Assembly (NCBI GenBank): GCA_028712695.1
Contig: JAQTQZ010000001.1
Span: forward strand, 1-64,000
Direction: 5' to 3'
Origin: Methylovulum sp.
GTDB taxonomy: Bacteria; Pseudomonadota; Gammaproteobacteria; Methylococcales; Methylomonadaceae
DNA: 64,000 bases
Shown in pieces: positions 1 to 64,000 of the stretch. The notes under the pieces were generated by a model that saw only the letters and a program-made list of their open reading frames with translations, was not told where the DNA came from and ran no database searches. The position numbers and the translations under genes were made by a program. Position 1 is the first letter of the stretch; each line of letters opens with the position of its first letter.

Positions 1-2
1 GG

Positions 3-140
3 GCTGTCGAACGGACTTTCGCCTGGCTCTACCGTTATCGCCGCCAGAGTAAGGATTACGAAGTCTGTGCTGACTCCAGCAAGGCTTTTGTCCACATCGC
101 GATGATTGACTTAATGCTAAACCGGCTAGCCTTGGCTTAA
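3..140 (+). pseudogene. IS5-family transposase, C-terminal end (cut by window edge)
   Basis: The first 138 bases read without a stop as 46 codons ending in TAA. They include the stretch [19 protein letters not shown], the pattern I associate with the C-terminal part of IS5-family DDE transposases (the conserved E followed by W, R and K residues). The rest lies outside the window, so it is unknown whether the full gene is intact. The bases after the stop (141 to about 170) probably hold the right terminal repeat, because an unrelated transposase remnant begins immediately after. Confidence 0.75.
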
Positions 141-170
141 TCTGAAAAACTTTTGAGACATGCACTAAGG

Positions 171-490
171 TGAGTTCGGTCACGGTTTGCGCCCAAGCGA
201 TGAAGCATCCGGCCAGTTTTCCGGGGTCGATCCGCGAAACTATCCACGCTATGCAGTCATGCCCACAGGGCACAAGTGCGGAGAGATTCCGTTCTCCAAC
301 GCCATCCATTGACGCAGCCTCCCGCTTTTCTTTGCCAAGCGCTTCTATGGTTTCCCAGTCTTTCACTCCGCAGATGACCGCGCAGACAGTCAATTATGAG
401 GATGTAGAGCAGTTGATGTAGCTTATGCTGCTTTATACGCGGGTTTTCCAATGATGAAAAGGCGTCCTCTGAACTTAAGGCCAACTGCAT
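171..490 (-). pseudogene. ISAs1-family transposase N-terminal remnant, frameshifted and truncated
   Basis: Read on the minus strand from 490, one frame gives FSSLENPRIKQHKLHQLLYIL. A second frame then gives CAVICGVKDWETIEALGKEK and, further on, IDPGKLAGCFIAWAQTVTEL. This order (a 'DPR...H.L..IL' start, 'AVICG..DWE.IE..G', then 'DP..L..CF..W') is the N-terminal associated domain of ISAs1-type transposases. At least one frameshift separates the pieces. The homology stops around 171, where the neighbouring IS5-type element ends, so that element appears to have inserted into or deleted this older one. No function is expected. Confidence 0.7.
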
Positions 491-786
491 ATTTCCGAAA
501 TGTGTAGTATCTCATTTTAGGCCAATTTATATGCGCTTGGCCTGGCGGATAGCTCTTTAAATCATTGAATGACTTGTGGTTCCTGTAAGGGTATATTCAT
601 TTTTCGATATATAACATTATGATTTTATATGCCATTTCTGATGTGAATTGTAATGTAGTACCATTTTAATGGTGATGGTGTAAATATTCGGCATTGACAG
701 CTGTCCCCTTTCTCCTTTACAGTTATGTTCGCAAAACAATTATGCAATCAATATAACAATTAATATAACCCTTCGGAGCACATATC
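491..786 (+). promoter_or_regulatory. Leader of the hps operon: sigma-70-like promoter, palindrome, RBS
   Basis: No gene is visible here. A TTGACA at 694-699 is followed after 18 bases by TACAGT (718-723), a plausible sigma-70 promoter. A perfect palindrome ACCATT-TT-AATGGT lies at 660-673, just upstream of the -35, where an activator could bind. The ribosome binding site GGAG (775-778) precedes the hps ATG. The region is AT-rich. The promoter call is pattern-based only; methanotroph RuMP genes are known to be strongly expressed, which fits a good -35 box. Confidence 0.5.
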
Positions 787-1434
787 ATGGCTAGACCATT
801 AATTCAGATGGCATTGGATTCATTAGATTTTGACGCAACAGTTGCACTTGCAGAACAAGTGGCGCCACATGTTGACATTTTTGAAATCGGAACCCCATGT
901 ATTAAACACAATGGCATCAATTTGCTTAAAACGCTAAGAGCGAAGTTTCCAGATAAATTGATTTTGGTTGACCTTAAAACAATGGATGCAGGCGAATACG
1001 AAGCAACACCTTTTTATGCGGCTGGTGCTGATATTTGTACTGTTTTGGGTGTGTCAGGCCTTGCAACTTGTATAGGTGTGATTAAGGCGGCAAATGCTTA
1101 TGGTGCAGAAGCTCAAATTGACCTGATTAATGTTGAAGATAAAATTGCTTGTGCGCGTGCCACAGCTGAAGCTGGTGCGCATATCATGGGTATTCATACA
1201 GGCCTTGATGCACAAGCAGCAGGGCATACGCCATTTTCTGACTTGAACGATATTGCTGGATTGGGGTTAAACGTCAGAATTTCTGTTGCTGGTGGTATTA
1301 AACCTGCAACTGTTCAAGACGTTGTTAAGTCTGGGGCAAATATTATCGTTGTTGGTGCAGCTATATATGGTGCGCCATCACCAGCTGATGCCGCTCGTGA
1401 AATTCGTGAATTGGTTGATGCTACTGAGGTTTAA
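787..1434 (+). CDS. hps: 3-hexulose-6-phosphate synthase
   Basis: Catalyses the aldol condensation of formaldehyde with D-ribulose 5-phosphate to give hexulose 6-phosphate, the fixation step of the RuMP cycle in the cytoplasm. The 215-residue product has the orotidine-phosphate-decarboxylase-type TIM barrel signature: the catalytic DLKTMDAGEYEA stretch (Asp62, Lys64, Asp67), the VAGGIKP phosphate loop near residue 168 and IIVVGAAIYGA near 187. The length is normal for a stand-alone HPS. The start is set by a GGAG ribosome site 8 bases upstream. It is followed after 3 bases by the isomerase gene, so the two are almost certainly cotranscribed. It is a diagnostic gene for RuMP methylotrophs. Confidence 0.96.
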   Translation: MARPLIQMALDSLDFDATVALAEQVAPHVDIFEIGTPCIKHNGINLLKTLRAKFPDKLILVDLKTMDAGEYEATPFYAAGADICTVLGVSGLATCIGVIKAANAYGAEAQIDLINVEDKIACARATAEAGAHIMGIHTGLDAQAAGHTPFSDLNDIAGLGLNVRISVAGGIKPATVQDVVKSGANIIVVGAAIYGAPSPADAAREIRELVDATEV

Positions 1435-1437
1435 TAA

Positions 1438-1971
1438 ATGCATCAGCAACTTGTTGTAGAAAAAATATCAAGCATCCTTGAAGCCACAGATAACACTTAT
1501 GATGTAAAGCTTACTCAAATGTTAGATAGTGCTAAACGCATATTTATAGCGGGAGCAGGTCGCTCAAAGCTTGTTGGTAATTTTTTTGCCATGAGGCTTG
1601 TTCATGGTGGGTATGATGTCAGTGTTGTTGGTGAAATTGTAACTCCAAGCATTAAGAGCGGTGACTTGCTAATTATTATCTCTGGATCTGGAGAGACTGA
1701 GCAGTTGGTGGCATTCACTAAAAGCGCTAAAAAAATAGGCGCTAATATCGTATTGATTTCTGCTAAATTTGAATCAACTATTGGCGATTTGGCCGATGCT
1801 GTGTTCCAAATTGGTCGTTCAGAGCAATATGGGAAAGTGCATGGCATGCCAATGGGTACAGTCTTTGAATTATCTACATTACTGTTTTTGGAAGCCACTA
1901 TTTCTCATATCATTCATGACAAAGGTATTGCTGAAGAGGTAATGAGAGAACGACACGCTAATTTAGAGTGA
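1438..1971 (+). CDS. phi: 6-phospho-3-hexuloisomerase
   Basis: Isomerises the HPS product to fructose 6-phosphate, the second RuMP step. The protein has 177 residues and a single SIS (sugar isomerase) domain: IFIAGAGRSKLVGNFFAMRL at about residues 35-54 and the sugar-binding loop ISGSGETEQ near residue 80, with a conserved HGMPMGTVFE region near 140. The size matches stand-alone PHI (also called HxlB) enzymes. It lies 3 bases after hps and ahead of a factor-independent terminator, so hps-phi probably form a two-gene transcript. Confidence 0.95.
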   Translation: MHQQLVVEKISSILEATDNTYDVKLTQMLDSAKRIFIAGAGRSKLVGNFFAMRLVHGGYDVSVVGEIVTPSIKSGDLLIIISGSGETEQLVAFTKSAKKIGANIVLISAKFESTIGDLADAVFQIGRSEQYGKVHGMPMGTVFELSTLLFLEATISHIIHDKGIAEEVMRERHANLE

Positions 1972-1982
1972 TGCTTAGCTTA

Positions 1983-2016
1983 AGGGGCGAGGGGTTAATC
2001 CACTCGTTCCTTTTTT
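1983..2016 (+). terminator. Intrinsic terminator after hps-phi
   Basis: A GC-rich inverted repeat (GGGGCGAGGGG, loop TTAAT, CCACTCGTTCC, with G-U pairs and one mismatch) is directly followed by a run of six T. It separates hps-phi from tkt. Confidence 0.7.
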
Positions 2017-2110
2017 GTTAAATCATAAAAAGAATATTTTGTGACAGAATCAATTAGATGATGAAAGTCACCACCCGTAATTTACCAAATACAGTATTAA
2101 GGAGAAGATT

Positions 2111-4105
2111 ATGACATCGCGCCGAGAATTAGCGAATGCCATACGCGCTTTGAGCATGGATGCCGTACAAAAAGCAAACTCTGGACATCCGGGCGCGCCT
2201 ATGGGTATGGCTGACATCGCCGAGGTTTTGTGGAACGATTTTATGTCTCACAATCCGACTAATCCAAAATGGTCGAATCGTGATCGTTTCGTTCTTTCTA
2301 ATGGGCATGGTTCAATGCTTATCTATTCGCTGTTACATTTAGCGGGATACGATCTGCCTATTGAAGAATTGAAAAGTTTTCGTCAATTGCATTCTAAAAC
2401 ACCCGGACACCCTGAGTATGGTTATGCGCCTGGTGTTGAAACAACAACTGGGCCTTTAGGCCAGGGTATCACTAATGCTGTTGGTATGGCAATTGCTGAA
2501 AAGGCATTAGCTGCTCAATTTAACAGAAATGGGCATAGCATTGTTGATCATAAAACTTATGTATTTATGGGTGATGGCTGCTTAATGGAAGGTATATCTC
2601 ATGAAGCTTGTTCATTAGCAGGAACACTCGGATTAGGTAATTTGATTGCGTTCTGGGATGACAATGGAATCTCAATTGATGGTCATGTAGACGGGTGGTT
2701 TACAGACAATACACCAATGCGTTTTGAGTCATATGGCTGGCATGTTCTTTCTGATGTTGATGGTCATGACCCTCATGCAATAGCTAAAGCAATTGAAATG
2801 GCTGTGGCTATGACTGATAAGCCAACGCTGATTTGCTGTAAAACTACAATAGGTTTTGGATCGCCAAATAAAGCAGGTTCTCATGCTTGCCATGGCGCTG
2901 CATTAGGTCAAGATGAAATCAATCTAACTAAAGCGGCGTTGGGGTGGGAGCATGATGCGTTTGTGATTCCAGCTGAAGTCTATTCTGGCTGGGACGCTAA
3001 AGCAAAAGGAGCTAAAGCTGAGGCTGAATGGAATGATAAGTTCGCCGCCTATAAAGCTGTATATCCTGAATTAGCGGCTGAATATGAACGCCGTATGATT
3101 GGTGATTTGCCTGTAAATTGGGCAGCAGACGCTGATGAATTTGTTAGTGCGGTAAATGCTGAAGCTAAAACAACTGCTACACGTCTTTCTTCATTGGCAT
3201 CTATTGATGGATTCGCAAAATTATTGCCAGAAATTTTTGGTGGTTCTGCTGATTTAGGTTGCTCAAACATGACTGAATGGTCAGGTTATAGGCCGATGCG
3301 TGCTAACAAACCAGATGCCAACTATATTAATTATGGTGTCCGTGAATTTGGTATGTCGGCGATTATGAATGGCCTTGCTTTGCATGGTGGAGTGATCCCA
3401 TTTGGTGCAACTTTCTTAATGTTCTCTGAATATGCACGTAACGCATTGCGAATGGCTTCTTTGATGAAGATTCGCTCAATATTTGTCTACACTCATGACT
3501 CTATAGGTCTAGGTGAGGATGGTCCTACGCATCAACCGATTGAACAAACTGCTACATTACGTTTAATTCCTGGTATGCAAGTTTGGCGTCCATGTGATGC
3601 TGTTGAAACAGCAGTGTGTTGGAAAGCGGCGATTGAGCGTAAAGATGGTCCATCTGTATTAGTATTCTCACGTCAAAATTTAACTCATATGCCTCGTACA
3701 CAAGAGCAGATTGGGGCTATTTCTCGTGGCGGCTATGTGTTAAAAGATACGGATGGTCAACCTGATGCGATTATTATTGCTACCGGTTCAGAAGTTGAGT
3801 TAGCAGTAAAAGCAGCAGAAGAGTTAGCCGGTAAGGGTAAAAAAATCCGCGTTGTTTCAATGCCATCAACTAATATTTTTGATGTGCAGGATACAGCTTA
3901 CCGCGAATCAGTGTTGCCGTCTTGTGTAACTAAGCGTGTAGCAGTTGAAGCTGGGGTAACTGATGGTTGGTGGAAGTATGTAGGAACGAATGGTCGGATT
4001 GTAGGGATTGACCGTTTTGGAGAATCGGCTCCTGCAGGCCAACTTTTTAAAGAGTTTGGTTTCACTGTTGAAAATGTAGTCAATAACGTAGAAGCAGTGC
4101 TTTAA
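2111..4105 (+). CDS. tkt: Transketolase
   Basis: Thiamine-diphosphate enzyme moving two-carbon ketol units in the regeneration arm of the RuMP and pentose phosphate cycles. The 664-residue product is full length. Visible family marks are the N-terminal HPGAPMGMA and NGHGSMLIY motifs, the ThDP/Mg motif [13 protein letters not shown] to WDDN at about residues 155-190, and the C-terminal [12 protein letters not shown] stretch near 470 that holds catalytic histidines. A strong AAGGAG ribosome site lies just before the ATG. Two unusual repeat proteins follow in the same direction before the next terminator, so the three genes may be one transcript. Confidence 0.96.
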
Positions 4106-4124
4106 TTCTAAAACAACATTTGGA

Positions 4125-4170
4125 AGAGGCAAACAATATAACTCATCTGGTTAAATATATTAATGCCTCT
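4125..4170 (+). repeat. Inverted repeat between tkt and the first repeat protein
   Basis: AGAGGCA at 4125-4131 is exactly complementary to TGCCTCT at 4164-4170, with a 32-base AT-rich loop. There is no T-run afterwards, so it is not a clear terminator. It could lower read-through or stabilise the tkt message; this is inference. Confidence 0.35.
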
Positions 4171-4201
4171 ATCCATTTGTATAGGCTTATAGGAGAACAA
4201 C

Positions 4202-4882
4202 GTGAAAAAGAATAATTTAACAAATAGTTTGTTTGCTGTTTTGTTTCTGGCTAGTCCTTTAGTTAGTGCAGATGCGAAGTATCCCGCAGCAGATTTTCGG
4301 CCTGAAGTTGTTTATCAGGATGCTGATTATATTTCAAAAAACAGCCAGTTAAGTGAAAAAAACCTAGCTTCAGAAGTTTCGGCAGCTGATTCGAAGTATC
4401 CAGCCGCAAATTTTGAACCGCAAGTTATTTATGCTGATCCTGATTATAAGCACAGTAGCTCAACTGTTGTAGCTACAAAGTCAGTGGAAAATGAAACGAG
4501 TGTTAGTGTTAATGAAAACAATGTGCAAGCGAGTGAGACAAATAAAAAAGATAAATCATCTCCAAATTATTTAATTGGTATTTTGGGTCTTGCCGCAATT
4601 GGTGTTTTTTTGTTCAGAAAACAATTTCAATCTGGTTCTAAAGGAAGTGAGAAGAATGAATCTGTATTGAACAAAGGTGTTCAGAAACTGACAGGTGTCT
4701 CAAGGTATCTGAATAAAGTTTCTGGCACTGGCGTTTCCCGTTATTTAGACAAGCAAGTTAAGCCAGCGGTAGCTGTAACTGGTGTGGCTAAGTATGTGGC
4801 TAAGCAGGTTACAGCGACAAAAACCTCGGTAGAACAAGCAGCGGCAACTGGAGTTGAAAAATACATGCGTAACCGGGGGTAG
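4202..4882 (+). CDS. Membrane protein with signal peptide, two YPAA repeats outside and four TGVxRYL motifs inside
   Basis: Not a family I recognise. The GTG start is supported by an AGGAG site 6 bases upstream. The 226 residues show a signal peptide (cut likely after Ala23) and two copies of a 19-residue segment beginning AKYPAADF (25-43) and SKYPAANF (64-82), each ending in (V/I)Y-x-D-x-D-Y. A Ser/Asn/Glu-rich linker follows, then one membrane segment (about 122-138) closed by RKQ, then a basic tail with four motifs: TGVSRYL at 164 and 176, TGVAKYV at 193, TGVEKYM at 216. If the signal peptide is cut, the YPAA repeats are periplasmic and the motif tail is cytoplasmic. The next gene carries the same motif 11 times. 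No enzyme domain is visible; a scaffold or anchoring role is a guess. Confidence 0.8.
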   Translation: MKKNNLTNSLFAVLFLASPLVSADAKYPAADFRPEVVYQDADYISKNSQLSEKNLASEVSAADSKYPAANFEPQVIYADPDYKHSSSTVVATKSVENETSVSVNENNVQASETNKKDKSSPNYLIGILGLAAIGVFLFRKQFQSGSKGSEKNESVLNKGVQKLTGVSRYLNKVSGTGVSRYLDKQVKPAVAVTGVAKYVAKQVTATKTSVEQAAATGVEKYMRNRG

Positions 4883-4885
4883 TCG

Positions 4886-5701
4886 ATGAATGAAAAACGC
4901 TTGGGCGGATTTTTTTTTCCTGCTGTTGCAGGTCTGTTTTTTTTCTTGAATAAACCTAAAGTTGAGGAGGCCGAATTGGTTGAATATAAGGTCTATTCAA
5001 AAGATGCTAGTGGGCTTACTGGTGTTGAGAGATACTTGGAAAATCAACAGAATAATTTAAAAGAATCTGACTTTACTTGTTCGTCTGATGAAAACATAAG
5101 TAAATCTGTAGTAAGTGGGGTGGCTAAGTATCTTAGCAATCGTGATCAGTTTCCAATTACAGGCGTGACTAAATATACCATTAGGTTGGCTATAGCACAA
5201 AAACAAGAAAAACAAAAAGCCACTCAGGGTAATGAAACGGGCGTTGCCAAGTATTTAAAAAATAAAAAAAGTCCGCCTACGGTCAGCAGTGTGGCAAGGT
5301 ATTTAAAGCATCAAGAAAGCTTGCCTAAGATAAGTAAGGTTGCAAGATATATGGTAAAGAAAGCCTTGGCTGAAAAGTTAGAAGCCCGTGCAATAACTAA
5401 TACTGAGGAAACAGGTGTTGCTAAGTATTTAAAATATCAAGAAAGTTTGCCTCAGCCAAGTAAGGTCGAAAAATATATGGCTAAACAAGCTTTATTAGTT
5501 AAGTTTAAAAAAGAACAACAAATAGTTGTAAAATTTGAATCTACAGGCGTTGCTAGATATCTTAAGTACAAGGAAAGTTTGCCTCAGGCTAGTAAAGTAG
5601 CTAAATATATGGCAAGACAGGCGATTGAAGCAAAGCAAAATTTAGTCGTGCCGGTAATGATTGAGACAAGTGTTGATAGATATATGCGTACACAAAGATA
5701 A
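4886..5701 (+). CDS. Membrane-anchored protein with 11 TGVxKYL-type motifs
   Basis: Begins 3 bases after the previous gene and shares its motif, so the two act together by inference. The 271 residues have a short N-terminal hydrophobic anchor (about 7-21), then a soluble, Lys/Gln-rich region. The motif [ST]-[GSK]-V-x-[KR]-Y-[LMT] starts at residues 45, 77, 92, 118, 134, 150, 176, 192, 220, 236 and 261. Many copies come in pairs 16 residues apart, the second often SKVxKYM, giving modules of about 42-44 residues (for example 176-217 and 220-260). The spacers share YxESLPQ. No catalytic domain and no cysteine cluster are visible. The design of many short identical docking motifs on flexible, charged linkers recalls multivalent scaffold proteins; that is an analogy, not homology. 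Confidence 0.8.
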   Translation: MNEKRLGGFFFPAVAGLFFFLNKPKVEEAELVEYKVYSKDASGLTGVERYLENQQNNLKESDFTCSSDENISKSVVSGVAKYLSNRDQFPITGVTKYTIRLAIAQKQEKQKATQGNETGVAKYLKNKKSPPTVSSVARYLKHQESLPKISKVARYMVKKALAEKLEARAITNTEETGVAKYLKYQESLPQPSKVEKYMAKQALLVKFKKEQQIVVKFESTGVARYLKYKESLPQASKVAKYMARQAIEAKQNLVVPVMIETSVDRYMRTQR

Positions 5702-5747
5702 CTATATAGTTTAACTGATATAGCCTATAAAAGGCTTTTCTAATACG

Positions 5748-5783
5748 TCGAAATAAGCTAAGAGTTAGTTTATTTCGATTTTT
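5748..5783 (+). terminator. Intrinsic terminator after the repeat-protein genes
   Basis: TCGAAATAA and CTAA pair with TTAG and TTATTTCGA around a GAG loop (small bulges), followed by a T-run. A second, weaker hairpin AGCCT/AGGCT plus TTTT lies at 5722-5739. Together they close the tkt transcript before tal. Confidence 0.7.
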
Positions 5784-5884
5784 AGTTTTATATTTATCTA
5801 ATAAAATATTTACAAAGGACGCGGTTGGTAAGATCTTAAAAGCTTGCTTAATCAGATTTTTAAAATTAATTTAAGGTATTTGTT

Positions 5885-6871
5885 ATGGGAAAAGATTTAC
5901 TTGAACAACTGAAGGCCGTGACTGTTGTTGTTGCTGATACAGGCGATATTGAAGCGATTGAAAAATTCACACCGCGTGATGCAACTACTAATCCTTCATT
6001 AATTACCGCAGCTGCTCAAATGCCCCAGTATCAAGCAATTGTTGACGACACGTTAAAGACGGCAAGAGTTACTTTGGGTGTCGGTGCGTCAGCAGCTCAG
6101 GTTGTTTCGCTTGCTTTTGACCGGTTAGCAGTTTCTTTCGGATTAAAAATTCTGGAAATCATTCCAGGTCGTGTATCAACAGAAGTGGATGCCAGACTAT
6201 CATTCGATACTGATGCAACAATTGCTAAAGGTCGTGATTTAATTGCGCAATATGAGGCCGCTGGTGTTTCTCGAGATCGCGTATTAATCAAAATAGCAGC
6301 AACTTGGGAAGGTATTCAAGCCGCAGCGGTTTTGGAAAAAGAAGGAATTCACTGTAATCTGACATTATTGTTCGGCTTGCACCAAGCGGTCGCATGCGCT
6401 GAAAATGATATTACTTTAATTTCCCCCTTCGTAGGTCGTATTCTTGACTGGTACAAAAAAGATACTGGTCGTGATTCTTATGCCCCTGCTGAAGATCCTG
6501 GTGTGGTGTCGGTGACCGAGATCTATAATTACTACAAAAAGTTTGGTTATAAAACTGAAGTTATGGGTGCTAGCTTCCGCAATATCGGTGAAATTACCGA
6601 GTTAGCAGGTAGCGACTTATTAACTATAGCGCCTTCTTTATTGGCCGAATTGCAAGCTACAGAAGGTGAGTTGCAACGCAAATTAGACCCAGAAAATGCG
6701 ATAACTATGAATATTGAGAAATTATCGATAGATAAAGCAACGTTTGACAGTATGCATGCGGCAAACCGTATGGCGACTGATAAATTAGCTGAAGGTATTG
6801 AAGGTTTCGCTAAGGCATTAGAAGCACTGGAAAAATTGCTCGCTGATCGTTTAGCTAGCTTAGAAGCTTAA
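5885..6871 (+). CDS. tal: Transaldolase
   Basis: Transfers a dihydroxyacetone unit between sugar phosphates in the RuMP regeneration phase. The 328-residue product is of the classical TalA/TalB type: DATTNPSLI at 32-40, [18 protein letters not shown] at about 91-108, and [11 protein letters not shown] with the Schiff-base Lys136. It lies between a terminator upstream and fba downstream, so it probably has its own promoter in the 100-base AT-rich leader. The 93-base gap to fba has a small hairpin (ATAGCCT-CT-AGGCTAT, 6882-6897), not obviously a terminator. Length is slightly above the 317 residues of the E. coli enzyme because of a longer C-terminal helix region. Confidence 0.95.
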
Positions 6872-6964
6872 GTTATCATTGATAGCCTCTAGGCTATGGG
6901 TACTTCGGTATCGATGGTCTGGAGGCTTTCGCTTTTGTAATAGATAGAAACAGGATTATTCTCC

Positions 6965-8044
6965 ATGTCACAAAAAATTTCCGATGTCGTTAAAGCTGGT
7001 GTTGTTACTGGCGAAGACGTAAAAAAAGTCTTTGCTATTTGCAAAACAAATCACTTTGCCTTACCAGCTGTCAACGTCATTAACACAGACTCCATCAATG
7101 CCGTATTAGAAGCCGCAGCAAAAGTAAAATCCGCCGTGGTTATTCAATTTTCTAATGGTGGTGCAGCTTTTGTTGCAGGTAAGGGTTTAAAATTAGAGGG
7201 TCAACAAGCGGCTATTTTGGGCGCGATTTCTGGTGCGCAGCACGTTCATTTGATGGCAGAGCATTATGGTGTGCCCGTCATTTTACACACTGACCACGCG
7301 GCAAAAAAATTATTGCCTTGGATTGATGGTTTATTAGATGCTGGCGAAAAACATTTTGCGGCAACGGGCAAGCCTTTGTTTAGCTCACATATGTTGGATT
7401 TGTCAGAAGAAAGTCTGCAAGAAAATATCGAAATTTGTGCCGAATACTTAACACGCATGTCCAAAATGGGTATGACGTTGGAAATTGAATTAGGCTGCAC
7501 AGGTGGTGAAGAAGACGGTGTCGATAATAGCGGCATGGATCATTCGGCCTTATACACTCAGCCTGAAGACGTGGCTTATGCTTATGAAGTATTGAGCAAA
7601 ATTAGTGATCGTTTCACCATTGCGGCTTCTTTCGGTAACGTGCATGGTGTGTATTCACCTGGTAATGTCAAATTGACTCCAACCATTTTGGCGAATTCAC
7701 AAAAATTTGTTTCTGAAAAATTTGGTGTGCCACACAATACCTTAGATTTCGTGTTTCATGGCGGTTCAGGCTCGAGTGAAGCAGAAATTAAAGAATCCAT
7801 TAGTTATGGCGTAGTAAAAATGAATATAGATACTGATACCCAATGGGCAACGTGGGAAGGCATTATGAATTTTTACAAGAAAAATGAAGCCTATTTGCAA
7901 GGTCAAATTGGCAACCCGGAAGGTGATGATAAACCTAACAAAAAATATTATGATCCTCGTGTTTGGCAACGTGAGGGCGAAGTCGGTATGGTGAAGCGTT
8001 TAGAGCAAGCTTTTCAAGAATTGAATGCAGTCAATACATTGTAA
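6965..8044 (+). CDS. fba: Class II fructose-bisphosphate aldolase
   Basis: Zinc enzyme cleaving or forming fructose 1,6-bisphosphate, here most likely part of RuMP sugar rearrangement and the EMP route. The product is 359 residues, the length of the E. coli FbaA type. Visible marks are the metal-ligand stretch LHTDHAAKK near residue 108, ELGCTGGEEDG near 178, and FVFHGGSGSS near 265 with a phosphate-binding loop. Its last codon and stop (TTGTAATT) form one copy of the target duplication of a MITE that lies immediately downstream, but the reading frame is not altered. Confidence 0.96.
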   Translation: MSQKISDVVKAGVVTGEDVKKVFAICKTNHFALPAVNVINTDSINAVLEAAAKVKSAVVIQFSNGGAAFVAGKGLKLEGQQAAILGAISGAQHVHLMAEHYGVPVILHTDHAAKKLLPWIDGLLDAGEKHFAATGKPLFSSHMLDLSEESLQENIEICAEYLTRMSKMGMTLEIELGCTGGEEDGVDNSGMDHSALYTQPEDVAYAYEVLSKISDRFTIAASFGNVHGVYSPGNVKLTPTILANSQKFVSEKFGVPHNTLDFVFHGGSGSSEAEIKESISYGVVKMNIDTDTQWATWEGIMNFYKKNEAYLQGQIGNPEGDDKPNKKYYDPRVWQREGEVGMVKRLEQAFQELNAVNTL

Positions 8045-8046
8045 TT

Positions 8047-8170
8047 GGCTATATCACCGTTAATTGTGTAAGTTATAAATAAGGCAGATTTGAGCGAAAG
8101 TCACAATCCGCATTGAATAAGGCTTTTCGCCGAAAATAAAAAATTTTCAACAATTGACGGTGACATAGCC
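8047..8170. mobile_element. 124-bp MITE with 20-bp inverted ends and perfect 8-bp target duplication
   Basis: The ends GGCTATATCACCGTTAATTG (8047-8066) and CAATTGACGGTGACATAGCC (8151-8170) are inverted repeats matching at 18 of 20 positions. The element is flanked on both sides, with no gap, by TTGTAATT (8039-8046 and 8171-8178). It has no coding capacity. The exact duplication shows it arrived by transposition. An 8-bp duplication and a GGC start recall ISL3-like elements, but the parent family cannot be fixed here. The insertion sits on the stop codon of fba and may serve as its 3' hairpin. Confidence 0.85.
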
Positions 8171-8187
8171 TTGTAATTAGAAATGTT

Positions 8188-8955
8188 GGTAGTCCTGCAA
8201 TGGGAATGATTTGTTAAAAGTCAAGCTTGGACAAATTGTAGTGATGGACAAAATACCAGATGGCACCGATGTGGTTTTCCAGCTTTTTAGAAAAGGCCAG
8301 CGATTGCCTGGCCAAACGCGAAGCCCTGTGGCGCAGGGTGTTGTTGAACCGCCCGATGTGGTTGGTGAGGCCGCTGTCCTTACCCGCCGCGACATGGGGT
8401 CTTCCGGGAAGACCTTGGCGTAGGCCTCCCAATAGTCGGTGTGGCAAACGGCGGATTCGCGGTAGGCATCCGGCAGGGAATCCCACAAGGTCTGCGCGCC
8501 GTCCCGACTACGGTCGCCGATAAACGATCAAAGTTCGTCACATTCCAGGTATAAGCTCGCCCTGCGGTGCGGTTTCGCCTCCACCTGGCGGGATACCCGT
8601 GCATAAAGCCGGTTCACGTAATATTGCAGCCACCGCCCGGAAACCCTGGCGACACGGACTATCCCAGCCAAGGGGATGCGTTCAGGCAGCAGGCGGCCGA
8701 TCAGGCTTTTCTGTTCCGCGCTTACACGCTGTTTTTTTGGGGGTCTTGACAAAACTGGCGGCACAGGTTTTGGCAACGGTATTTTTGCCCCTGTCCCCGG
8801 GGATGGCGGTCGGTTTTTACGAGGGTGCTGGCGTGACAGTGCGTACAGTAGGTCATCGGGGCAAAAATCGGTGATTTTAGACCTTTTGATCCTCCGGTTG
8901 TAGAGCCTGTTTAACCACTTACTTTTTTGCAAATCATTCCCATTGCAGGACTACC
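8188..8955 (-). mobile_element. IS1-family insertion sequence (768 bp, inactive)
   Basis: Perfect terminal repeats start GGTAGTCCTGCAATGGGAAT (8188) and end in the complement at 8955; each is 26 bases long. The total of 768 bp equals the classic IS1 length. It encodes one decayed transposase on the minus strand. No 8-9 bp target duplication is visible: the left flank ends AAATGTT and the right flank begins CGCGTCTT. This agrees with later rearrangement, since a second copy of the left end starts only 8 bases downstream. Confidence 0.85.
8214..8856 (-). pseudogene. IS1-family transposase, inactivated
   Basis: Read in pieces, the gene starts MTYCTHCHASTLVKTD at 8856 with an InsA-like zinc-binding pattern (CxxC, then two later Cys pairs). 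It continues after a frame change at an A7 run (minus strand, 8732-8738) to the YLECDEL motif. That is followed by TGA (8528-8530) where IS1 InsB has a Trp codon (ELW). It resumes as SFIGDRSRDGAQ, and after a second frameshift near 8395 ends with SGLTNHIGRFNNTLR and FSKKLENHIGAIWYFVHHYN, which is unmistakably IS1 InsB. The A7 run could be a programmed slippery site, as IS1 uses A6C, but the nonsense codon and the second shift show the gene is dead. Confidence 0.85.
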
Positions 8956-8963
8956 CGCGTCTT

Positions 8964-9100
8964 GGTAGTCCTGCAATGGGAATGATTTGTTAAAAGTCAA
9001 GTCTACCGATTTATTGGAGCGAATGCTCGTACTTAAAGGTGTGCAGTTGTCGTAATTAATTTTTTGACAAATCACTTATCATTCTGACTGCAGGACTACC
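8964..9100. mobile_element. 137-bp non-coding IS1 derivative
   Basis: The first 38 bases (8964-9001) are identical to the left 38 bases of the adjacent IS1. The right boundary is a diverged end, ACTGCAGGACTACC at 9087-9100, preceded by a partly matching CAAATCA. The interior is only about 60 bases and non-coding. It is either an internally deleted copy or the remains of a tandem insertion. Such two-ended short derivatives could be moved by an active IS1 elsewhere in the genome. Confidence 0.6.
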
Positions 9101-9225
9101 TATTTTTTGAAATGGTAATGGATTATCCATATTTATCCTGTTAGTAAAATATATGTCTTTATTGTTTGAGAGCTTTCAACACCTACTTTTTTCAAAAATT
9201 AAAAACCTATTTGCTGTTCGCATTT

Positions 9226-10038
9226 TTACCTTCTAACCAAAACCTCCCCTCGTCCCATTTCAGCCATATCCCCCGCATAACGTTGCACCCGATTAAACGC
9301 CACTGCACTGTCGGCAAATCGTGAATTCAGAGCGGCAAACGCTTTAAACAACATTGGTAAAAACGCCAAGGTGTGGGTGCCGCAATCGTTGAAGCTGGTG
9401 GACAAAGTCGGTGGGTTCCACAGCAGCAAAGTGCCCCTGCGCATGGCGTAGCCTAAGTAGCGTCCGGTTTGGCCCATTACGGCGATAGTACCGGCAGTCA
9501 TACGCGATCCACAGTAGTCGCCTGCGTTGCCTTCGATTAAAATTGTGCCGCGCCGCAAATGGTCGCCGACGCGCTCGCCGGCGTTGCCTTTGACCAAAAT
9601 CAGGCCGCCTTTCATGCCCATTTTGTTGCCTGGCAAGGCGCCACCCAAAAAATCACCCGTGTTGCCAGCGATTTCCAGATAGCCTTTTTTCATTTCACAA
9701 CCTGCATACAGGCCTGCATTGCCGGAGACTTTAATATCGCCCGATTTTATCCCCATCGCCAGATAGGCACCCGCATCACCCTCAACCATGATGCTGCCGC
9801 CGTCCAAGTCTTTGCCAATAAAATCCAGTTTTTCAAAGCTATTTTTGATGACAATGGTTTGCGTGTCAGAACCGGAAATATTAAACAATTCATCGACGCG
9901 TAGCTTGCATTTGCCGCTTTGCAATTCGATGGCGGCAATTTCGGCGGGCTCCATGCCTTGCAAGTGCTGGCACACCAATGGCGACATATCCACGCGTTGG
10001 GCGGGGCGGGTTTTTAAAGTGAAAGTGAGCGCGCTCAT
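9226..10038 (-). CDS. fhcC: Formyltransferase/hydrolase complex subunit C
   Basis: Structural subunit of the Fhc complex, which converts formyl-tetrahydromethanopterin to formate in the C1 oxidation route of methylotrophs. The 270 residues contain the repeated beta-helix pattern seen in FwdC/glutamate-synthase C-terminal domains: GNAGLYAGCEMKKGYLEIAG, GNTGDFLGG, GNAGERVGDHLRRG, GNAGDYCGSRMTAG, GQTGRYLG. It overlaps the end of fhcD by 4 bases (ATGA), so the two are translationally coupled. It is the last gene of the minus-strand fhc operon. A mobile-element patch begins about 125 bases downstream. Confidence 0.94.
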   Translation of the reverse strand: MSALTFTLKTRPAQRVDMSPLVCQHLQGMEPAEIAAIELQSGKCKLRVDELFNISGSDTQTIVIKNSFEKLDFIGKDLDGGSIMVEGDAGAYLAMGIKSGDIKVSGNAGLYAGCEMKKGYLEIAGNTGDFLGGALPGNKMGMKGGLILVKGNAGERVGDHLRRGTILIEGNAGDYCGSRMTAGTIAVMGQTGRYLGYAMRRGTLLLWNPPTLSTSFNDCGTHTLAFLPMLFKAFAALNSRFADSAVAFNRVQRYAGDMAEMGRGEVLVRR

Positions 10039-10931
10039 GCCATGATCTCCTGTAAATGAAAGTGGAACGGCCCCAGTTTGCCGCCGTAATTGCCCGCGCT
10101 AATGCGTTTGATGCCGTTCGCCGCACCCAAGTTGCAGACCGCCTGGATACCAACGCGCATGGCTTTGTCGATGTCCTCTTTGGTCAAGCCGTCGATGACG
10201 ATTTCCATCACCGATTCGATTTCTGGTGACAAATCACTTTTGGTCGCGCCTTTTAACGTTGGGCAGAAGGCATCGTTGGTCGAGGCGTTCAAAGCTTTGT
10301 ATTTGGAACCCACTTTTGAGCCGGAACGCACAACGCCACCGGGGAACGGCATGATGACATTGGGGATTTTACGCATTTCTTCAATAGCAGCTTCACAAGC
10401 CGCGAGGGCTTGCGGTTGTGATTCTGCCAATACCAAGAAGTTGCCACCGCCAACGGCATTAACTTGTCCGGTGGTCGCTTCAGTCAAAAACTCACCATCC
10501 ATCACGGGAATGCGCCAATAGCGCTTTCCGGCAAGCACTTTGGCGATTTGGAAACCGTCGCCAAAATAGCGCAGGTTTTTACCAAGCGGTATCTTGATGT
10601 CACTGTCGATACCGGCAAACAAGGCCGACGTCGGCGAAGTCAACACGCATTGACCGGCGCGGGTTTCCAATTGCTTGGCAAGGCCTTTGCCACCCATGGC
10701 GAAAATCATAATCGATACGCCCGGACGGCCATCCGGCGTTTCGTCAGGGCTTAACACCCGCTCAATACCCGCTTCACAGCCGCAAGCAATCACCGACGTG
10801 GCAAAGCCCGTCATCGCTTGGGCAGAAATTATCGCCCATTTTTCGTTTTGCGCCGTGATAATCGCGCGGGTCGCTTTCATCGGAAACGCTTCCGCGAAGG
10901 TCGCGTCGATGGTTACACCGTTAATAATCAT
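10035..10931 (-). CDS. fhcD: Formylmethanofuran-tetrahydromethanopterin formyltransferase (Fhc subunit D)
   Basis: Transfers the formyl group between H4MPT and the methanofuran-like cofactor inside the Fhc complex. I place the start at MIINGVTIDATFAEAFPMK (298 residues), because family members begin at this point; the frame stays open for 15 more codons upstream without homology. Visible family stretches include GVSIMIFAMGGKGLAKQLE, GQCVLTSPTSALFAG and IPVMDGEFL. The gene overlaps fhcC by 4 bases. In the usual methylotroph order fhcBADC it should directly follow fhcA, but here two unrelated genes intervene. Confidence 0.95.
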   Translation of the reverse strand: MIINGVTIDATFAEAFPMKATRAIITAQNEKWAIISAQAMTGFATSVIACGCEAGIERVLSPDETPDGRPGVSIMIFAMGGKGLAKQLETRAGQCVLTSPTSALFAGIDSDIKIPLGKNLRYFGDGFQIAKVLAGKRYWRIPVMDGEFLTEATTGQVNAVGGGNFLVLAESQPQALAACEAAIEEMRKIPNVIMPFPGGVVRSGSKVGSKYKALNASTNDAFCPTLKGATKSDLSPEIESVMEIVIDGLTKEDIDKAMRVGIQAVCNLGAANGIKRISAGNYGGKLGPFHFHLQEIMA

Positions 10932-10986
10932 AGTGTTTTGCTCATTGTTGATGTTGTTTGAATGTACTCTGTACAATCTATCTTTG

Positions 10987-11619
10987 TTACTGAAATAATT
11001 CGGTCAGCCAGTCAGTAAAAGTTTTGGCTAGTGCATTATCGGGATTTAGGGTTCTTGCTGTTATGGCTTGGCCTAAGGGCATTCCTGGCTCATGTTGCCA
11101 AGCTAAAAAAGTATGGATAACGGCTTTGGTTTTATGCGTATCGATAAACGTTGTTAGATCATGTTCTTTTGCATCATTTACGCATTTTTCGGCAAAGTCC
11201 AATCCAATTGGGTGGGCTAACTGGCTACAAAAATCTTCGAGCATCCCATCAATTTGATTATTTGGCATCAGCCAAATACCAACCCTTGGAAGCCCGTTAG
11301 TAGCAGGAATAATGGTTCCTGTTAGTTCTGGTTCATTTTGAATAGTAGTTACGCCACTTTTTTGTAGCCTATCCTTAACAGCTTGCCATTTTGCAATTAA
11401 AGTTGGATTGTCAGCGTCAATAACGATACCGATGGTTTCAATTTGATCTGGTGTGTTAAGCAAGCCCGTTAGCCTTTTTAAAGCTAATTCGTCAGAGCCA
11501 CATTCATATAAACCAAAGGTTTCAGGGATGTTGTAATGGTTGCAGAGTGCTGAAATAACATGGCAATCATTTATGCCTTCTGTAAGTAAGACTTTAGAGC
11601 CTTTATATTTAAAACTCAT
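10987..11619 (-). CDS. TOPRIM-like (DUF3226-type) protein paired with an ATPase
   Basis: Small protein with a TOPRIM-like core: a conserved acidic KVLLTEGIND near the start and IGIVIDADNP about 50 residues later, supplying the E and DxD of TOPRIM nuclease/primase folds. It resembles DUF3226 proteins. I choose the second ATG (11619, 210 residues) because a TTAGG site lies 8 bases before it; the first ATG (11640) would overlap the upstream ATPase gene by 17 bases. The gene is clearly more AT-rich than the fhc genes around it. Paired ABC-type ATPase and TOPRIM genes are known from anti-phage systems (OLD, PARIS, Gabija); membership in such a system is inference. Confidence 0.75.
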   Translation of the reverse strand: MSFKYKGSKVLLTEGINDCHVISALCNHYNIPETFGLYECGSDELALKRLTGLLNTPDQIETIGIVIDADNPTLIAKWQAVKDRLQKSGVTTIQNEPELTGTIIPATNGLPRVGIWLMPNNQIDGMLEDFCSQLAHPIGLDFAEKCVNDAKEHDLTTFIDTHKTKAVIHTFLAWQHEPGMPLGQAITARTLNPDNALAKTFTDWLTELFQ

Positions 11620-11623
11620 AAGC

Positions 11624-12733
11624 TTACCTAACTTCGACATCAGTTTCTAATGAGTCTGATAGCGTTTCAATATCGTACTCTTGAGCCAAAACAGTCTTAT
11701 TACGTGCAAAAAGTCTAAAAAAAGCCCCATATTGCGGGTATTCTTTCCAAACACTTCCAAATCCATCAATACAATCTCTACTATGTGTTGTACAAAATAC
11801 TTGCACATCCAGCGAGTTTGCCAGTTGAAAAACGATTTCCCAAACTGACTGCTGTACAGCCCAGTGAAGGCCATTTTCGAACTCATCAATTAACAACACG
11901 CCGCCTTTGGCATTGACTAAAGATAAGATAATGTGGAAAACTCTGGTTACGCCATCACCTAAGCTTTTGAGCGGTATGCGTTCTTCTTGGTTGTTTAATT
12001 TAACGACAGGGACTCTAGTTTTATCACCCTCCACAAAAGCAAGACCGACTATTTTTTTTTCAACTAATTTGAGGCCGTTTATTACGTCTTTTTCTAATTC
12101 GGTTAGATTGATTGAGTCCCATAGTTGCGCTGCTTTATTATCGGTAAGCCCTTGAGTTGAAACAAATTGAATAGAACCATATTTTGTTCGTGACTGGGAT
12201 GAAAGTATTCGAAATCTGGATTCTCGAAAACCGCGATTTTCTGAAAATAGCAATTGAGTGTTTTCTCCTTGTTCAGAAACAACAAATATTTCTATAAGAT
12301 CAGTCCCGAACGGATCCTTTGGGTCAAAATTATTAAGTTCTTCATAATCAAGTTTTCTTCTAATGAGCTTATCATCTGATTCTATAAATGCTGCTGTTCT
12401 TACGTTCAAGGGCAAGTCATTACAGCTAACCGCAAGCTTGAATCCTGATTCGTTCAAGTCAGGTATCTTATGCCCCTTAAATAAATGCCTAATCGGATTT
12501 AATGACAATCTGTACGGATTATTTCGGGAATCAGAATCCCAATTTTCTTGTCGGAATTTTATAAGATCATAAATAATATCAAGAGAAGCTCCTGAAACAT
12601 AAAGTAAAACAGCTTCTAAAAATGCACTCTTCCCCGCATTGTTCCGACCAACAATCAAATTGACCCTACTCAACCTATTAATTGATAGTGTGTCGAAAAG
12701 CCTAAAGTTTTCTATATAGAATGAAGGTAGCAT
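11624..12733 (-). CDS. ABC/OLD-type AAA ATPase
   Basis: 369-residue ATPase of the SMC/RecF/OLD class. It starts FYIENFRLFDTLSI, typical of this class. It has a Walker A GRNNAGKS at 29-36, a signature-like region LKSLGDGVTRVF near 255, a Walker B LLIDEFENGLH at 280-290 with catalytic Glu284, and the switch motif CTTHSRD near 314. The middle is a variable insertion of about 200 residues. There is no TOPRIM domain at its C-terminus; that function appears to be supplied by the next gene, 4 bases away. The codon use is AT-rich compared with the flanking fhcA and fhcD, suggesting acquisition. It starts only 29 bases after the fhcA stop and so probably shares the fhc transcript. Confidence 0.85.
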   Translation of the reverse strand: MLPSFYIENFRLFDTLSINRLSRVNLIVGRNNAGKSAFLEAVLLYVSGASLDIIYDLIKFRQENWDSDSRNNPYRLSLNPIRHLFKGHKIPDLNESGFKLAVSCNDLPLNVRTAAFIESDDKLIRRKLDYEELNNFDPKDPFGTDLIEIFVVSEQGENTQLLFSENRGFRESRFRILSSQSRTKYGSIQFVSTQGLTDNKAAQLWDSINLTELEKDVINGLKLVEKKIVGLAFVEGDKTRVPVVKLNNQEERIPLKSLGDGVTRVFHIILSLVNAKGGVLLIDEFENGLHWAVQQSVWEIVFQLANSLDVQVFCTTHSRDCIDGFGSVWKEYPQYGAFFRLFARNKTVLAQEYDIETLSDSLETDVEVR

Positions 12734-12762
12734 GGTTTATCTCTAATAACTGGCTGGCTGTT

Positions 12763-14415
12763 TTATACAGTCGGATGCACCGTAATACTCCCCCGCCCAT
12801 CCTCAGTAATCTCATCATCACTAATCTTAAAATTACCCAGTTTCATGGTCAGGTAGCGGTCGAAATATTCTTTCAAACCTTTTTCGACAGACGGATCAAA
12901 ATCCGGTTTGACCACATGCGTTGTACCCCAAGTAACGTGAACAACTTTGCCGTCAACCACGACCAACTCGCCATCTTTAAATACATAATCCGGTTTCTCG
13001 AACATTTGCTCGCGGTTAGGATTGTCGGTGTAGACGGTAATATCCGCCCAATTGCCTGCACTTAATCCGCCCCGGTCTTTCAGGCCAATCAACTTCGCCG
13101 CTCCGGCACGGGTCATGATGGCGATTTCTTGCAGGCTGTATTCGCGGTCTATTGAGGCCAGCGTAGTCATTTTTTGCGCTTCGGGATGGATAGTCGCCAG
13201 CACGTCGTTACGGAACGATTTGTCCATTAACAGACGGATCAAATGCGGGTAACTGGTGAACGGTGCGCCATTGGGATGGTCAGTGGTCAAAAATATGCGC
13301 CACGGATCATCAACTAACAAAAAGGTTTCCAAGCCTATCGCCCATTGCAAGGCGTTGACGAAATTCTGGTCTTTGTATTTGAACGGTACAACCCCGCAAC
13401 CGGCATCGCATTCGATGTCCATCGTGACCCACTTATTCGGGCTGGCATGTTTATGGTTGGCGTGCTGGCGCATGCTGTCACCGGACGCGGTGACTGTTTG
13501 CCCGAACAGGATTTGCCCGACATCTATCGTGATATTTTTGTTAAGGTTGATGGCCTCAGCAATCTGCGCCGCGCCGGAGGAGAATTTAAAATCGCCTTCC
13601 GTGCCATAACTATGGAACTGGATATGCGTTAAGTGCATGGGCAAACCGCCGATGCCTTGTATCGTGTCCAGCGTGGTTTGCATATTGCCTGGAACACCTA
13701 AGTTACAGCCGTGGACATGCAACGGATGGCTGACACCCAATTCTTTAATGGCGGTTGCCAATACGCGCAGAATCTCGCGCGGCGTGATGCCGTAATGGGT
13801 GTTTTGCTCATCCAGATCGAGCTTGCGCTGGTTAAACTTGAACGCATTAATGCCGCCGGGATTGACGACTTTTACTCCAATGGCTTTGGCAGATTGCATC
13901 GTCCATGCGACATAATCATTAATGGCTTTTTGGTCTTTTTGGGCGGTGAGCATCCGTAGCAGGTAATCATCACTGCCAAGCATGACGTAACCACCTTTAT
14001 CCAGAATGGGGATGTCGCCCATTTCCATGTGCGCCTGCCGCGCATTTACCGGCAGCAAGGCAGGTTCAAAACCGGTGGTATAGCCCATTTCCGCGTAACG
14101 GTAGCCGGTGACGAAAGTGCTGGGCATGGCGTGACCGCAACCGGAACGGCAGATATGCGTGCGTGCTACGGGGTCGGCCCTGTGATCTTCCGGCAATAAA
14201 GTCCGCGCGATATTGCCTTTGCCGCCGCCGATATGGGTGTGCATGTCGATAGCGCCGGACATCACCACTTTGCCTTTCAGGTCATATTCCTTATCGGGTT
14301 TGGCTTCGGCTGGCGGATTAATGATGCGGCCGTCCTGGATATAAATATCCTGTTGTTGTCCCGCGACGCCTGCCGCAGGGTCGTAGACGGTTCCGCCCGT
14401 GAGTTTGATTAACAT
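12763..14415 (-). CDS. fhcA: Formyltransferase/hydrolase complex subunit A
   Basis: Amidohydrolase-fold subunit that releases formate from the formyl carrier in the Fhc complex. The start is set at MLIKLTGGTVYDPAAGV (550 residues) because of an AAGGA site 6-7 bases before it; the open frame reaches further to 14511 through a repeat-rich spacer with no homology. Visible are MHTHIGGGKGN near residue 60 (metal histidines), GHAMPSTFVTGYRYAEMGYT, LHVHGCNLG, and LTTDHPNGAPFTSYPHLIRLLM near 390. The Fhc family is related to archaeal FwdA/FmdA. It lies 104 bases after fhcB, a gap occupied by an inverted repeat. Confidence 0.95.
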   Translation of the reverse strand: MLIKLTGGTVYDPAAGVAGQQQDIYIQDGRIINPPAEAKPDKEYDLKGKVVMSGAIDMHTHIGGGKGNIARTLLPEDHRADPVARTHICRSGCGHAMPSTFVTGYRYAEMGYTTGFEPALLPVNARQAHMEMGDIPILDKGGYVMLGSDDYLLRMLTAQKDQKAINDYVAWTMQSAKAIGVKVVNPGGINAFKFNQRKLDLDEQNTHYGITPREILRVLATAIKELGVSHPLHVHGCNLGVPGNMQTTLDTIQGIGGLPMHLTHIQFHSYGTEGDFKFSSGAAQIAEAINLNKNITIDVGQILFGQTVTASGDSMRQHANHKHASPNKWVTMDIECDAGCGVVPFKYKDQNFVNALQWAIGLETFLLVDDPWRIFLTTDHPNGAPFTSYPHLIRLLMDKSFRNDVLATIHPEAQKMTTLASIDREYSLQEIAIMTRAGAAKLIGLKDRGGLSAGNWADITVYTDNPNREQMFEKPDYVFKDGELVVVDGKVVHVTWGTTHVVKPDFDPSVEKGLKEYFDRYLTMKLGNFKISDDEITEDGRGSITVHPTV

Positions 14416-14442
14416 GGTGTTTCCTTGTAATGCGCATTTGTA

Positions 14443-14513
14443 GGATGGGTAGCGTTTTTTGCCCATCATCGTCATCTTGGCTAAAAAAATGGGCAAAAAA
14501 ACGTTGCCCATCC
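14443..14513. repeat. Dispersed-type inverted repeat between fhcB and fhcA
   Basis: GGATGGGTAGCGTTTTTTGC (from 14443) is repeated in inverted form at 14489-14513 (AATGGGCAAAAAAACG...). Each arm also contains its own small palindrome (ATGGGC/GCCCAT). The look is that of REP or small MITE-like intergenic repeats found in many copies in proteobacterial genomes. As it lies inside the fhc operon, it could affect mRNA processing. Copy number cannot be judged from this window. Confidence 0.55.
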
Positions 14514-14519
14514 CGCAGG

Positions 14520-15776
14520 TTATAATGCTTGCTCTATCGCCTTTAAAACTTCAGCCGTACTCGGCAAGCCCGATTCGCGTAATTTTTTCAGCCGGATGGC
14601 GACGACGTTATCCATGCGGTAAGCGTGCCCGGCATGGTCAATGCCGGGCGTACCGACGGGGATGAACACGTCCGGTTCTTTGCTGAAAGTCATACCGGAA
14701 CGTCCGACGACAATGGTCGGTAAATCGGTTACGGGCGGAACGGAGGCGACGTTAAACGCATGTACCCAAACCAGCGCGTCCGCTTCGCCGTTTGCCAATA
14801 ATTCGCGGGAATCATTCAGGAACGGGTCGTATTCAGGATAGCCCCGGCTGAAACGTGTCCGGGCCGGATAGCCTGTAGTCCAACCGCAAACTTGATTGGC
14901 GGTCTGGTCGCCTTCTTTTCCAGCTAAGGGTAAACCTGAACAGCGGGTGTTTTGGTTATTAATATCTTTAACCATTTCTGACAACATTTGCACGGTCAAT
15001 TCGGCTTGGTTGAAAGTTAAGGCGCCCGCCGCCCAAGTGACGACGCTATAGTTGGCGGCCTTAAGTTGGTCGGCAATGGCTTTTAAATCAGCAACGGCAA
15101 TCCCTGCAACACTTTCAGCATGGATCGGTTGCTGTTTGACCAAGGCACGCAATACCGCCATGACTTCCGGCAAGTCTGCCGTGCCACATTCAAAAACTTG
15201 CGCCTTATTTCCGTTGGGTGAAGTGGACGCATCGCCAGACGGGGCTTTGCCAAGATAAATGACTTGGCGTTGGCTGGAGTCTTCCAGAAACATCGCTTCC
15301 GTCCACAAATACCGCTCAAAAAAACGCGGGGCGAACGCTTCGACATCAGACCCTATGACCAACAGCAAATCACACCGATTTTTTACTTCCGCCAGCGTGG
15401 TGTTCATCCAACCGGAGTCTTGTAAGGCCAGAAAATTGTTGCGTGCGCCAACAAAATTCATGTTGTCAACAACGGCGCCACAACGGTCTGCCAACGCCAA
15501 AAGTCCACGCATCCCATTAACATCAGACGCACAACCGCCAATGACAGGCAATTTAGTGTTTTTTAATAGCTCAGCTGCTTTATTAACTGCCGCATCGAGG
15601 CTAACAGGGCTGCCGTTTATACGCGGCGAGGTGTCAGTAATGGCTTGTTCAAATAGCGGCGTGTTCACCGCGCAGCCGTTTTCTATTACTTTAAGCGATA
15701 TGCCATCAACCCTGATCGTCAGGTCGTCCGTGCCAATACCACAAAAAGGACTCGGTACTTCAGTTATCTCAGTCAT
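14520..15776 (-). CDS. fhcB: Formyltransferase/hydrolase complex subunit B
   Basis: First gene of the operon. Subunit related to the molybdopterin-binding FwdB/FmdB of archaeal formylmethanofuran dehydrogenase; in methylotrophs it is thought to be catalytically inactive in redox terms and structural within Fhc. The start MTEITEVPSPFCGIGTDDLT (418 residues) follows an AAGGCAG site; the frame extends 20 codons upstream without homology. Family stretches: PVIGGCASDVNGMRGLLALA, DLLLVIGSDVEAFAPRFFER and GRSGMTFSKEPDVFIPVGTPGIDH near the C-terminus. The upstream region holds a transposase remnant, so promoter sequences must lie within about 100 bases. Confidence 0.94.
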   Translation of the reverse strand: MTEITEVPSPFCGIGTDDLTIRVDGISLKVIENGCAVNTPLFEQAITDTSPRINGSPVSLDAAVNKAAELLKNTKLPVIGGCASDVNGMRGLLALADRCGAVVDNMNFVGARNNFLALQDSGWMNTTLAEVKNRCDLLLVIGSDVEAFAPRFFERYLWTEAMFLEDSSQRQVIYLGKAPSGDASTSPNGNKAQVFECGTADLPEVMAVLRALVKQQPIHAESVAGIAVADLKAIADQLKAANYSVVTWAAGALTFNQAELTVQMLSEMVKDINNQNTRCSGLPLAGKEGDQTANQVCGWTTGYPARTRFSRGYPEYDPFLNDSRELLANGEADALVWVHAFNVASVPPVTDLPTIVVGRSGMTFSKEPDVFIPVGTPGIDHAGHAYRMDNVVAIRLKKLRESGLPSTAEVLKAIEQAL

Positions 15777-15883
15777 TAAGCTGCCTTTTAATTTAGTGTA
15801 AATTGTTTCTAAACAGTGCTGCACCAGCAATCCCATATTGGCATTATAACGCGAATTAAATGCACTGTCTCAACAAACCACGC

Positions 15884-16055
15884 TTAGCCCAGAGCCACTT
15901 CATTAAAATATCTGCGCCAAAACTTCGGGTAACAGCGGGTCTTTCTAAGCAGTAGCCTTGCGCACTTATGCGTTTCTTTGGGTTTTGCCTGATCATGTTC
16001 AAGGCCGCATGGCGGATAATGGCGACATTTGTGGGTATTATCTTTGCGTATATTG
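15884..16055 (-). pseudogene. Probable ISAs1-family transposase C-terminal remnant
   Basis: On the minus strand two overlapping frames give IRKDNTH and then TNVAIIRHAALNMIRQNPKK. In ISAs1-type transposases the C-terminal part reads R.RKDNAP.N.A.IRH.ALN.., so these match if a frameshift lies between them. After this the similarity fades. The gap between fhcB and the next gene (15777-16166, 390 bases) holds this remnant and no other gene I can support. It may be a different piece of the same kind of element as the remnant at 171-490. Confidence 0.5.
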
Positions 16056-16166
16056 AATATTTCATGATAATTCCTCTTAGTTAGGCCGTTAGCTAATAAT
16101 GCAACGTTAACCACAATAAATGGAATCACACGCATAGCCTGTTAGGTATCACACTTAATTTCAGGG

Positions 16167-17003
16167 CTATTCAAAGGGTTTTCCGGTTCTTTTGTCTGTT
16201 GGCTCGAGATTCTGGGGGCTGTTGTTGATTTCTAGGTCTTCCCTAACAATGGCAAGTAAGCCCGTTAATTTGGTAACTTCGGTTTTCATTCCATAAACTA
16301 TCATGCCGAGTAAAAGGGTGGAGAGCAGGGAGGCGCAAGCAATGGCTAGGATAATATAGTTGATGGTGTTTTTGGGTTGATAGTGGCGTTGTGGTTTTAC
16401 TGCGTCTTTGGGTTCAGCGGTTAACTCATCTGGGCTAGTTGTTTCTATCAAATCGTTGATAAAATGTGCGGTTTCGCGTGGCTTTTCAATTTCGATATGC
16501 TTTTCTTGGTTATTGGGTTTCTCTGTTATGTTTAAAGCGGCAGGTTCTAAATCGATGCCTTCAGGGTCTATAGATCCAACTCCTAGGTTGGAGTAAGTGC
16601 TGTTTGATTCAGTTTCTGCCTCTGCCTCTGCCTCTGCCTCTGCCTCTGCTTGGGGCATAGGACGCATGGCAAGATAGGGTGAAACAATGCTGTCGGCCTG
16701 AACGTTGGTAGCGGTTGTTGGTGGCGGCAAATTGTCCGCTAGAGGTTCGGCAAGCGGCCTTTCGTAGGATTCAAAGGTCGGCGTTTTAGCGTCCGGCTTT
16801 AAATCTTCAATGATGACAAACGGATCAGTGTGCAGGTCGGGGCGCGTGATGTCAGTGTCAAAACCCGTATCAATAAGCAATCTGTCGATGTCATCCTTTG
16901 TGACACTGACATCCGCTAACAACAAATCATCTTCCCTGATATTGAAATCAGCATCAAAATCGATCCTTCGATGGTTAGCTAGTCTATTAGAGGGATGTTT
17001 CAT
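16167..17003 (-). CDS. Single-pass membrane protein with Ala-Glu repeat
   Basis: Not a recognised family. The 278 residues begin with an acidic, Asp-rich region (residues 14-70), then a Pro-rich linker. A run of five Ala-Glu dipeptides (about residues 119-130) is encoded by the hexamer tract at 16615-16650. More acidic linker follows, and one membrane segment of about 20 residues (NYIILAIACASLLSTLLLGM) near 217-236. A short helical tail containing TEVTKLTGLLAIVREDLE is consistent with a coiled coil. There is no signal peptide, so the long N-terminal part is probably cytoplasmic. It is divergent from gcvR. No strong ribosome site is visible, so the start is uncertain. Confidence 0.6.
   Translation of the reverse strand: MKHPSNRLANHRRIDFDADFNIREDDLLLADVSVTKDDIDRLLIDTGFDTDITRPDLHTDPFVIIEDLKPDAKTPTFESYERPLAEPLADNLPPPTTATNVQADSIVSPYLAMRPMPQAEAEAEAEAEAETESNSTYSNLGVGSIDPEGIDLEPAALNITEKPNNQEKHIEIEKPRETAHFINDLIETTSPDELTAEPKDAVKPQRHYQPKNTINYIILAIACASLLSTLLLGMIVYGMKTEVTKLTGLLAIVREDLEINNSPQNLEPTDKRTGKPFE
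16615..16650. repeat. Hexanucleotide tandem repeat (TCTGCC, about six units)
   Basis: Five perfect TCTGCC units and a sixth with one change lie in frame in the gene at 16167-17003, coding Ala-Glu on the minus strand. Being a multiple of three, changes in copy number would lengthen or shorten the linker without breaking the frame. Confidence 0.9.
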
Positions 17004-17135
17004 AGTTTGTGTTTGTGGCTGGATAGGTGAATAGAAAGTAAATCATTATGTGCTGAATTAAAAACAATTGCTGCAGTGGGCATAAAGTTTCTCTTATTTG
17101 GTGCTAAACTTCCAAAAAAAATTATTAAAAATAAT

Positions 17136-17660
17136 ATGCAAATAGCCATTACTGCCTTAAGTAACAACCAGACTAATTTTATCGCGGAAATATTACCTGC
17201 CATACGTGAGTGCAAATGTAGTATTTTAGAATTACGTTCATCTCGTCTCGCCCAAGCGGGCGCTGCTTACCTGCTGGTTCAGGGCAACTGGAACCAGATT
17301 GCCAAACTGGAAAACACACTTGATATTATGCAGCGGCGGATGGAGATAAAAATCCATACGTTGCGGCCTGACCCCCGGGAAAAAACTAAAGAGTACATTC
17401 CATATTCCCTTGAAACCTTGTCGCTGGATAAGGATAACGTGGTTGAATCGGTCATTTCCTTTTTGCTGGACAGGGAAGTGGATATTGAAGAAGTCAGTGG
17501 CAGTTCTTATTTGGCGGCCTATATCCAATCCCCTGTTTTTTCAACGAAGTTTGTCATTTTAATCCCCCCCCAACTGCATTTGTTGTCACTGCGTGAAGAG
17601 TTTTTGGACTTTTGTGACCAGTTAAACATAGATGCCATTCTTGAACCCATAAAACGATAG
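17136..17660 (+). CDS. gcvR: GcvR-like ACT-domain regulator
   Basis: Resembles the glycine cleavage system repressor GcvR: two ACT-type halves, the first starting MQIAITALSNNQTNFIAEIL, followed by CSILELRSSRLAQAGAAYLL and a second half near 100-174. I prefer the ATG at 17136 (174 residues), as homology starts there; the frame runs 20 codons further upstream. In E. coli GcvR works by binding GcvA; no gcvA is in this window. It sits 8 bases before bcp, the same gcvR-bcp order as in enterobacteria, which strengthens the call. Confidence 0.8.
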   Translation: MQIAITALSNNQTNFIAEILPAIRECKCSILELRSSRLAQAGAAYLLVQGNWNQIAKLENTLDIMQRRMEIKIHTLRPDPREKTKEYIPYSLETLSLDKDNVVESVISFLLDREVDIEEVSGSSYLAAYIQSPVFSTKFVILIPPQLHLLSLREEFLDFCDQLNIDAILEPIKR

Positions 17661-17668
17661 GTTTACCG

Positions 17669-18154
17669 ATGACCGAAATCACGATAGGCAGCCCTGTGCC
17701 TGATGTTGAAGTAATGGCTACGGGTGACAAAACGGTTAAATTGACCGATTACCGTGGCTATGCTGTAGTCCTGTATTTTTATCCTAAGGACAATACCCCA
17801 GGTTGCACACAAGAAGGGCAGGCATTCCGCGATAGCTTTGATAAGTTTACGGCGTTAAATGCGGTCATTTTAGGGGTGTCGCGGGATAGTGTGCGCGTTC
17901 ATGAGGGCTTTAAGGCGAAGCAGCAATTACCGTTTGATCTTTTATCGGATAGCGAAGAGAAGCTGTGCCTGTTATTTGACGTCATAAAAATGAAGAGCAT
18001 GTATGGCAAACAAGTCCGAGGTATCGAGCGCAGCACGTTTTTGATTGATGCGGAAGGTTTGCTGGTTCGGGAATGGCGCAAGGTAAAAGTGAAAGGGCAT
18101 AGCGATGAAGTGTTGCAAGCGCTAAGTGATTTGTCGGAGGGAAGCCAAGCGTGA
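17669..18154 (+). CDS. bcp: Thiol peroxidase Bcp (peroxiredoxin Q)
   Basis: Reduces hydrogen and lipid peroxides using thioredoxin. The 161-residue thioredoxin-fold protein has the peroxiredoxin signature YFYPKDNTPGCTQEG with peroxidatic Cys46. The second Cys found five residues later in E. coli Bcp is absent here (Gly-Gln region), while Cys100 is present, so it is either a 1-Cys type or uses another resolving Cys. The gene overlaps phoH by 4 bases (GTGA), indicating translational coupling. Confidence 0.93.
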   Translation: MTEITIGSPVPDVEVMATGDKTVKLTDYRGYAVVLYFYPKDNTPGCTQEGQAFRDSFDKFTALNAVILGVSRDSVRVHEGFKAKQQLPFDLLSDSEEKLCLLFDVIKMKSMYGKQVRGIERSTFLIDAEGLLVREWRKVKVKGHSDEVLQALSDLSEGSQA

Positions 18155-19563
18155 ATATTCAAACAACGCCGGACAAAAAATTGTTTGTATTGGACACCAA
18201 TGTGCTGATGCACGATCCGGCCAGTCTTTTCCGCTTTCAGGAGCATGATCTGTTTATTCCTATGATTGTGTTGGAAGAGCTGGATCACGCTAAAAAAGGC
18301 CTGACCGAAGTGGCCAGAAACGTCAGGCAGGTCAGCCGTTTTTTAGATGAGCTGATCCGTGGCGCCAATCAGCAGACACTTAATGATGGTTTGCCGTTAG
18401 CTACGATAGCGCATCGCCCCGAAGGCTTTGATAGTGCAGGGCGGTTGTATTTTCAAACCATCACGATGACTGCATTGTTGCCGGAAAGTATGCCCGGCAG
18501 TAGTGCCGATAATTCCATTCTGAGCGTTGTTTTGGCGCTCACTAAGCAGTTACCCGCAGTCAACATTATTCTGGTTTCGAAAGACATTAATATGCGTATA
18601 AAGGCCGCCACGTTGGGGTTGGCGGCGGAGGATTACCATAATGACCAGACTTTGGATGATATTGATCTCTTATACAGCGGTGCCATGGCGTTAGATCGTG
18701 ATTTTTGGGATGAGCACGGCTCCCATATGGAGTCTTGGCAGGAAAAAGACCGTACCTTTTATCGTCTACAAGATCCGCTGGTTACCGAGTGGTATCCCAA
18801 CCAATATTTGTATATGGATGATGAGTCTAATTTTGAGGCTATCGTCAGGTCTTGCGAAGGCGATATTGCGGTGCTGGAATTGGCTCGCGATTACCGCAGC
18901 AAACACAATAATGTGTGGGGCATTTCTGCGAAAAACCGTGAGCAGAATTTTGCCTTTAATGTGCTATTGGATCCCGAGATTGATTTTGTCACCTTGTTGG
19001 GCACGGCGGGCACGGGCAAAACCTTGCTGGCGTTGGCGGCAGGCTTGGTTATGACGCTAGAGAAAAAGCTCTATAACGAGATTGTGATGACACGTGAAAC
19101 CGTGCCTATTGGTGAGGATATAGGCTTTTTACCAGGCACTGAAGAAGAAAAAATGGCGCCGTGGATGGGCGCGTTAATGGATAACCTCGAACTGCTCGGT
19201 AGCCGCTCGGGGCAAAATGAATGGGAGCAAGGGGCGACCAAAAATATATTGATGAACCGTGTCAAAATCCGCTCACTTAATTTTATGCGTGGGCGGACTT
19301 TCCTTAACCGCTATTTAATTATTGATGAAGCACAAAATCTGACATCCAAACAAATGAAAACGTTGATAACCCGTGCTGGCCCTGGCACTAAAATAATATG
19401 TATCGGCAATCTTGGCCAAATAGACACGCCCTACTTAACTGCGACCACTTCAGGTTTAACGTATGTGGTTGACCGATTTAAGACCTGGAGCCATGGTGCG
19501 CATATCACTTTGCGGCGCGGCGAGCGTTCGCGCTTGGCAGATTACGCATCCGATACTTTGTAA
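18151..19563 (+). CDS. PhoH family protein with N-terminal PIN domain (PhoH2)
   Basis: 470-residue fusion of a PIN ribonuclease domain and a PhoH ATPase/helicase domain. The PIN part starts FVLDTNVLMHDP (acidic Asp residues) with ELDHAKKG near 45 and VLVSKD-type residues near 150. The PhoH part has Walker A GTAGTGKT at about 284-291 and Walker B YLIIDEAQNLTSKQMKTL near 390. Such PIN-PhoH proteins have been reported as RNA helicase-nucleases in mycobacteria. The GTG start overlaps the bcp stop. No cognate antitoxin-like gene is seen upstream. Confidence 0.92.
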   Translation: MNIQTTPDKKLFVLDTNVLMHDPASLFRFQEHDLFIPMIVLEELDHAKKGLTEVARNVRQVSRFLDELIRGANQQTLNDGLPLATIAHRPEGFDSAGRLYFQTITMTALLPESMPGSSADNSILSVVLALTKQLPAVNIILVSKDINMRIKAATLGLAAEDYHNDQTLDDIDLLYSGAMALDRDFWDEHGSHMESWQEKDRTFYRLQDPLVTEWYPNQYLYMDDESNFEAIVRSCEGDIAVLELARDYRSKHNNVWGISAKNREQNFAFNVLLDPEIDFVTLLGTAGTGKTLLALAAGLVMTLEKKLYNEIVMTRETVPIGEDIGFLPGTEEEKMAPWMGALMDNLELLGSRSGQNEWEQGATKNILMNRVKIRSLNFMRGRTFLNRYLIIDEAQNLTSKQMKTLITRAGPGTKIICIGNLGQIDTPYLTATTSGLTYVVDRFKTWSHGAHITLRRGERSRLADYASDTL

Positions 19564-19664
19564 CGCATGGGGGGGCGGTGCAAGACGTATGTTGTTAAAA
19601 TGACCGATAGCTTAAAATGAATCCATTTGTAACATAAGGTTTCCAAAACAAGACAGGGGAAAAA

Positions 19665-21047
19665 ATGAAAAAAGTGATTTCAGCCGTTCGAAATTTGTCA
19701 AAAGTGGGGTCTTCTGGGGATAGGAAAGAATCCACTATTAAAGGCTATGTTGAGCGTGTTGATACGCGTGGTATTCATGGTTGGGTGGTTGATTTAGAGC
19801 AAGACGAGCTGAACTTGAGCTTACAGATTAATGATGAAGCTTATCCCGTGTCGCCGAATTGGCGTAAACGTGCTGATGTTGTGGCTAGTTTAGGTGATGA
19901 GCGTTTTACACAGCCTGGTTTCAGTATTGAAATACCCGAGTCATTGGCCGATGTTTTTACGCAAGCCTGTCGACAGGACAAGGCTATCTCTGTTTTTGCC
20001 AATGGCGTCTCCTTACCTGTTGCTGAAAATGTGTTTGCTAATATAGTCGCTAAAAAATCGGTTAAAACCAAGCTGGGCAAACCACTCGAGGTTGTTCCAA
20101 GCACTTATGATGCACCGCCAAAGCTTGAAAAATTATTTGTCTGCATTGGCGCCCAAAAATCGGGCACATCGTGGCTTTTTGAAAATTTAAGTTTGGATAG
20201 GCGCTTTGTCTATTGTCCTTTTGTTAAAGAAATACATTATTTTGATTATGTGCATAAACAAAGTAAGCATCTTAATAATTGGCGTGCCAATTTTTTGTTA
20301 AAGTTAGCCCAAGGTAATGAGGACAGGTTAAAGCCTTTATTATCAGCTTGGCTGTCGGGTGATAAATATCCCCAGTTAAGTAAGGAGGCGACTGTAAAAG
20401 ACCGGATGTTAGCCCGCCGGTTTGCGTGGTTAATTAATGAACCAACAGATGATTGGTACAGTAATTTGCTCCGTATCAGCGGGCGTCAGGAGTTCGCGCT
20501 TGATATAACCCCGGATTATGCGGTAATTGGCAGGCAAGGTTTTGAGCATATAAAGCGTATTGCCAACCAGGTTAAAGTGTTGTTCATTTTAAGAAACCCT
20601 TCTGAAAGGGCATGGTCTGGGCTGTTGCAAGGCAAGAAAAAAACTGCCGGTGGCATAGCAGGATACCTTGAGAACAAAACGACGACCATCGACGCAATGT
20701 TTGCCGCAGCGACTTCAGGTGCTGACGTGGGTGGCAGAAACAATTATTTGGCAACTTTAATCGCTTTAGAAGAAGTGGGGTTTCTTGACGGGCAGGTGCT
20801 GATTAAATTTTATGATGAGCTAGAAAGTTCACCCGAAGATTTTATTGCTGATATTTATCAGTTTTTAGAAATGCCTTTGCCTGATATGGCTCTATTTTCC
20901 GAGACATTAAGGGCTAAGGTTTATGCAACCCAAAAGACTGTTATGCCGCCAGAGCTTAAAGACAAGTTAGACGATTATTATGCAGATATGGTAAAAGAAA
21001 TTAATGAGCGGTTTATTGGTGTGCCGGGTGCTTGGTTGCACGAGTAG
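19665..21047 (+). CDS. Sulfotransferase-domain protein with an N-terminal beta module
   Basis: 460 residues, no signal peptide. Residues about 25-120 form a module starting GYVERVDTRGIHGWVVD and containing FTQPGFSIEIP; similar 'G..D......GWV.D' modules precede glycosyltransferases and sulfotransferases in proteobacterial surface clusters. From about 155 comes the sulfotransferase domain, with the PAPS 5'-phosphate loop FVCIGAQKSGTSWLF and a later VLFILRNPSERAWSG stretch that matches the 3'-phosphate-binding segment. It probably sulfates a surface polysaccharide or lipid using PAPS. Transcription ends at the strong terminator 20 bases after the stop. Confidence 0.85.
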   Translation: MKKVISAVRNLSKVGSSGDRKESTIKGYVERVDTRGIHGWVVDLEQDELNLSLQINDEAYPVSPNWRKRADVVASLGDERFTQPGFSIEIPESLADVFTQACRQDKAISVFANGVSLPVAENVFANIVAKKSVKTKLGKPLEVVPSTYDAPPKLEKLFVCIGAQKSGTSWLFENLSLDRRFVYCPFVKEIHYFDYVHKQSKHLNNWRANFLLKLAQGNEDRLKPLLSAWLSGDKYPQLSKEATVKDRMLARRFAWLINEPTDDWYSNLLRISGRQEFALDITPDYAVIGRQGFEHIKRIANQVKVLFILRNPSERAWSGLLQGKKKTAGGIAGYLENKTTTIDAMFAAATSGADVGGRNNYLATLIALEEVGFLDGQVLIKFYDELESSPEDFIADIYQFLEMPLPDMALFSETLRAKVYATQKTVMPPELKDKLDDYYADMVKEINERFIGVPGAWLHE

Positions 21048-21068
21048 TAACCACTGCATTTTGGACAT

Positions 21069-21100
21069 AAAAAATGGGCGCATTATGCGCCCATTTTTTT
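21069..21100. terminator. Bidirectional terminator between sulfotransferase gene and amtB
   Basis: AAAAAATGGGCGCAT-TATGCGCCCATTTTTTT: an 8 to 10-base GC-rich stem with A-run on one side and T-run on the other. It serves the two convergent genes. Confidence 0.9.
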
Positions 21101-21138
21101 GGGTGAGCCGATAAATTACTTCGGATAAGTATGATGGG

Positions 21139-22461
21139 TTACATATGGTATGCTGTTTCGCCATGTTCAGAAACATCAAGGCCTTCACGTTCAACTTCTT
21201 CGCTAACCCTTAGGCCTACCAGCATATCGACGATTTTGTATGCGACAAAAGATACGATTCCCGACCATACCAACGTGATGACCACGCCTTCGGCTTGGAT
21301 GAGCAATTGGCTGCCGATAGAGAAGTCTTCAGCCCCTGTGCCACCTAATGATGGTGCGGTGAATACACCGGTAAGCAAGGCACCGGTAATACCACCTACG
21401 CCGTGAACACCAAACACATCCAGCGAATCATCGACACCGAGAATTTTCTTGAGACCTGTAACACCCCATAAACAGAGGAAGCCGCCCGCTAAGCCGACAA
21501 CAATGGAACCCATCGGGCCTACGGAACCGCAAGCAGGGGTGATTGCCACCAAGCCAGCCACTGCGCCAGATGCTGCGCCTAACATGGATGGTTTGCCTTT
21601 GGTGAAGACTTCGCCCAATGACCAAGCAAGCACGGCGGCAGATGTCGCCAATAATGTGTTGACAAAAGCCAGTGTTGCGCCGCCATTTGATTCGAGGTTG
21701 GAACCCGCATTGAAACCAAACCAGCCCACCCACAATAAAGATGCGCCTACCATAGTCAGTGTCAGGCTGTGAGGCGCCATGGATTCTTTACCATAACCCA
21801 TGCGCTTGCCAACGAAATAAGCACCTACCAGACCTGCGGTTGCTGAATTGATATGTACCACTGTGCCGCCAGCGAAATCAAGGGCACCTTTACCGAGCAA
21901 ATATCCGCCAGCCCCCCAGACCATATGGGCAATAGGCAGGTAACTGAAGGTAAACCAAAGGGTTGAGAACAACAGCACGGCGCTGAATTTGATGCGCTCA
22001 GCGAATGAACCAATAATCAGGGCGCAAGTGATACCTGCAAACGTTGATTGGAAGGCAACGAAAATAAATTCGGGGATTTTTACATTTTCGGTGAAGGTGT
22101 CGGCTAACGAATCCGGCGTGATGCCTTGCAAGAACAGCTTGTCAAAATTACCTATGATCAAACCTTCGCCGCCAAACGCTAGGCTGTATCCGTAAATGGC
22201 CCACAGCACCATGATGAGCGAAAACACGACCATCACTTGCATCAATACCGACAGCATGTTTTTGCTCCGTACTAGACCGCCGTAAAACAGCCCTAGCCCT
22301 GGTATCACCATCATGATAACCAGTATTGTTGAAACCATCATCCATGCGGTATCGCCTTTATCGACGGTAGGCACTGGATTTGGATCGGCAAGCACTGATT
22401 GGGCAAAAAGCATTGTCGCCAATACAAAAAAAGTACCATATAGTTGTTTTAGTTGTTTCAT
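21139..22461 (-). CDS. amtB: Ammonium transporter
   Basis: Inner-membrane channel of the Amt/Rh family bringing in ammonium. The 440-residue product has a signal peptide-like N-terminus ending SVLA, then eleven membrane helices; GLGLFYGGLVRSKN, the paired-histidine region with HMVWGAGGY and DFAGGTVVHINSA, and DVFGVHGVGGITGA are all characteristic. I choose ATG 22461 because GAGGAG lies 5 bases before it; a GTG two codons earlier is possible. It follows glnK after 13 bases, and PII proteins are known to plug AmtB. Confidence 0.95.
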   Translation of the reverse strand: MKQLKQLYGTFFVLATMLFAQSVLADPNPVPTVDKGDTAWMMVSTILVIMMVIPGLGLFYGGLVRSKNMLSVLMQVMVVFSLIMVLWAIYGYSLAFGGEGLIIGNFDKLFLQGITPDSLADTFTENVKIPEFIFVAFQSTFAGITCALIIGSFAERIKFSAVLLFSTLWFTFSYLPIAHMVWGAGGYLLGKGALDFAGGTVVHINSATAGLVGAYFVGKRMGYGKESMAPHSLTLTMVGASLLWVGWFGFNAGSNLESNGGATLAFVNTLLATSAAVLAWSLGEVFTKGKPSMLGAASGAVAGLVAITPACGSVGPMGSIVVGLAGGFLCLWGVTGLKKILGVDDSLDVFGVHGVGGITGALLTGVFTAPSLGGTGAEDFSIGSQLLIQAEGVVITLVWSGIVSFVAYKIVDMLVGLRVSEEVEREGLDVSEHGETAYHM

Positions 22462-22474
22462 GTCCACTCCTCAA

Positions 22475-22828
<354 letters not shown>

Positions 22829-22852
22829 TTAGTAACGACTCAAAATTATTAA

Positions 22853-22868
22853 AGCATAGAACGTGCCA
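22853..22868 (-). promoter_or_regulatory. Sigma-54 promoter of glnK-amtB
   Basis: On the minus strand TGGCACGTTCTATGCT: the GG (-24) and GC (-12) are exactly 10 bases apart and all but one of the core consensus bases of TGGCACG-N4-TTGC are present. It lies 40 bases before the glnK ATG. Confidence 0.85.
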
Positions 22869-22930
22869 GATAATTTGTTTCTTTCAATACCTTTGTTTCA
22901 TAGAAGCAAGTAAGGTTATTCAACATATTC

Positions 22931-22976
22931 CGCACTAAATATGGGCATATTGTGATTTTATGTTCTGTAATGGTGC
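22931..22976 (-). promoter_or_regulatory. Two NtrC-like sites upstream of glnK
   Basis: GCAC-TAAATAT-GGGC (22932-22946) and the weaker GTTC-TGTAATG-GTGC (22962-22976) match the NtrC pattern GCAC-N7-GTGC, 30 bases apart and about 65-110 bases upstream of the sigma-54 promoter. The rest of the gene-free stretch 22977-23325 is AT-rich; apart from the GAGGG ribosome site for the next gene I see nothing clear in it. Confidence 0.5.
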
Positions 22977-23325
22977 GTCAGGCGTTTACTTTCGACCCGA
23001 TACTATGTATTTTATTAATTGTTTTTAAGATAGCCCGGGGTCTTGTGGCTGAGGTTGTCCGTATGGGCCCAATCTGTTGCCGCTTAGGCCCTGTTGGCGT
23101 TTAGCGTAAATGCTGGAAATATCGATAAGAGATGGTGTTTATCCGTATTTTTAACATATTGTTTTAAATAACTATTTATGAATTATTAGCAGGGTCTGGT
23201 GCTCTGTCAAAATTGAAATGTCGGATAAATGCAGCCGGAATACCTGCGATAGATAACCCGACAAAACAACATTGATTAGGCGCTAGTGTTTTTATGTCAC
23301 AAGCTATTTTTTTTGAGGGATTCAG

Positions 23326-23652
23326 ATGGGCGCGTTAGCCATTTTTAAATTAAACCATAACAGCCGGTTCAATTGCCTGGTATCTTTTTTATTTTGCTGT
23401 TCTTTCGGTGTGTTTGCACAGCCTGAGGTTGCTTTGGAGACGGATATGCAAAATTGTCAGTATTTAGATCAAATTAAAGGGGGGTCAGGATATGGGAAGA
23501 ACTTCAATTGGCAAACATTGGCTAAACATTCGGCCTTTAGGCACGCTGAAAAATTAGCAGCAACCCATGTTGTTTGGGTGCGGTTTGACCCAATCGGAGG
23601 GTTTAACGGTGTTGCGATTGCAAAGGTATACCGCTGCAAGCGAAGTGGTTAA
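23326..23652 (+). CDS. Small secreted protein, DUF4156-like
   Basis: 108 residues with a signal peptide ending near GVFAQP, then a mature domain with one Cys near the start (NCQYLDQIKGGSGYGKN) and one at the end (AIAKVYRCK). The pattern of a Cys, a G-rich turn, an alanine-rich helix, an HVVW strand and a final Y-R-C resembles DUF4156 lipoprotein-type proteins, but here the first Cys is not at a lipobox, so it is more likely a soluble periplasmic protein with one disulfide. A GAGGG ribosome site lies 8 bases before the ATG. A terminator follows at once, so it is a single-gene unit. Function unknown. Confidence 0.65.
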   Translation: MGALAIFKLNHNSRFNCLVSFLFCCSFGVFAQPEVALETDMQNCQYLDQIKGGSGYGKNFNWQTLAKHSAFRHAEKLAATHVVWVRFDPIGGFNGVAIAKVYRCKRSG

Positions 23653-23665
23653 TAATCCTGATAAA

Positions 23666-23695
23666 TAAAAAATGCGCCGATAGGCGCATTTTTTA
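23666..23695. terminator. Intrinsic terminator after the small secreted protein
   Basis: AAAAAATGCGCC-GATA-GGCGCATTTTTTAT: a seven-base GC-rich stem with flanking A and T runs, usable for both strands (the porin gene ends about 50 bases to the right, on the minus strand). Confidence 0.88.
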
Positions 23696-23746
23696 TCCAT
23701 GGGGGGGAAGAGCCGTCTTCGCCTGATTTATTGGGTTGCTTCCTAC

Positions 23747-25078
23747 TTAGAAAGTGACGGTAAAATCTGTTGAAAACAGAACTTGATCAGTAGCCGATTT
23801 GCTGCCGGAAGTGAATGGTGTATAGCCATGCGAATCTTCTACCCAATCATAACGGACATTTGGACGAAGGCTTAACCAGGTTTTAGGCTTCCAGGTTACG
23901 CCTGCTGTAATTTGATAATAAGTAGCCGGTGCACAGGTTGAAAGAAAATTACCTGCGGCAGCGTAACTAACGCCTTGATTATCGGTTGCCGCACCAACTC
24001 TTCCTGGCGAACAAACCCGCAGACCATTCTGATCTCGAAACCACTCGGCACGAAGGCCTGCTACGATAGTATCGCTAACATCGTAGTAGAGGTGTGAATT
24101 AATGCCGTACCATTCAGCATCAGTAGAGACACCCGATAGTAATGCATTATCAGCAAAACCGTGGTCGTGCTGTAAGACCAGGTGTGTTTTTTCATTAATA
24201 TTATGTTTTAAAACAATGCTATACATGCCCCATTTCGCACTGCTTGTTTCCGAGGTGTCACCATAAGTACCTGCGACATTAAGCGATGTGTCCTTGTTTG
24301 GACTGGTCCATGTGGCACCTGCCAAACCCGACCAGTTACCCAGTTGTTTATCCCAGCCGCCATCCCAGCCACCGGTAGCGCTGCCGGTAATTACTCCTCC
24401 CATTACCGCCCAGTTATCATCGATCGTATAGTTGCCCATAATACCTGTATGGGTGAACGGTTCGCCGTATTGCATGGTATAGGCGTGGGTGTAGAAGAAG
24501 TTATCAGGGGCAGGGACGGTCTCGTAACCAATCGGCGTGTAAAAATGACCAAATTTAAGATTTAAGCCGTTTCCGACAGGAACATAAGTTTCCAAATAAG
24601 CTTGCGGCAGCGCAAAGTCATAGAAGCGGTTGCTATTGCTACCAAGAAAATCCAAATCCCAAGTGCTGCGTTGCAAGGGGGCGCCAGTGTTAACATCATA
24701 AGCCGGAACACCGTAGGCTTGGGTGAAAATAGAGTCAGTACCATACATAATGTCGAAGCGCCCGCCGAAATCCCATGAGCTCCCTTCGGTTGCTACTGCA
24801 CGCTGTATAAACATATTCAATTGATTTAATTGAAATTCACTGGCGCGGTCACCAAACGTAACTGGCCCATTGAAGTTATTATCAGGTTCGTTACCATTAT
24901 ACGTTATACCTCCGTTAGCCCAGCCGCCAACTTCAAAGCCATAATGGTCAACTGCGCCTTCAAGCTCTTTAAATAATCCATCGGCGGCATACGCATCGTG
25001 TGCTCCCAGGGTCATTGATAGAAGGCTGCCGACAGCCGTAAATATCATCTGGTTCTTATGTTTCGATATAGTTTTCAT
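23747..25078 (-). CDS. Outer-membrane beta-barrel porin (BBP2/OmpL-like)
   Basis: 443 residues with a signal peptide ending DAYAAD, then a mature part full of alternating beta strands and ending in aromatic FTVTF, the outer-membrane signature. Stretches such as GGRFDIMYGTDS, LPQAYLETYVPVGNGLNLKFGHFYTPIGYE and PFTHTGIMGNYTIDDNWAVMGGV recall the putative beta-barrel porin-2 family (PF07642). Two Cys near 355 and 378 may pair. It is transcribed away from glnA and has a sigma-54 promoter of its own, so I infer a role in nitrogen source uptake across the outer membrane; substrate unknown. Confidence 0.8.
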   Translation of the reverse strand: MKTISKHKNQMIFTAVGSLLSMTLGAHDAYAADGLFKELEGAVDHYGFEVGGWANGGITYNGNEPDNNFNGPVTFGDRASEFQLNQLNMFIQRAVATEGSSWDFGGRFDIMYGTDSIFTQAYGVPAYDVNTGAPLQRSTWDLDFLGSNSNRFYDFALPQAYLETYVPVGNGLNLKFGHFYTPIGYETVPAPDNFFYTHAYTMQYGEPFTHTGIMGNYTIDDNWAVMGGVITGSATGGWDGGWDKQLGNWSGLAGATWTSPNKDTSLNVAGTYGDTSETSSAKWGMYSIVLKHNINEKTHLVLQHDHGFADNALLSGVSTDAEWYGINSHLYYDVSDTIVAGLRAEWFRDQNGLRVCSPGRVGAATDNQGVSYAAAGNFLSTCAPATYYQITAGVTWKPKTWLSLRPNVRYDWVEDSHGYTPFTSGSKSATDQVLFSTDFTVTF

Positions 25079-25173
25079 TGTTTAGCTTCCTTAAAATCAA
25101 GGTCTGAATATTAATCGTTTGTTGCTATAAGACAACAGTCTAGTATTTCGGCATAAAACACTATGACGTTTAA

Positions 25174-25189
25174 AGCATATATTATGCCA
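25174..25189 (-). promoter_or_regulatory. Sigma-54 promoter of the porin gene
   Basis: Minus strand TGGCATAATATATGCT: GG and GC are 10 bases apart with good flanks. It lies about 95 bases before the porin ATG. The NtrC palindrome (25250-25270) is about 60 bases upstream of it, the usual enhancer distance. Confidence 0.7.
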
Positions 25190-25249
25190 ATTAAAATAAA
25201 TTATATTAAACAACTAGTTAATTAAAATTCATAATGAGTTCCTGGATTG

Positions 25250-25298
25250 TTTGCACTATTTTTGTGCAAAATATTTTATTTGTGAGTTATTTTTGTGC
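25250..25298. promoter_or_regulatory. NtrC enhancer sites between porin gene and glnA
   Basis: TTTGCAC-TATTTTT-GTGCAAA (25250-25270) is a perfect palindrome fitting the NtrC consensus. A second, half-conserved site GAGT-TATTTTT-GTGC lies at 25284-25298, 31 bases (about three helical turns) further on. Both have the same TATTTTT spacer. They lie between two divergent sigma-54 promoters and could serve both genes. The rest of 25079-25595 carries no gene. Confidence 0.7.
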
Positions 25299-25526
25299 AT
25301 AGAAAGTTGTTAATTAGCTACTGATGGAGGGGTTGTCGGTAAGATAAGGTGATTGGTGTGGGCGTATGTGGGAAATGCTGCTGTCGGTTTTCCTAAAATA
25401 AAGAAAACTGAGAATAGTTTGGTTGGTTATGGGTGCGTGCTATAAAAATCCATTTTTGTAGTGCAGGTTATCTTAACGTCCGGATTATTGAGCCTATTTT
25501 TTTATTGGCTAATTCAGCAAAAAAAA

Positions 25527-25541
25527 TGGTATCGTTAATGC
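25527..25541 (+). promoter_or_regulatory. Likely sigma-54 promoter of glnA
   Basis: TGGTATCGTTAATGC has GG and GC 10 bases apart and sits 55 bases before the glnA ATG. It deviates from the consensus at the base after TGGTAT. The nearest NtrC sites are about 230 bases upstream. Confidence 0.6.
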
Positions 25542-25595
25542 GTTCGGCATGAAACGCTAACCCCAATAACAAGAACCCTAGCAAGGAGACTATTA

Positions 25596-27005
25596 ATGTC
25601 TGTTGAAAACGTACTTAAAATGATCCAAGAAAACGACGTAAAATTCGTTGATTTTCGTTTTTGCGATACCCGTGGTAAAGAGCAGCATGTCACATTTCCT
25701 GCTCACAGTATCGATGAAGACACTTTTGAAGAAGGCAATATGTTTGACGGCTCTTCAATTGCCGGTTGGAAGCACATCAATGAATCAGACATGATTTTAA
25801 TGCCCGATCCATCAACTGCAGTGATGGATCCTTTCTTTGATGACAACACGTTAATTATCCGTTGCGACATTATCGAACCGAAAAATATGCAGGGTTATGA
25901 ACGTGACCCCCGCTCATTAGCTAAACGTGCGGAGGCTTATTTACAATCAACCGGTATTGCCGACACGGCATTTTTCGGCCCTGAAAACGAATTCTTCATT
26001 TTTGACGATATTCGTTGGGGTACGGATATGAGCGGCTCTTTTTATAAAGTCGATTCGCAAGAAGCGGGATGGAACTCGGAAAAAGTTTATGAAGATGGCA
26101 ATATCGGCCATCGCCCAGGCGTTAAAGGGGGTTACTTTCCTGTGCCACCGGTTGATTCGTTCCAAGATATCCGCTCTGCTATGTGCTTGACGCTGGAAGA
26201 CATGGGGCAAATCACCGAGGTTCACCATCACGAAGTGGCAACTGCGGGCCAATGCGAAATTGGCGTAAAATTCAACACCTTGGTTAAAAAAGCCGACGAA
26301 GTGTTAAACCTGAAATACGTGGTTGCCAATATTGCCCATGCGTATGGCAAGACGGCGACCTTTATGCCGAAACCGTTAGTAGGCGATAACGGTAGTGGTA
26401 TGCACGTCCATCAATCATTAGCAAAAGACGGCGTCAATTTATTTTCTGGCGATCTGTATGGTGGTTTGTCTGAAACTGCGTTGTATTACATTGGTGGGAT
26501 TATCAAACATGCCCGTGCCCTGAATGCGTTCACCAATGCGTCAACCAATAGCTATAAGCGTTTGGTGCCAGGTTTTGAAGCGCCCGTTATGTTGGCTTAT
26601 TCTGCACGTAACCGTTCGGCCTCTATCCGTATCCCATTTGTCAACAACCCTAAGGGCCGCCGTATTGAGGTCCGTTTCCCTGACTCGACTGCAAATCCTT
26701 ATTTGGCATTTTCCGCCATGTTGATGGCAGGCCTTGACGGCATCCAAAACAAAATCCACCCTGGTGATGCGATGGATAAGGACTTGTATGACTTGCCACC
26801 TGAAGAGTGCAAAGCGATCCCCCAAGTCTGCCATGCGTTTGATCAAGCCTTAGAGGCATTGGATCAAGACCGTGAGTTTTTGACCCAAGGCGGTGTGTTC
26901 ACTGACGATGTGATCGACGGTTATATTGAGTTAAAAATGCAGGAAGTTACCCGTTTGCGTATGAGTACCCATCCTGTTGAGTACGATCTGTACTACAGCT
27001 TATAA
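25596..27005 (+). CDS. glnA: Glutamine synthetase, type I
   Basis: ATP-dependent formation of glutamine from glutamate and ammonium; dodecameric cytoplasmic enzyme. 469 residues, the standard GSI-beta length. Visible are the beta-grasp start [16 protein letters not shown], the DGSSIAGW loop near 50, the metal ligands [10 protein letters not shown] near 129, the ATP-site region [16 protein letters not shown] near 263, and NRSASIRIP near 344. The adenylylation site Tyr398 ([10 protein letters not shown]) is present, so activity control by GlnE-type adenylylation is expected. Good ribosome site AAGGAG. Two hairpins follow the stop. Confidence 0.97.
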
Positions 27006-27011
27006 GTCCAA

Positions 27012-27074
27012 CGGCGCGAGTTAGCGCGCCTTTATGGTCTATAGACAAAAACGCCCCGTTTTGGGGCGTTTTTC
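27012..27074 (+). terminator. Tandem hairpins ending in a terminator after glnA
   Basis: First GGCGCG-AGTTAG-CGCGCC followed by TTTA (27013-27034). Then AAAAACGCCCC-GTTT-TGGGGCGTTTTT (27047-27073), a strong stem with a T-run usable in both directions. Confidence 0.88.
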
Positions 27075-27223
27075 GTTTATGGGCTCTATTGATTTGTTCC
27101 TTTCTGGTGGCTTACGCTGAGTGCGGGCATTGCGTTTAGATTTATTTTACTGATATTTTGCTATTGGTCTAAAATTTGCTCGTCATAATTACAGCCTATT
27201 CCTGGCCAACCTTTTAAAATTAC

Positions 27224-28279
27224 ATGTACAAACGCATACTGGATCATCTTAATACCGCCATTTTGTTATTTAATAATGACTTAATCCTTACTTATATCAA
27301 TACGGCAGGAGAAATTTTGCTAGCTGACAGCGCCCACCATTTGATGGATCAAAATGCCAGCGATTTGTTTAAATCTTCTGACCCGGCATTGTTTTTAAAT
27401 TTAAAACAATGCCTAACGATGGAAGAACCATTGGTCGAGCGGTCTTTAATGCTCAATCGCTTAAACCAGAGTGTGACGGTTAATCTTAGTGCCACGCCGC
27501 TTTTGAACAACGAACAGTCGGTGGAAATACTGGTTGAATTGCAACAGGTGGACAATCATTTGCGCATTTCCAAAGAAGAACGGTTATTAACGCAACAAAA
27601 CACCGCCAGATTATTAGTTAGAGGGCTAGCACATGAAATTAAGAACCCGCTCGGTGGTTTAAGGGGCGCTGCGCAATTACTGGATTTGGAATTGGATGAT
27701 CCCGAATTGAAAGAATATACCCAGATTATTATTGCCGAGTCAGACCGTCTGCAAGGGTTAATGGACAAAATGCTCGGCCCCAATAAATTGCCTAATAAAG
27801 TAACCATAAATATACATGAAGTATTGGAGCGGGTCAGGCAGTTAGTCCACGCTGAATCCAGCGGCAGTTTAAGCATAAAGTATGATTATGATCCTAGCAT
27901 CCCTGACATACAGGCCGACAAAGACCAATTAATCCAAGCGATCTTGAACATTACCCGGAATGCAGTACAAGCCACTGAAGGCAAAGGTAAAATCCTTATT
28001 AGAAGCCGTATCCATCGGCATCTTTGCGTCGGCCGTAAACATTACAAGTTGGCGGCAAAGATTGATATTAGTGACGATGGCCCAGGTATTGACGCCGACA
28101 TGCTACAGCAGATTTTTTACCCTATGATTACCGGTCGGGCAGAAGGCACTGGTTTAGGGTTGTCAATTGCCCAATCGTTAATTAACCAACATAACGGTTT
28201 AATTGAATGTAATAGCGAACCCGGCCATACCGTGTTTTCCATTTATCTGCCTATTTTAGTCCAAGGTGAACCATCATGA
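27224..28279 (+). CDS. ntrB: Nitrogen regulation sensor kinase NtrB
   Basis: Phosphorylates NtrC under nitrogen limitation; PII stimulates its phosphatase activity. The 351 residues have no membrane segment: an N-terminal PAS domain (about 5-105), the dimerisation/phosphoacceptor helix with LAHEIKNPLGGLRGA (His137), an N box ILNITRNAVQA near 240, a G1 box DISDDGPGID near 285 and a G2 box GTGLGLSIAQS near 313. The gene overlaps ntrC by 4 bases. The upstream gap of 150 bases holds the glnA terminator, so ntrBC likely has a weak promoter of its own as well. Confidence 0.94.
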   Translation: MYKRILDHLNTAILLFNNDLILTYINTAGEILLADSAHHLMDQNASDLFKSSDPALFLNLKQCLTMEEPLVERSLMLNRLNQSVTVNLSATPLLNNEQSVEILVELQQVDNHLRISKEERLLTQQNTARLLVRGLAHEIKNPLGGLRGAAQLLDLELDDPELKEYTQIIIAESDRLQGLMDKMLGPNKLPNKVTINIHEVLERVRQLVHAESSGSLSIKYDYDPSIPDIQADKDQLIQAILNITRNAVQATEGKGKILIRSRIHRHLCVGRKHYKLAAKIDISDDGPGIDADMLQQIFYPMITGRAEGTGLGLSIAQSLINQHNGLIECNSEPGHTVFSIYLPILVQGEPS

Positions 28280-29691
28280 ATACGCCTGAAACAGTCTGGA
28301 TTATAGATGACGACAAATCCATACGCTGGGTGGTTGAAAAGGCCTTACAAAAAGCGGCCATTAAAACCCGCAGCTTTGCCAATGCCAATGAATTGTTGGC
28401 TGCTTTACGGGATAAGCTACCTGATGCGCTGATAACCGATATTCGTATGCCTGGTATGGATGGTTTGGAGTTGTTGGATAGGATCCAGCACAGTTATCCG
28501 GAATTGCCGGTCATTGTTATGACTGCCCATTCCGATTTGGAAAGCGCCGTCTCGGCATTTCATGGTGGTGCCTTTGAGTATTTGCCGAAACCGTTTGATA
28601 TTAAAGAGGTGGTTGATCTGGCGCATCGTGCCTGTATCCATGGTCGGCAACAGCGGCAACGGACACAGGGCGAAGAATTGGTGACGTTGGAGGCTTCCCC
28701 GGAAATTATCGGTGCGGCACCTGCAATGCAGGAAGTGTTTAGGGCAATAGGGCGGTTGGCGCGGTCACATATCACCGTGCTGATCAATGGCGAGTCAGGA
28801 ACCGGTAAAGAACTGGTTGCTAAAGCCTTGCATCGGCATAGCCCTAGGGCCAAAAATCCTTTTATTGCCCTGAACATGGCGGCTATCCCAAAAGACTTAA
28901 TGGAATCTGAGTTGTTTGGCCATGAAAAAGGTGCATTCACCGGTGCAGCGACGCGCCGTGCCGGGCGTTTTGAACAGGCTAACGGCGGCACTTTATTTCT
29001 TGATGAAATCGGGGACATGCCTGCAGAATTACAAACCCGGTTATTAAGGGTGTTGGCGGATGGTGAGTTTTATCCGGTTGGCGGGCATTCTTCGATTAAG
29101 GTTGATGTGCGGATTATTGCAGCGACCCATCAGAACTTAGAGACATTAGTCGGGCAGGGACGTTTTCGGGAGGATTTGTTCCATCGTTTGAATGTTATCC
29201 GCATCCATATTCCACCATTGCGTGACCGTAAAGAAGATATTCCTTTGTTATTGCGGCATTTTTTAACACAGGCCGCACAGGAGTTAAATACCGAAATAAA
29301 AATCCTAAAACCGGATGCGGAAGCGTTTTTAAGCACGCTAGAATGGCCCGGTAATGTCCGGCAACTGGAAAATACGTGCCGCTGGTTTACCGTCATGGCG
29401 TCAGGCCGGGAAGTCCATTTGCACGACTTGCCACCCGAGCTGCTCAATGCGGCCACAGACAAAAAAGTCATCGGCACTGAGTGGGAAACACTGCTCCGGA
29501 CTTCGATAGATAAGCAATTATTGACTAAAGAAAACGATGTCGCCAAACATACCATTCCAATGGTGGAGGCTATTTTAATTAAAGCGGCGCTAGATTTTAC
29601 CCACGGTAAGCGACACGAGGCCGCTATTTTGCTGGGTTATGGCAGGAATACCTTAACCCGAAAAATTAAGGAGCTGGGGATACAGGATTAG
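28276..29691 (+). CDS. ntrC: Nitrogen regulator NtrC
   Basis: Sigma-54-dependent activator, 471 residues. Receiver domain with phosphorylated Asp55 in ALITDIRMPGMDGLE; AAA+ domain with Walker A GESGTGKE near 176, the sigma-54 contact loop KGAFTGAATR near 219, and Walker B GGTLFLDEIGD near 238; C-terminal Fis-type helix-turn-helix ending AAILLGYGRNTLTRKIKEL. Together with the GCAC-N7-GTGC sites and sigma-54 promoters before glnK, the porin gene and glnA, this gives a complete local regulon. Confidence 0.95.
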   Translation: MNTPETVWIIDDDKSIRWVVEKALQKAAIKTRSFANANELLAALRDKLPDALITDIRMPGMDGLELLDRIQHSYPELPVIVMTAHSDLESAVSAFHGGAFEYLPKPFDIKEVVDLAHRACIHGRQQRQRTQGEELVTLEASPEIIGAAPAMQEVFRAIGRLARSHITVLINGESGTGKELVAKALHRHSPRAKNPFIALNMAAIPKDLMESELFGHEKGAFTGAATRRAGRFEQANGGTLFLDEIGDMPAELQTRLLRVLADGEFYPVGGHSSIKVDVRIIAATHQNLETLVGQGRFREDLFHRLNVIRIHIPPLRDRKEDIPLLLRHFLTQAAQELNTEIKILKPDAEAFLSTLEWPGNVRQLENTCRWFTVMASGREVHLHDLPPELLNAATDKKVIGTEWETLLRTSIDKQLLTKENDVAKHTIPMVEAILIKAALDFTHGKRHEAAILLGYGRNTLTRKIKELGIQD

Positions 29692-30004
29692 CTCCCTATT
29701 GCTGATCCGTGATTTTTCAGTAGATGTAATTGTTTGTTTAGTGTCAGTTGGCTACCCTTTTTGGGTGCCATCAGGATTTTCTAAGCTAGTTTGTCAAGAT
29801 ACCTAGGGTTTAAGGTAGAATGCGAAGCAGGGAATGTCCTGTTCCCGCGATACCGGAATGAATTTGCGTAAAATGGCCATGTTGTTTTACCTAGATGGTC
29901 TGGTCAGATCAATTTTTTATAGTTAATAAATTGCCACAATTAAATTGGCCCGGTTATCGCATCGTTTCGCTCCCCCATTGACATTGGTAGCCTAGGGTTT
30001 CTTA
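29692..30004. other. Gene-free spacer between ntrC and antiporter gene
   Basis: 313 bases without a supportable gene. A small hairpin GGGAA-TGTCCTG-TTCCC lies near 29831-29847. CCTAGGGTTT occurs twice (about 29802 and 29991), a short direct repeat of unknown meaning. No convincing terminator or promoter was found. Confidence 0.5.
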
Positions 30005-32134
30005 ATGAATCTTGATGTATTTTTATCGTTGTTCAGTCTCATGCTGGTATCACTGGCAGTATTTCTGCTCTCAAAAAGACTTAATTTGCCTTATACGGTA
30101 TTGCTGGTCATTGCTGGCTCGTTGTTAGTGCCAATCTCGCAAATCGAGTATTTTCATTTCATCACCAGCTTTGAATTAACCCCCGAATTGTTGTTTTTTG
30201 TATTTTTGCCGATCCTTATCTTCGAATCGGCCTATAACATGAATATCCGCAGTGTCACCGAAAACATCTATTCCATTGGCTTGTTAGCGGTGGTCGGAAT
30301 GTTAGTCTCAACAATATTTATCGGTATCGCTGGCTATTACATGTTCCAACTGGCCGGATATACAGTGCCGATACTGGTTTTGTTGTTGTTCGGCGCGATT
30401 ATTTCCTCGACAGACCCTGTCGCAGTATTGGCGTTATTTAAGGAATACGGTGCCCCACAGCGCTTGACACTGATTTTTGAAGGTGAGAGCTTATTTAACG
30501 ATGCCACCGGTTTTGCCGCATTTTTGGTGATACTGGAGTTGATGTCAGAGGGATTCAACGGTGCCAGTTCAATTGTTGGGGCGTTGGCGTCCTTCCTGAT
30601 CATGTTGGTTGGTGGGCTCATTTTTGGCATTATGATGGGTTTTTTGTTTGCCAAATTGATTGAGGCTGTCAAAGGCCATGAGCATCTTGAAATCACCCTG
30701 ACGCTGTTGGTTGCCCACTTTACCTTTATCCTCACCGAGGTCATTTCTGAGCATTTAGTCATTGGTGGTCAAGAAATACGCTTGTCGTCAATTATTGCCA
30801 CACTCACGGCTTCAATGGTCATCGGTAATTTTGGCCGCTATAAAATGTCGCCAGCCGTTGAAGATTACATGGAAAAGTTTTGGAGCTACTTTGCCTTTGT
30901 CACCAACTCGCTGGTGTTTATTTTGATGGGGTTGCTGTTTGCTGACTTGGCGATTGATTTGAATGTCGCCATTTGGCCTATCTTACTGGCGATTGCCGTC
31001 GTGGTCGTGGGGCGGGCGGTCTCGGTTTATCCATTGCTATGGCTATTGAATAAAACCGGTAAGGAGGAACCGATACCAAATAATTGGATGCACCTATTGG
31101 CATGGGGAAGTTTGCGCGGTTCGTTGGCGGTGATCATGGTGTTGCTGATCCCAGATAATCTGACCATTCCAGGCTGGAGCTTTGCTTTCAGTGTTAAGCA
31201 GTTTGTCGCTGCCGTCACCATTGGCAGCATTTACTTTACCTTATTGTTTAAGGCAACAACGATAGGTAAGGTGATGAATATGCTGGGCATTGATGCGCTG
31301 ACGCCTGAAGAGGAGGTCGGTTACCATAAAAGTAAAGCGCAAATGTATGATGAATCATTACAAAAAATTAATGAGCTATTGGCCACCCAGCATTTAAATG
31401 AACAGCAATACCACCTATTGCAGCAACGCTATCAAGATTTGTATCACGCCGCTTGCGTAAAATGTAAGGATGCGGTGGGCGACTCACCCGATCTTATTGA
31501 AAATATGTTGCGGATATACGCACTAGGTGTTGAGCGTGATGCGTTGAAAGATATTTTTCAGCGTGGGGAAATTAGCGAGAAAATGTACAAGAAGATTCTG
31601 AACATGCTTAGCATCCAAACTGAACGGGTGGAACGCGGCCAAAAGCAAGTCGAATCAGTCAACGAACATTTCCCTATTGATAGCCTTGAGCGTTTTGTCT
31701 TATTAGTAAGCCGTTTGTTCTTTTGGCGTGACCATGCGTTTAAACCGGAAGACCTCTATTTGTATTACCGCACGCTAAACACAATTATTGGCAAAGTCGT
31801 TGAGGCGTTGGGCGCAATTGGTGATTCGAGTTTGAATGAGGTTTTTGATGACCACAGTGCGTTGGCAAAATTGCAAAAGCTATACCGTGAGTTGCACATC
31901 AACACCCGGCACAAGATGGATGGTTTGATAATAGATAATGCCGAATTGCTCAATAGCCTAAACCAACGGGCGGCGGAAAAATCGCTGTATGCGGTGCAGC
32001 TTGATGCGTTAGGTAAGCTGCATAAAAATGAAATTATCACCAATAAGCTGTTTATCATGTTGTATCACGAGCAGATGGAGCAAAATAAGACGGAGACTGG
32101 AGCACATTATCTAGTCGTTCCGCAGGGTAAATAG
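30005..32134 (+). CDS. Na+(or K+)/H+ antiporter, CPA1 family, with long cytoplasmic tail
   Basis: 709 residues. The first about 410 are membrane helices with CPA1 hallmarks: LSKRLNLPYTVLLVIAGSLL at the start, FLPILIFESAYN near 65, SSTDPVAVLALFKEYGAP near 138, the FEGESLFNDATGFA ion-binding motif near 160, and WGSLRGSLAVIM near 370. The last about 290 residues are soluble, helix-rich, with no domain I recognise; long tails in this family often control activity. It imports protons in exchange for sodium or potassium. It stands alone, between spacers. Confidence 0.88.
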   Translation: MNLDVFLSLFSLMLVSLAVFLLSKRLNLPYTVLLVIAGSLLVPISQIEYFHFITSFELTPELLFFVFLPILIFESAYNMNIRSVTENIYSIGLLAVVGMLVSTIFIGIAGYYMFQLAGYTVPILVLLLFGAIISSTDPVAVLALFKEYGAPQRLTLIFEGESLFNDATGFAAFLVILELMSEGFNGASSIVGALASFLIMLVGGLIFGIMMGFLFAKLIEAVKGHEHLEITLTLLVAHFTFILTEVISEHLVIGGQEIRLSSIIATLTASMVIGNFGRYKMSPAVEDYMEKFWSYFAFVTNSLVFILMGLLFADLAIDLNVAIWPILLAIAVVVVGRAVSVYPLLWLLNKTGKEEPIPNNWMHLLAWGSLRGSLAVIMVLLIPDNLTIPGWSFAFSVKQFVAAVTIGSIYFTLLFKATTIGKVMNMLGIDALTPEEEVGYHKSKAQMYDESLQKINELLATQHLNEQQYHLLQQRYQDLYHAACVKCKDAVGDSPDLIENMLRIYALGVERDALKDIFQRGEISEKMYKKILNMLSIQTERVERGQKQVESVNEHFPIDSLERFVLLVSRLFFWRDHAFKPEDLYLYYRTLNTIIGKVVEALGAIGDSSLNEVFDDHSALAKLQKLYRELHINTRHKMDGLIIDNAELLNSLNQRAAEKSLYAVQLDALGKLHKNEIITNKLFIMLYHEQMEQNKTETGAHYLVVPQGK

Positions 32135-32170
32135 GCAGCAGATACTAATGACGCTCATTTAGTTGTAGCG

Positions 32171-32190
32171 ATGGCTCCTGCCCGAGCCAT
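32171..32190. repeat. Small perfect hairpin between convergent genes
   Basis: ATGGCTC-CTGCCC-GAGCCAT, seven paired bases and a six-base loop, between the antiporter gene and the oppositely oriented VanZ/ligase gene. No T-run, so termination is uncertain. Confidence 0.4.
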
Positions 32191-32241
32191 TAGCTGCCCA
32201 TCATCATACATGGCGGGTTACAGTCCAATTGCCCGTTTTAT

Positions 32242-35200
32242 TCAACTTGTTTTTCTGGCACTGTTGAGTCCCTGTGCTTTTGGAATAGTGGTAAAGGCTA
32301 AGAACAGTAATAAAAAAAACAGCAAGGTCAACCGTGGGGCGTCAAAAGGGCTGTCGACCAAACCGACCACCATAAAGCCGCTGAAAGCCGCCAACAAAAT
32401 GGCGGCAAAGCTGTCTTGCTGCCGAAGTTTGACATAACAACTGTAAATGGCTTTGGCGAATAGCAGAAAAAAAGCGCCAACCCCTAGCCAGCCCATGTCA
32501 AACAGGACATGAACCCACAGGTTGAAAATATGCCACGGATTATGTTTCTCAGTTGAGAAAAACCAGAAATCGGTGCCTTTGCTAAAGTCGCCATTGGCAA
32601 GCAGATTTTTACCTGATGGCCCAACTAGACGGATATTATCAATATCAATGATTTTTCCGGCACCGTTACCGTTATATAGGGATAGTTGCACAGGGCGGCG
32701 TAACCATCCGAAGGCAATATCGGCCGATTTTGCACCCACTTCGCCGGTATTAATGACTTGTTCGCTATGCGTCCAATCTTGACCATCTGTCAGGCCGTCA
32801 ACCGAGCTGCAGCGAAATGAATATTGCAGGGATTTTTCACAGAGGGTGCTTGATAAGGCTAGCCGATCACCCGCGCTTCGCAAATCCATGATTAAACGGT
32901 AGTCGGTTTGGGGCTCAGTAGTGACATATTGCCCGATAAACAGCGAGTCGCCAGCCCGTAATTGTAGATGTTGATTGCCGGTTTCAGTTTCAATTTTGTA
33001 GGTTGCAGGCCGGCTATTTTCGTTATTCAACCAAAAAAAGGTTCTGGGGTAACTGCCTAGACCCATGCCGAAAAGTGTTGTCGAAACGGTGTTGTCCATC
33101 ATCGCAATAGCATCTTGCCAATGCGAAGTCCGGATATTCTTATCTTGTTCAGCGACACTAAAACGTTGCTGAATTAATGTGCCGTTAAACACGGGAATCG
33201 CTATTGCCGGAATCAGGGCGATTAACACTGTTGCTAGTAAGTAGGGTTGCCAACTGCCAGCTAAACGGTTTTTATAACGCACCAGTAAAGCGATAATTAG
33301 CACGATGGCACACACGCCCAACGCTATGTAGCCGCCACGTGAAAAAGTGGCCAACAAAGTATAAAGGGCGCTGGCAAATAGGATAATTCCGTACAAACTG
33401 CTGATGATGGGGTGCTTTCGGTTAAAAAATAACAGAATGATGAAAGGCAAACTCAATGCCAGATAAGATTCAATATGCCCGCCACCGGTGTGCATTGTTG
33501 AAAACAGCACGTTGATCCGGTAATCCGTAGCAAAGTCCAGTAAGCCGGGAAACACGGTGCGCTCCACCATCGCAAAGCTACTGACAGCAGTCAGGCCTAG
33601 TAGAATGCCATAGCCGAAATAGTTTCGGGACTGCGGGTAGAGACAGAAGGTTTGCTGCCACAAGGGTAATAGCAAGAAGGCCCATATCACGCCTTTAGCG
33701 ATACGCAGGCTATTGTAATTGCTGTAATAATTGTTGAAAGCATTGCTATCAATCGGCGCTAATGGCAATAGGCCTTTGGATAGGCTGATCAGGTAAAAAA
33801 CACCAAACAGCGCGAGTAAGAACCACACACCTGAAGAGAACACGGAATGCGATGCTTGGATGGGTTTTCGGAAAAAATAGAGGGCTAAGGTTGATAAGAT
33901 GACCAGATCGAATTCATCGAAAAAAAACCATCCCGTCCACGGCGCAAAGTCCATAACTGGCAGTAAAGCGGGCAGTACAAGCAGCCATGCCACCGGAAAG
34001 CGCCAGAGAACAATACCATACAGCACCAGAAACCCACTTAATGCAGCTGAGCCTAACGGATAGCGGCTAAGCGTCCAGATTATCGTGGCAAGCAAGCAGA
34101 CACTAATCCAAGCGGTATTTTTGTTGATTTTATAACCGCGTGGTTGGGGCTTGGGGGCATTGTCTGCGTGATAAAGCAGAGGGCTATCGACGGTATAGGG
34201 TTGCTTTACGGTAACCGTTTTCTCGTGATTAACCCAATTGCTTACGCGCTGCATAAATGTGTAAGCACCGGCCGCCGCGATAAAAGCAATAAGGACATCG
34301 GAGGGGTCGGCATGCTTATCGGCCAGGAATAATTTTCCTGTTTCTATGAGGATTGCAAAAATTGCGGCGGTTAATCCGACGACCAGCCAGTGTGTTTTAG
34401 CCGCTTCAGATGTCCGGCAAGCATACAACCAATACAAGACGCCAATGGGTGAATACGAACCTATGTTGCTTAATAAGCTCGTTAAAGCAACCGTTTCAGT
34501 CGTGTAGTAAAAATAATACAGCGGCAAAAAATGGGTTTCTGTAAGTTTGGTTACTGCCGCTGCTGTAGTAAGCCAAGTGCCATCCAGCCCGCCATTAATG
34601 CCAATAATCAGCGCAATATAAGGCACAATGGACAGGAAAACGGCGGGGCGAAAAAATCTGCGCCAAGTGGCTATTTTTTGTTTAATTGCCCAGTTAAACA
34701 CGGTGGCACCCAAGCCCATGCCAACCATGCGGGTTATAACCGAAAAACCTTGTGCTACGCCAGAAAACAAAAAAACCTGTACGCCCTCGATTAGAACACC
34801 GAGAAAAAAACCTATCAGCACAGAGAGCAACAGTTTGTTGGGCGAATAGGGCAGTAACAGACAGAACAAGGCGCCTAAAGGCATCAGAATCAGTATTTCG
34901 ATTAGCAGCTTAATTACGCCGCGCAGGCTGTTTTCATTGAAAATATCAGGCGACAGGAACAAATTTACGCTATTACTTGCTAGTTTGGCATCAAGTTCCG
35001 GGAAGGAGGTGACAAAATCGTATGGAAAAAAACTGAGGATCAGATAAATCAGGAGATAGAAAATGACAGCGGCTTGCGCTGAGATTAGGCTGCCCAACAA
35101 AACTTGCCGGTATAGCTTAAGCAAATACTGGCCAAAAAACAGCCAGATAAAAATGCCCAGTAATGTACCGATGGTTTCGGCGATCAGGTCATTGATTGAA

Positions 35201-35532
35201 ACGGTACGCGGCGGGAAAAACAGTTGGGCGAATTCGATGGAGACGGCGGTGGCCAGGCAGCCGACCAGAACAATAGCGGTAAGCAGGATGCGTATCAGCG
35301 GATGGCGAAAGCCGCTGATTGCCGCTACGCCCAAAAAAGCCAACGGTATGTAAAGCAGGATATTAGCTATCCAGTCGGCTCTGGAGCCAATGCCCAGATC
35401 AAGGTAACGGATTGCCCTAAAGTGATTTAGCGCATCCGCAAACGGCATCGGCTTGTAAGTTAGTGGCACCAGGCTGCCATAGATAACAAACAGGAAATAC
35501 AACAAAGCGGCGTAGCCAGCATATCGGGTCAT
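32242..35532 (-). CDS. VanZ-like / O-antigen ligase-polymerase fusion membrane protein
   Basis: 1096 residues, exceptionally long. The N-terminal part is VanZ-like: FVIYGSLVPL at the start, then WIANILLYIPLAF, SIEFAQLFFPPRTVSINDL. Two further VanZ-like segments follow, one with LIEGVQVFL near 240 and one with ILIETGKLFLADKHADPSDVL near 390. From about 480 come the helices of an O-antigen ligase/polymerase (Wzy_C type) with TMHTGGGHIESYLALSLPF and LATFSRGGYIAL near 680-735. Before the last helices is a soluble insert (about 840-1010) with beta-sandwich features: DIDNIRLVGPSG then LLANGDFSKGTDFW. It probably attaches or polymerises a surface glycan. Start codon context is weak. Confidence 0.8.
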   Translation of the reverse strand: MTRYAGYAALLYFLFVIYGSLVPLTYKPMPFADALNHFRAIRYLDLGIGSRADWIANILLYIPLAFLGVAAISGFRHPLIRILLTAIVLVGCLATAVSIEFAQLFFPPRTVSINDLIAETIGTLLGIFIWLFFGQYLLKLYRQVLLGSLISAQAAVIFYLLIYLILSFFPYDFVTSFPELDAKLASNSVNLFLSPDIFNENSLRGVIKLLIEILILMPLGALFCLLLPYSPNKLLLSVLIGFFLGVLIEGVQVFLFSGVAQGFSVITRMVGMGLGATVFNWAIKQKIATWRRFFRPAVFLSIVPYIALIIGINGGLDGTWLTTAAAVTKLTETHFLPLYYFYYTTETVALTSLLSNIGSYSPIGVLYWLYACRTSEAAKTHWLVVGLTAAIFAILIETGKLFLADKHADPSDVLIAFIAAAGAYTFMQRVSNWVNHEKTVTVKQPYTVDSPLLYHADNAPKPQPRGYKINKNTAWISVCLLATIIWTLSRYPLGSAALSGFLVLYGIVLWRFPVAWLLVLPALLPVMDFAPWTGWFFFDEFDLVILSTLALYFFRKPIQASHSVFSSGVWFLLALFGVFYLISLSKGLLPLAPIDSNAFNNYYSNYNSLRIAKGVIWAFLLLPLWQQTFCLYPQSRNYFGYGILLGLTAVSSFAMVERTVFPGLLDFATDYRINVLFSTMHTGGGHIESYLALSLPFIILLFFNRKHPIISSLYGIILFASALYTLLATFSRGGYIALGVCAIVLIIALLVRYKNRLAGSWQPYLLATVLIALIPAIAIPVFNGTLIQQRFSVAEQDKNIRTSHWQDAIAMMDNTVSTTLFGMGLGSYPRTFFWLNNENSRPATYKIETETGNQHLQLRAGDSLFIGQYVTTEPQTDYRLIMDLRSAGDRLALSSTLCEKSLQYSFRCSSVDGLTDGQDWTHSEQVINTGEVGAKSADIAFGWLRRPVQLSLYNGNGAGKIIDIDNIRLVGPSGKNLLANGDFSKGTDFWFFSTEKHNPWHIFNLWVHVLFDMGWLGVGAFFLLFAKAIYSCYVKLRQQDSFAAILLAAFSGFMVVGLVDSPFDAPRLTLLFFLLLFLAFTTIPKAQGLNSARKTS

Positions 35533-35685
35533 GGCAGTTTTGAGGATAAATATGAAAATAAGGCGTTTTATATCATAGTTATTGCCTTGCTATTGTCTTC
35601 GTTGTGAGGTTCTGCGAAGCAAGCCATTAATCAGCTGTGTCACAGGGCAATCGCGCTACCTCTATCCCTTGACGTAACAAGAGTA

Positions 35686-36360
35686 TAGGACTTTCGCTAC
35701 CCTGAAAAAGTAGTGTATGTTATGCGGCAGATAACGAAGCAACGACACATAGAATACCTGATCAGCACACCGATCAATTACACTTGCTATAACTTGTCTG
35801 AACACTTGGGAAATGTCAGCCATGATGTGGCAAGCAACTCCCTGAAACGCAATCGGATCATGCGACGGCAAGACCAAGAACGGCCATTTCAAGGACATGC
35901 TGATCAACGCCGTCGCTGACAAGGGCATCTTGGCAAAAACCGTGCTGTTCGACAGTTGGTATGCCGCTTGGCAGCACCTGAAGCGCGTCAACTCACTCAA
36001 GCTGACCTTTTATTTATGCCCTTTAGGGCTCACCACATTGAAAAACAACCGCTTAGTCAGCCTAAGCAAAGAAGAAGGCCATGTCCATTTGGACGACATC
36101 GGGACACCCGGGCAGATCGAGCAGTTCCTCCGCGAAATCAAACAGTTGACCGGTTCCGAGAAATGCCAGTGCCGGAAAGCATGGCCACAGCGCAACCATC
36201 TTGCCTGCTGCTACCATGCCTGGATTTCCTTGAAAATGAAGGCCAAGGCAATGAAAACAACCCTCTACCAGATTAGGAAGAATTTGTTCTACGACTATCT
36301 AAAAACTGAATTGGATAACCCCAGGATTACGGCTTATTCTGGTGGATAGCGAAAGTCCTA
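35686..36360 (+). mobile_element. Internally deleted IS (IS701/IS4-like), 675 bp
   Basis: Terminal inverted repeats TAGGACTTTCGCTA (35686-35699) and its complement ending at 36360. Between them lie pieces of one plus-strand transposase with large internal gaps. The full-length parent would be nearly twice as long. No clear target duplication (AGTA before, ACTT after). It could still move if the parent transposase is present elsewhere. Confidence 0.7.
35725..36349 (+). pseudogene. Transposase with internal deletions
   Basis: The N-terminal piece reads KQRHIEYLISTPINYTCYNL and SEHLGNVSHDV. After a deletion and a frame change comes GHFKDMLINAVADKGILAKT, then VLFDSWYAAW (a catalytic Asp region) and TFYLCPLGLTTLKNNRLVSL. 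After another deletion, IEQFLREIKQLTGSEKCQCR and NHLACCYHAWISLKMKAKA. This order fits a DDE transposase of the IS701 or related IS4 group, with the E of the triad in the 'REIKQLTG' part kept. The central region with the first Asp is lost, so the product is inactive. Confidence 0.7.
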
Positions 36361-36371
36361 ACTTAATAACT

Positions 36372-36436
36372 GCCAGGTGATTTTTCGCTGCTAGAGTCGG
36401 ATAGACCCCATATCAGCTTTCGTGAAAAATCCTGGC
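36372..36436. repeat. 65-bp inverted repeat next to the deleted IS
   Basis: GCCAGG-TG-ATTTTTC (36372-36386) pairs with GAAAAAT-CCTGGC (36424-36436) around a loop of about 35 bases. It begins 11 bases after the IS end. It may be a small repeat element or a hairpin at the 3' end of the minus-strand gene that stops at 36459. Confidence 0.45.
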
Positions 36437-36458
36437 ACGCTTGATTTTAGGGAGTATT

Positions 36459-37178
36459 TTAATCCTGAGATTCTATGAACTTAATAATTTCCTTGATTAC
36501 TATTTCCCCGAACGCTTTGTTGGCATGGTGGGGGTCTGCTGGGTTTTCATGCCTGAATTTTTCAAGCATAAATCCGTCGCTGTCATAACAATCATTGGGC
36601 ATATTAATTACCGGTACATTTTTTGCTGCAAGGCAGTCTTGCATAATTTTTCTGTAAAAACTGTCGACATAAGCGATGGTACTAGGATCAACCACCTCCA
36701 TTATCGCGTGATGCTTAAACGGTTTTGGTGCTTCAATGACAAAAACCTTAACGTTTAGGCGCTGTAATAATTCAATTAATTGCATCGTATAGCGCTGCTC
36801 TTGCAGAACAACGTGCCGCAACAAACTGGTTGAAACCGGAGCGTTGTCGCCCTGATTTATAAACGGTGTATATTTTTGCCAACAAGTTTTTTTTGACCAT
36901 ATTCTGTTCGAATACAAAGGCCCGCAGATACCGTAATATTCATATTGCCCTTTATCTGTGGAAAAAGGCAGTTGTTTTATTCGCCTGAGATATTTTTCAT
37001 TAGTGATTTCTGCAAAATCCCCTCTATCAATAAAAAAAGGGGCTACAAATCCCCCGCCTGGGCCGAGTTGCTTGATGTCAATCTGATGGTTTAAAGGCAT
37101 GTCCCCTCTATCTATTAACATATCCATGCCCAGCTTTAAGGCTATCGTGTGTGAATCGCCTGTTACAACAATTTTCAT
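36459..37178 (-). CDS. SGNH/GDSL-like protein
   Basis: 239 residues, no signal peptide. The N-terminus VVTGDSHTIAL (7-14) is a GDSx block I with Ser9, and the C-terminal NPADPHHANKAFG carries the DxxH of block V, so the catalytic Ser-Asp-His set of SGNH esterases/acyltransferases seems complete. It starts only 3 bases after the GSCFA gene and overlaps no other gene, so they are one operon. Probable role: removing or adding an acyl group on a glycan or lipid. Substrate unknown; a relation to surface polysaccharide modification is inferred from the neighbouring O-antigen ligase-like gene. Confidence 0.7.
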   Translation of the reverse strand: MKIVVTGDSHTIALKLGMDMLIDRGDMPLNHQIDIKQLGPGGGFVAPFFIDRGDFAEITNEKYLRRIKQLPFSTDKGQYEYYGICGPLYSNRIWSKKTCWQKYTPFINQGDNAPVSTSLLRHVVLQEQRYTMQLIELLQRLNVKVFVIEAPKPFKHHAIMEVVDPSTIAYVDSFYRKIMQDCLAAKNVPVINMPNDCYDSDGFMLEKFRHENPADPHHANKAFGEIVIKEIIKFIESQD

Positions 37179-37181
37179 AGA

Positions 37182-38225
37182 TTAATTCCCAAAAACAGCT
37201 AATAATTCTTCATCGCAAAATACGTCATCATCATCATCTTCTGGCTTAGTCTGTTCGACTTTTTTATTTTTTGGTGGCTGATGCTCTATAAAAAACTGTT
37301 TCATCACATGCTCAACGCCGTAATGCGACACTGTTCTCATATCAGGGTTATAAAATTGCCCGCGCATGACGGGGGACGAAATGATCTCATAAGATGGGAA
37401 ATAATCTACGGCACGGTATTTCTCAGCAAGGGAACCCGCTGCCGCCCGCAATACGGATTTGGAGTGCATCGTAGCTACAATCACCTGCTGGGAGGTGGCG
37501 GTTGCCATTAATGGCACTGGAGAAACGGTTAAAATATAGCGCATTTTTTTGTTGATTTGCCTTACCATCTTAATGACATTTTCTATATCACGGATGACAT
37601 CGGCACACGATAGGTTCAGCAACTGATATTTTTGTGGGTCAAACAAACCGCCTGCAACGCCGGGTGCTATGGGGAAAGCCGAACCATCCTGCTTGGACAC
37701 CCAAGTTTCTGTTAAGCCTAAGGTAAAGACAAAAACCTGGGACTCTTCGAATAGTTTGCGGACACAATGCAAATGGTGTTCTCGGTGGCTGTTAAGTTCG
37801 GCGATGCTGACAAAAGGCTCAGGTTCAATGGTCGGGCGGAAGGGGTCGACATAGCCGTCATCTTTAAGCCAATAGGTTTCTTCGGGGACAAATTCACCAA
37901 AAGCCCTTTGTAATAGCTGGATCAATTGTCTGGAGCTGTAGACATTGCCGTAACGGGCGGAATACATGCCGTAGCCATAATCAAGATGGCTTTCCTTTTG
38001 TAGGATGCTGGGTGCGGGTTCAACGTCAACGAAATTAAAGCCCTGATCTTTAAGCTGTTTGCCGATATGCTGGGCAAAGCAACTGCCGGCTGTGGCAATC
38101 GGCAGCTCTGCTATAGGGAATTTTTTCGTGTACCAATGGTTTATATCCAGGGGATAGTGGTTGCTGACGGTTTTTTTCCAAAAGGCTTTGTCTGGCTGTG
38201 CTTGATAAGGGTGCTTTAAGGTCAT
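37182..38225 (-). CDS. GSCFA-domain protein
   Basis: 347 residues. The family name motif is visible as ATAGSCFAQHIGKQL at about residues 44-58, followed by YGMYSARYGNVYSSRQLIQLLQRAFGE and the LTVSPVPL-type strand near 240, all marks of the GSCFA family (PF08885), which has an SGNH-like hydrolase fold. The C-terminus adds a very acidic tail (EDDDDDVFCDEE) absent from the core. Biochemical function of the family is not known to me. Operon partner of the SGNH protein; the pair could act on the same substrate. Confidence 0.85.
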   Translation of the reverse strand: MTLKHPYQAQPDKAFWKKTVSNHYPLDINHWYTKKFPIAELPIATAGSCFAQHIGKQLKDQGFNFVDVEPAPSILQKESHLDYGYGMYSARYGNVYSSRQLIQLLQRAFGEFVPEETYWLKDDGYVDPFRPTIEPEPFVSIAELNSHREHHLHCVRKLFEESQVFVFTLGLTETWVSKQDGSAFPIAPGVAGGLFDPQKYQLLNLSCADVIRDIENVIKMVRQINKKMRYILTVSPVPLMATATSQQVIVATMHSKSVLRAAAGSLAEKYRAVDYFPSYEIISSPVMRGQFYNPDMRTVSHYGVEHVMKQFFIEHQPPKNKKVEQTKPEDDDDDVFCDEELLAVFGN

Positions 38226-38335
38226 AACGCGTGTCTCTTTATAGGTTAAGTATCATGTTATGCAAAAGATAATAGATTAGTCGAGTTGTTTATTCAAAAA
38301 AATCAGGGGGATCTAGTGCATCAATAGCGCATTTG

Positions 38336-38363
38336 CTTGAAAACCACAGTAACTTCCCCATAT
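38336..38363 (+). promoter_or_regulatory. Heat-shock (sigma-32) promoter of clpB
   Basis: CTTGAAA (38336-38342), 13 bases, CCCCATAT (38356-38363): an almost perfect RpoH promoter, about 40 bases before the clpB ATG. It predicts induction by heat and protein damage. Confidence 0.88.
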
Positions 38364-38402
38364 AAGTAAGCACAATAACCCACTATCCTAAAGGTAAATA
38401 CG

Positions 38403-40985
38403 ATGCGAATGGATAAATTAACAAGCAAGTTTCAAGCCGCGTTAGCCGACGCTCAAAGTCTTGCCCTAGGCAAAGACCATCAGTTTATAGAATCAGTGCA
38501 TGTCATGATTGCTTTACTGGATCAGGACGGGGGTAGTGTCAGGCCGTTACTCGCCCAGATCAACGTTAACACACAGCTTTTGCGTGCCGACCTGACTAAG
38601 GAGCTGGCGCGGTTTGCTACAGTTAGCGGTTCTGGAGGCGATGTGCAAATATCCAACGAATTGGCAAGGTTGCTTAACTTGACCGATAAATTGGCACAAA
38701 AACGCAATGATAAGTTTATCTCCAGCGAACTGTTTTTATTAGCCGCGCTTGAAGAAAAAGGCGTTTTACAAGATGTGCTGAAAAAAGCGGGTGCTAATAA
38801 ACAGGCCGTGGAAAAAGCGATTGATGCCATGCGTGGCGGCCAAGCGGTTGACGACCCCAACGCGGAAGACCAGCGTCAAGCGTTGAACAAATACACCATC
38901 AATCTGACCGAACGTGCAGAGCAAGGCAAGCTTGACCCCGTAATTGGCAGGGATGATGAAATCCGCCGCACTATTCAAGTGTTGCAACGGCGCACCAAAA
39001 ATAATCCAGTGCTTATTGGCGAGCCGGGGGTTGGTAAGACGGCGATTGTTGAAGGCTTGGCGCAACGTATCGTTAATGGCGAGGTTCCCGAAGGGATAAA
39101 AGGCAAGCAGGTGTTGGCGTTGGATATGGCGGCACTGATTGCGGGTGCTAAATTTCGTGGTGAATTTGAAGAGCGCCTGAAAGCTGTTTTAAATGACTTG
39201 GCTAAACAGGAAGGCCAGGTCATTTTGTTTATTGACGAGCTGCACACGATGGTCGGGGCGGGCAAGGCGGAAGGCGCGATGGATGCCGGGAATATGCTGA
39301 AACCGGCGTTGGCGCGCGGCGAATTGCATTGCGTCGGTGCAACGACACTGGATGAATACCGCAAATATGTCGAAAAAGATGCTGCTTTGGAGCGCCGCTT
39401 CCAAAAAGTGCTGGTCGATGAGCCGTCGGTTGAAGACACCGTGGCGATTTTGCGTGGCCTGAAAGAAAAATACGAGGTGCATCATGGTGTCGATATTACC
39501 GACCCGGCCATCATTGCGGCGGCAAACCTGTCTTACCGCTATATTAGCGATAGGCAGTTGCCGGACAAGGCTATCGATTTGATTGATGAAGCCGCCAGCC
39601 GCATCCGTATGGAAATGGATTCCAAACCAGAAGAAATGGATAAATTGTACCGCCGTCTGATACAGCTAAAAATCGAGCAGGTCGCGTTGAAAAAAGAAAA
39701 AGATGCGGCGTCCATAAAACGTTTGGAAAGCTTGGAAGAAGACATCAGCGATCTGGAAAAAGAATATTCCGATATGGAAGAAATCTGGAAGGCGGAAAAA
39801 GCCTCACTGCAAGGCTCCGCATCCATAAAAGAAAAACTGGATCATGCTAAAACAGAACTTGAAGCGGCCAGCCGCGCCAATGATTTAAACCGGCAGGCCG
39901 AGTTGCGTTATGGGATTATACCTGAACTGGAAAAACAGCTAAGCCAAGCAGCATCCGCTGAAACGCAAAAAATGACTTTATTGCGCAACAAAGTGACCGA
40001 GGAGGAAATTGCCGAAGTCGTGTCAAAGTGGACAGGAATACCGGTTTCGAAAATGCTGGAAGGCGAGCGTGAAAAGTTGCTGCACATGGAAGCGCAATTA
40101 AGCCAACGGGTGGTTGGCCAGGAAGAAGCCTTAAAAGCGGTCAGTAATGCGATACGTCGTTCGCGTGCCGGGTTGTCCGACCCGAACCGCCCTAATGGCT
40201 CATTTTTATTCTTAGGCCCCACTGGCGTGGGGAAGACTGAATTGTGCAAAGCGCTGGCGGAATTCTTGTTTGATACCGTTGATGCGATGGTGCGTATCGA
40301 CATGTCCGAATTTATGGAAAAACATTCGGTCGCCCGTTTGATCGGTGCGCCTCCCGGCTATGTCGGTTATGAAGAAGGCGGCTATTTGACCGAACTGGTC
40401 AGGCGCAAACCGTATTCGGTTATCCTGATGGATGAAATAGAAAAAGCCCATGCCGACGTGTTCAATGTGTTGTTGCAAGTGCTGGATGATGGCCGTTTGA
40501 CCGATGGTCAAGGACGGACGGTGGATTTTCGTAACACCGTCATTGTCATGACCTCAAACTTAGGTTCCGATGTTATTCAGGAACTGGCGGGTGAGGCGCT
40601 TTATCCAGTCATGAAAGCGGCGGTCATGGAGCGGGTCAGTCAGCATTTCCGGCCTGAATTTATCAACCGCATTGATGAGGCGGTCGTGTTCCATCCTTTG
40701 GGCCGCAGCCAAATCCGGGCTATTTCCGGCATACAGATCGACTACTTGCGTAAGCGTCTGCAAGACCGTGAAATTGGTTTTGAAATTACCGATCAGGCGC
40801 TGGATTTGTTGGGTGAAGCGGGCTTTGACCCTGTATATGGCGCAAGGCCTATGAAGCGGGCAATCCAGCAACAACTTGAAAACCCGTTGGCACAAAAAAT
40901 ACTGTCAGGCGTGTTTGCTGCAGGTGATGTGGTTAAGGTGGATATTGACGAGCAGGGTGAGTTGCAGTTCTTGAATGAAAAATAA
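38403..40985 (+). CDS. clpB: Chaperone ClpB
   Basis: Hexameric disaggregase working with DnaK on aggregated proteins. The 860 residues have the complete layout: N-terminal Clp repeat domain ([14 protein letters not shown]...), AAA-1 with Walker A GEPGVGKT near 207, a long middle coiled coil (about 410-525), AAA-2 with Walker A GPTGVGKT near 606, and a C-terminal domain with [18 protein letters not shown] sigma-32 promoter lies upstream. The 3' end overlaps a small membrane-protein gene by 11 bases. Confidence 0.97.
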
Positions 40986-41280
40986 GCCTAATAATGACCT
41001 TTCGCACCATATTTTGCCTAACTCGGCGACGATGGTCGGTGTCTGTATCATGGTTATCAGCATCGTTAAAGGCATGCCGCCTGATATGGTGCATTATCTG
41101 ATCGACAAGGCATTGGCTATCGATAGTTTGTTATTCACAATCAGCGCCCTATTGTCGTTTTTGTCGATCCGTTTAGAACGTGCCACCTTACGTTTTGAAC
41201 GGTGGGCGGAGATGATTTTTATAGTGGGGTTGGTGTCAATGACAATGATAGCGGTGATTTTTTCTTTCGAAATCGTTTAA
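40975..41280 (+). CDS. Small membrane protein overlapping clpB
   Basis: 101 residues in a different frame, starting 11 bases before the clpB stop, so probably translated by coupling and heat-induced with it. Hydropathy suggests three membrane segments (about 20-35, 48-66 and 81-100) with a charged [12 protein letters not shown] stretch between the last two. I do not recognise a named family, though its layout looks like small conserved proteobacterial membrane proteins. Codon use matches clpB. Downstream, an imperfect hairpin CTGGCTCAGG/CCTGGGCCAG (41289-41323) lies between it and the convergent nudix gene. Confidence 0.6.
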
Positions 41281-41367
41281 TTGGCGGCTGGCTCAGGTTA
41301 GGTTTTTTCTTGCCTGGGCCAGCGTTTAAAAATCGGTCGGGTGGGCGCGTCAAGCTGTTCCCTGATG

Positions 41368-41979
41368 TTAATCAGGGCTTACGCCCCATGTCTGCTTGAG
41401 TTGCTGTTTGTTTAACGCCAGCCACTGGATTGCGACAATAGGGATTGCCGATTCTATTTCACGGTTTTCTAACATACGGTAGGCTTCAGAAAAATCGACG
41501 GCACGCACCAGAATGTCTTCATCTTCATGATCTAACCCATGAATCCCACCCACCCCAGTGCTGTCTATTTTGCCGCAAAACAAGGTCAGCCATTCGGCGG
41601 AGCTGCCGGGTGTGGTATAAAAGCGGCTAATTTCATGTAATGCCAGCACCGCGCAGCCTGCTTCTTCGAAGGACTCACGAATGGCGACTTCCTCGGCAGT
41701 TTCGCCCGCTTCAATGGCACCGGCAACAATTTCCACCTGCCAGGCGTGTTCCGGCCGGGCAATAGCGCCAATCCGGAACTGTTCAATCAGCACGACTTTA
41801 TCGGCGTGGGGATCGTACAACAATACCCCCACGCAATCACCCCGGATAAGCCGTTCACGGCTGATTTCCGCGCTCTGCCCACCGGCAAACAAACTGTGTC
41901 TAAGCCGAAATTTTTCCAGCCGAAAAAATCCCTGATAAGCGGTTTCTTTGTGCAGAATTTCAAAAAATTTTTTGCTCAT
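41368..41979 (-). CDS. nudF: Nudix hydrolase, ADP-ribose pyrophosphatase type
   Basis: 203 residues. The complete Nudix box GAIEAGETAEEVAIRESFEEAGC (GX5EX7REUXEEXGU pattern, about residues 86-108) and the N-terminal domain with VGVLLYDPHADKVVLIEQFR match ADP-ribose/sugar-nucleotide diphosphatases of the NudF group. It is probably the last gene of the suc operon (6 bases after the endonuclease gene). Substrate from the sequence alone: ADP-ribose most likely. Confidence 0.85.
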   Translation of the reverse strand: MSKKFFEILHKETAYQGFFRLEKFRLRHSLFAGGQSAEISRERLIRGDCVGVLLYDPHADKVVLIEQFRIGAIARPEHAWQVEIVAGAIEAGETAEEVAIRESFEEAGCAVLALHEISRFYTTPGSSAEWLTLFCGKIDSTGVGGIHGLDHEDEDILVRAVDFSEAYRMLENREIESAIPIVAIQWLALNKQQLKQTWGVSPD

Positions 41980-41985
41980 GGTTGG

Positions 41986-42879
41986 TCAATAACGTGGGGG
42001 TAAGCGGGCGACTTTCTGTAATTGCCAAGGGCTGGCATCAATAGTTGCCTCTAGGCGGTTTTCAATGTCATCATCCAGTTCATAAAAAAAATCCAATCCG
42101 GTTTTGCTTTCAATGGTATCAATAGAGGTTAAAAATTGGTCGAGCGGCTCTTTGCCTTGGACGTTTTGGGGCACCAAAAAAGCCAAGGTATAAAATTTTC
42201 CAGGCTTAGGCTCGGTGATATAGATTTTATAAAAGGCATCAGGAATTTCTACAGACCACGCCGTTTTTAAGCGCTCCACCTGAGGGTCAAAAACCGGCCC
42301 TGTCACTACCCACACCTGGCTAAACTGACGGGCAAAATAGTCAATTTCCACGCTTTCCAGCCGTTGCCACCATTGCTGGTTAAGATGGGGTTTTTGTGGT
42401 GCGATATTGGTCATTAAAAAACTGTTGGCTTGTGCGGCGGTACCGTATAACCGGCTCATTGCGTAATTGGGGGCCAAATGGCCGCGGTCATAACCGCTAC
42501 TTGTATAACTCTCATGAGTGACCCTATCCAGTCCGCGCCAGTCGGGTGAAAAATGACTGGGACGGTGTAAGTTTGGTGCAGAGTCGGGGACTGGATGTAG
42601 GTTGTACATGACCCACAGTGGATTACCGCGCAAATCTGAATAACCCAGAATAAAACCCTTGTTACGCAATACCCGGAACCAGCTGTTTGCTTGGTGCCAG
42701 TCGGTAGTTTGAGGTACGCCCTTGAAAGTCATTGCCGGACGGGCAACTCGGTATTCATAGCCGTACCAACCGCCTGCAGCCAAGAGCATCACCAGCATTG
42801 CCATTGGGTTGCGCCAGGCCAGCTGGACTAGGGTAAAAAGCTGGCGTAAATCGATGGTGTTTCGTTGGGCGCGTCTCAT
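41986..42879 (-). CDS. DNA/RNA non-specific endonuclease (NUC1 family)
   Basis: 297 residues. An N-terminal hydrophobic segment (about 22-40) anchors it or acts as signal peptide. The beta-beta-alpha metal nuclease domain follows: SSGYDRGHLAPNYAMSR near 132-148 with the catalytic His of DRGH, then ANSFLMTNIAPQKPHLNQQWW with the Asn-type metal ligand. This is the Serratia nuclease fold. A periplasmic or surface role (nucleic acid degradation) is expected. Its position behind lpd in a metabolic operon is odd, as it begins 18 bases after the lpd stop. Confidence 0.88.
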   Translation of the reverse strand: MRRAQRNTIDLRQLFTLVQLAWRNPMAMLVMLLAAGGWYGYEYRVARPAMTFKGVPQTTDWHQANSWFRVLRNKGFILGYSDLRGNPLWVMYNLHPVPDSAPNLHRPSHFSPDWRGLDRVTHESYTSSGYDRGHLAPNYAMSRLYGTAAQANSFLMTNIAPQKPHLNQQWWQRLESVEIDYFARQFSQVWVVTGPVFDPQVERLKTAWSVEIPDAFYKIYITEPKPGKFYTLAFLVPQNVQGKEPLDQFLTSIDTIESKTGLDFFYELDDDIENRLEATIDASPWQLQKVARLPPRY

Positions 42880-42897
42880 CGCTGTGGTGTTGCCCTC

Positions 42898-44337
42898 TTA
42901 GTTAGGCATAGACAAGTTTTTTTTCTTAAGCACAAGTGCGGCTTCGTGCATGGCTTCTGACAGGGTAGGGTGGGCATGGATTGTGCGGGCCAAGTCTTCG
43001 CTGCTGGCTGAAAATTCCATGGCCAGCACGGCTTCAGCGATGAGTTCTGAGGCGCGGTTGCCAATGATGTGCACACCTAGGATCTTGTCGGTATCGGCGT
43101 GGGCGATTATTTTGACCAGACCTTCTGTTTTGCCGATGGCTTGGGCCCGGGCAATGGCAGTAAATGGAAAAGTGCCAATTTTAATGTTTTCGCCCATTGC
43201 TTTTAGGGCTTGTTCGGTTTGGCCTACCCAAGCAATTTCTGGGTCAGTGTAGATGACGCTTGGGAGGGTGTCGTAATTGATGGCGCTGCGCAGGCCTGCA
43301 ATTTGTTCGGCAACAAACACGCCTTCTTCTATGCCTTTATGGGCGAGCATCGGGCCTAACAGTGTCAAGTCGCCGATGGCATAAATGCCGGGTAGGTTGG
43401 TGCGGCAATTTTCGTCAACATGGACGTAGCCGTTTTCATCGAGCAGTAAGTTGGCTTCAGGTGCAGCGAGGTTTTCAGTGTTAGGTTTACGTCCTGAAGC
43501 GACAATAAGCCGATCGACCCGGAGGGTATGGATGCCTTCTTGATCCTGATACTCAACAATGGCTTTTTTACTGCTTTTTTTCGCGGAAATGACCCGCGCA
43601 CCTAATCGTAAGTCTAGCCCTTGTTTGCTGTAGATACGGAAGGCTTCTAGGGCAATTTGCTGGTCAGGCAAGGGTAAGAAGTTTTCTTGGGCATCCAGTA
43701 ATATGACATCTGAACCTAGCCGGTTCCAGATAGCGGCCAGCTCAAGGCCAATGACGCCCGCACCGATAATGGCCAGTTTCTTTGGTAAGACATCAAGGTT
43801 TAGCGCAGCGAAGGAGTCAATAATGACGTCTTTGTCAACTTTTGCGTAAGGTAACTCAATAGGCGAAGAACCGGTTGCCAAAATAATATGGGCGGCTCGG
43901 ATAGTGGAGGGCGCGGTACCATCAGTTGGCGTAAGCGCGATTTCGTGGGCATTAAGAAGCTTGCCTTTAGCGTGGATAGAGTCAATTTGGTGGTGGACAA
44001 AAAGTGCGGCAATTTTATGGCTGAGGGTGTCTATAATGCGGTCTTTACGCTGGATCATCCGGGGAATGTCAGCGGAAATGTTGTCTGCGTGGATGCCGTG
44101 GTTGTTTATTTCGTGTTGGAGCGCGTGAAATATTTTGGCAGATTCCAACAAGGTGAGGGATGCCACGCAGCCGGCATTCAGGTGTGCACCGCCCAGATTA
44201 AACTGGCCTTGGCTATTGCGCCAGTTATCCACACAGGCGGTTTTTAAGCCAAGTTGGGCGCTGCGTATGGCGCAGGAATAACCCGCAGGTCCGGCACCGA
44301 TGACAATGACATCGTACTGAGTGGTTTTTTCTTTCAT
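42898..44337 (-). CDS. lpd: Dihydrolipoamide dehydrogenase-like flavoprotein lacking one redox Cys
   Basis: 479 residues, E3-like, in the operon of 2-oxoglutarate dehydrogenase. FAD motif IGAGPAGYSCAIR near 13, NAD motif IIGAGVIGLELAAIW near 187, central IYAIGDLTLLGPMLAHKG and the C-terminal HAHPTLSEAMHEA with catalytic His/Glu are all present. But the disulfide motif, normally GGTCxNVGCIPSK, reads GGAHLNAGCVASL: His52 replaces the first Cys and only Cys57 remains; Pro and Lys are also replaced. The coding bases (GCA CAC) are unambiguous here. Without the CxxxxC pair normal E3 chemistry should be blocked, so it may be inactive, altered, or complemented by another E3. Confidence 0.88.
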   Translation of the reverse strand: MKEKTTQYDVIVIGAGPAGYSCAIRSAQLGLKTACVDNWRNSQGQFNLGGAHLNAGCVASLTLLESAKIFHALQHEINNHGIHADNISADIPRMIQRKDRIIDTLSHKIAALFVHHQIDSIHAKGKLLNAHEIALTPTDGTAPSTIRAAHIILATGSSPIELPYAKVDKDVIIDSFAALNLDVLPKKLAIIGAGVIGLELAAIWNRLGSDVILLDAQENFLPLPDQQIALEAFRIYSKQGLDLRLGARVISAKKSSKKAIVEYQDQEGIHTLRVDRLIVASGRKPNTENLAAPEANLLLDENGYVHVDENCRTNLPGIYAIGDLTLLGPMLAHKGIEEGVFVAEQIAGLRSAINYDTLPSVIYTDPEIAWVGQTEQALKAMGENIKIGTFPFTAIARAQAIGKTEGLVKIIAHADTDKILGVHIIGNRASELIAEAVLAMEFSASSEDLARTIHAHPTLSEAMHEAALVLKKKNLSMPN

Positions 44338-44341
44338 AGTA

Positions 44342-45577
44342 TTAAATGTTCAGGAGTAGGTGGGCGGGCGCTTCCAGGCATTCTTTTATGGTGACTAAAA
44401 ATTGCACCGCTTCACGGCCATCAACCAGACGGTGATCGTAAGACAAGGCCAAATACATAATGGGGCGGATAACAATCTGGCCGTTTTCGACAACAGGCCG
44501 TTCTTTGATGGCGTGCATGCCTAAAATGGCGCATTGCGGCGGGTTAAGGATAGGGGTGGATAACATGGAGCCGAACACGCCCCCGTTGGTGATGGTGAAG
44601 GTGCCGCCTTGTAGGTCGTTGTAGCTTAAGGTGCCGGCCCGGGCTTTTTCGCCGTAATCGGCGATGCTTTTTTCAATGCCGGCAAAGTCAAGTTGGTCGA
44701 CATCATGCAATACCGGGACAATGAGGCCGCGCGGGGTACTGACGGCGATGCCTAAGTCGTAGTAGCCATGATAAATAATGTCGTTGCCGTCTATGGATGC
44801 GTTAATGGCCGGGAATTTTTTCAGGGCTTCAATTGAGGCTTTGACAAAAAAGGACATAAAACCCAGTTTGACGGCGTGTTTTTGCTCAAAGCGAGTTTTG
44901 TATTGGTTACGCAGGTCAATGACACTCTGCATGTTGACTTCATTGAAGGTGGTCAACATAGCGGCGTTTTGTTGCGCTTGCAACAGGCGCTCGGCAACTT
45001 TTGCCCGCAATCGGGTCATTGCCACCCGCTGTTCGGGACGCAAGTTAGAGGCCGGTGCGCTGATATTCGTTATCGGTTTGCTAGGCTCTGGAGTTAATTC
45101 GGTTTTGGTTTCTGCAATTGGCGCCGCCTGCGCTGGCTCGGCGGCGGCAGGTGATTCAGGTTTTTTGTTAAGATGTTCGAGGACATCCGTTTTGGTCAGG
45201 CGGCCGCTTTTTCCGGTACCTGTGATTTCCGCCGGATCTAAGGTGTTTTCATTAATTAGTCGGCGCACAGAGGGGCTAAGCGGAATTTCTGAAGACTTAG
45301 GCTCGTCAGCCACAACTTGGGCGGGCGTTTCTTGCCCTGTTGCCGATTCAAGCACGGCCAGCAATTCCCCGCCGGTCACCACAGCGCCGTCTGACTTTAG
45401 TATTTTGCTGAGAATGCCCGCTTCGGGCGCAGTGACTTCGAGCACTACTTTGTCAGTTTCAAGGTCAACCAGATGTTCGTTTTTATTAATGCTGTCGCCA
45501 ACCTGTTTATGCCAAGTAATGAGGGTCGCATCGGCAACAGATTCGGGTAAGGTGGGGACTAGGACTTCAATGCTCAT
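44342..45577 (-). CDS. sucB: 2-oxoglutarate dehydrogenase E2 (dihydrolipoamide succinyltransferase)
   Basis: Core of the 2-oxoglutarate dehydrogenase complex; moves succinyl from lipoyl to CoA. The 411 residues begin [14 protein letters not shown] after a CAGGAAAA site; one lipoyl domain with ETDKVVLEV (lipoylated Lys near 43), a linker rich in Ala/Pro, the E3/E1-binding domain [22 protein letters not shown] near 105, and the catalytic domain ending [16 protein letters not shown] with His and Asp. It lies 1 base after sucA. Full length and apparently intact, in contrast with the unusual E3 gene next to it. Confidence 0.94.
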
Positions 45578-45578
45578 G

Positions 45579-48416
45579 TTATTTTCCTGACGGTTTTTCT
45601 GTGGTTTTGCCGTAAAGGGCAGAATGGACAACGGCTTTTTGTTGGTCTATATGGACGCGAAAATTACCGACCGCAGGTGAGGCGGAGGGTTCGCGGCCCG
45701 CATAAGTGACCTTGATAGAGGATGGCAGATTATCGTAAAAATGGTGGCTTGAGTTATACCATGCACCCTGATTTTTGGGTTCTTCCTGACACCAGACAAA
45801 CTCCTGTAAGTGGGGGTACTTGGCTATTTCTGCTTTAAACAATTCAATAGGAAATGGATAAAGCTGTTCAATACGGGCAATGGCAACGTGTTTCAGGTCG
45901 GCTTCCCGGCGGGCTTCGAGCAAGTCGAAGTACACTTTGCCTGCACATAACACAAGGCGGGTCACTTTTTTGGGGTTAAGGCTGTCCTGTTCACCAATAA
46001 TGGGCAAAAAGCAGCCGTTAGTCAGGTCTTCAAGGGTGGAGGTTGCTAGTTTATGGCGCAATAAGCTTTTGGGGCTCATAACGATCAACGGCTTACGGTA
46101 AGGACGTAACAATTGGCGGCGCAACAGGTGGAATATTTGCGCCGGCGTGGTCGGATAACACACTTGCATGTTGTGTTCCGCACACAGTTGCAGGTAACGC
46201 TCTAGCCGCGCCGATGAATGTTCAGGGCCTTGGCCTTCAAAACCGTGCGGTAATAGCATGACCAGTCCGCATAAACGTCCCCATTTGGTTTCGCCTGAAC
46301 TGATGAATTGGTCGATGAGCACTTGTGCGCCATTGGCAAAATCGCCGAATTGGGCCTCCCAAATGACTAAAGTCTTTGGGGTTGTCGTGCTATAGCCATA
46401 TTCAAAGCCTAAAACACCGGCCTCAGATAACAAGGAGTCAAAAATTTGCGCCCGCCCCTGCTCTTTGTTGAGATGTTTAAGTGGCGTATGGGTTTTGTTA
46501 TTGAGCTGATTATGCAATACCGCATGACGATGGACAAACGTGCCACGGCCAACATCTTGGCCGGTTAAGCGGACATTGTATTTTTCAATAACCAGCGTGG
46601 CATAAGCCATGTTTTCAGCAAAACCCCAGTCCAGAGGCATTGCGCCCGCCGCCATTTTCCGGCGATTATCCATAACTTTTGCGACCCTGGGGTGCAGTTC
46701 AAAACCTTGCGGCAAACGCAGCATCCGGTCATTACAAAAGCGCAGATGATCCAATGAAACGGCGGTATTGCAAGGCATATCCCAGTGTGTATTGAGATAC
46801 TGGTTCCATTGGGTTGTGTACGAATAATTGGCATTGGTCAATACGGGTCTGGAGACAATCTGTCCGGCATCCAGCAGTTTTTGGTAATCCTGCTCCATGG
46901 CCGATGCTTGTGCAGCCGTAATAATGCCCTCATTAATCAGTTTTTCAGCGTAAACCTTTCGCGTGGTTGGGTGCTTACGGATCTTTTTGTACATGGTCGG
47001 CTGGGTAGCCGCTGGTTCATCCGCTTCGTTATGGCCTAAGCGGCGATAACAGATCAAGTCGATGACAACATCCTTCTTAAAGGTCATGCGGTAATCAACC
47101 GCGAGTTTAGTGACGAAGATGACGGCTTCAGGATCATCGCCATTGACATGAAAAACCGGTGCCTGGATCATTTTGGCGACATCGGTGCAATAAAGCGTCG
47201 AACGGGCGTCTTGTGGATTACTCGTAGTGAAACCAATCTGGTTATTGATGACGATGTGGATAGTCCCCCCTGTTGAAAACGCGCGGGTTTGTGACATATT
47301 CAACGTTTCCATCACAATGCCTTGGCCTGAAAACGCGGCATCGCCGTGAATTAATACCGGGATCACCGTGCTTTTGCCATTCTTTTCGGCACGGTCTTGG
47401 CGCGCCTTGACCGAACCTTCAACCACCGGGTTGATGATTTCCAGATGCGATGGGTTAAAGGCTAGTGCCAAGTGCACCGGGCCGCCCGGCGTGTCAAGGT
47501 CTGATGAAAAGCCTAGGTGATATTTGACATCCCCAGAAATGACGCCCGGGGATTGCTGAAACATGCCGGCAAATTCATCAAACAGGCTGGCAGGGCTTTT
47601 GCCTAAAATGTTGACCAATACGTTCAGTCGGCCACGATGTGCCATGCCAATAACAATTTCCTTGACACCTTTTGCGCCGGCACATTGGATAAGTTCATCT
47701 AAGATGGGGATTAAGGATTCGCCACCTTCCAGCGAAAAGCGTTTTTGCCCGACAAATTTATTTTGCAGGTGGGTTTCTATGCCTTCGGCGGCAGTTAATA
47801 GCTTGAGCGTCCAATACTTTTTGTCAGGATCCAATATTAAAGCCGTTTTTGAACTTTCCAGACGGGCAATAAGCCAGCGACGGATCTCCGTATCGTGGAT
47901 GTGCATGTACTCGGAGCCGATACTGCCGCAGTAAATTTCCTTTAAATGGGCAATAATGCTGCGTAACGGCAAGCGATCCATGCCATAGAGTGAGCCGGAG
48001 TCAAATAGCGTATCCATATCGGGCTCGGAAAGGCCGTAATAAGACGGTTCCATATCCAATGGTTGGCGGGCTGTTTTTCCCAGCGGATTGTTGCTGGCGA
48101 TTTGATGGCCACGAACCCGATAATGGTTAATAAGCCTGGCAACTGCCGACTGTTTTTTTACACTTTCTTCAGTAAAGTCTTGTAATTGCGCCAGCCTGCT
48201 CTGGGATTTAAGCGCAAGCTCGGCAAAACGTTCGACGATGGGGCTATGCGGCGTTTCAAAAACGACGCTGTGGTGGATGGATTTGAAATGTTCTCGCCAG
48301 CTAGGCCCGACAGATTCAGGGTCTTTCAGAAACTGTTCATAGAGGTTTTCGATAAAACTGGCATTACTGCCGTACAGGGCGGACGAATCTTGAAAATGTT
48401 TAAGCAGTTTACTCAT
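45579..48416 (-). CDS. sucA: 2-oxoglutarate dehydrogenase E1
   Basis: Thiamine-diphosphate decarboxylase component of the TCA-cycle complex. The 945-residue form starts [18 protein letters not shown]; the open frame extends 28 codons upstream but homology starts at this Met. Visible: the N-terminal [20 protein letters not shown] segment, [17 protein letters not shown] near 255, [18 protein letters not shown] near 370, [12 protein letters not shown] with Mg/ThDP ligands, the [16 protein letters not shown] region near 460, and a [21 protein letters not shown] stretch near 725. Early work thought type I methanotrophs lack this activity; the gene is present here. Confidence 0.94.
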
Positions 48417-49489
<1,073 letters not shown>

Positions 49490-49562
49490 GTATCAGGCGA
49501 ACATTTAAATCTCACCATCCAATTAGCCGCAAGTACGGCACAACCTTATATTTTAAAGAGCT

Positions 49563-50981
49563 ATGTCCGGTAAAACGTTATATGACAAATTATGGGAAGA
49601 TCACGTCGTTTACACAGAAGATGACGGTTCCTCGCTCATTTATATTGACCGACATTTAGTCCATGAGGTCACTTCGCCGCAAGCATTCGAAGGCCTGCGG
49701 CTGGCGGGCAGAAAGCCGTGGAGACAATCAAGGAATTTGGCCGTAGCGGATCACAACGTACCAACTACCAATCGCGATAAAGGCATTGCTGATCCGGTTT
49801 CGCGCTTGCAAGTTGAAACACTTGATAAAAATTGCTCCGAGTTTGGTATTACCGAATTCGGCATGAGCGATGCCCGACAGGGCATTGTGCATGTGGTGGG
49901 ACCTGAACAGGGAGCAACGTTGCCTGGAATGACCGTTGTTTGTGGGGATTCGCATACGTCTACGCATGGCGCATCAGGTGCTTTGGCTTTTGGGATTGGC
50001 ACGTCAGAAGTCGAACATGCCTTGGCGACACAATGCCTGACTCAGAAAAAAGCTAAAAACCTGCTAATTAAGGTGAATGGAAAAGTTGGAGTAGGGGTTA
50101 CTGCTAAAGATATAGTCCTGGCAATTATAGGTAAAATAGGGACGGCGGGCGGTAATGGTTATACCATTGAATTTGCTGGTGAGGCTATCCAGGCATTGTC
50201 TATGGAAGGCCGGATGACCGTGTGCAATATGGCGATAGAAGCAGGTGCGCGTGCGGGTCTTGTGGCGGTTGATGAGGTGACTATCGACTATTATCGAAAC
50301 AGGCCTTATGCGCCAAAAGGTGGTGATTGGTTTATGGCCGAACGCCTGTGGCAACAGCTGCATTCGGATGCCGATGCGGTGTTTGACAAGGTGGTGGAGA
50401 TGGATGCCGCTGGCATTAAGCCCCAAGTGACCTGGGGCACATCCCCTGAACTGGTGGTTGCAGTAGATGAGGCCGTTCCGGATCCGGCGTTAGAGCCGGA
50501 TGCCGTAAAACAGCAAAGTATGAAGCGGGCGCTGGAATATATGGGTCTAACAGCGGGTCAGGCGATTGTCGATATTAAGCTTGATAAGGTATTTATCGGA
50601 TCTTGTACCAATTCCAGAATTGAAGATTTACGTGCAGCCGCTAAAGTTGCGGAAGGTAAAAAAATAGCGGCTAACATCACACAGGCTTTGGTCGTTCCTG
50701 GATCAGGTTTGGTGAAACGCCAGGCGGAAGCCGAAGGTCTGGATAAGATATTTATTGATGCCGGTTTTGAGTGGCGTGAACCGGGTTGTTCAATGTGTCT
50801 TGCCATGAACGCTGATCGTTTAGAAGAAGGCGAACGTTGTGCATCAACCTCTAACCGCAATTTCGAAGGCAGGCAGGGCTATGGTGGCCGCACTCATCTG
50901 GTTAGTCCGGCAATGGCTGCGGCAGCTGCAATAGCAGGACATTTTGTTGATGTAAGTTCAATAGAGGAGTCAGTAGCATGA
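49563..50981 (+). CDS. leuC: 3-isopropylmalate dehydratase large subunit
   Basis: Isomerises 2- to 3-isopropylmalate in leucine biosynthesis; binds a [4Fe-4S] cluster. 472 residues. Cluster cysteines appear in [13 protein letters not shown] near 346 and [11 protein letters not shown] near 406-410. Other aconitase-family marks: [25 protein letters not shown] near 130 and [13 protein letters not shown]-type end. It overlaps leuD by 4 bases, completing the heterodimer. Beginning of the leuCDB-asd-fimV run, an order typical of Pseudomonas-like Gammaproteobacteria. Confidence 0.96.
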
Positions 50982-51613
50982 GGGCGTTTACTAAAATCAC
51001 GTCACTGGTCGTGCCTTTGGATCGGGCTAACGTGGATACTGACGCCATTATTCCAAAACAGTTTTTGAAATCCATACGGCGGGCCGGTTTTGGTCCGTAT
51101 TTGTTCGATGAATGGCGTTATCTAGACCATGGCGAACCTGATATGGATTGCACAAACCGTCCGCTTAACACGGACTTTGTTTTGAACAAACCTGAATATT
51201 TGGGTGCAGGGATTTTACTGGCGCGGGAAAACTTCGGCTGTGGCTCGTCACGTGAGCATGCCCCTTGGGCGCTGGAAGATTTTGGCTTTAGAGCCATTAT
51301 TGCACCCAGTTTTGCCGATATTTTTTATAATAACTGTTTTAAAAATGGTTTGTTGCCAATCGTGTTGCCAGCCGAGCTTGTTGATGGCTTATTTAAGGCG
51401 TTATCTATCGGTTACAAACTGACTATCGATCTTGAAGCCCAAAAAATTATGACGCCGGAAGGCAGCGTGATGTGCTTTGATGTCGATGAAACCCGCAAGT
51501 TTCGCCTGTTAAATGGTCTTGATGACATTGCCTTATCGCTGCAGCATGCCGATAAAATTACAGCTTACGAGGCGGAGCGGGCAAAGCGGGCTCCTTGGCT
51601 GTTTTCGGAGTGA
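50978..51613 (+). CDS. leuD: 3-isopropylmalate dehydratase small subunit
   Basis: Swivelling-domain partner of LeuC. 211 residues: [22 protein letters not shown] at the N-terminus, [22 protein letters not shown] near 75-95 (substrate-binding Ser/Arg), and [21 protein letters not shown] near 105-125. Full length. Starts inside the leuC stop codon region. An 80-base gap follows before leuB. Confidence 0.96.
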
Positions 51614-51693
51614 TGCGTCAGTTAAAAAACAGTTCGATGGTTTTTTGCCACTTTTTGCGGCAAGCATGTTAAAAATTAAAGGTTTTAAGATTA

Positions 51694-52779
51694 ATGACAA
51701 AAAAAATTGCAGTTTTAGCCGGTGACGGAATAGGGCCAGAGATAGTTGCAGAAGCAATCAAAGTGTTGGAATGCTTGGATGCAAAAATGGCGCTTGGGCT
51801 GGCATTTGAGTACGGTCTGATAGGTGGTGCGGCATACGATGTGCATGGCACACCGTTTCCGGAACAAACGTTGGCGTTAGTGCAACAGGCAGATGCAGTT
51901 TTATTCGGGGCAGTGGGTGGGCCTAAATGGGAGTCTTTGGATATTTCACTGCGTCCTGAAAAAGCGTTGTTAGGACTACGTGCTGAGTTGCAGCTGTTTT
52001 CTAATCTGCGCCCCGCTATCTTATATCCGCAGTTGGTGCATGCCTCGACCTTAAAACCTGAAGTGGTTGCCGGTTTGGATATTATGATCGTGCGCGAATT
52101 GACCGGAGGCATATATTTTGGTCAACCGCGTGGCGTCAGGGTGCTGGAAAACGGTGAACGGCAAGGCTTTAACACCCTAGTTTATAGTGAGTCGGAAATT
52201 AGCCGGATTGCCCACTCGGCGTTCCAAGCGGCACAAAAAAGAAACCGCCGTTTGTGTTCTGTTGACAAGGCAAATGTGTTGGAATGCACTGAACTGTGGC
52301 GTGAAGTGGTCACCGATATTGGCAAGCAATATCCCGATGTGCAGCTAAGCCACCTATATGTTGATAATGCGGCAATGCAGCTGGTGCGTGCGCCTAAGCA
52401 GTTTGATGTCATAGTGACCACCAATATGTTTGGTGACATTTTGTCTGATACCGCCGCTATGTTGACAGGCTCTATAGGCATGTTGCCCTCGGCTTCGTTA
52501 GATGCCAATAATAAAGGCATGTACGAACCGATACATGGTTCGGCACCGGACATTGCCGGCAAGGGCATAGCCAATCCATTGGCGACTATATTGTCGGCGG
52601 CGATGATGCTGCGCTATACGTTTAATAACGGCGAGGCGGCTGAGCGCATTGAAAAAGCGGTAAATAATGCCTTGGATGCCAATATCCGTACTGCGGATAT
52701 TCATTCTGAGGGAATGCAAAAAGTGAGCACTGCGCAAATGGGCGATGCTGTGGTTTCTGCTTTAAAGGAAGAAAGGTAA
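51694..52779 (+). CDS. leuB: 3-isopropylmalate dehydrogenase
   Basis: NAD-dependent oxidative decarboxylation to 2-ketoisocaproate precursor in leucine biosynthesis. 361 residues: [15 protein letters not shown] start, [14 protein letters not shown] near 95 and the isocitrate/isopropylmalate dehydrogenase signature [20 protein letters not shown] near 237-256, then [19 protein letters not shown]. The stop overlaps the asd start by one base (TAATG). Confidence 0.96.
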
Positions 52780-53801
52780 TGACTAAACTTTATAATGTTG
52801 CGGTTGTGGGTGCAACGGGAGCTGTCGGTGAAGCCATGATAGCCATCTTAGAAGAGCGTGATTTTCCGGTCGGCGAAGTTTACGCGTTAGCCAGCAGTAA
52901 TTCAGTCGGTAAAAGAATCCCTTTTAAAGGTGGCTCATTAAAAGTGGAGGACTTGGCGACGTTTGATTTTTCTAAGGTGCAAATTGGGTTATTCTCCCCA
53001 GGGGCATCGGTTTCAGCCGAGTACGCGCCTAAAGCAGCGGCGGCTGGTTGCATAGTCATTGATAACACGTCCCAATTCCGTTATGACGATGATATTCCAC
53101 TGGTAGTCCCCGAAGTTAATCCCGAAAAAATTGCGGATTACAAAAATCGGGGCATTATTGCCAATCCGAATTGTTCAACTATCCAGATGCTGGTAGCATT
53201 AAAACCGATTTATGACGCTGTTGGTATTGAGCGTATTAACGTCTGCACTTATCAGGCCGTTTCAGGTACCGGTAAAGAAGCTATTACAGAGTTAGTGCAA
53301 CAAACCACGCAGCTGCTCAGTGGTAAACCAATCACCTCTAAAGTATATCCCAAACAAATCGCTTTTAATGTGTTGCCACAAATTGACGTGTTTATGGATA
53401 ACGGCTACACCAAAGAAGAAATGAAGATGGTTTGGGAAACCCGAAAAATTTTGGGTGATGACACTATCCAGGTCAATCCGACAGCAGTGCGCGTACCTGT
53501 TTTTTATGGTCATTCTGAAGCCGTGCACATAGAAACGGCTAAGAAAATTGATGCGGACACGGTCAGGGAATTGCTCCAAAAAGCCCTTGGGGTCACTGTC
53601 ATTGATGAGCATGAGGATGGTGGTTATCCGACGGCAGTCAGTGATTCATCTGGACATGATGATGTGTTTGTTGGGCGTATACGTGAGGACATATCGCATC
53701 CTAGAGGAATTAACTTGTGGGTTGTTGGCGATAACGTGCGTAAAGGTGCGGCATTGAACAGCGTGCAAATAGCAGAAGAGTTGGTAAAAAATCACATCTA
53801 G
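52779..53801 (+). CDS. asd: Aspartate-semialdehyde dehydrogenase
   Basis: NADPH-dependent formation of aspartate semialdehyde for lysine, threonine, methionine and peptidoglycan. 340 residues: VVGATGAVGEAMIAILEE near 9-26, NPNCSTIQMLVALKP with the catalytic Cys near 132, and HSEAVHIE near 247 with catalytic His region. Shares one base with the leuB stop, so translation is coupled. Followed by the fimV-like gene after 70 bases. Confidence 0.96.
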   Translation: MTKLYNVAVVGATGAVGEAMIAILEERDFPVGEVYALASSNSVGKRIPFKGGSLKVEDLATFDFSKVQIGLFSPGASVSAEYAPKAAAAGCIVIDNTSQFRYDDDIPLVVPEVNPEKIADYKNRGIIANPNCSTIQMLVALKPIYDAVGIERINVCTYQAVSGTGKEAITELVQQTTQLLSGKPITSKVYPKQIAFNVLPQIDVFMDNGYTKEEMKMVWETRKILGDDTIQVNPTAVRVPVFYGHSEAVHIETAKKIDADTVRELLQKALGVTVIDEHEDGGYPTAVSDSSGHDDVFVGRIREDISHPRGINLWVVGDNVRKGAALNSVQIAEELVKNHI

Positions 53802-53871
53802 TCTAAGCTTAGCTTTATTATTCGACTATTCGCGGTAAGAAACTGTGGTAACTATTTTAAAGGAGAGTAGC

Positions 53872-56406
53872 GTGCGCAATTTAACTAAAACTTTAGCGGT
53901 CGTATCGTTACTGATACCAGCTAGCGCCTATCCTTTAGGGATAGGAGAGATTAAATTGCATTCAGCCCTTAATCAAAAACTGGATGCTGAGATTGCATTG
54001 GTCTTGTCGCCTGGCGAAAAAGCATCTGATATAAAGGTCAATTTGGCTCCACCTGATAAATTTGACGAATCAGGGGTGCTTTGGACTTATTTTTTATCTA
54101 AGGTTAAATTTCAAACCATCCAATCTCCTAATGGCACTGTTGTTATAAAAGTAACCTCTAATGAGGCATTAAAAGAGCCATTTCTCGATTTCTTACTTGA
54201 GGTAAGCTGGCCAAAAGGCGATTTATATCGGGAGTTTACCGTATTGGTAGATCCTCCTACTGAGTATGAGCAAGTGGCTATTCCAGTCGCTATACAGTCA
54301 GAAAACTATTCTGGGCAAGAAACCATGCCTCAGCAATTGGCAGTGTCAAAGCATCGCGACAGAAAGGTTAGGGTGGCAGTAACTAATAGGGGACAATATG
54401 GGCCTACTGTTAAAAATGATACGCTTTGGAATATTGCGGAACGGGTAAGTCGGCAGGCGGGAGTTTCTATAGAGCAAATGATGATCGCATTGTATGAGGC
54501 TAATCCGGGCGCTTTTTACAAACAGAACGTCAATGCCTTGCTGGCAGGAAAAACACTGAAAATTCCTGATAAGAACGTTGTTTTAAAGTTTTCACGGCAA
54601 CAAGCATTAGATGAATTTAACCAGCAAACGTTGGCTTGGAAAAACCGATTAGAGCAGCCGGTTACTGCAGTTGCAAATGATCAGCAAGAATCTACAGATA
54701 ATCAACTGACACTAGTGGCGCCTAAGCAAGAGCCCGTCGCTGAAAATGAGAATGTTGCACCTGGAAGCGAGCAGGTGGCCGCAAGCGCTAAAAAAGCAGT
54801 TGATGCGTCAGTGGCAACAACTGACGCACCGAAAACGGAAACTTCAGAGCTTAAAGAGCCTAAGAATACCAGTGAATCAAGCGCGAATAATGTAGCGGCG
54901 GATGATGAAATACAAGCTAAAGTTGCCGCATTGGAAAAACAGTTAGCTATGATGCAAGAGCTGATCGCCTTAAAGGATCAGCAGCTATCAGCTTTGCAAG
55001 ACCAGTCTCAGAAAAAACTGCCAGTTGAGCAAGCGCCCGTGTCAGTTGTGCCAAGTGAAGCGGAAATCAGCAAGCCAGTTCCACCAAAAGCTAGACCGCT
55101 GCCGCCGCCTCCTGCAGCAATTGCTAAAGTTGAGGTTGATGATACCACATATTGGTATTATTTAGGGGGAGGTATTGTTGGCATTGGGGTGCTAACTTAT
55201 TTTGGGTTGCTTTGGTGGCGAAACAACAGAAGGGAAAGTGATTTTGATGCAGATAATGGCCTTGCTTTTCAAGGTGGCAATAAAGCGGTAGCGCCTCCCG
55301 GCGATATGTTTTCTGGGGCTATTTCAGAAGATAATGGTTATAGCTCTGATTTGAATAATGATGATAATCTTTTTACCAGTGATTTTTCATCTAACGATTT
55401 TGATATGTTCGATATGGAACAAGGAGAGATTGATCCAATAGCTGAAGCTGATGTGTATCTTGCTTATGGGCGATATCAGCAGGCAGAAGAATTAATGCGT
55501 CATGCTATTAGCGATCAATCTGAGCGTGATGAATGTAAATTGAAGTTGTTAGAGATTTTTTATGCCAGTGAAAATAAACCGGCATTTGAAAAATATGCTA
55601 ATGAATTGGCAAATGTTGGCAAGAAAGATGATAGCGGTTTTTGGTCGAAAGTCGCTGAAATGGGCAGTGAAATTTGCCCGGATTCAGATCTGTTTGCAGT
55701 GCAAGTCAGTAAGCCAGATTTAAGCAAAGATATTGTTTCCCCAAATACAAATGTAAGTTTCGTAGATGATGGCGATGAAGCGGGTCAGGATCTGCTGCTT
55801 GGGGACATGGATTTTGATCTGGCTTCTTTTGAGGAATTATTTGCTGATGAATCATCCCAAGATACCTTGGTAGAAAAAATTAGCCCGTTAGATTCTAATG
55901 ACACGGTCACTTTATTTGATGAATCACAGGCAAATAACCAAGGTATTGATTTCGATTTGAGTGCATTTTCAATAGACACTGAAAAATCAGATGGAAATGA
56001 TAATAGCTTAAAAAAATCTGAAGAAGCTGACGATCAAGGTCAAAACTATTTTGAGTCATTTGACTTCGATATTGGCTCAAATGATATGCAGCCAAAGGAA
56101 ACTCCAGCTTTATCTACCAGTAAATCGGAAGATTTTCGGGAGAGTCTTGCCAATACTTCCATTGACGATGATTTTGATTTCAATACTGCAATATCAGGGT
56201 CTAAAACCTCATTTTCTGACCAAGAAAGTAGTTTTGGCTTATCTGATTTGACAGAGATGAATGCAATGGAGACCAAATTAGATTTAGCCATAGCGTATAT
56301 TGATATGGGTGATAATGAGGCCGCAAAAGAAATTGCATTGGAAGTGGCTGAAAAAGGGACAAAAGAACAGCAAATGGTAGCTCAATCACTTCTCGATAAT
56401 TTGTAA
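53872..56406 (+). CDS. fimV: FimV-like motility hub protein
   Basis: Inner-membrane protein related to Pseudomonas FimV, needed there for type IV pilus function and polar organisation. I set a GTG start at 53872 (844 residues) because AAGGAG lies 7 bases before it. Layout: signal peptide (ends ASAYPL), FimV N-terminal domain GIGEIKLHSALNQKLDAEI, LysM peptidoglycan-binding domain (about 190-235, DTLWNIAERVSRQAGVS), Pro/Ala linker and coiled coil EIQAKVAALEKQLAMMQELI, one membrane helix (about 427-448), then a long acidic cytoplasmic region, and a C-terminal TPR-like motif KLDLAIAYIDMGDNEAAKE. Slightly shorter than the P. aeruginosa protein. Confidence 0.92.
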   Translation: MRNLTKTLAVVSLLIPASAYPLGIGEIKLHSALNQKLDAEIALVLSPGEKASDIKVNLAPPDKFDESGVLWTYFLSKVKFQTIQSPNGTVVIKVTSNEALKEPFLDFLLEVSWPKGDLYREFTVLVDPPTEYEQVAIPVAIQSENYSGQETMPQQLAVSKHRDRKVRVAVTNRGQYGPTVKNDTLWNIAERVSRQAGVSIEQMMIALYEANPGAFYKQNVNALLAGKTLKIPDKNVVLKFSRQQALDEFNQQTLAWKNRLEQPVTAVANDQQESTDNQLTLVAPKQEPVAENENVAPGSEQVAASAKKAVDASVATTDAPKTETSELKEPKNTSESSANNVAADDEIQAKVAALEKQLAMMQELIALKDQQLSALQDQSQKKLPVEQAPVSVVPSEAEISKPVPPKARPLPPPPAAIAKVEVDDTTYWYYLGGGIVGIGVLTYFGLLWWRNNRRESDFDADNGLAFQGGNKAVAPPGDMFSGAISEDNGYSSDLNNDDNLFTSDFSSNDFDMFDMEQGEIDPIAEADVYLAYGRYQQAEELMRHAISDQSERDECKLKLLEIFYASENKPAFEKYANELANVGKKDDSGFWSKVAEMGSEICPDSDLFAVQVSKPDLSKDIVSPNTNVSFVDDGDEAGQDLLLGDMDFDLASFEELFADESSQDTLVEKISPLDSNDTVTLFDESQANNQGIDFDLSAFSIDTEKSDGNDNSLKKSEEADDQGQNYFESFDFDIGSNDMQPKETPALSTSKSEDFRESLANTSIDDDFDFNTAISGSKTSFSDQESSFGLSDLTEMNAMETKLDLAIAYIDMGDNEAAKEIALEVAEKGTKEQQMVAQSLLDNL

Positions 56407-56627
56407 GCCAATACGTTGCGATTATAGGCCGTATCTTCTGTGGTACAAAGCTAACCTGTTTCATGTTGCAATTGCCGCTTAATTACAGTATCTGCTATCT
56501 ATGTTTAAAGGTTTGCAAGTAGGACTGAAGTGTCTGGACTGTGTTGGCTAAACTGCTAAGAAGTATTTGTTGCCAACGTTGGTTGTATAGTTAGGCGTAT
56601 ATTTTTATATCAAATTTAATAAAATAG

Positions 56628-56656
56628 TTGATATATGAAGTTATTTTAGCTACAAT
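56628..56656 (+). promoter_or_regulatory. Sigma-70 promoter of tRNA-Ser
   Basis: TTGATA (56628-56633), 17 bases, TACAAT (56651-56656); start of transcription expected near 56663, a few bases before the tRNA. Confidence 0.85.
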
Positions 56657-56669
56657 GGAGGACTGTTTT

Positions 56670-56759
56670 GGAGAGGTGGCAGAGCGGCCGAATGCGGCGG
56701 TCTTGAAAACCGTTGAGGGTTGATCCCCTCCCAGGGTTCGAATCCCTGCCTCTCCGCCA
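56670..56759 (+). tRNA. tRNA-Ser (anticodon TGA)
   Basis: 90 bases. Acceptor GGAGAGG pairs with CCTCTCC, and the 3' CCA is encoded. The D-arm contains GGCAGAGCGGCCGAATGCGGC; the anticodon loop CTTGAAA gives TGA; a long variable arm (GTTGAGGGTTGATCCCCTCC) marks a class II tRNA such as Ser; the T-arm is GGGTTCGAATCCC. It is a common site for integration of genetic elements, and an integrase fragment lies 70 bases downstream. Confidence 0.97.
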
Positions 56760-56827
56760 TATTGGCTTTTCTTATCTAACCTTTGATAATTAAATGTCAT
56801 ATCTGATTATTTAGGCTCTTTCATCGT

Positions 56828-57322
56828 TTGCTACAAAACAGAACCGTTCATGCTTTACCCCACCTTTACCGTCGCGGTAATATCCTCTATTTCCGATTGT
56901 CTGTTCTACTTCGTTTTCGTGCGGCGCTTCGTGTGCGTGAATTTACCCAATCTTTGTGCACGCAAAACTACAAAGTAGCTATTCCAGCCGCGTATAAGCT
57001 CGCTAGTGAGGCAAAAACACTTTTCAACTACTTTGATAGTCTTATGGATGAAAAAGAGCCTAACAAAGAGTTTGACATAGACCTTCTGCGCCAAATTGTC
57101 GAGACACTTGAAAAAGAAGAACCTAAGCCTAAAAATCCCAAAAAATCTGTATTGTCCCTTTCTGCACTAATGGCACTCAAAAAGAAAGATATTGCAATGG
57201 ATGTACAAAAGGAACGGCACGAAAATGAGCTTGAACAAGCTTTAAAACAAAGGGAACTGGTTATATTGAAAATCACAAGTCTCACTCACTGCTTGGTTTT
57301 GAAATGTACATTCAACTCATAA
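56828..57322 (+). pseudogene. Truncated phage-type integrase N-terminus
   Basis: 164 codons (TTG start) with the N-terminal SAM-like region of some tyrosine recombinases: LPHLYRRGNILYFRLSV, then REFTQSLCTQNYKVA and a helical AAYKLASEAKTLFNYFD stretch, resembling DUF6538-type integrase heads. The core-binding linker follows, but the sequence ends without any catalytic domain (no R...HxxR...Y motifs). It is directly downstream of tRNA-Ser, the classic integrase position, so it is probably what is left of an integrated element. A repeat of the tRNA 3' end was not found. Confidence 0.6.
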
Positions 57323-57418
57323 GTGCAATCGTCAATAATCGGATTTGAAGAAGGCTAACTGCTAAAGTTTTCAGCTTTTCTCAATTCGACCAACGACCGG
57401 CTTTTAGCGGGAGGAGGC

Positions 57419-58285
57419 TTAGTTTTGGGTTAGCGCTTCCAGTTTTGCGGTGGCTAAGCTACGCACACTTTCATCGCTGTCGTTGATGGCTTGGTTGAGT
57501 AGCGTCATATTATCGGTAATGCCATCAACGGCCATTAGCCTGACATCCACGGACTCATCAGACAGTGCGGTTTGTAGCATTGGAGTGACGTTATTATTGC
57601 CTTCAAGATGCGCTAAGGTTGAAATTGCTTGCGCCCTGACGTCGGCATTTTTATCTGCCAACGCATCCTCCAGCATTGTTTTTAGTGCGGGATTGATTTT
57701 AATTTCATCAGTGAGTATTGACTCAATTGCGGTTGCCCGCGTTTCAGGGTTTTTGGATTGGGCTAATGCTAAAAGTTCGTCAGCCCTCTGGGCTTCGGTT
57801 TCGTCATTTTGGCCAGTTTGTTGATTGGCGGATTTATCGCTTGATTGCTCCGGCTTTGCCATACAAACGTTATTTTGAGCCGATAAATTTGCTAAGGTTG
57901 AGCCCATTATCCAGACTTCTGCAATTTCATTTTTTCCGGCGGAATCTTGTGAATGGCGAAAGACGATGTCTGTTCTTTCGGCGATCAGGCAGGCTAACAG
58001 TTGTTTTATCGTTGGGCCCACACACGTGGCAGTCACTAAGTTTTTAGGAAGGACTGAGTAATGGATAGGGATGTTGAGTTGCTGGGCGAGGCTATTTAGC
58101 ACCTGCGCCAAAGGGGTGTCACGAACTTCCAGTTGCAGTTCGCTCCCTTTGTCGGCGGTGATGGCCAAGTGGGTGTTTGCGCTATCAAGCGTCTGTGTTG
58201 TTGCCGCAGCTAGGTTTAATGGCAATAGTGTTAGGGCAAGTATCGCCGTGTTAAGGAAGCGTTGTGATCTACTATTGGCGGGCAT
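57419..58285 (-). CDS. Secreted STN-like plus HEAT-repeat protein
   Basis: 288 residues from MPANSRSQRFLNT (GGAAAC site upstream). A signal peptide ends at AAATT. Residues about 35-95 look like a secretin/TonB short N-terminal (STN) domain (TPLAQVLNSLAQQLNIPIHY). A Gln/Ser linker follows, then about four HEAT-type repeats (ALADKNADVRAQAISTLAHL, ALSDESVDVRLMAVDGI, INDSDESVRSLATAKLEAL). HEAT repeats bind other proteins. It lies at the 3' end of the envelope redox gene run, so a role in that system is possible, but nothing in the sequence shows the partner. Confidence 0.7.
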   Translation of the reverse strand: MPANSRSQRFLNTAILALTLLPLNLAAATTQTLDSANTHLAITADKGSELQLEVRDTPLAQVLNSLAQQLNIPIHYSVLPKNLVTATCVGPTIKQLLACLIAERTDIVFRHSQDSAGKNEIAEVWIMGSTLANLSAQNNVCMAKPEQSSDKSANQQTGQNDETEAQRADELLALAQSKNPETRATAIESILTDEIKINPALKTMLEDALADKNADVRAQAISTLAHLEGNNNVTPMLQTALSDESVDVRLMAVDGITDNMTLLNQAINDSDESVRSLATAKLEALTQN

Positions 58286-58387
58286 AATGTTTCCAAAAAT
58301 GAATGAGGTTGGCAATATGGCCAAAATAAGTTAGGCATCGACCAAAGTAGCAGCCGATGCCTAACAAACTATTGAAAAATCAATTTG

Positions 58388-59089
58388 TTATTGATTTTGC
58401 TTTAGAACCGCAGTGGTCGCTGTTTGTACGCCTGCTGCCGTTTTGCAAGCAAACTGCGCGGTATAAGTCTCCACACCATTTACGGATGATGCACTTTTAT
58501 TGACCTTCATGTTGTATATTCCTTTACCTTTTGCCAGTTTTACTTCAGGGCTGAACACCCCGTCGCCGTCTTTGCTATCTTGGCTTAACGGTGAGGATGC
58601 TGTCCCTTTGGTTGCTTGAATACTGACAATAGGGGCTTTAACGGGCGCCAAATCACTGACAGATACGGCAAGATACGATGTTCCTGTGCCACAAGTGACG
58701 TTATAAACGTCCGTCCGTGCTATCCCTGATGTGCTTAAGCCGACCGATCCGGTGACTGTTTTAGGAGGGACTGCAGCGGTTGTGCAAAGGAAGGTTTTTG
58801 GGTCAAGCGTCTGCCCGGCCGGACAGCCATTGATTAAGTTTTTAAGGCGGCTCAAACCCGATGTGTCAAGGATGTAGGCATTGTAATAATTGGTTTTTAA
58901 ATCACTTCTGCTTTCTTGGCCAGGCGATCCCGCATGACACGATTGGCAACCAGTCACTTTAACGCCTTTTGACATCGCATTGGAAAAAATTTGTGGGTTT
59001 GCCGACGCATTGGTCGTGATGAATTGTGATGCCGCCACTAAGCATAAGGCGGTCAACGCTTTATAAAGATAAGTTGTTTTTTTAGTCAT
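58388..59089 (-). CDS. Periplasmic c-type heme protein
   Basis: 233 residues with a signal peptide ending NASANP. One heme motif CQSCH at about 48-52, with a preceding MSKGVKVTG. The mature remainder (about 90-230) is Ser/Thr/Gly-rich beta-type sequence, with a second pair of cysteines near 90 and 102 and another pair near 132 and 216. I do not recognise the fold. A single-heme carrier fused to a beta domain fits the neighbouring redox genes (dsbD, apbE). Spacing to dsbD is 98 bases. Confidence 0.72.
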   Translation of the reverse strand: MTKKTTYLYKALTALCLVAASQFITTNASANPQIFSNAMSKGVKVTGCQSCHAGSPGQESRSDLKTNYYNAYILDTSGLSRLKNLINGCPAGQTLDPKTFLCTTAAVPPKTVTGSVGLSTSGIARTDVYNVTCGTGTSYLAVSVSDLAPVKAPIVSIQATKGTASSPLSQDSKDGDGVFSPEVKLAKGKGIYNMKVNKSASSVNGVETYTAQFACKTAAGVQTATTAVLKQNQ

Positions 59090-59187
59090 GGGTAATTCCT
59101 CAATTTAGTTAAAAACAGGGTGATGCACTGGTTTTGATATTACTGATAAAAAGCGGGGGGACATTTTGCCAGTCGTCTTCGTGATTT

Positions 59188-61086
59188 TTAGACCGCACTT
59201 TGATTTTCAAGGAGTATTGACATCATTTTTACGGTGGCTTTGTAATCAGTGCCAGACCAGATCAACTGCCCACTAGACGACAAAATGGCAAAATAAGGTA
59301 AGCCAATTTTTAATTGGCGATGTTCGGATTGGGCGCGAAACTTTTCAAATTCAGGTTCTTTGTCGATCAGTTTCACCGCTACGGTGTTTTCCCTTAAGAC
59401 TTGATTGAGTTTCGGGTTATGGGCGACTTCTTCTTTAAAGGCAACACAGTTCGCGCACCAGCTTGCGTAAAAATCGATAAAGATGGGTTTTCCTGATTGC
59501 ATCGCGACTTTTTGGGCGGCGTCAAAATCCCTATACCATGAAACTCCAGCTTCTTCTTGCGCGACAGTGTCGGTACTTTGAGTGTTTGCGGCGATTAGCT
59601 CATTGGCATGCGCTGCTGGGATAATGGGTGTTTTTCCAAGACCCACCACAATCAAACAAGCGCCGACGATAAGTGACATTAATCCGCAAAAGTGGTGCAT
59701 TTTTTGATTGGGTTGGGCATCGGCAGGCAATAGCGATAAGACATTGCAATGCACGACGGCAATCCACACGGCGACCACGCCAAAAGCCAACGCTTGGGTC
59801 ACGGTAGGCTCGACACCGAGCACGCCCATACCTTTAGCAAAATACTGGTAGGCAAAGTACAAAATCATTAAGCCAAACGCGTATTTGATTTTGTTCATCC
59901 AATAGCCGGCTTTTGGCAGTTTTTTAAATTTGACCACGCTAATAATAAAGAAGGGCAAACCGACACCAAAACCAAAACCGCCCATCATGATGCTGCCTTG
60001 TGAAGCGATGCGTAATTTGTCCCAAAAGCTCAACTGCTCGCCGACAGCAACTAACGCGGCGGCTTGGGCGGCAATGTTGTCAGCCACTTGCAGCAATAGC
60101 GCGAAAACAATAGGGCCTACGCAGGGGGAAATGACCAAACCTGCGACGGTACCCATCAGCCAAGTGCCGCCTAACCCTTTAACGCGTGAAGACTGTTGAT
60201 CTAAGCTATGCACTTCATTTTGCATGAAGGCCAATTCGTAAAATCCCAACAAGGCAATGGCAAAAAAGGCAAAAAACAAGGCAAAGCCAATATTGACCCA
60301 AGCCGACTGCATGAAGGTGTTAAACGCGCCGCCCGTCATACCCGCCATTAAGCCTAAGATCATGTAAGTGCCGATAATGCCGACGACATACGCGGAGGCG
60401 TGCAGTTTTTCCTTTTTCGCAATGCCGTTGGCGCGGTTGATGATGAACATTGAGGTGATCGGCAACATCGGGTAAACACAAGGTGTTGCAACCGACAAAA
60501 TACCGGCAATAAACATGAGCCAGAACATAACAAAGGTGTTGTCCTGATTCGTTTTAAATAATGACAACAACTGGTCTGTAATGCTCATAGAGTCATCAGC
60601 ACTTTCAGTGGTTGGCATAACGGCAGCGGTGGGCAGCGTTAGGCTAATGGGTGCTGTTTGGGGACGGTAACACACATGGGTCAGGTCGTTGCATAGCTGA
60701 TAGCCAACCGCTAGCTCGACGGATGGGCTGGACGGCGGCTGCGCACCTAAGGGCGCCACTGAAAAAGTAAACTCGCCTTGGCCTCGTAATACGGTGGCTT
60801 TGACTTTGTCATCGTAGACACCGGCAGGTTTTTGTAGCTTAGTGATTTTTAACTGGGCAGCCGTTAACGCAGCCTTAGAATCGATGGCAATGGGAATGTA
60901 AATGTTTTCTTGTCCGGTATCCAAATAGGCGTGGTGGTCATTCGGTACGCTCAGCAGCAGACGAAACGCTGCTGGCCACTGGCCCGCATTTAACGGGGTG
61001 ATTGTGAGTCCTGCTTTTGGTGTTTCGGCGTGGGCCATCACCATCACCAGTAACCAACACACTGTAATAAATGTAAATTTTTTCAT
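59188..61086 (-). CDS. dsbD: Thiol:disulfide interchange protein DsbD
   Basis: 632 residues, carries electrons from cytoplasmic thioredoxin to the periplasm. Signal peptide, then the periplasmic N-terminal domain with its Cys pair in YQLCNDLTHVCYRP near 127-133, eight membrane helices with the transmembrane Cys in ATPCVYPMLPITS and SPCVGPIVF, and a C-terminal thioredoxin domain with FYASWCANCVAFKEE near 548. All three Cys pairs are visible. In this cluster it probably supplies reductant to the TlpA-like protein and to heme attachment. It is 10 bases from apbE. Confidence 0.94.
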   Translation of the reverse strand: MKKFTFITVCWLLVMVMAHAETPKAGLTITPLNAGQWPAAFRLLLSVPNDHHAYLDTGQENIYIPIAIDSKAALTAAQLKITKLQKPAGVYDDKVKATVLRGQGEFTFSVAPLGAQPPSSPSVELAVGYQLCNDLTHVCYRPQTAPISLTLPTAAVMPTTESADDSMSITDQLLSLFKTNQDNTFVMFWLMFIAGILSVATPCVYPMLPITSMFIINRANGIAKKEKLHASAYVVGIIGTYMILGLMAGMTGGAFNTFMQSAWVNIGFALFFAFFAIALLGFYELAFMQNEVHSLDQQSSRVKGLGGTWLMGTVAGLVISPCVGPIVFALLLQVADNIAAQAAALVAVGEQLSFWDKLRIASQGSIMMGGFGFGVGLPFFIISVVKFKKLPKAGYWMNKIKYAFGLMILYFAYQYFAKGMGVLGVEPTVTQALAFGVVAVWIAVVHCNVLSLLPADAQPNQKMHHFCGLMSLIVGACLIVVGLGKTPIIPAAHANELIAANTQSTDTVAQEEAGVSWYRDFDAAQKVAMQSGKPIFIDFYASWCANCVAFKEEVAHNPKLNQVLRENTVAVKLIDKEPEFEKFRAQSEHRQLKIGLPYFAILSSSGQLIWSGTDYKATVKMMSILLENQSAV

Positions 61087-61096
61087 TTTGTTCTAC

Positions 61097-61990
61097 CTAT
61101 AAAGTGTTAAAAATCTGTCCGTTACTTTGGCAACATAAAAAGGGCACGCCGCATTTTCGTAACCAGGGTAATCCTTTGTCCGCCTTGAGCATGGCAATGG
61201 TCGCCATGCTGCCAGCGACTACACAATGCTCGGCAATGACGCTGACTGCCTGCAAACCAGTGACGGGCCAGCCAGTTTTTGGATGCAATAAGTGGCTGTA
61301 GCGAACCCCGTCAAGAAACTGAAAACGCTCATAATCTCCGCTGCTCGCTAACGCACCGGAACTGAGCTTAAATTGCGCAATCACCTTGTCCGGGTGTCTA
61401 GGATCACGGATTGCTATCGGCCAGCCCTGGTTATTGGGCATGGGGCCAATAACCCTAATATCGCCACCCAACTCCACAATGCCGTTAAGTACGCCTTGCT
61501 GACGAAAGAGGCTGGCTACCGCATCGGCGGCATATTCTTTAACGATGCCGCCAAAATCCAACTGCATACCTGTTTGTGGCAGGTAAATGTTCTGGGCATC
61601 CCATTGCACTTTTTTCCAGCCAATTAACGGCAAAACAGCGTTTATCTCAGCCTTAGTGGGTAAGGCGGTGTTTTTAAAATCCCATACGCGCCGCAATACC
61701 CCTGAAGTGACGTCAAACAATTGCTGGCTTTCCCGATAGCACTGATCGGCATAATGCAATAAAGCCACGGTTTCCGGATCTATAGGCGTTTTAACCCCAG
61801 TGCCGGCACGGCTATTTATCTCCGTTATTAAGCTGTCATCCCGATACCGGGAGTAACGCTGTTCTAGCTGCGCAATGCGCTGTAAAACCAGCTGATAAAG
61901 GGCCTCGGCCTTCGCGCTTGAGTTGCTATAAAACTGCATGGAGCAGGGCGATCCCATTGCTTTAAAAGTAAAATTAAATACTTGCAACAT
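61097..61990 (-). CDS. apbE: FAD:protein FMN transferase (ApbE family)
   Basis: Attaches FMN covalently to Thr/Ser in target flavoproteins. 297 residues with no signal peptide or lipobox visible; the start MLQVFNFTFKAMGSPC is the usual first strand (family: 'GT.Y..k...'), so this is the short, possibly cytoplasmic form. Motifs: EQRYSRYRDDSLITEINSRAG near 44, DFGGIVKEYAADAV near 145, ELGGDIRVIGP near 170, SSGDYERF and YSHLLHPKTGWPV near 225-245 (metal/FAD site). A target flavoprotein has not been recognised in the cluster. Confidence 0.88.
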   Translation of the reverse strand: MLQVFNFTFKAMGSPCSMQFYSNSSAKAEALYQLVLQRIAQLEQRYSRYRDDSLITEINSRAGTGVKTPIDPETVALLHYADQCYRESQQLFDVTSGVLRRVWDFKNTALPTKAEINAVLPLIGWKKVQWDAQNIYLPQTGMQLDFGGIVKEYAADAVASLFRQQGVLNGIVELGGDIRVIGPMPNNQGWPIAIRDPRHPDKVIAQFKLSSGALASSGDYERFQFLDGVRYSHLLHPKTGWPVTGLQAVSVIAEHCVVAGSMATIAMLKADKGLPWLRKCGVPFLCCQSNGQIFNTL

Positions 61991-62000
61991 GGTCGGCTGG

Positions 62001-63278
62001 TCAAAATTTCAAATTGAACGACGCGGTGACCAAGTAATAATTAAAATTGGCAAAATCCCCTGAACTGCTACTGCTGCCTAATTGGTAACTGGCCTGATGG
62101 TCATAGTATTCAATACCCGCTTGAAAACTTAAGCGGTTGATTGATTTAATATCGGTAATTTCCTTGCTCAATTTGACGCCACCCGAAATGGCACCAAATC
62201 CTGCCAGCCTATAATCACTGGAATAGGCGGAATAATTGGCCAATCGCCTAAAGTCACTGGATAGTTGTCCGTTAAAGGTGGGCTGATAAAAATCGGCGCT
62301 ATTTTGCGAGTAATATCTAACGCGCGGGATCAATTGCCAGCCATAGGCGATGGGCTGGTACCAAGCGGCTTCAAAAGTATGGGAATCAACCCCCCAATCA
62401 TCCATCGTAAAGCGATAATCTAGATGCAACGCCGCATCATTAAACTGGTCGAAATGGCGGACGTATTGGTTTAGCCAGGCCCATTGGAATTTTTCCCTCG
62501 GCCGAAGCTCTTCAATCGGCAAACTAAAGCTGAAGCCCGGCGCGGCGACGGCGACTTCCACCCATTTATAAGGGTCGGTCAAATAGCCTTGGCTATAACT
62601 AAAGGTCTGGTTGCTTTGGAATAACGAGTCTTTATCAATAACTTGCGTCACGCCCAGCAAATAGTTCTGGCTAGTTTTGTTTTCATGGATGCGTCCAAAG
62701 TCCGCCGTTGTATGCGCCCATGGCGAAATGGACGGGTCGATTTCATCAAACGCCACAGACCCGCCCAGATTGAAAGTCGTCAGTTTCTTTTTGTTTAAGT
62801 CCAAGCTTAAATTGGTGCCGACATAACGGGACAGGTAATCATTTTCTTTGGAAACGCCACCGTTCAAGTTAACTGAGCCAGAGTCAAAGAAATAACTCAA
62901 GCCAGAGCTGATCGCATCCCGCTGTTCACAGATTGACGCCCCGCATGAACTGTTCGGTGAGGCGGCGCTGATCACTTGCTTGACTTGGCCCTGTGTTTTT
63001 TGGTTATAAACCGGCGAAGCGCCTGAGATGACATCCCGCACCAAATTGAGATTAAGTGTCAACGCCTTGCCAATCGGGGCAGATATCGCCCCTTCAAAAA
63101 TATTGACCTCGATGCGCTTATTGCTTTCCGAATAATGGCCATATTGGAAATCAGCGTTATAGGTTTCTTCAACCCGTCCGGCAGTGGCGGTTTGCATGAT
63201 TCCGGGTAAGGCCAATGCCGCACAGGCCAGACGGGCAAGAGTAGTGTTTTTTTTACGATGTTTCACAGGGATTCTCAT
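62001..63278 (-). CDS. DUF3570 outer-membrane-type protein
   Basis: 425 residues. Signal peptide, then beta-rich sequence to a terminal Phe (ASFNLKF), the pattern of an outer-membrane barrel. EETYNADFQYGHYSESNKRI, the ISGASPVYN motif and GVSKENDYLSRYVGTNLSLD correspond to the DUF3570 family. Cys in SCGASICEQRD may form a disulfide. DUF3570 genes usually sit with DUF4266, ApbE and thioredoxin-like genes, as here. Function is unknown; export or docking of a modified small lipoprotein is a guess from context. Confidence 0.82.
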   Translation of the reverse strand: MRIPVKHRKKNTTLARLACAALALPGIMQTATAGRVEETYNADFQYGHYSESNKRIEVNIFEGAISAPIGKALTLNLNLVRDVISGASPVYNQKTQGQVKQVISAASPNSSCGASICEQRDAISSGLSYFFDSGSVNLNGGVSKENDYLSRYVGTNLSLDLNKKKLTTFNLGGSVAFDEIDPSISPWAHTTADFGRIHENKTSQNYLLGVTQVIDKDSLFQSNQTFSYSQGYLTDPYKWVEVAVAAPGFSFSLPIEELRPREKFQWAWLNQYVRHFDQFNDAALHLDYRFTMDDWGVDSHTFEAAWYQPIAYGWQLIPRVRYYSQNSADFYQPTFNGQLSSDFRRLANYSAYSSDYRLAGFGAISGGVKLSKEITDIKSINRLSFQAGIEYYDHQASYQLGSSSSSGDFANFNYYLVTASFNLKF

Positions 63279-63305
63279 TGTTATTCTTTACAGGAACTGA
63301 CGAAT

Positions 63306-63521
63306 TCAGTTGCAGCCACAACCGCCGCCGCCACCGCCATAACCACCCGTACCGGACTCTTTGCTGAACGCCGCATGTTGGCGCAGACTAAATTCCAACG
63401 CATCAGGGGTCAACGCCATTTGCGGCAACGCTAAATTACCGCGTTGCCTGGGCAAAACTTCAGTACAAGCCACACAACTGATAACCGTGCCAATCACCAT
63501 TAACACATTAAAAATTTTCAT
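63306..63521 (-). CDS. DUF4266 small lipoprotein with Gly-rich Cys tail
   Basis: 71 residues. Hydrophobic leader with a lipobox-like VISC (Cys16), then the DUF4266 core VLPRQRGNLALPQMAL, TPDALEFSLRQHAAFSKE, and a tail of Gly residues ending GGGGGGCGCN. The C-terminal pair of Cys in a Gly run is striking and could bind a metal or be a modification site. It lies 10 bases downstream of the TlpA-like gene and just before DUF3570. Conserved as a very small protein, it resembles a substrate or carrier of the cluster rather than an enzyme; this is inference. Confidence 0.8.
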   Translation of the reverse strand: MKIFNVLMVIGTVISCVACTEVLPRQRGNLALPQMALTPDALEFSLRQHAAFSKESGTGGYGGGGGGCGCN

Positions 63522-63530
63522 GACGATCCG

Positions 63531-64000
63531 TTATTTCTCTGCCAACAACGCGTTGATTTTTTGCTCAAGGCCGTTGATGTCTTCACTGGTGAAGCCATGA
63601 TGGATCATTTGCACCACACCGTGCTTGTCGATGATAAAAGAGGTGGGCATTGATTCAACCACATACTTATCAGACCATTCACCGTTGGTGTCATGTAAAA
63701 CGGTAAAGTCCACCGGGATTTCTTGCAGGAATTTCTCGCCATTTTCTTTCTTTTCATCAAGGTTTATGGCGACCACTTCAAAACCTTGGCTTTTAAGTTT
63801 CTGATGCAGTTTGTTTAATAAAGGAAAAGAAATTCTGCACGGGGCACACCAAGACGCCCAAAAATCAAGATAAACAACTTTGCCATTGAACTGTTGCAAA
63901 TTAACCGGTTGGCCCTGTTGCAAAGAAGGCAAGGTAAATTGTGGTGCAGGCTGGCCGACATCTACCGCGCTAGCATTAAGGCTAAAAACAGCACCCATCA
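63531..64000 (-). CDS. TlpA-like thioredoxin-fold protein (cut by the window edge)
   Basis: At least 155 residues; the first visible ones (VFSLNASAVDV) look like the end of a signal peptide, so the start probably lies outside the window. Thioredoxin fold of the TlpA/ResA group: QFTLPSLQQGQPVNLQQFNG, active site DFWASWCAPCRISFPLL (CxxC), and PTSFIIDKHGVVQMIHHG with the cis-Pro. It is periplasmic and probably a DsbD client. It heads the visible cluster. Confidence 0.88.
   Translation of the reverse strand, partial: MGAVFSLNASAVDVGQPAPQFTLPSLQQGQPVNLQQFNGKVVYLDFWASWCAPCRISFPLLNKLHQKLKSQGFEVVAINLDEKKENGEKFLQEIPVDFTVLHDTNGEWSDKYVVESMPTSFIIDKHGVVQMIHHGFTSEDINGLEQKINALLAEK

Follow-up and report, generated by a model that had tools for sequence, protein, structure and literature searches.

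The carboxysome scaffolds CsoS2 and CcmM are disordered or repeat-bearing multivalent linkers encoded beside a carbon-fixing enzyme. The locus described here resembles them in outline, with neither shell genes nor Rubisco found among the direct neighbours in the window or in its relatives. In the pyrenoid, EPYC1 and the membrane proteins RBMP1/2 carry a repeated motif held to dock the enzyme, and further motif carriers are recruited, according to a published review (PMC10473226). The two adjacent proteins analysed here, termed A and B, resemble the Chlamydomonas Rubisco-binding-motif proteins (EPYC1, RBMP1/2, SAGA1/2) in combining a motif on a linker (the EPYC1-like B) with a membrane protein (the RBMP-like A), in a motif common to further proteins and in a client that is a carbon-fixing enzyme, here a putative one. 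Motif, kingdom, enzyme and pathway differ, binding is demonstrated there and proposed here, and no sequence kinship is claimed. The assemblies of RuMP enzymes encountered in the literature are man-made: PMC8879981 cites engineered Mdh-Hps-Phi assemblies and Hps-Phi fusions. Such constructs bring the enzymes that release formaldehyde together with those that fix it, so that capture is favoured, as the present candidate would, but they are artificial, whereas the candidate is a natural system with separate membrane scaffold proteins. In the natural HxlAB fusion (NF041755) Hps and Phi are likewise physically coupled, the difference being that the coupling is a covalent fusion. The open literature, covered by titles and the starts of abstracts and with subscription journals mostly outside that scope, gave no description of such proteins, and a text search of it for four motif strings returned no match.

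The window, i.e. the whole 64,000-nucleotide stretch of Methylovulum sp. DNA that was analysed, carries A and B within a block of RuMP genes with the following features.

787 to 1434, + strand: hps, 3-hexulose-6-phosphate synthase (TIGR03128 above cut-off; PDB 3ajx, E 9e-46)
1438 to 1971, + strand: phi, 6-phospho-3-hexuloisomerase (TIGR03127 above cut-off)
2111 to 4105, + strand: tkt, transketolase (TIGR00232 above cut-off)
4202 to 4882, + strand: gene A, open reading frame with a GTG start, 226 aa
4886 to 5701, + strand: gene B, open reading frame, 271 aa
5722 to 5736, + strand: second, weaker terminator-like site downstream of B (terminator scan)
5747 to 5779, + strand: terminator-like hairpin downstream of B, 15 pairs (3 G-C) with a T-rich tail (consensus match only)
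5885 to 6871, + strand: tal, transaldolase (TIGR00874 above cut-off)
6965 to 8044, + strand: fba, class II fructose-bisphosphate aldolase (TIGR01520 above cut-off)

The gene order, all on the + strand, is thus hps-phi-tkt-A-B-tal-fba, with the five enzymes above their NCBIfam cut-offs. Open reading frames and NCBIfam matches agree with the sequence-only reading, which had placed A and B co-directional with tkt and between hps-phi and tal-fba. Its further statement that the two genes lie between two terminators did not hold, as a scan of positions 3950-5900 located on the + strand two terminator-like sites after B, one inside B close to its start (4919-4932) and none in the gap between tkt and A; one further site lies on the opposite strand. 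Since no terminator-like site separates tkt from A, transcription of tkt may continue into A and B. Downstream of fba, positions 8177-8932 of the - strand hold broken transposase-like open reading frames that appear IS1-like by eye.

The shared feature of A and B is the seven-residue motif [ST][GSK]Vx[KR]Y[LMVT]. A six-frame scan of all 64 kb reproduced the four copies in A and 11 in B that had been counted before, 15 in total, and returned no copy beyond these two genes. The copies start at residues 164, 176, 193 and 216 of A and at residues 45, 77, 92, 118, 134, 150, 176, 192, 220, 236 and 261 of B, where the spacings are 32, 15, 26, 16, 16, 26, 16, 28, 16 and 25. Shuffled sequences gave a mean of 0.002 (B) and 0.0025 (A) motifs, with a maximum of 1 in 2000 shuffles each. 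When the DNA form of the core motif was scanned across six whole genomes, 72 of the 86 matches, sorted into carriers by hand, belonged to A or B genes, a third carrier accounted for 3 and the other 11 lay elsewhere; a reversed control pattern gave 22 matches in the same genomes, a number that the 11 unexplained ones do not exceed. The motif is therefore non-random across genomes.

Over A and B proteins together the consensus reads [ST][GS]V[AE][KR]Y[LI], its V and Y being preset by the search pattern, with minor differences between the three families of Proteobacteria in which motif proteins were followed: the window's own (f1) and two further ones (f2 and f5). Position 4 is A in f1 and f2 and E in f5, position 7 is L in f1 and f2 and I in f5, and the second position varies in relatives (G, S, K, R and others). 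Copy number ranges in relatives from 2 to 5 per A and from 2 to 20 per open frame in B. Among 30 B orthologs, which are close relatives, the commonest residue reaches a mean of 0.86 in motif columns versus 0.60 in the remaining columns, and the V and Y of the motif are conserved at 1.00. The motif is under selection. Because the motif columns are conserved while copy number is free, the pattern is the one expected for a multivalent linker. As in proteins of the EPYC1/RBMP type, a single short motif is thus repeated (15 copies, and 2-20 in relatives) along linkers whose composition predicts flexibility. Each copy may form a short N-capped amphipathic helix, in which T/S would act as N-cap and V, Y and L would lie on one face.

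Protein A displays two hydrophobic stretches, an N-terminal one at residues 6-24 and one more at residues 120-138, and comprises the following elements.

4202 to 4270, + strand: signal-peptide-like hydrophobic N-terminus, about residues 1-23 (hydropathy; cleavage site by eye)
4277 to 4330, + strand: predicted periplasmic repeat 1, KYPAADFRPEVVYQDADY (Y27, P28, A29, F32 and P34 invariant in a 30-row alignment)
4394 to 4447, + strand: predicted periplasmic repeat 2, KYPAANFEPQVIYADPDY (P67, A68, V75, D79 and Y82 invariant in a 30-row alignment)
4559 to 4621, + strand: single membrane segment, about residues 120-140 (hydropathy; low-confidence AlphaFold helix 122-143)
4691 to 4867, + strand: motif tail, copies at 4691, 4727, 4778 and 4847 of 21 nt each (motif scan)

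In the motif tail V166, Y169, V178, Y181, V195, K197 and Y198 are invariant in 30 aligned A proteins. The part between the hydrophobic stretches is acidic (pI 4.6) and the tail is basic (pI 10.2), a distribution of charge that fits a layout of periplasm, membrane and cytoplasm in this order. A would accordingly be bitopic, exposing its YPAA repeats to the periplasm and its tail of four motifs to the cytoplasm. YPAA repeats recur in other secreted proteins, so A may be a two-sided adaptor. The signal-peptide-like start and the one hydrophobic segment proposed from the sequence alone were recovered by hydropathy, which also places the motif on a membrane-anchored protein, as in the EPYC1/RBMP type; the cytoplasmic side of the tail is a charge-based prediction. 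An AlphaFold model of A built from a two-row alignment is of low confidence (pLDDT 44, pTM 0.12).

Protein B would be a linker protein with 11 motifs, its composition suggesting flexibility between them, and comprises two elements.

4901 to 4957, + strand: hydrophobic N-terminal anchor, LGGFFFPAVAGLFFFLNKP (residues 6-24 by hydropathy)
5018 to 5686, + strand: motif array, copies at 5018, 5114, 5159, 5237, 5285, 5333, 5411, 5459, 5543, 5591 and 5666

The short hydrophobic start agrees with the N-terminal anchor that had been assigned to B. Residues 12-20 (PAVAGLFFF) are 97-100% conserved in 30 orthologs, and the N-terminus ranks among the most conserved parts of the protein. The start of B in f5 differs, reading by eye about M[SN][EDN]KG[FL][FL]ASIC.[FL][FL].GLFSS, and is also amphipathic-looking; some B proteins of f5 are small and bear no more than 3-4 motifs. 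The best Pfam-A and NCBIfam matches of A and B of the window are far below the curated cut-offs, and two f5 B types, one f1 B and one f2 A gave no Pfam match above cut-off.

Linkage of these genes to RuMP genes was present in relatives in all three families. In f1, 28 of the 29 genera sampled have A or B within a RuMP block; the one that does not, g5, is represented by one genome, 77% complete, whose fetched matches are other carriers. The order hps-phi-tkt-A-(B)-tal-fba is kept across the family. Within 5 kb and on the same strand, the 44 f1 A loci have Tkt (44), Tal (44), Hps (41), Phi (41) and Fba (35), and the three loci lacking Hps and Phi are cut by contig ends; this tally excludes B-only loci (L094, L115, L191), other non-A loci and seven loci of genera g8 and g14 (three complete blocks and four cut by contig ends). 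The fetched f1 loci are a selection of about 1-3 genomes per genus out of 201 searched, picked by their A or B match and not by gene order. At E ≤ 1 the A query matched 200 of the 201 f1 genomes, some matches possibly being partial or other carriers, and the sole genome without one (G105) is 73% complete; the B query matched 185 of the 201 at E ≤ 1. Where B occurs apart from A, it usually lies behind another tkt, phi or hps copy (L087, L092, L094, L097, L111, L115, L183, L194).

Gene order differs in f2, where A lies upstream of hps-phi. On the same strand and no more than 5 kb away, 14 of the 15 A loci have both hps and phi, 7 have tkt and 5 have tal; this tally draws on 15 of the 28 matching genomes and excludes L266 and L277-L280, which were fetched as other motif or repeat carriers, none of them with RuMP genes. 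One A gene (L268) has no hps within its 12 kb. Matches to the A profile at E ≤ 1e-3, with either half of A counted, occurred in 28 of 38 genomes, at least one of which (G641) holds a short repeat protein only, and the other ten gave no match at this threshold. The RuMP block is present twice in a single-contig f2 genome (L264), with A in both copies; the M. capsulatus genome paper describes these RuMP genes as directly repeated, and its accessible part makes no mention of such a motif protein (PMC517821). In the f2 genome G336 (L156) A is found in two tandem copies, each apparently split over two frames at the motif tail.

A third arrangement is observed in f5, which is probably Methylophilaceae. 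The order hps-B-tal-hps-phi was found in the 23 fetched loci (of 45), one of which is cut at its start by a contig end. All 21 scored loci have Hps no more than 5 kb away, and tkt was not found in these 21 blocks; the tally excludes L252 and L259, whose variant motifs were missed by the open-reading-frame filter and which, read by eye, encode a motif protein flanked by hps and tal. A short B-type gene, defined as a frame of 60-233 aa as against 838 aa and more and sorted by hand from the rows, is present in 45 of 57 f5 genomes, with an Hps gene at most 1.3 kb away in all 45. Hps itself is present in 50 of the 57 genomes, and none of the seven Hps-less genomes has the short B-type gene. Five genomes have Hps and no B: the completeness of four of them is 55-77%, and the contig of the fifth stops at hps.

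The expected link with RuMP genes thus held, with the refinement that hps and phi are the steadiest neighbours, found in nearly every locus across the three families, while tkt is less steady (7/15 in f2 and 0/21 in f5). Tkt as the main partner is weakened by the f2 counts (tkt 7/15 and tal 5/15 versus 14/15 for hps and phi) and by its absence from the scored f5 blocks.

The association extends to the level of the class. In an even draw of 369 genomes, Hps (E ≤ 1e-30) was present in 6, and the A profile (E ≤ 1e-3) matched in the same 6, namely two of f1 (one being the window's own), one of f2 and three of f5. The chance of this exact coincidence is about 3e-13 under the assumption of independent genomes, a figure that overstates the case, since the six fall in three families and hence are not independent. 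The pMMO family (PF02461) was found in none of 14 f5 genomes tested, and G544, a genome from the same order as f2, carries pMMO but neither Hps nor an A match. An origin of the association in methane oxidation or internal membranes is rejected on the strength of f5, with Hps and motif and no pMMO found, and of G544; because the link persists in f5, it is to RuMP and not to methane oxidation or intracytoplasmic membranes. Distant Hps proteins on 153 plasmid records, all below 60% identity, are accompanied by no A match in that collection, and the one plasmid Hps region inspected has no A/B-like neighbour. The motif genes are thus tied to formaldehyde fixation far more strongly than was apparent from the window alone. 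That motif proteins track hps, with phi, in three families with differing gene orders is expected if the motif binds Hps or Hps-Phi; a shared need for expression could also explain the linkage to hps, and adjacency could mean shared regulation alone.

Formaldehyde is both carbon source and poison for these bacteria. Its production is periplasmic and its fixation cytoplasmic, and its hand-over between the two compartments is, to our knowledge, not settled. Older work reportedly describes a particulate (membrane-bound) Hps in Methylococcus. The explanation we favour, and consider somewhat better than evenly supported, is that the two proteins act as a multivalent docking scaffold, tethered to the membrane, for the section of the RuMP cycle that fixes formaldehyde. 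It builds on the motif arrays, their selective conservation, the linkage to and co-occurrence with hps and the hydrophobic segments, and from these proposes that the motif is helical, how the proteins lie in the membrane, that the motif binds and to which enzyme, that clusters form and that formaldehyde capture benefits. Each motif helix would bind weakly to a RuMP enzyme, most likely Hps and perhaps Hps-Phi, around which the remaining RuMP enzymes would gather. Oligomeric enzymes would be cross-linked by B, whose basic, flexible linker bears as many as 20 copies. A would tether the resulting cluster to the inner membrane on its cytoplasmic side, the presumed site of formaldehyde entry, such that formaldehyde from the periplasmic methanol dehydrogenase might be captured before diffusing away. 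With a dedicated scaffold encoded next to hps in three proteobacterial families, the hand-over of formaldehyde would become directly testable. If real, such a scaffold would constitute a bacterial C1 counterpart to the linkers of pyrenoid and carboxysome, and a natural part for synthetic methylotrophy as opposed to the artificial Mdh-Hps-Phi assemblies.

Hps residues peculiar to the motif-bearing lineages outlined no clear patch for motif binding. A set of 92 motif-linked Hps proteins has 26 positions with conservation of 95% or more that differ in two PDB outgroups, of which 22 also occur in all three presumed Hps-Phi fusion paralogs; Q177 is the only candidate position that differs in all three presumed fusions. 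The window's genome encodes a second Hps (G000:C4:44860-45495) in a 416-aa frame that is probably an Hps-Phi fusion paralog.

The linkage to hps and the co-occurrence with it would equally be expected if A and B regulated or stabilised Hps (or Hps-Phi), with motif binding altering activity or assembly and no clustering taking place, and the small f5 B proteins, down to 3-4 motifs, suit such a role. CP12 is a comparable regulator of Calvin-cycle enzymes. Such a function would make 10-20 equal copies unnecessary, sits poorly with a copy number that differs widely among orthologs and, if allosteric, requires no membrane anchor, so that we regard it as unlikely. A docking scaffold is preferred as well over a motif that is an amphipathic helix binding the membrane or itself, to build a membrane-shaping or condensate layer whose place in the RuMP block reflects joint expression. 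The basic linkers, the hydrophobic N-termini, the helix-like V..YL spacing and the existence of other membrane proteins with a motif tail (a Sel1 protein and f2 L266) all point in that direction. That the arrays track Hps and not pMMO, and that B lies behind extra hps, phi and tkt copies, would be left unexplained, and the invariant Y and V with [ST]G indicate a specific partner; this alternative is accordingly judged quite improbable.

The motif is not exclusive to RuMP loci, since carriers outside them exist. In f5, a ChpA-like hybrid kinase of 2049 aa has no RuMP neighbours (L162 3748-9894, - strand, genome G360); its Hpt, CheW and receiver domains refer to G360 alone. This kinase and open reading frames of about 840-2065 aa in other f5 genomes contain 3-4 motif copies, and in the Hps-less f5 genomes G576, G585 and G614 the motif match falls in frames of 1288-2065 aa, presumed to be the ChpA-like kinase. 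Soluble-looking Cys/His proteins with 4-5 motifs (L160 6875-7672, L192 2737-3516 and L196 5661-6353, all on the - strand) display a conserved C-terminal part, CQA.T..G.QCK ... VC.QH.N, and have no Pfam or NCBIfam match. A Sel1 protein of genus g22 (L186 6312-7040, L187 5835-6566 and L188 980-1711, all on the - strand; Sel1 by Pfam on L186) begins with a signal-like sequence and also has a hydrophobic segment and one or two motifs in its tail, representing a second bitopic motif carrier. Motif carriers without RuMP neighbours are present in f2 too (L266, L277, L278, L279). These extra carriers may be recruited clients or may indicate that the motif has a partner of more general kind. The least credible of the alternatives, that the motif is a general tag for a cytoplasmic adaptor (e.g. 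a polar or structural protein) with RuMP enzymes as one client among several, draws on the f5 kinase, on the long frames of the Hps-less G576, G585 and G614 and on the other non-RuMP carriers, and is made very doubtful by the confinement of class-wide A-profile matches to Hps-bearing genomes and by EPYC1-type systems, which recruit extra motif carriers via the enzyme itself (PMC10473226).

Within the docking-scaffold explanation, a more elaborate version, which we hold to be rather unlikely, would make A a trans-membrane adaptor whose YPAA repeats dock methanol dehydrogenase or a partner and whose motifs dock Hps, B extending this into a cytoplasmic Hps condensate, the whole forming a formaldehyde metabolon that spans the inner membrane and couples production with fixation. 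The YPAA repeat is found in small secreted proteins of relatives (L125, L163-L170, L198), including one in the window's genome (G000:C52:24885-25103; L125 6799-7104, - strand). The small protein has 2-3 YPAA repeats and ends in KV[IV]YP. In L125, L164, L167, L170 and L198 it is encoded behind three ABC transporter genes, recognised by family search in L125 (Ssu/Tau-like) and by eye in the other four, while L168 has other neighbours. Together with the SRPBCC protein and the pqq-like genes described next, this distribution suggests, as a hint from sequence, a periplasmic partner tied to methanol oxidation. A secreted SRPBCC protein with C-terminal YPAA repeats (L171 5353-6132, + strand, G086) matches in Pfam only Polyketide_cyc2 and presumably resembles MxaD. 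In L125, pqqB/pqqC-like genes, named by eye, lie a few kb upstream of the YPAA/ABC operon.
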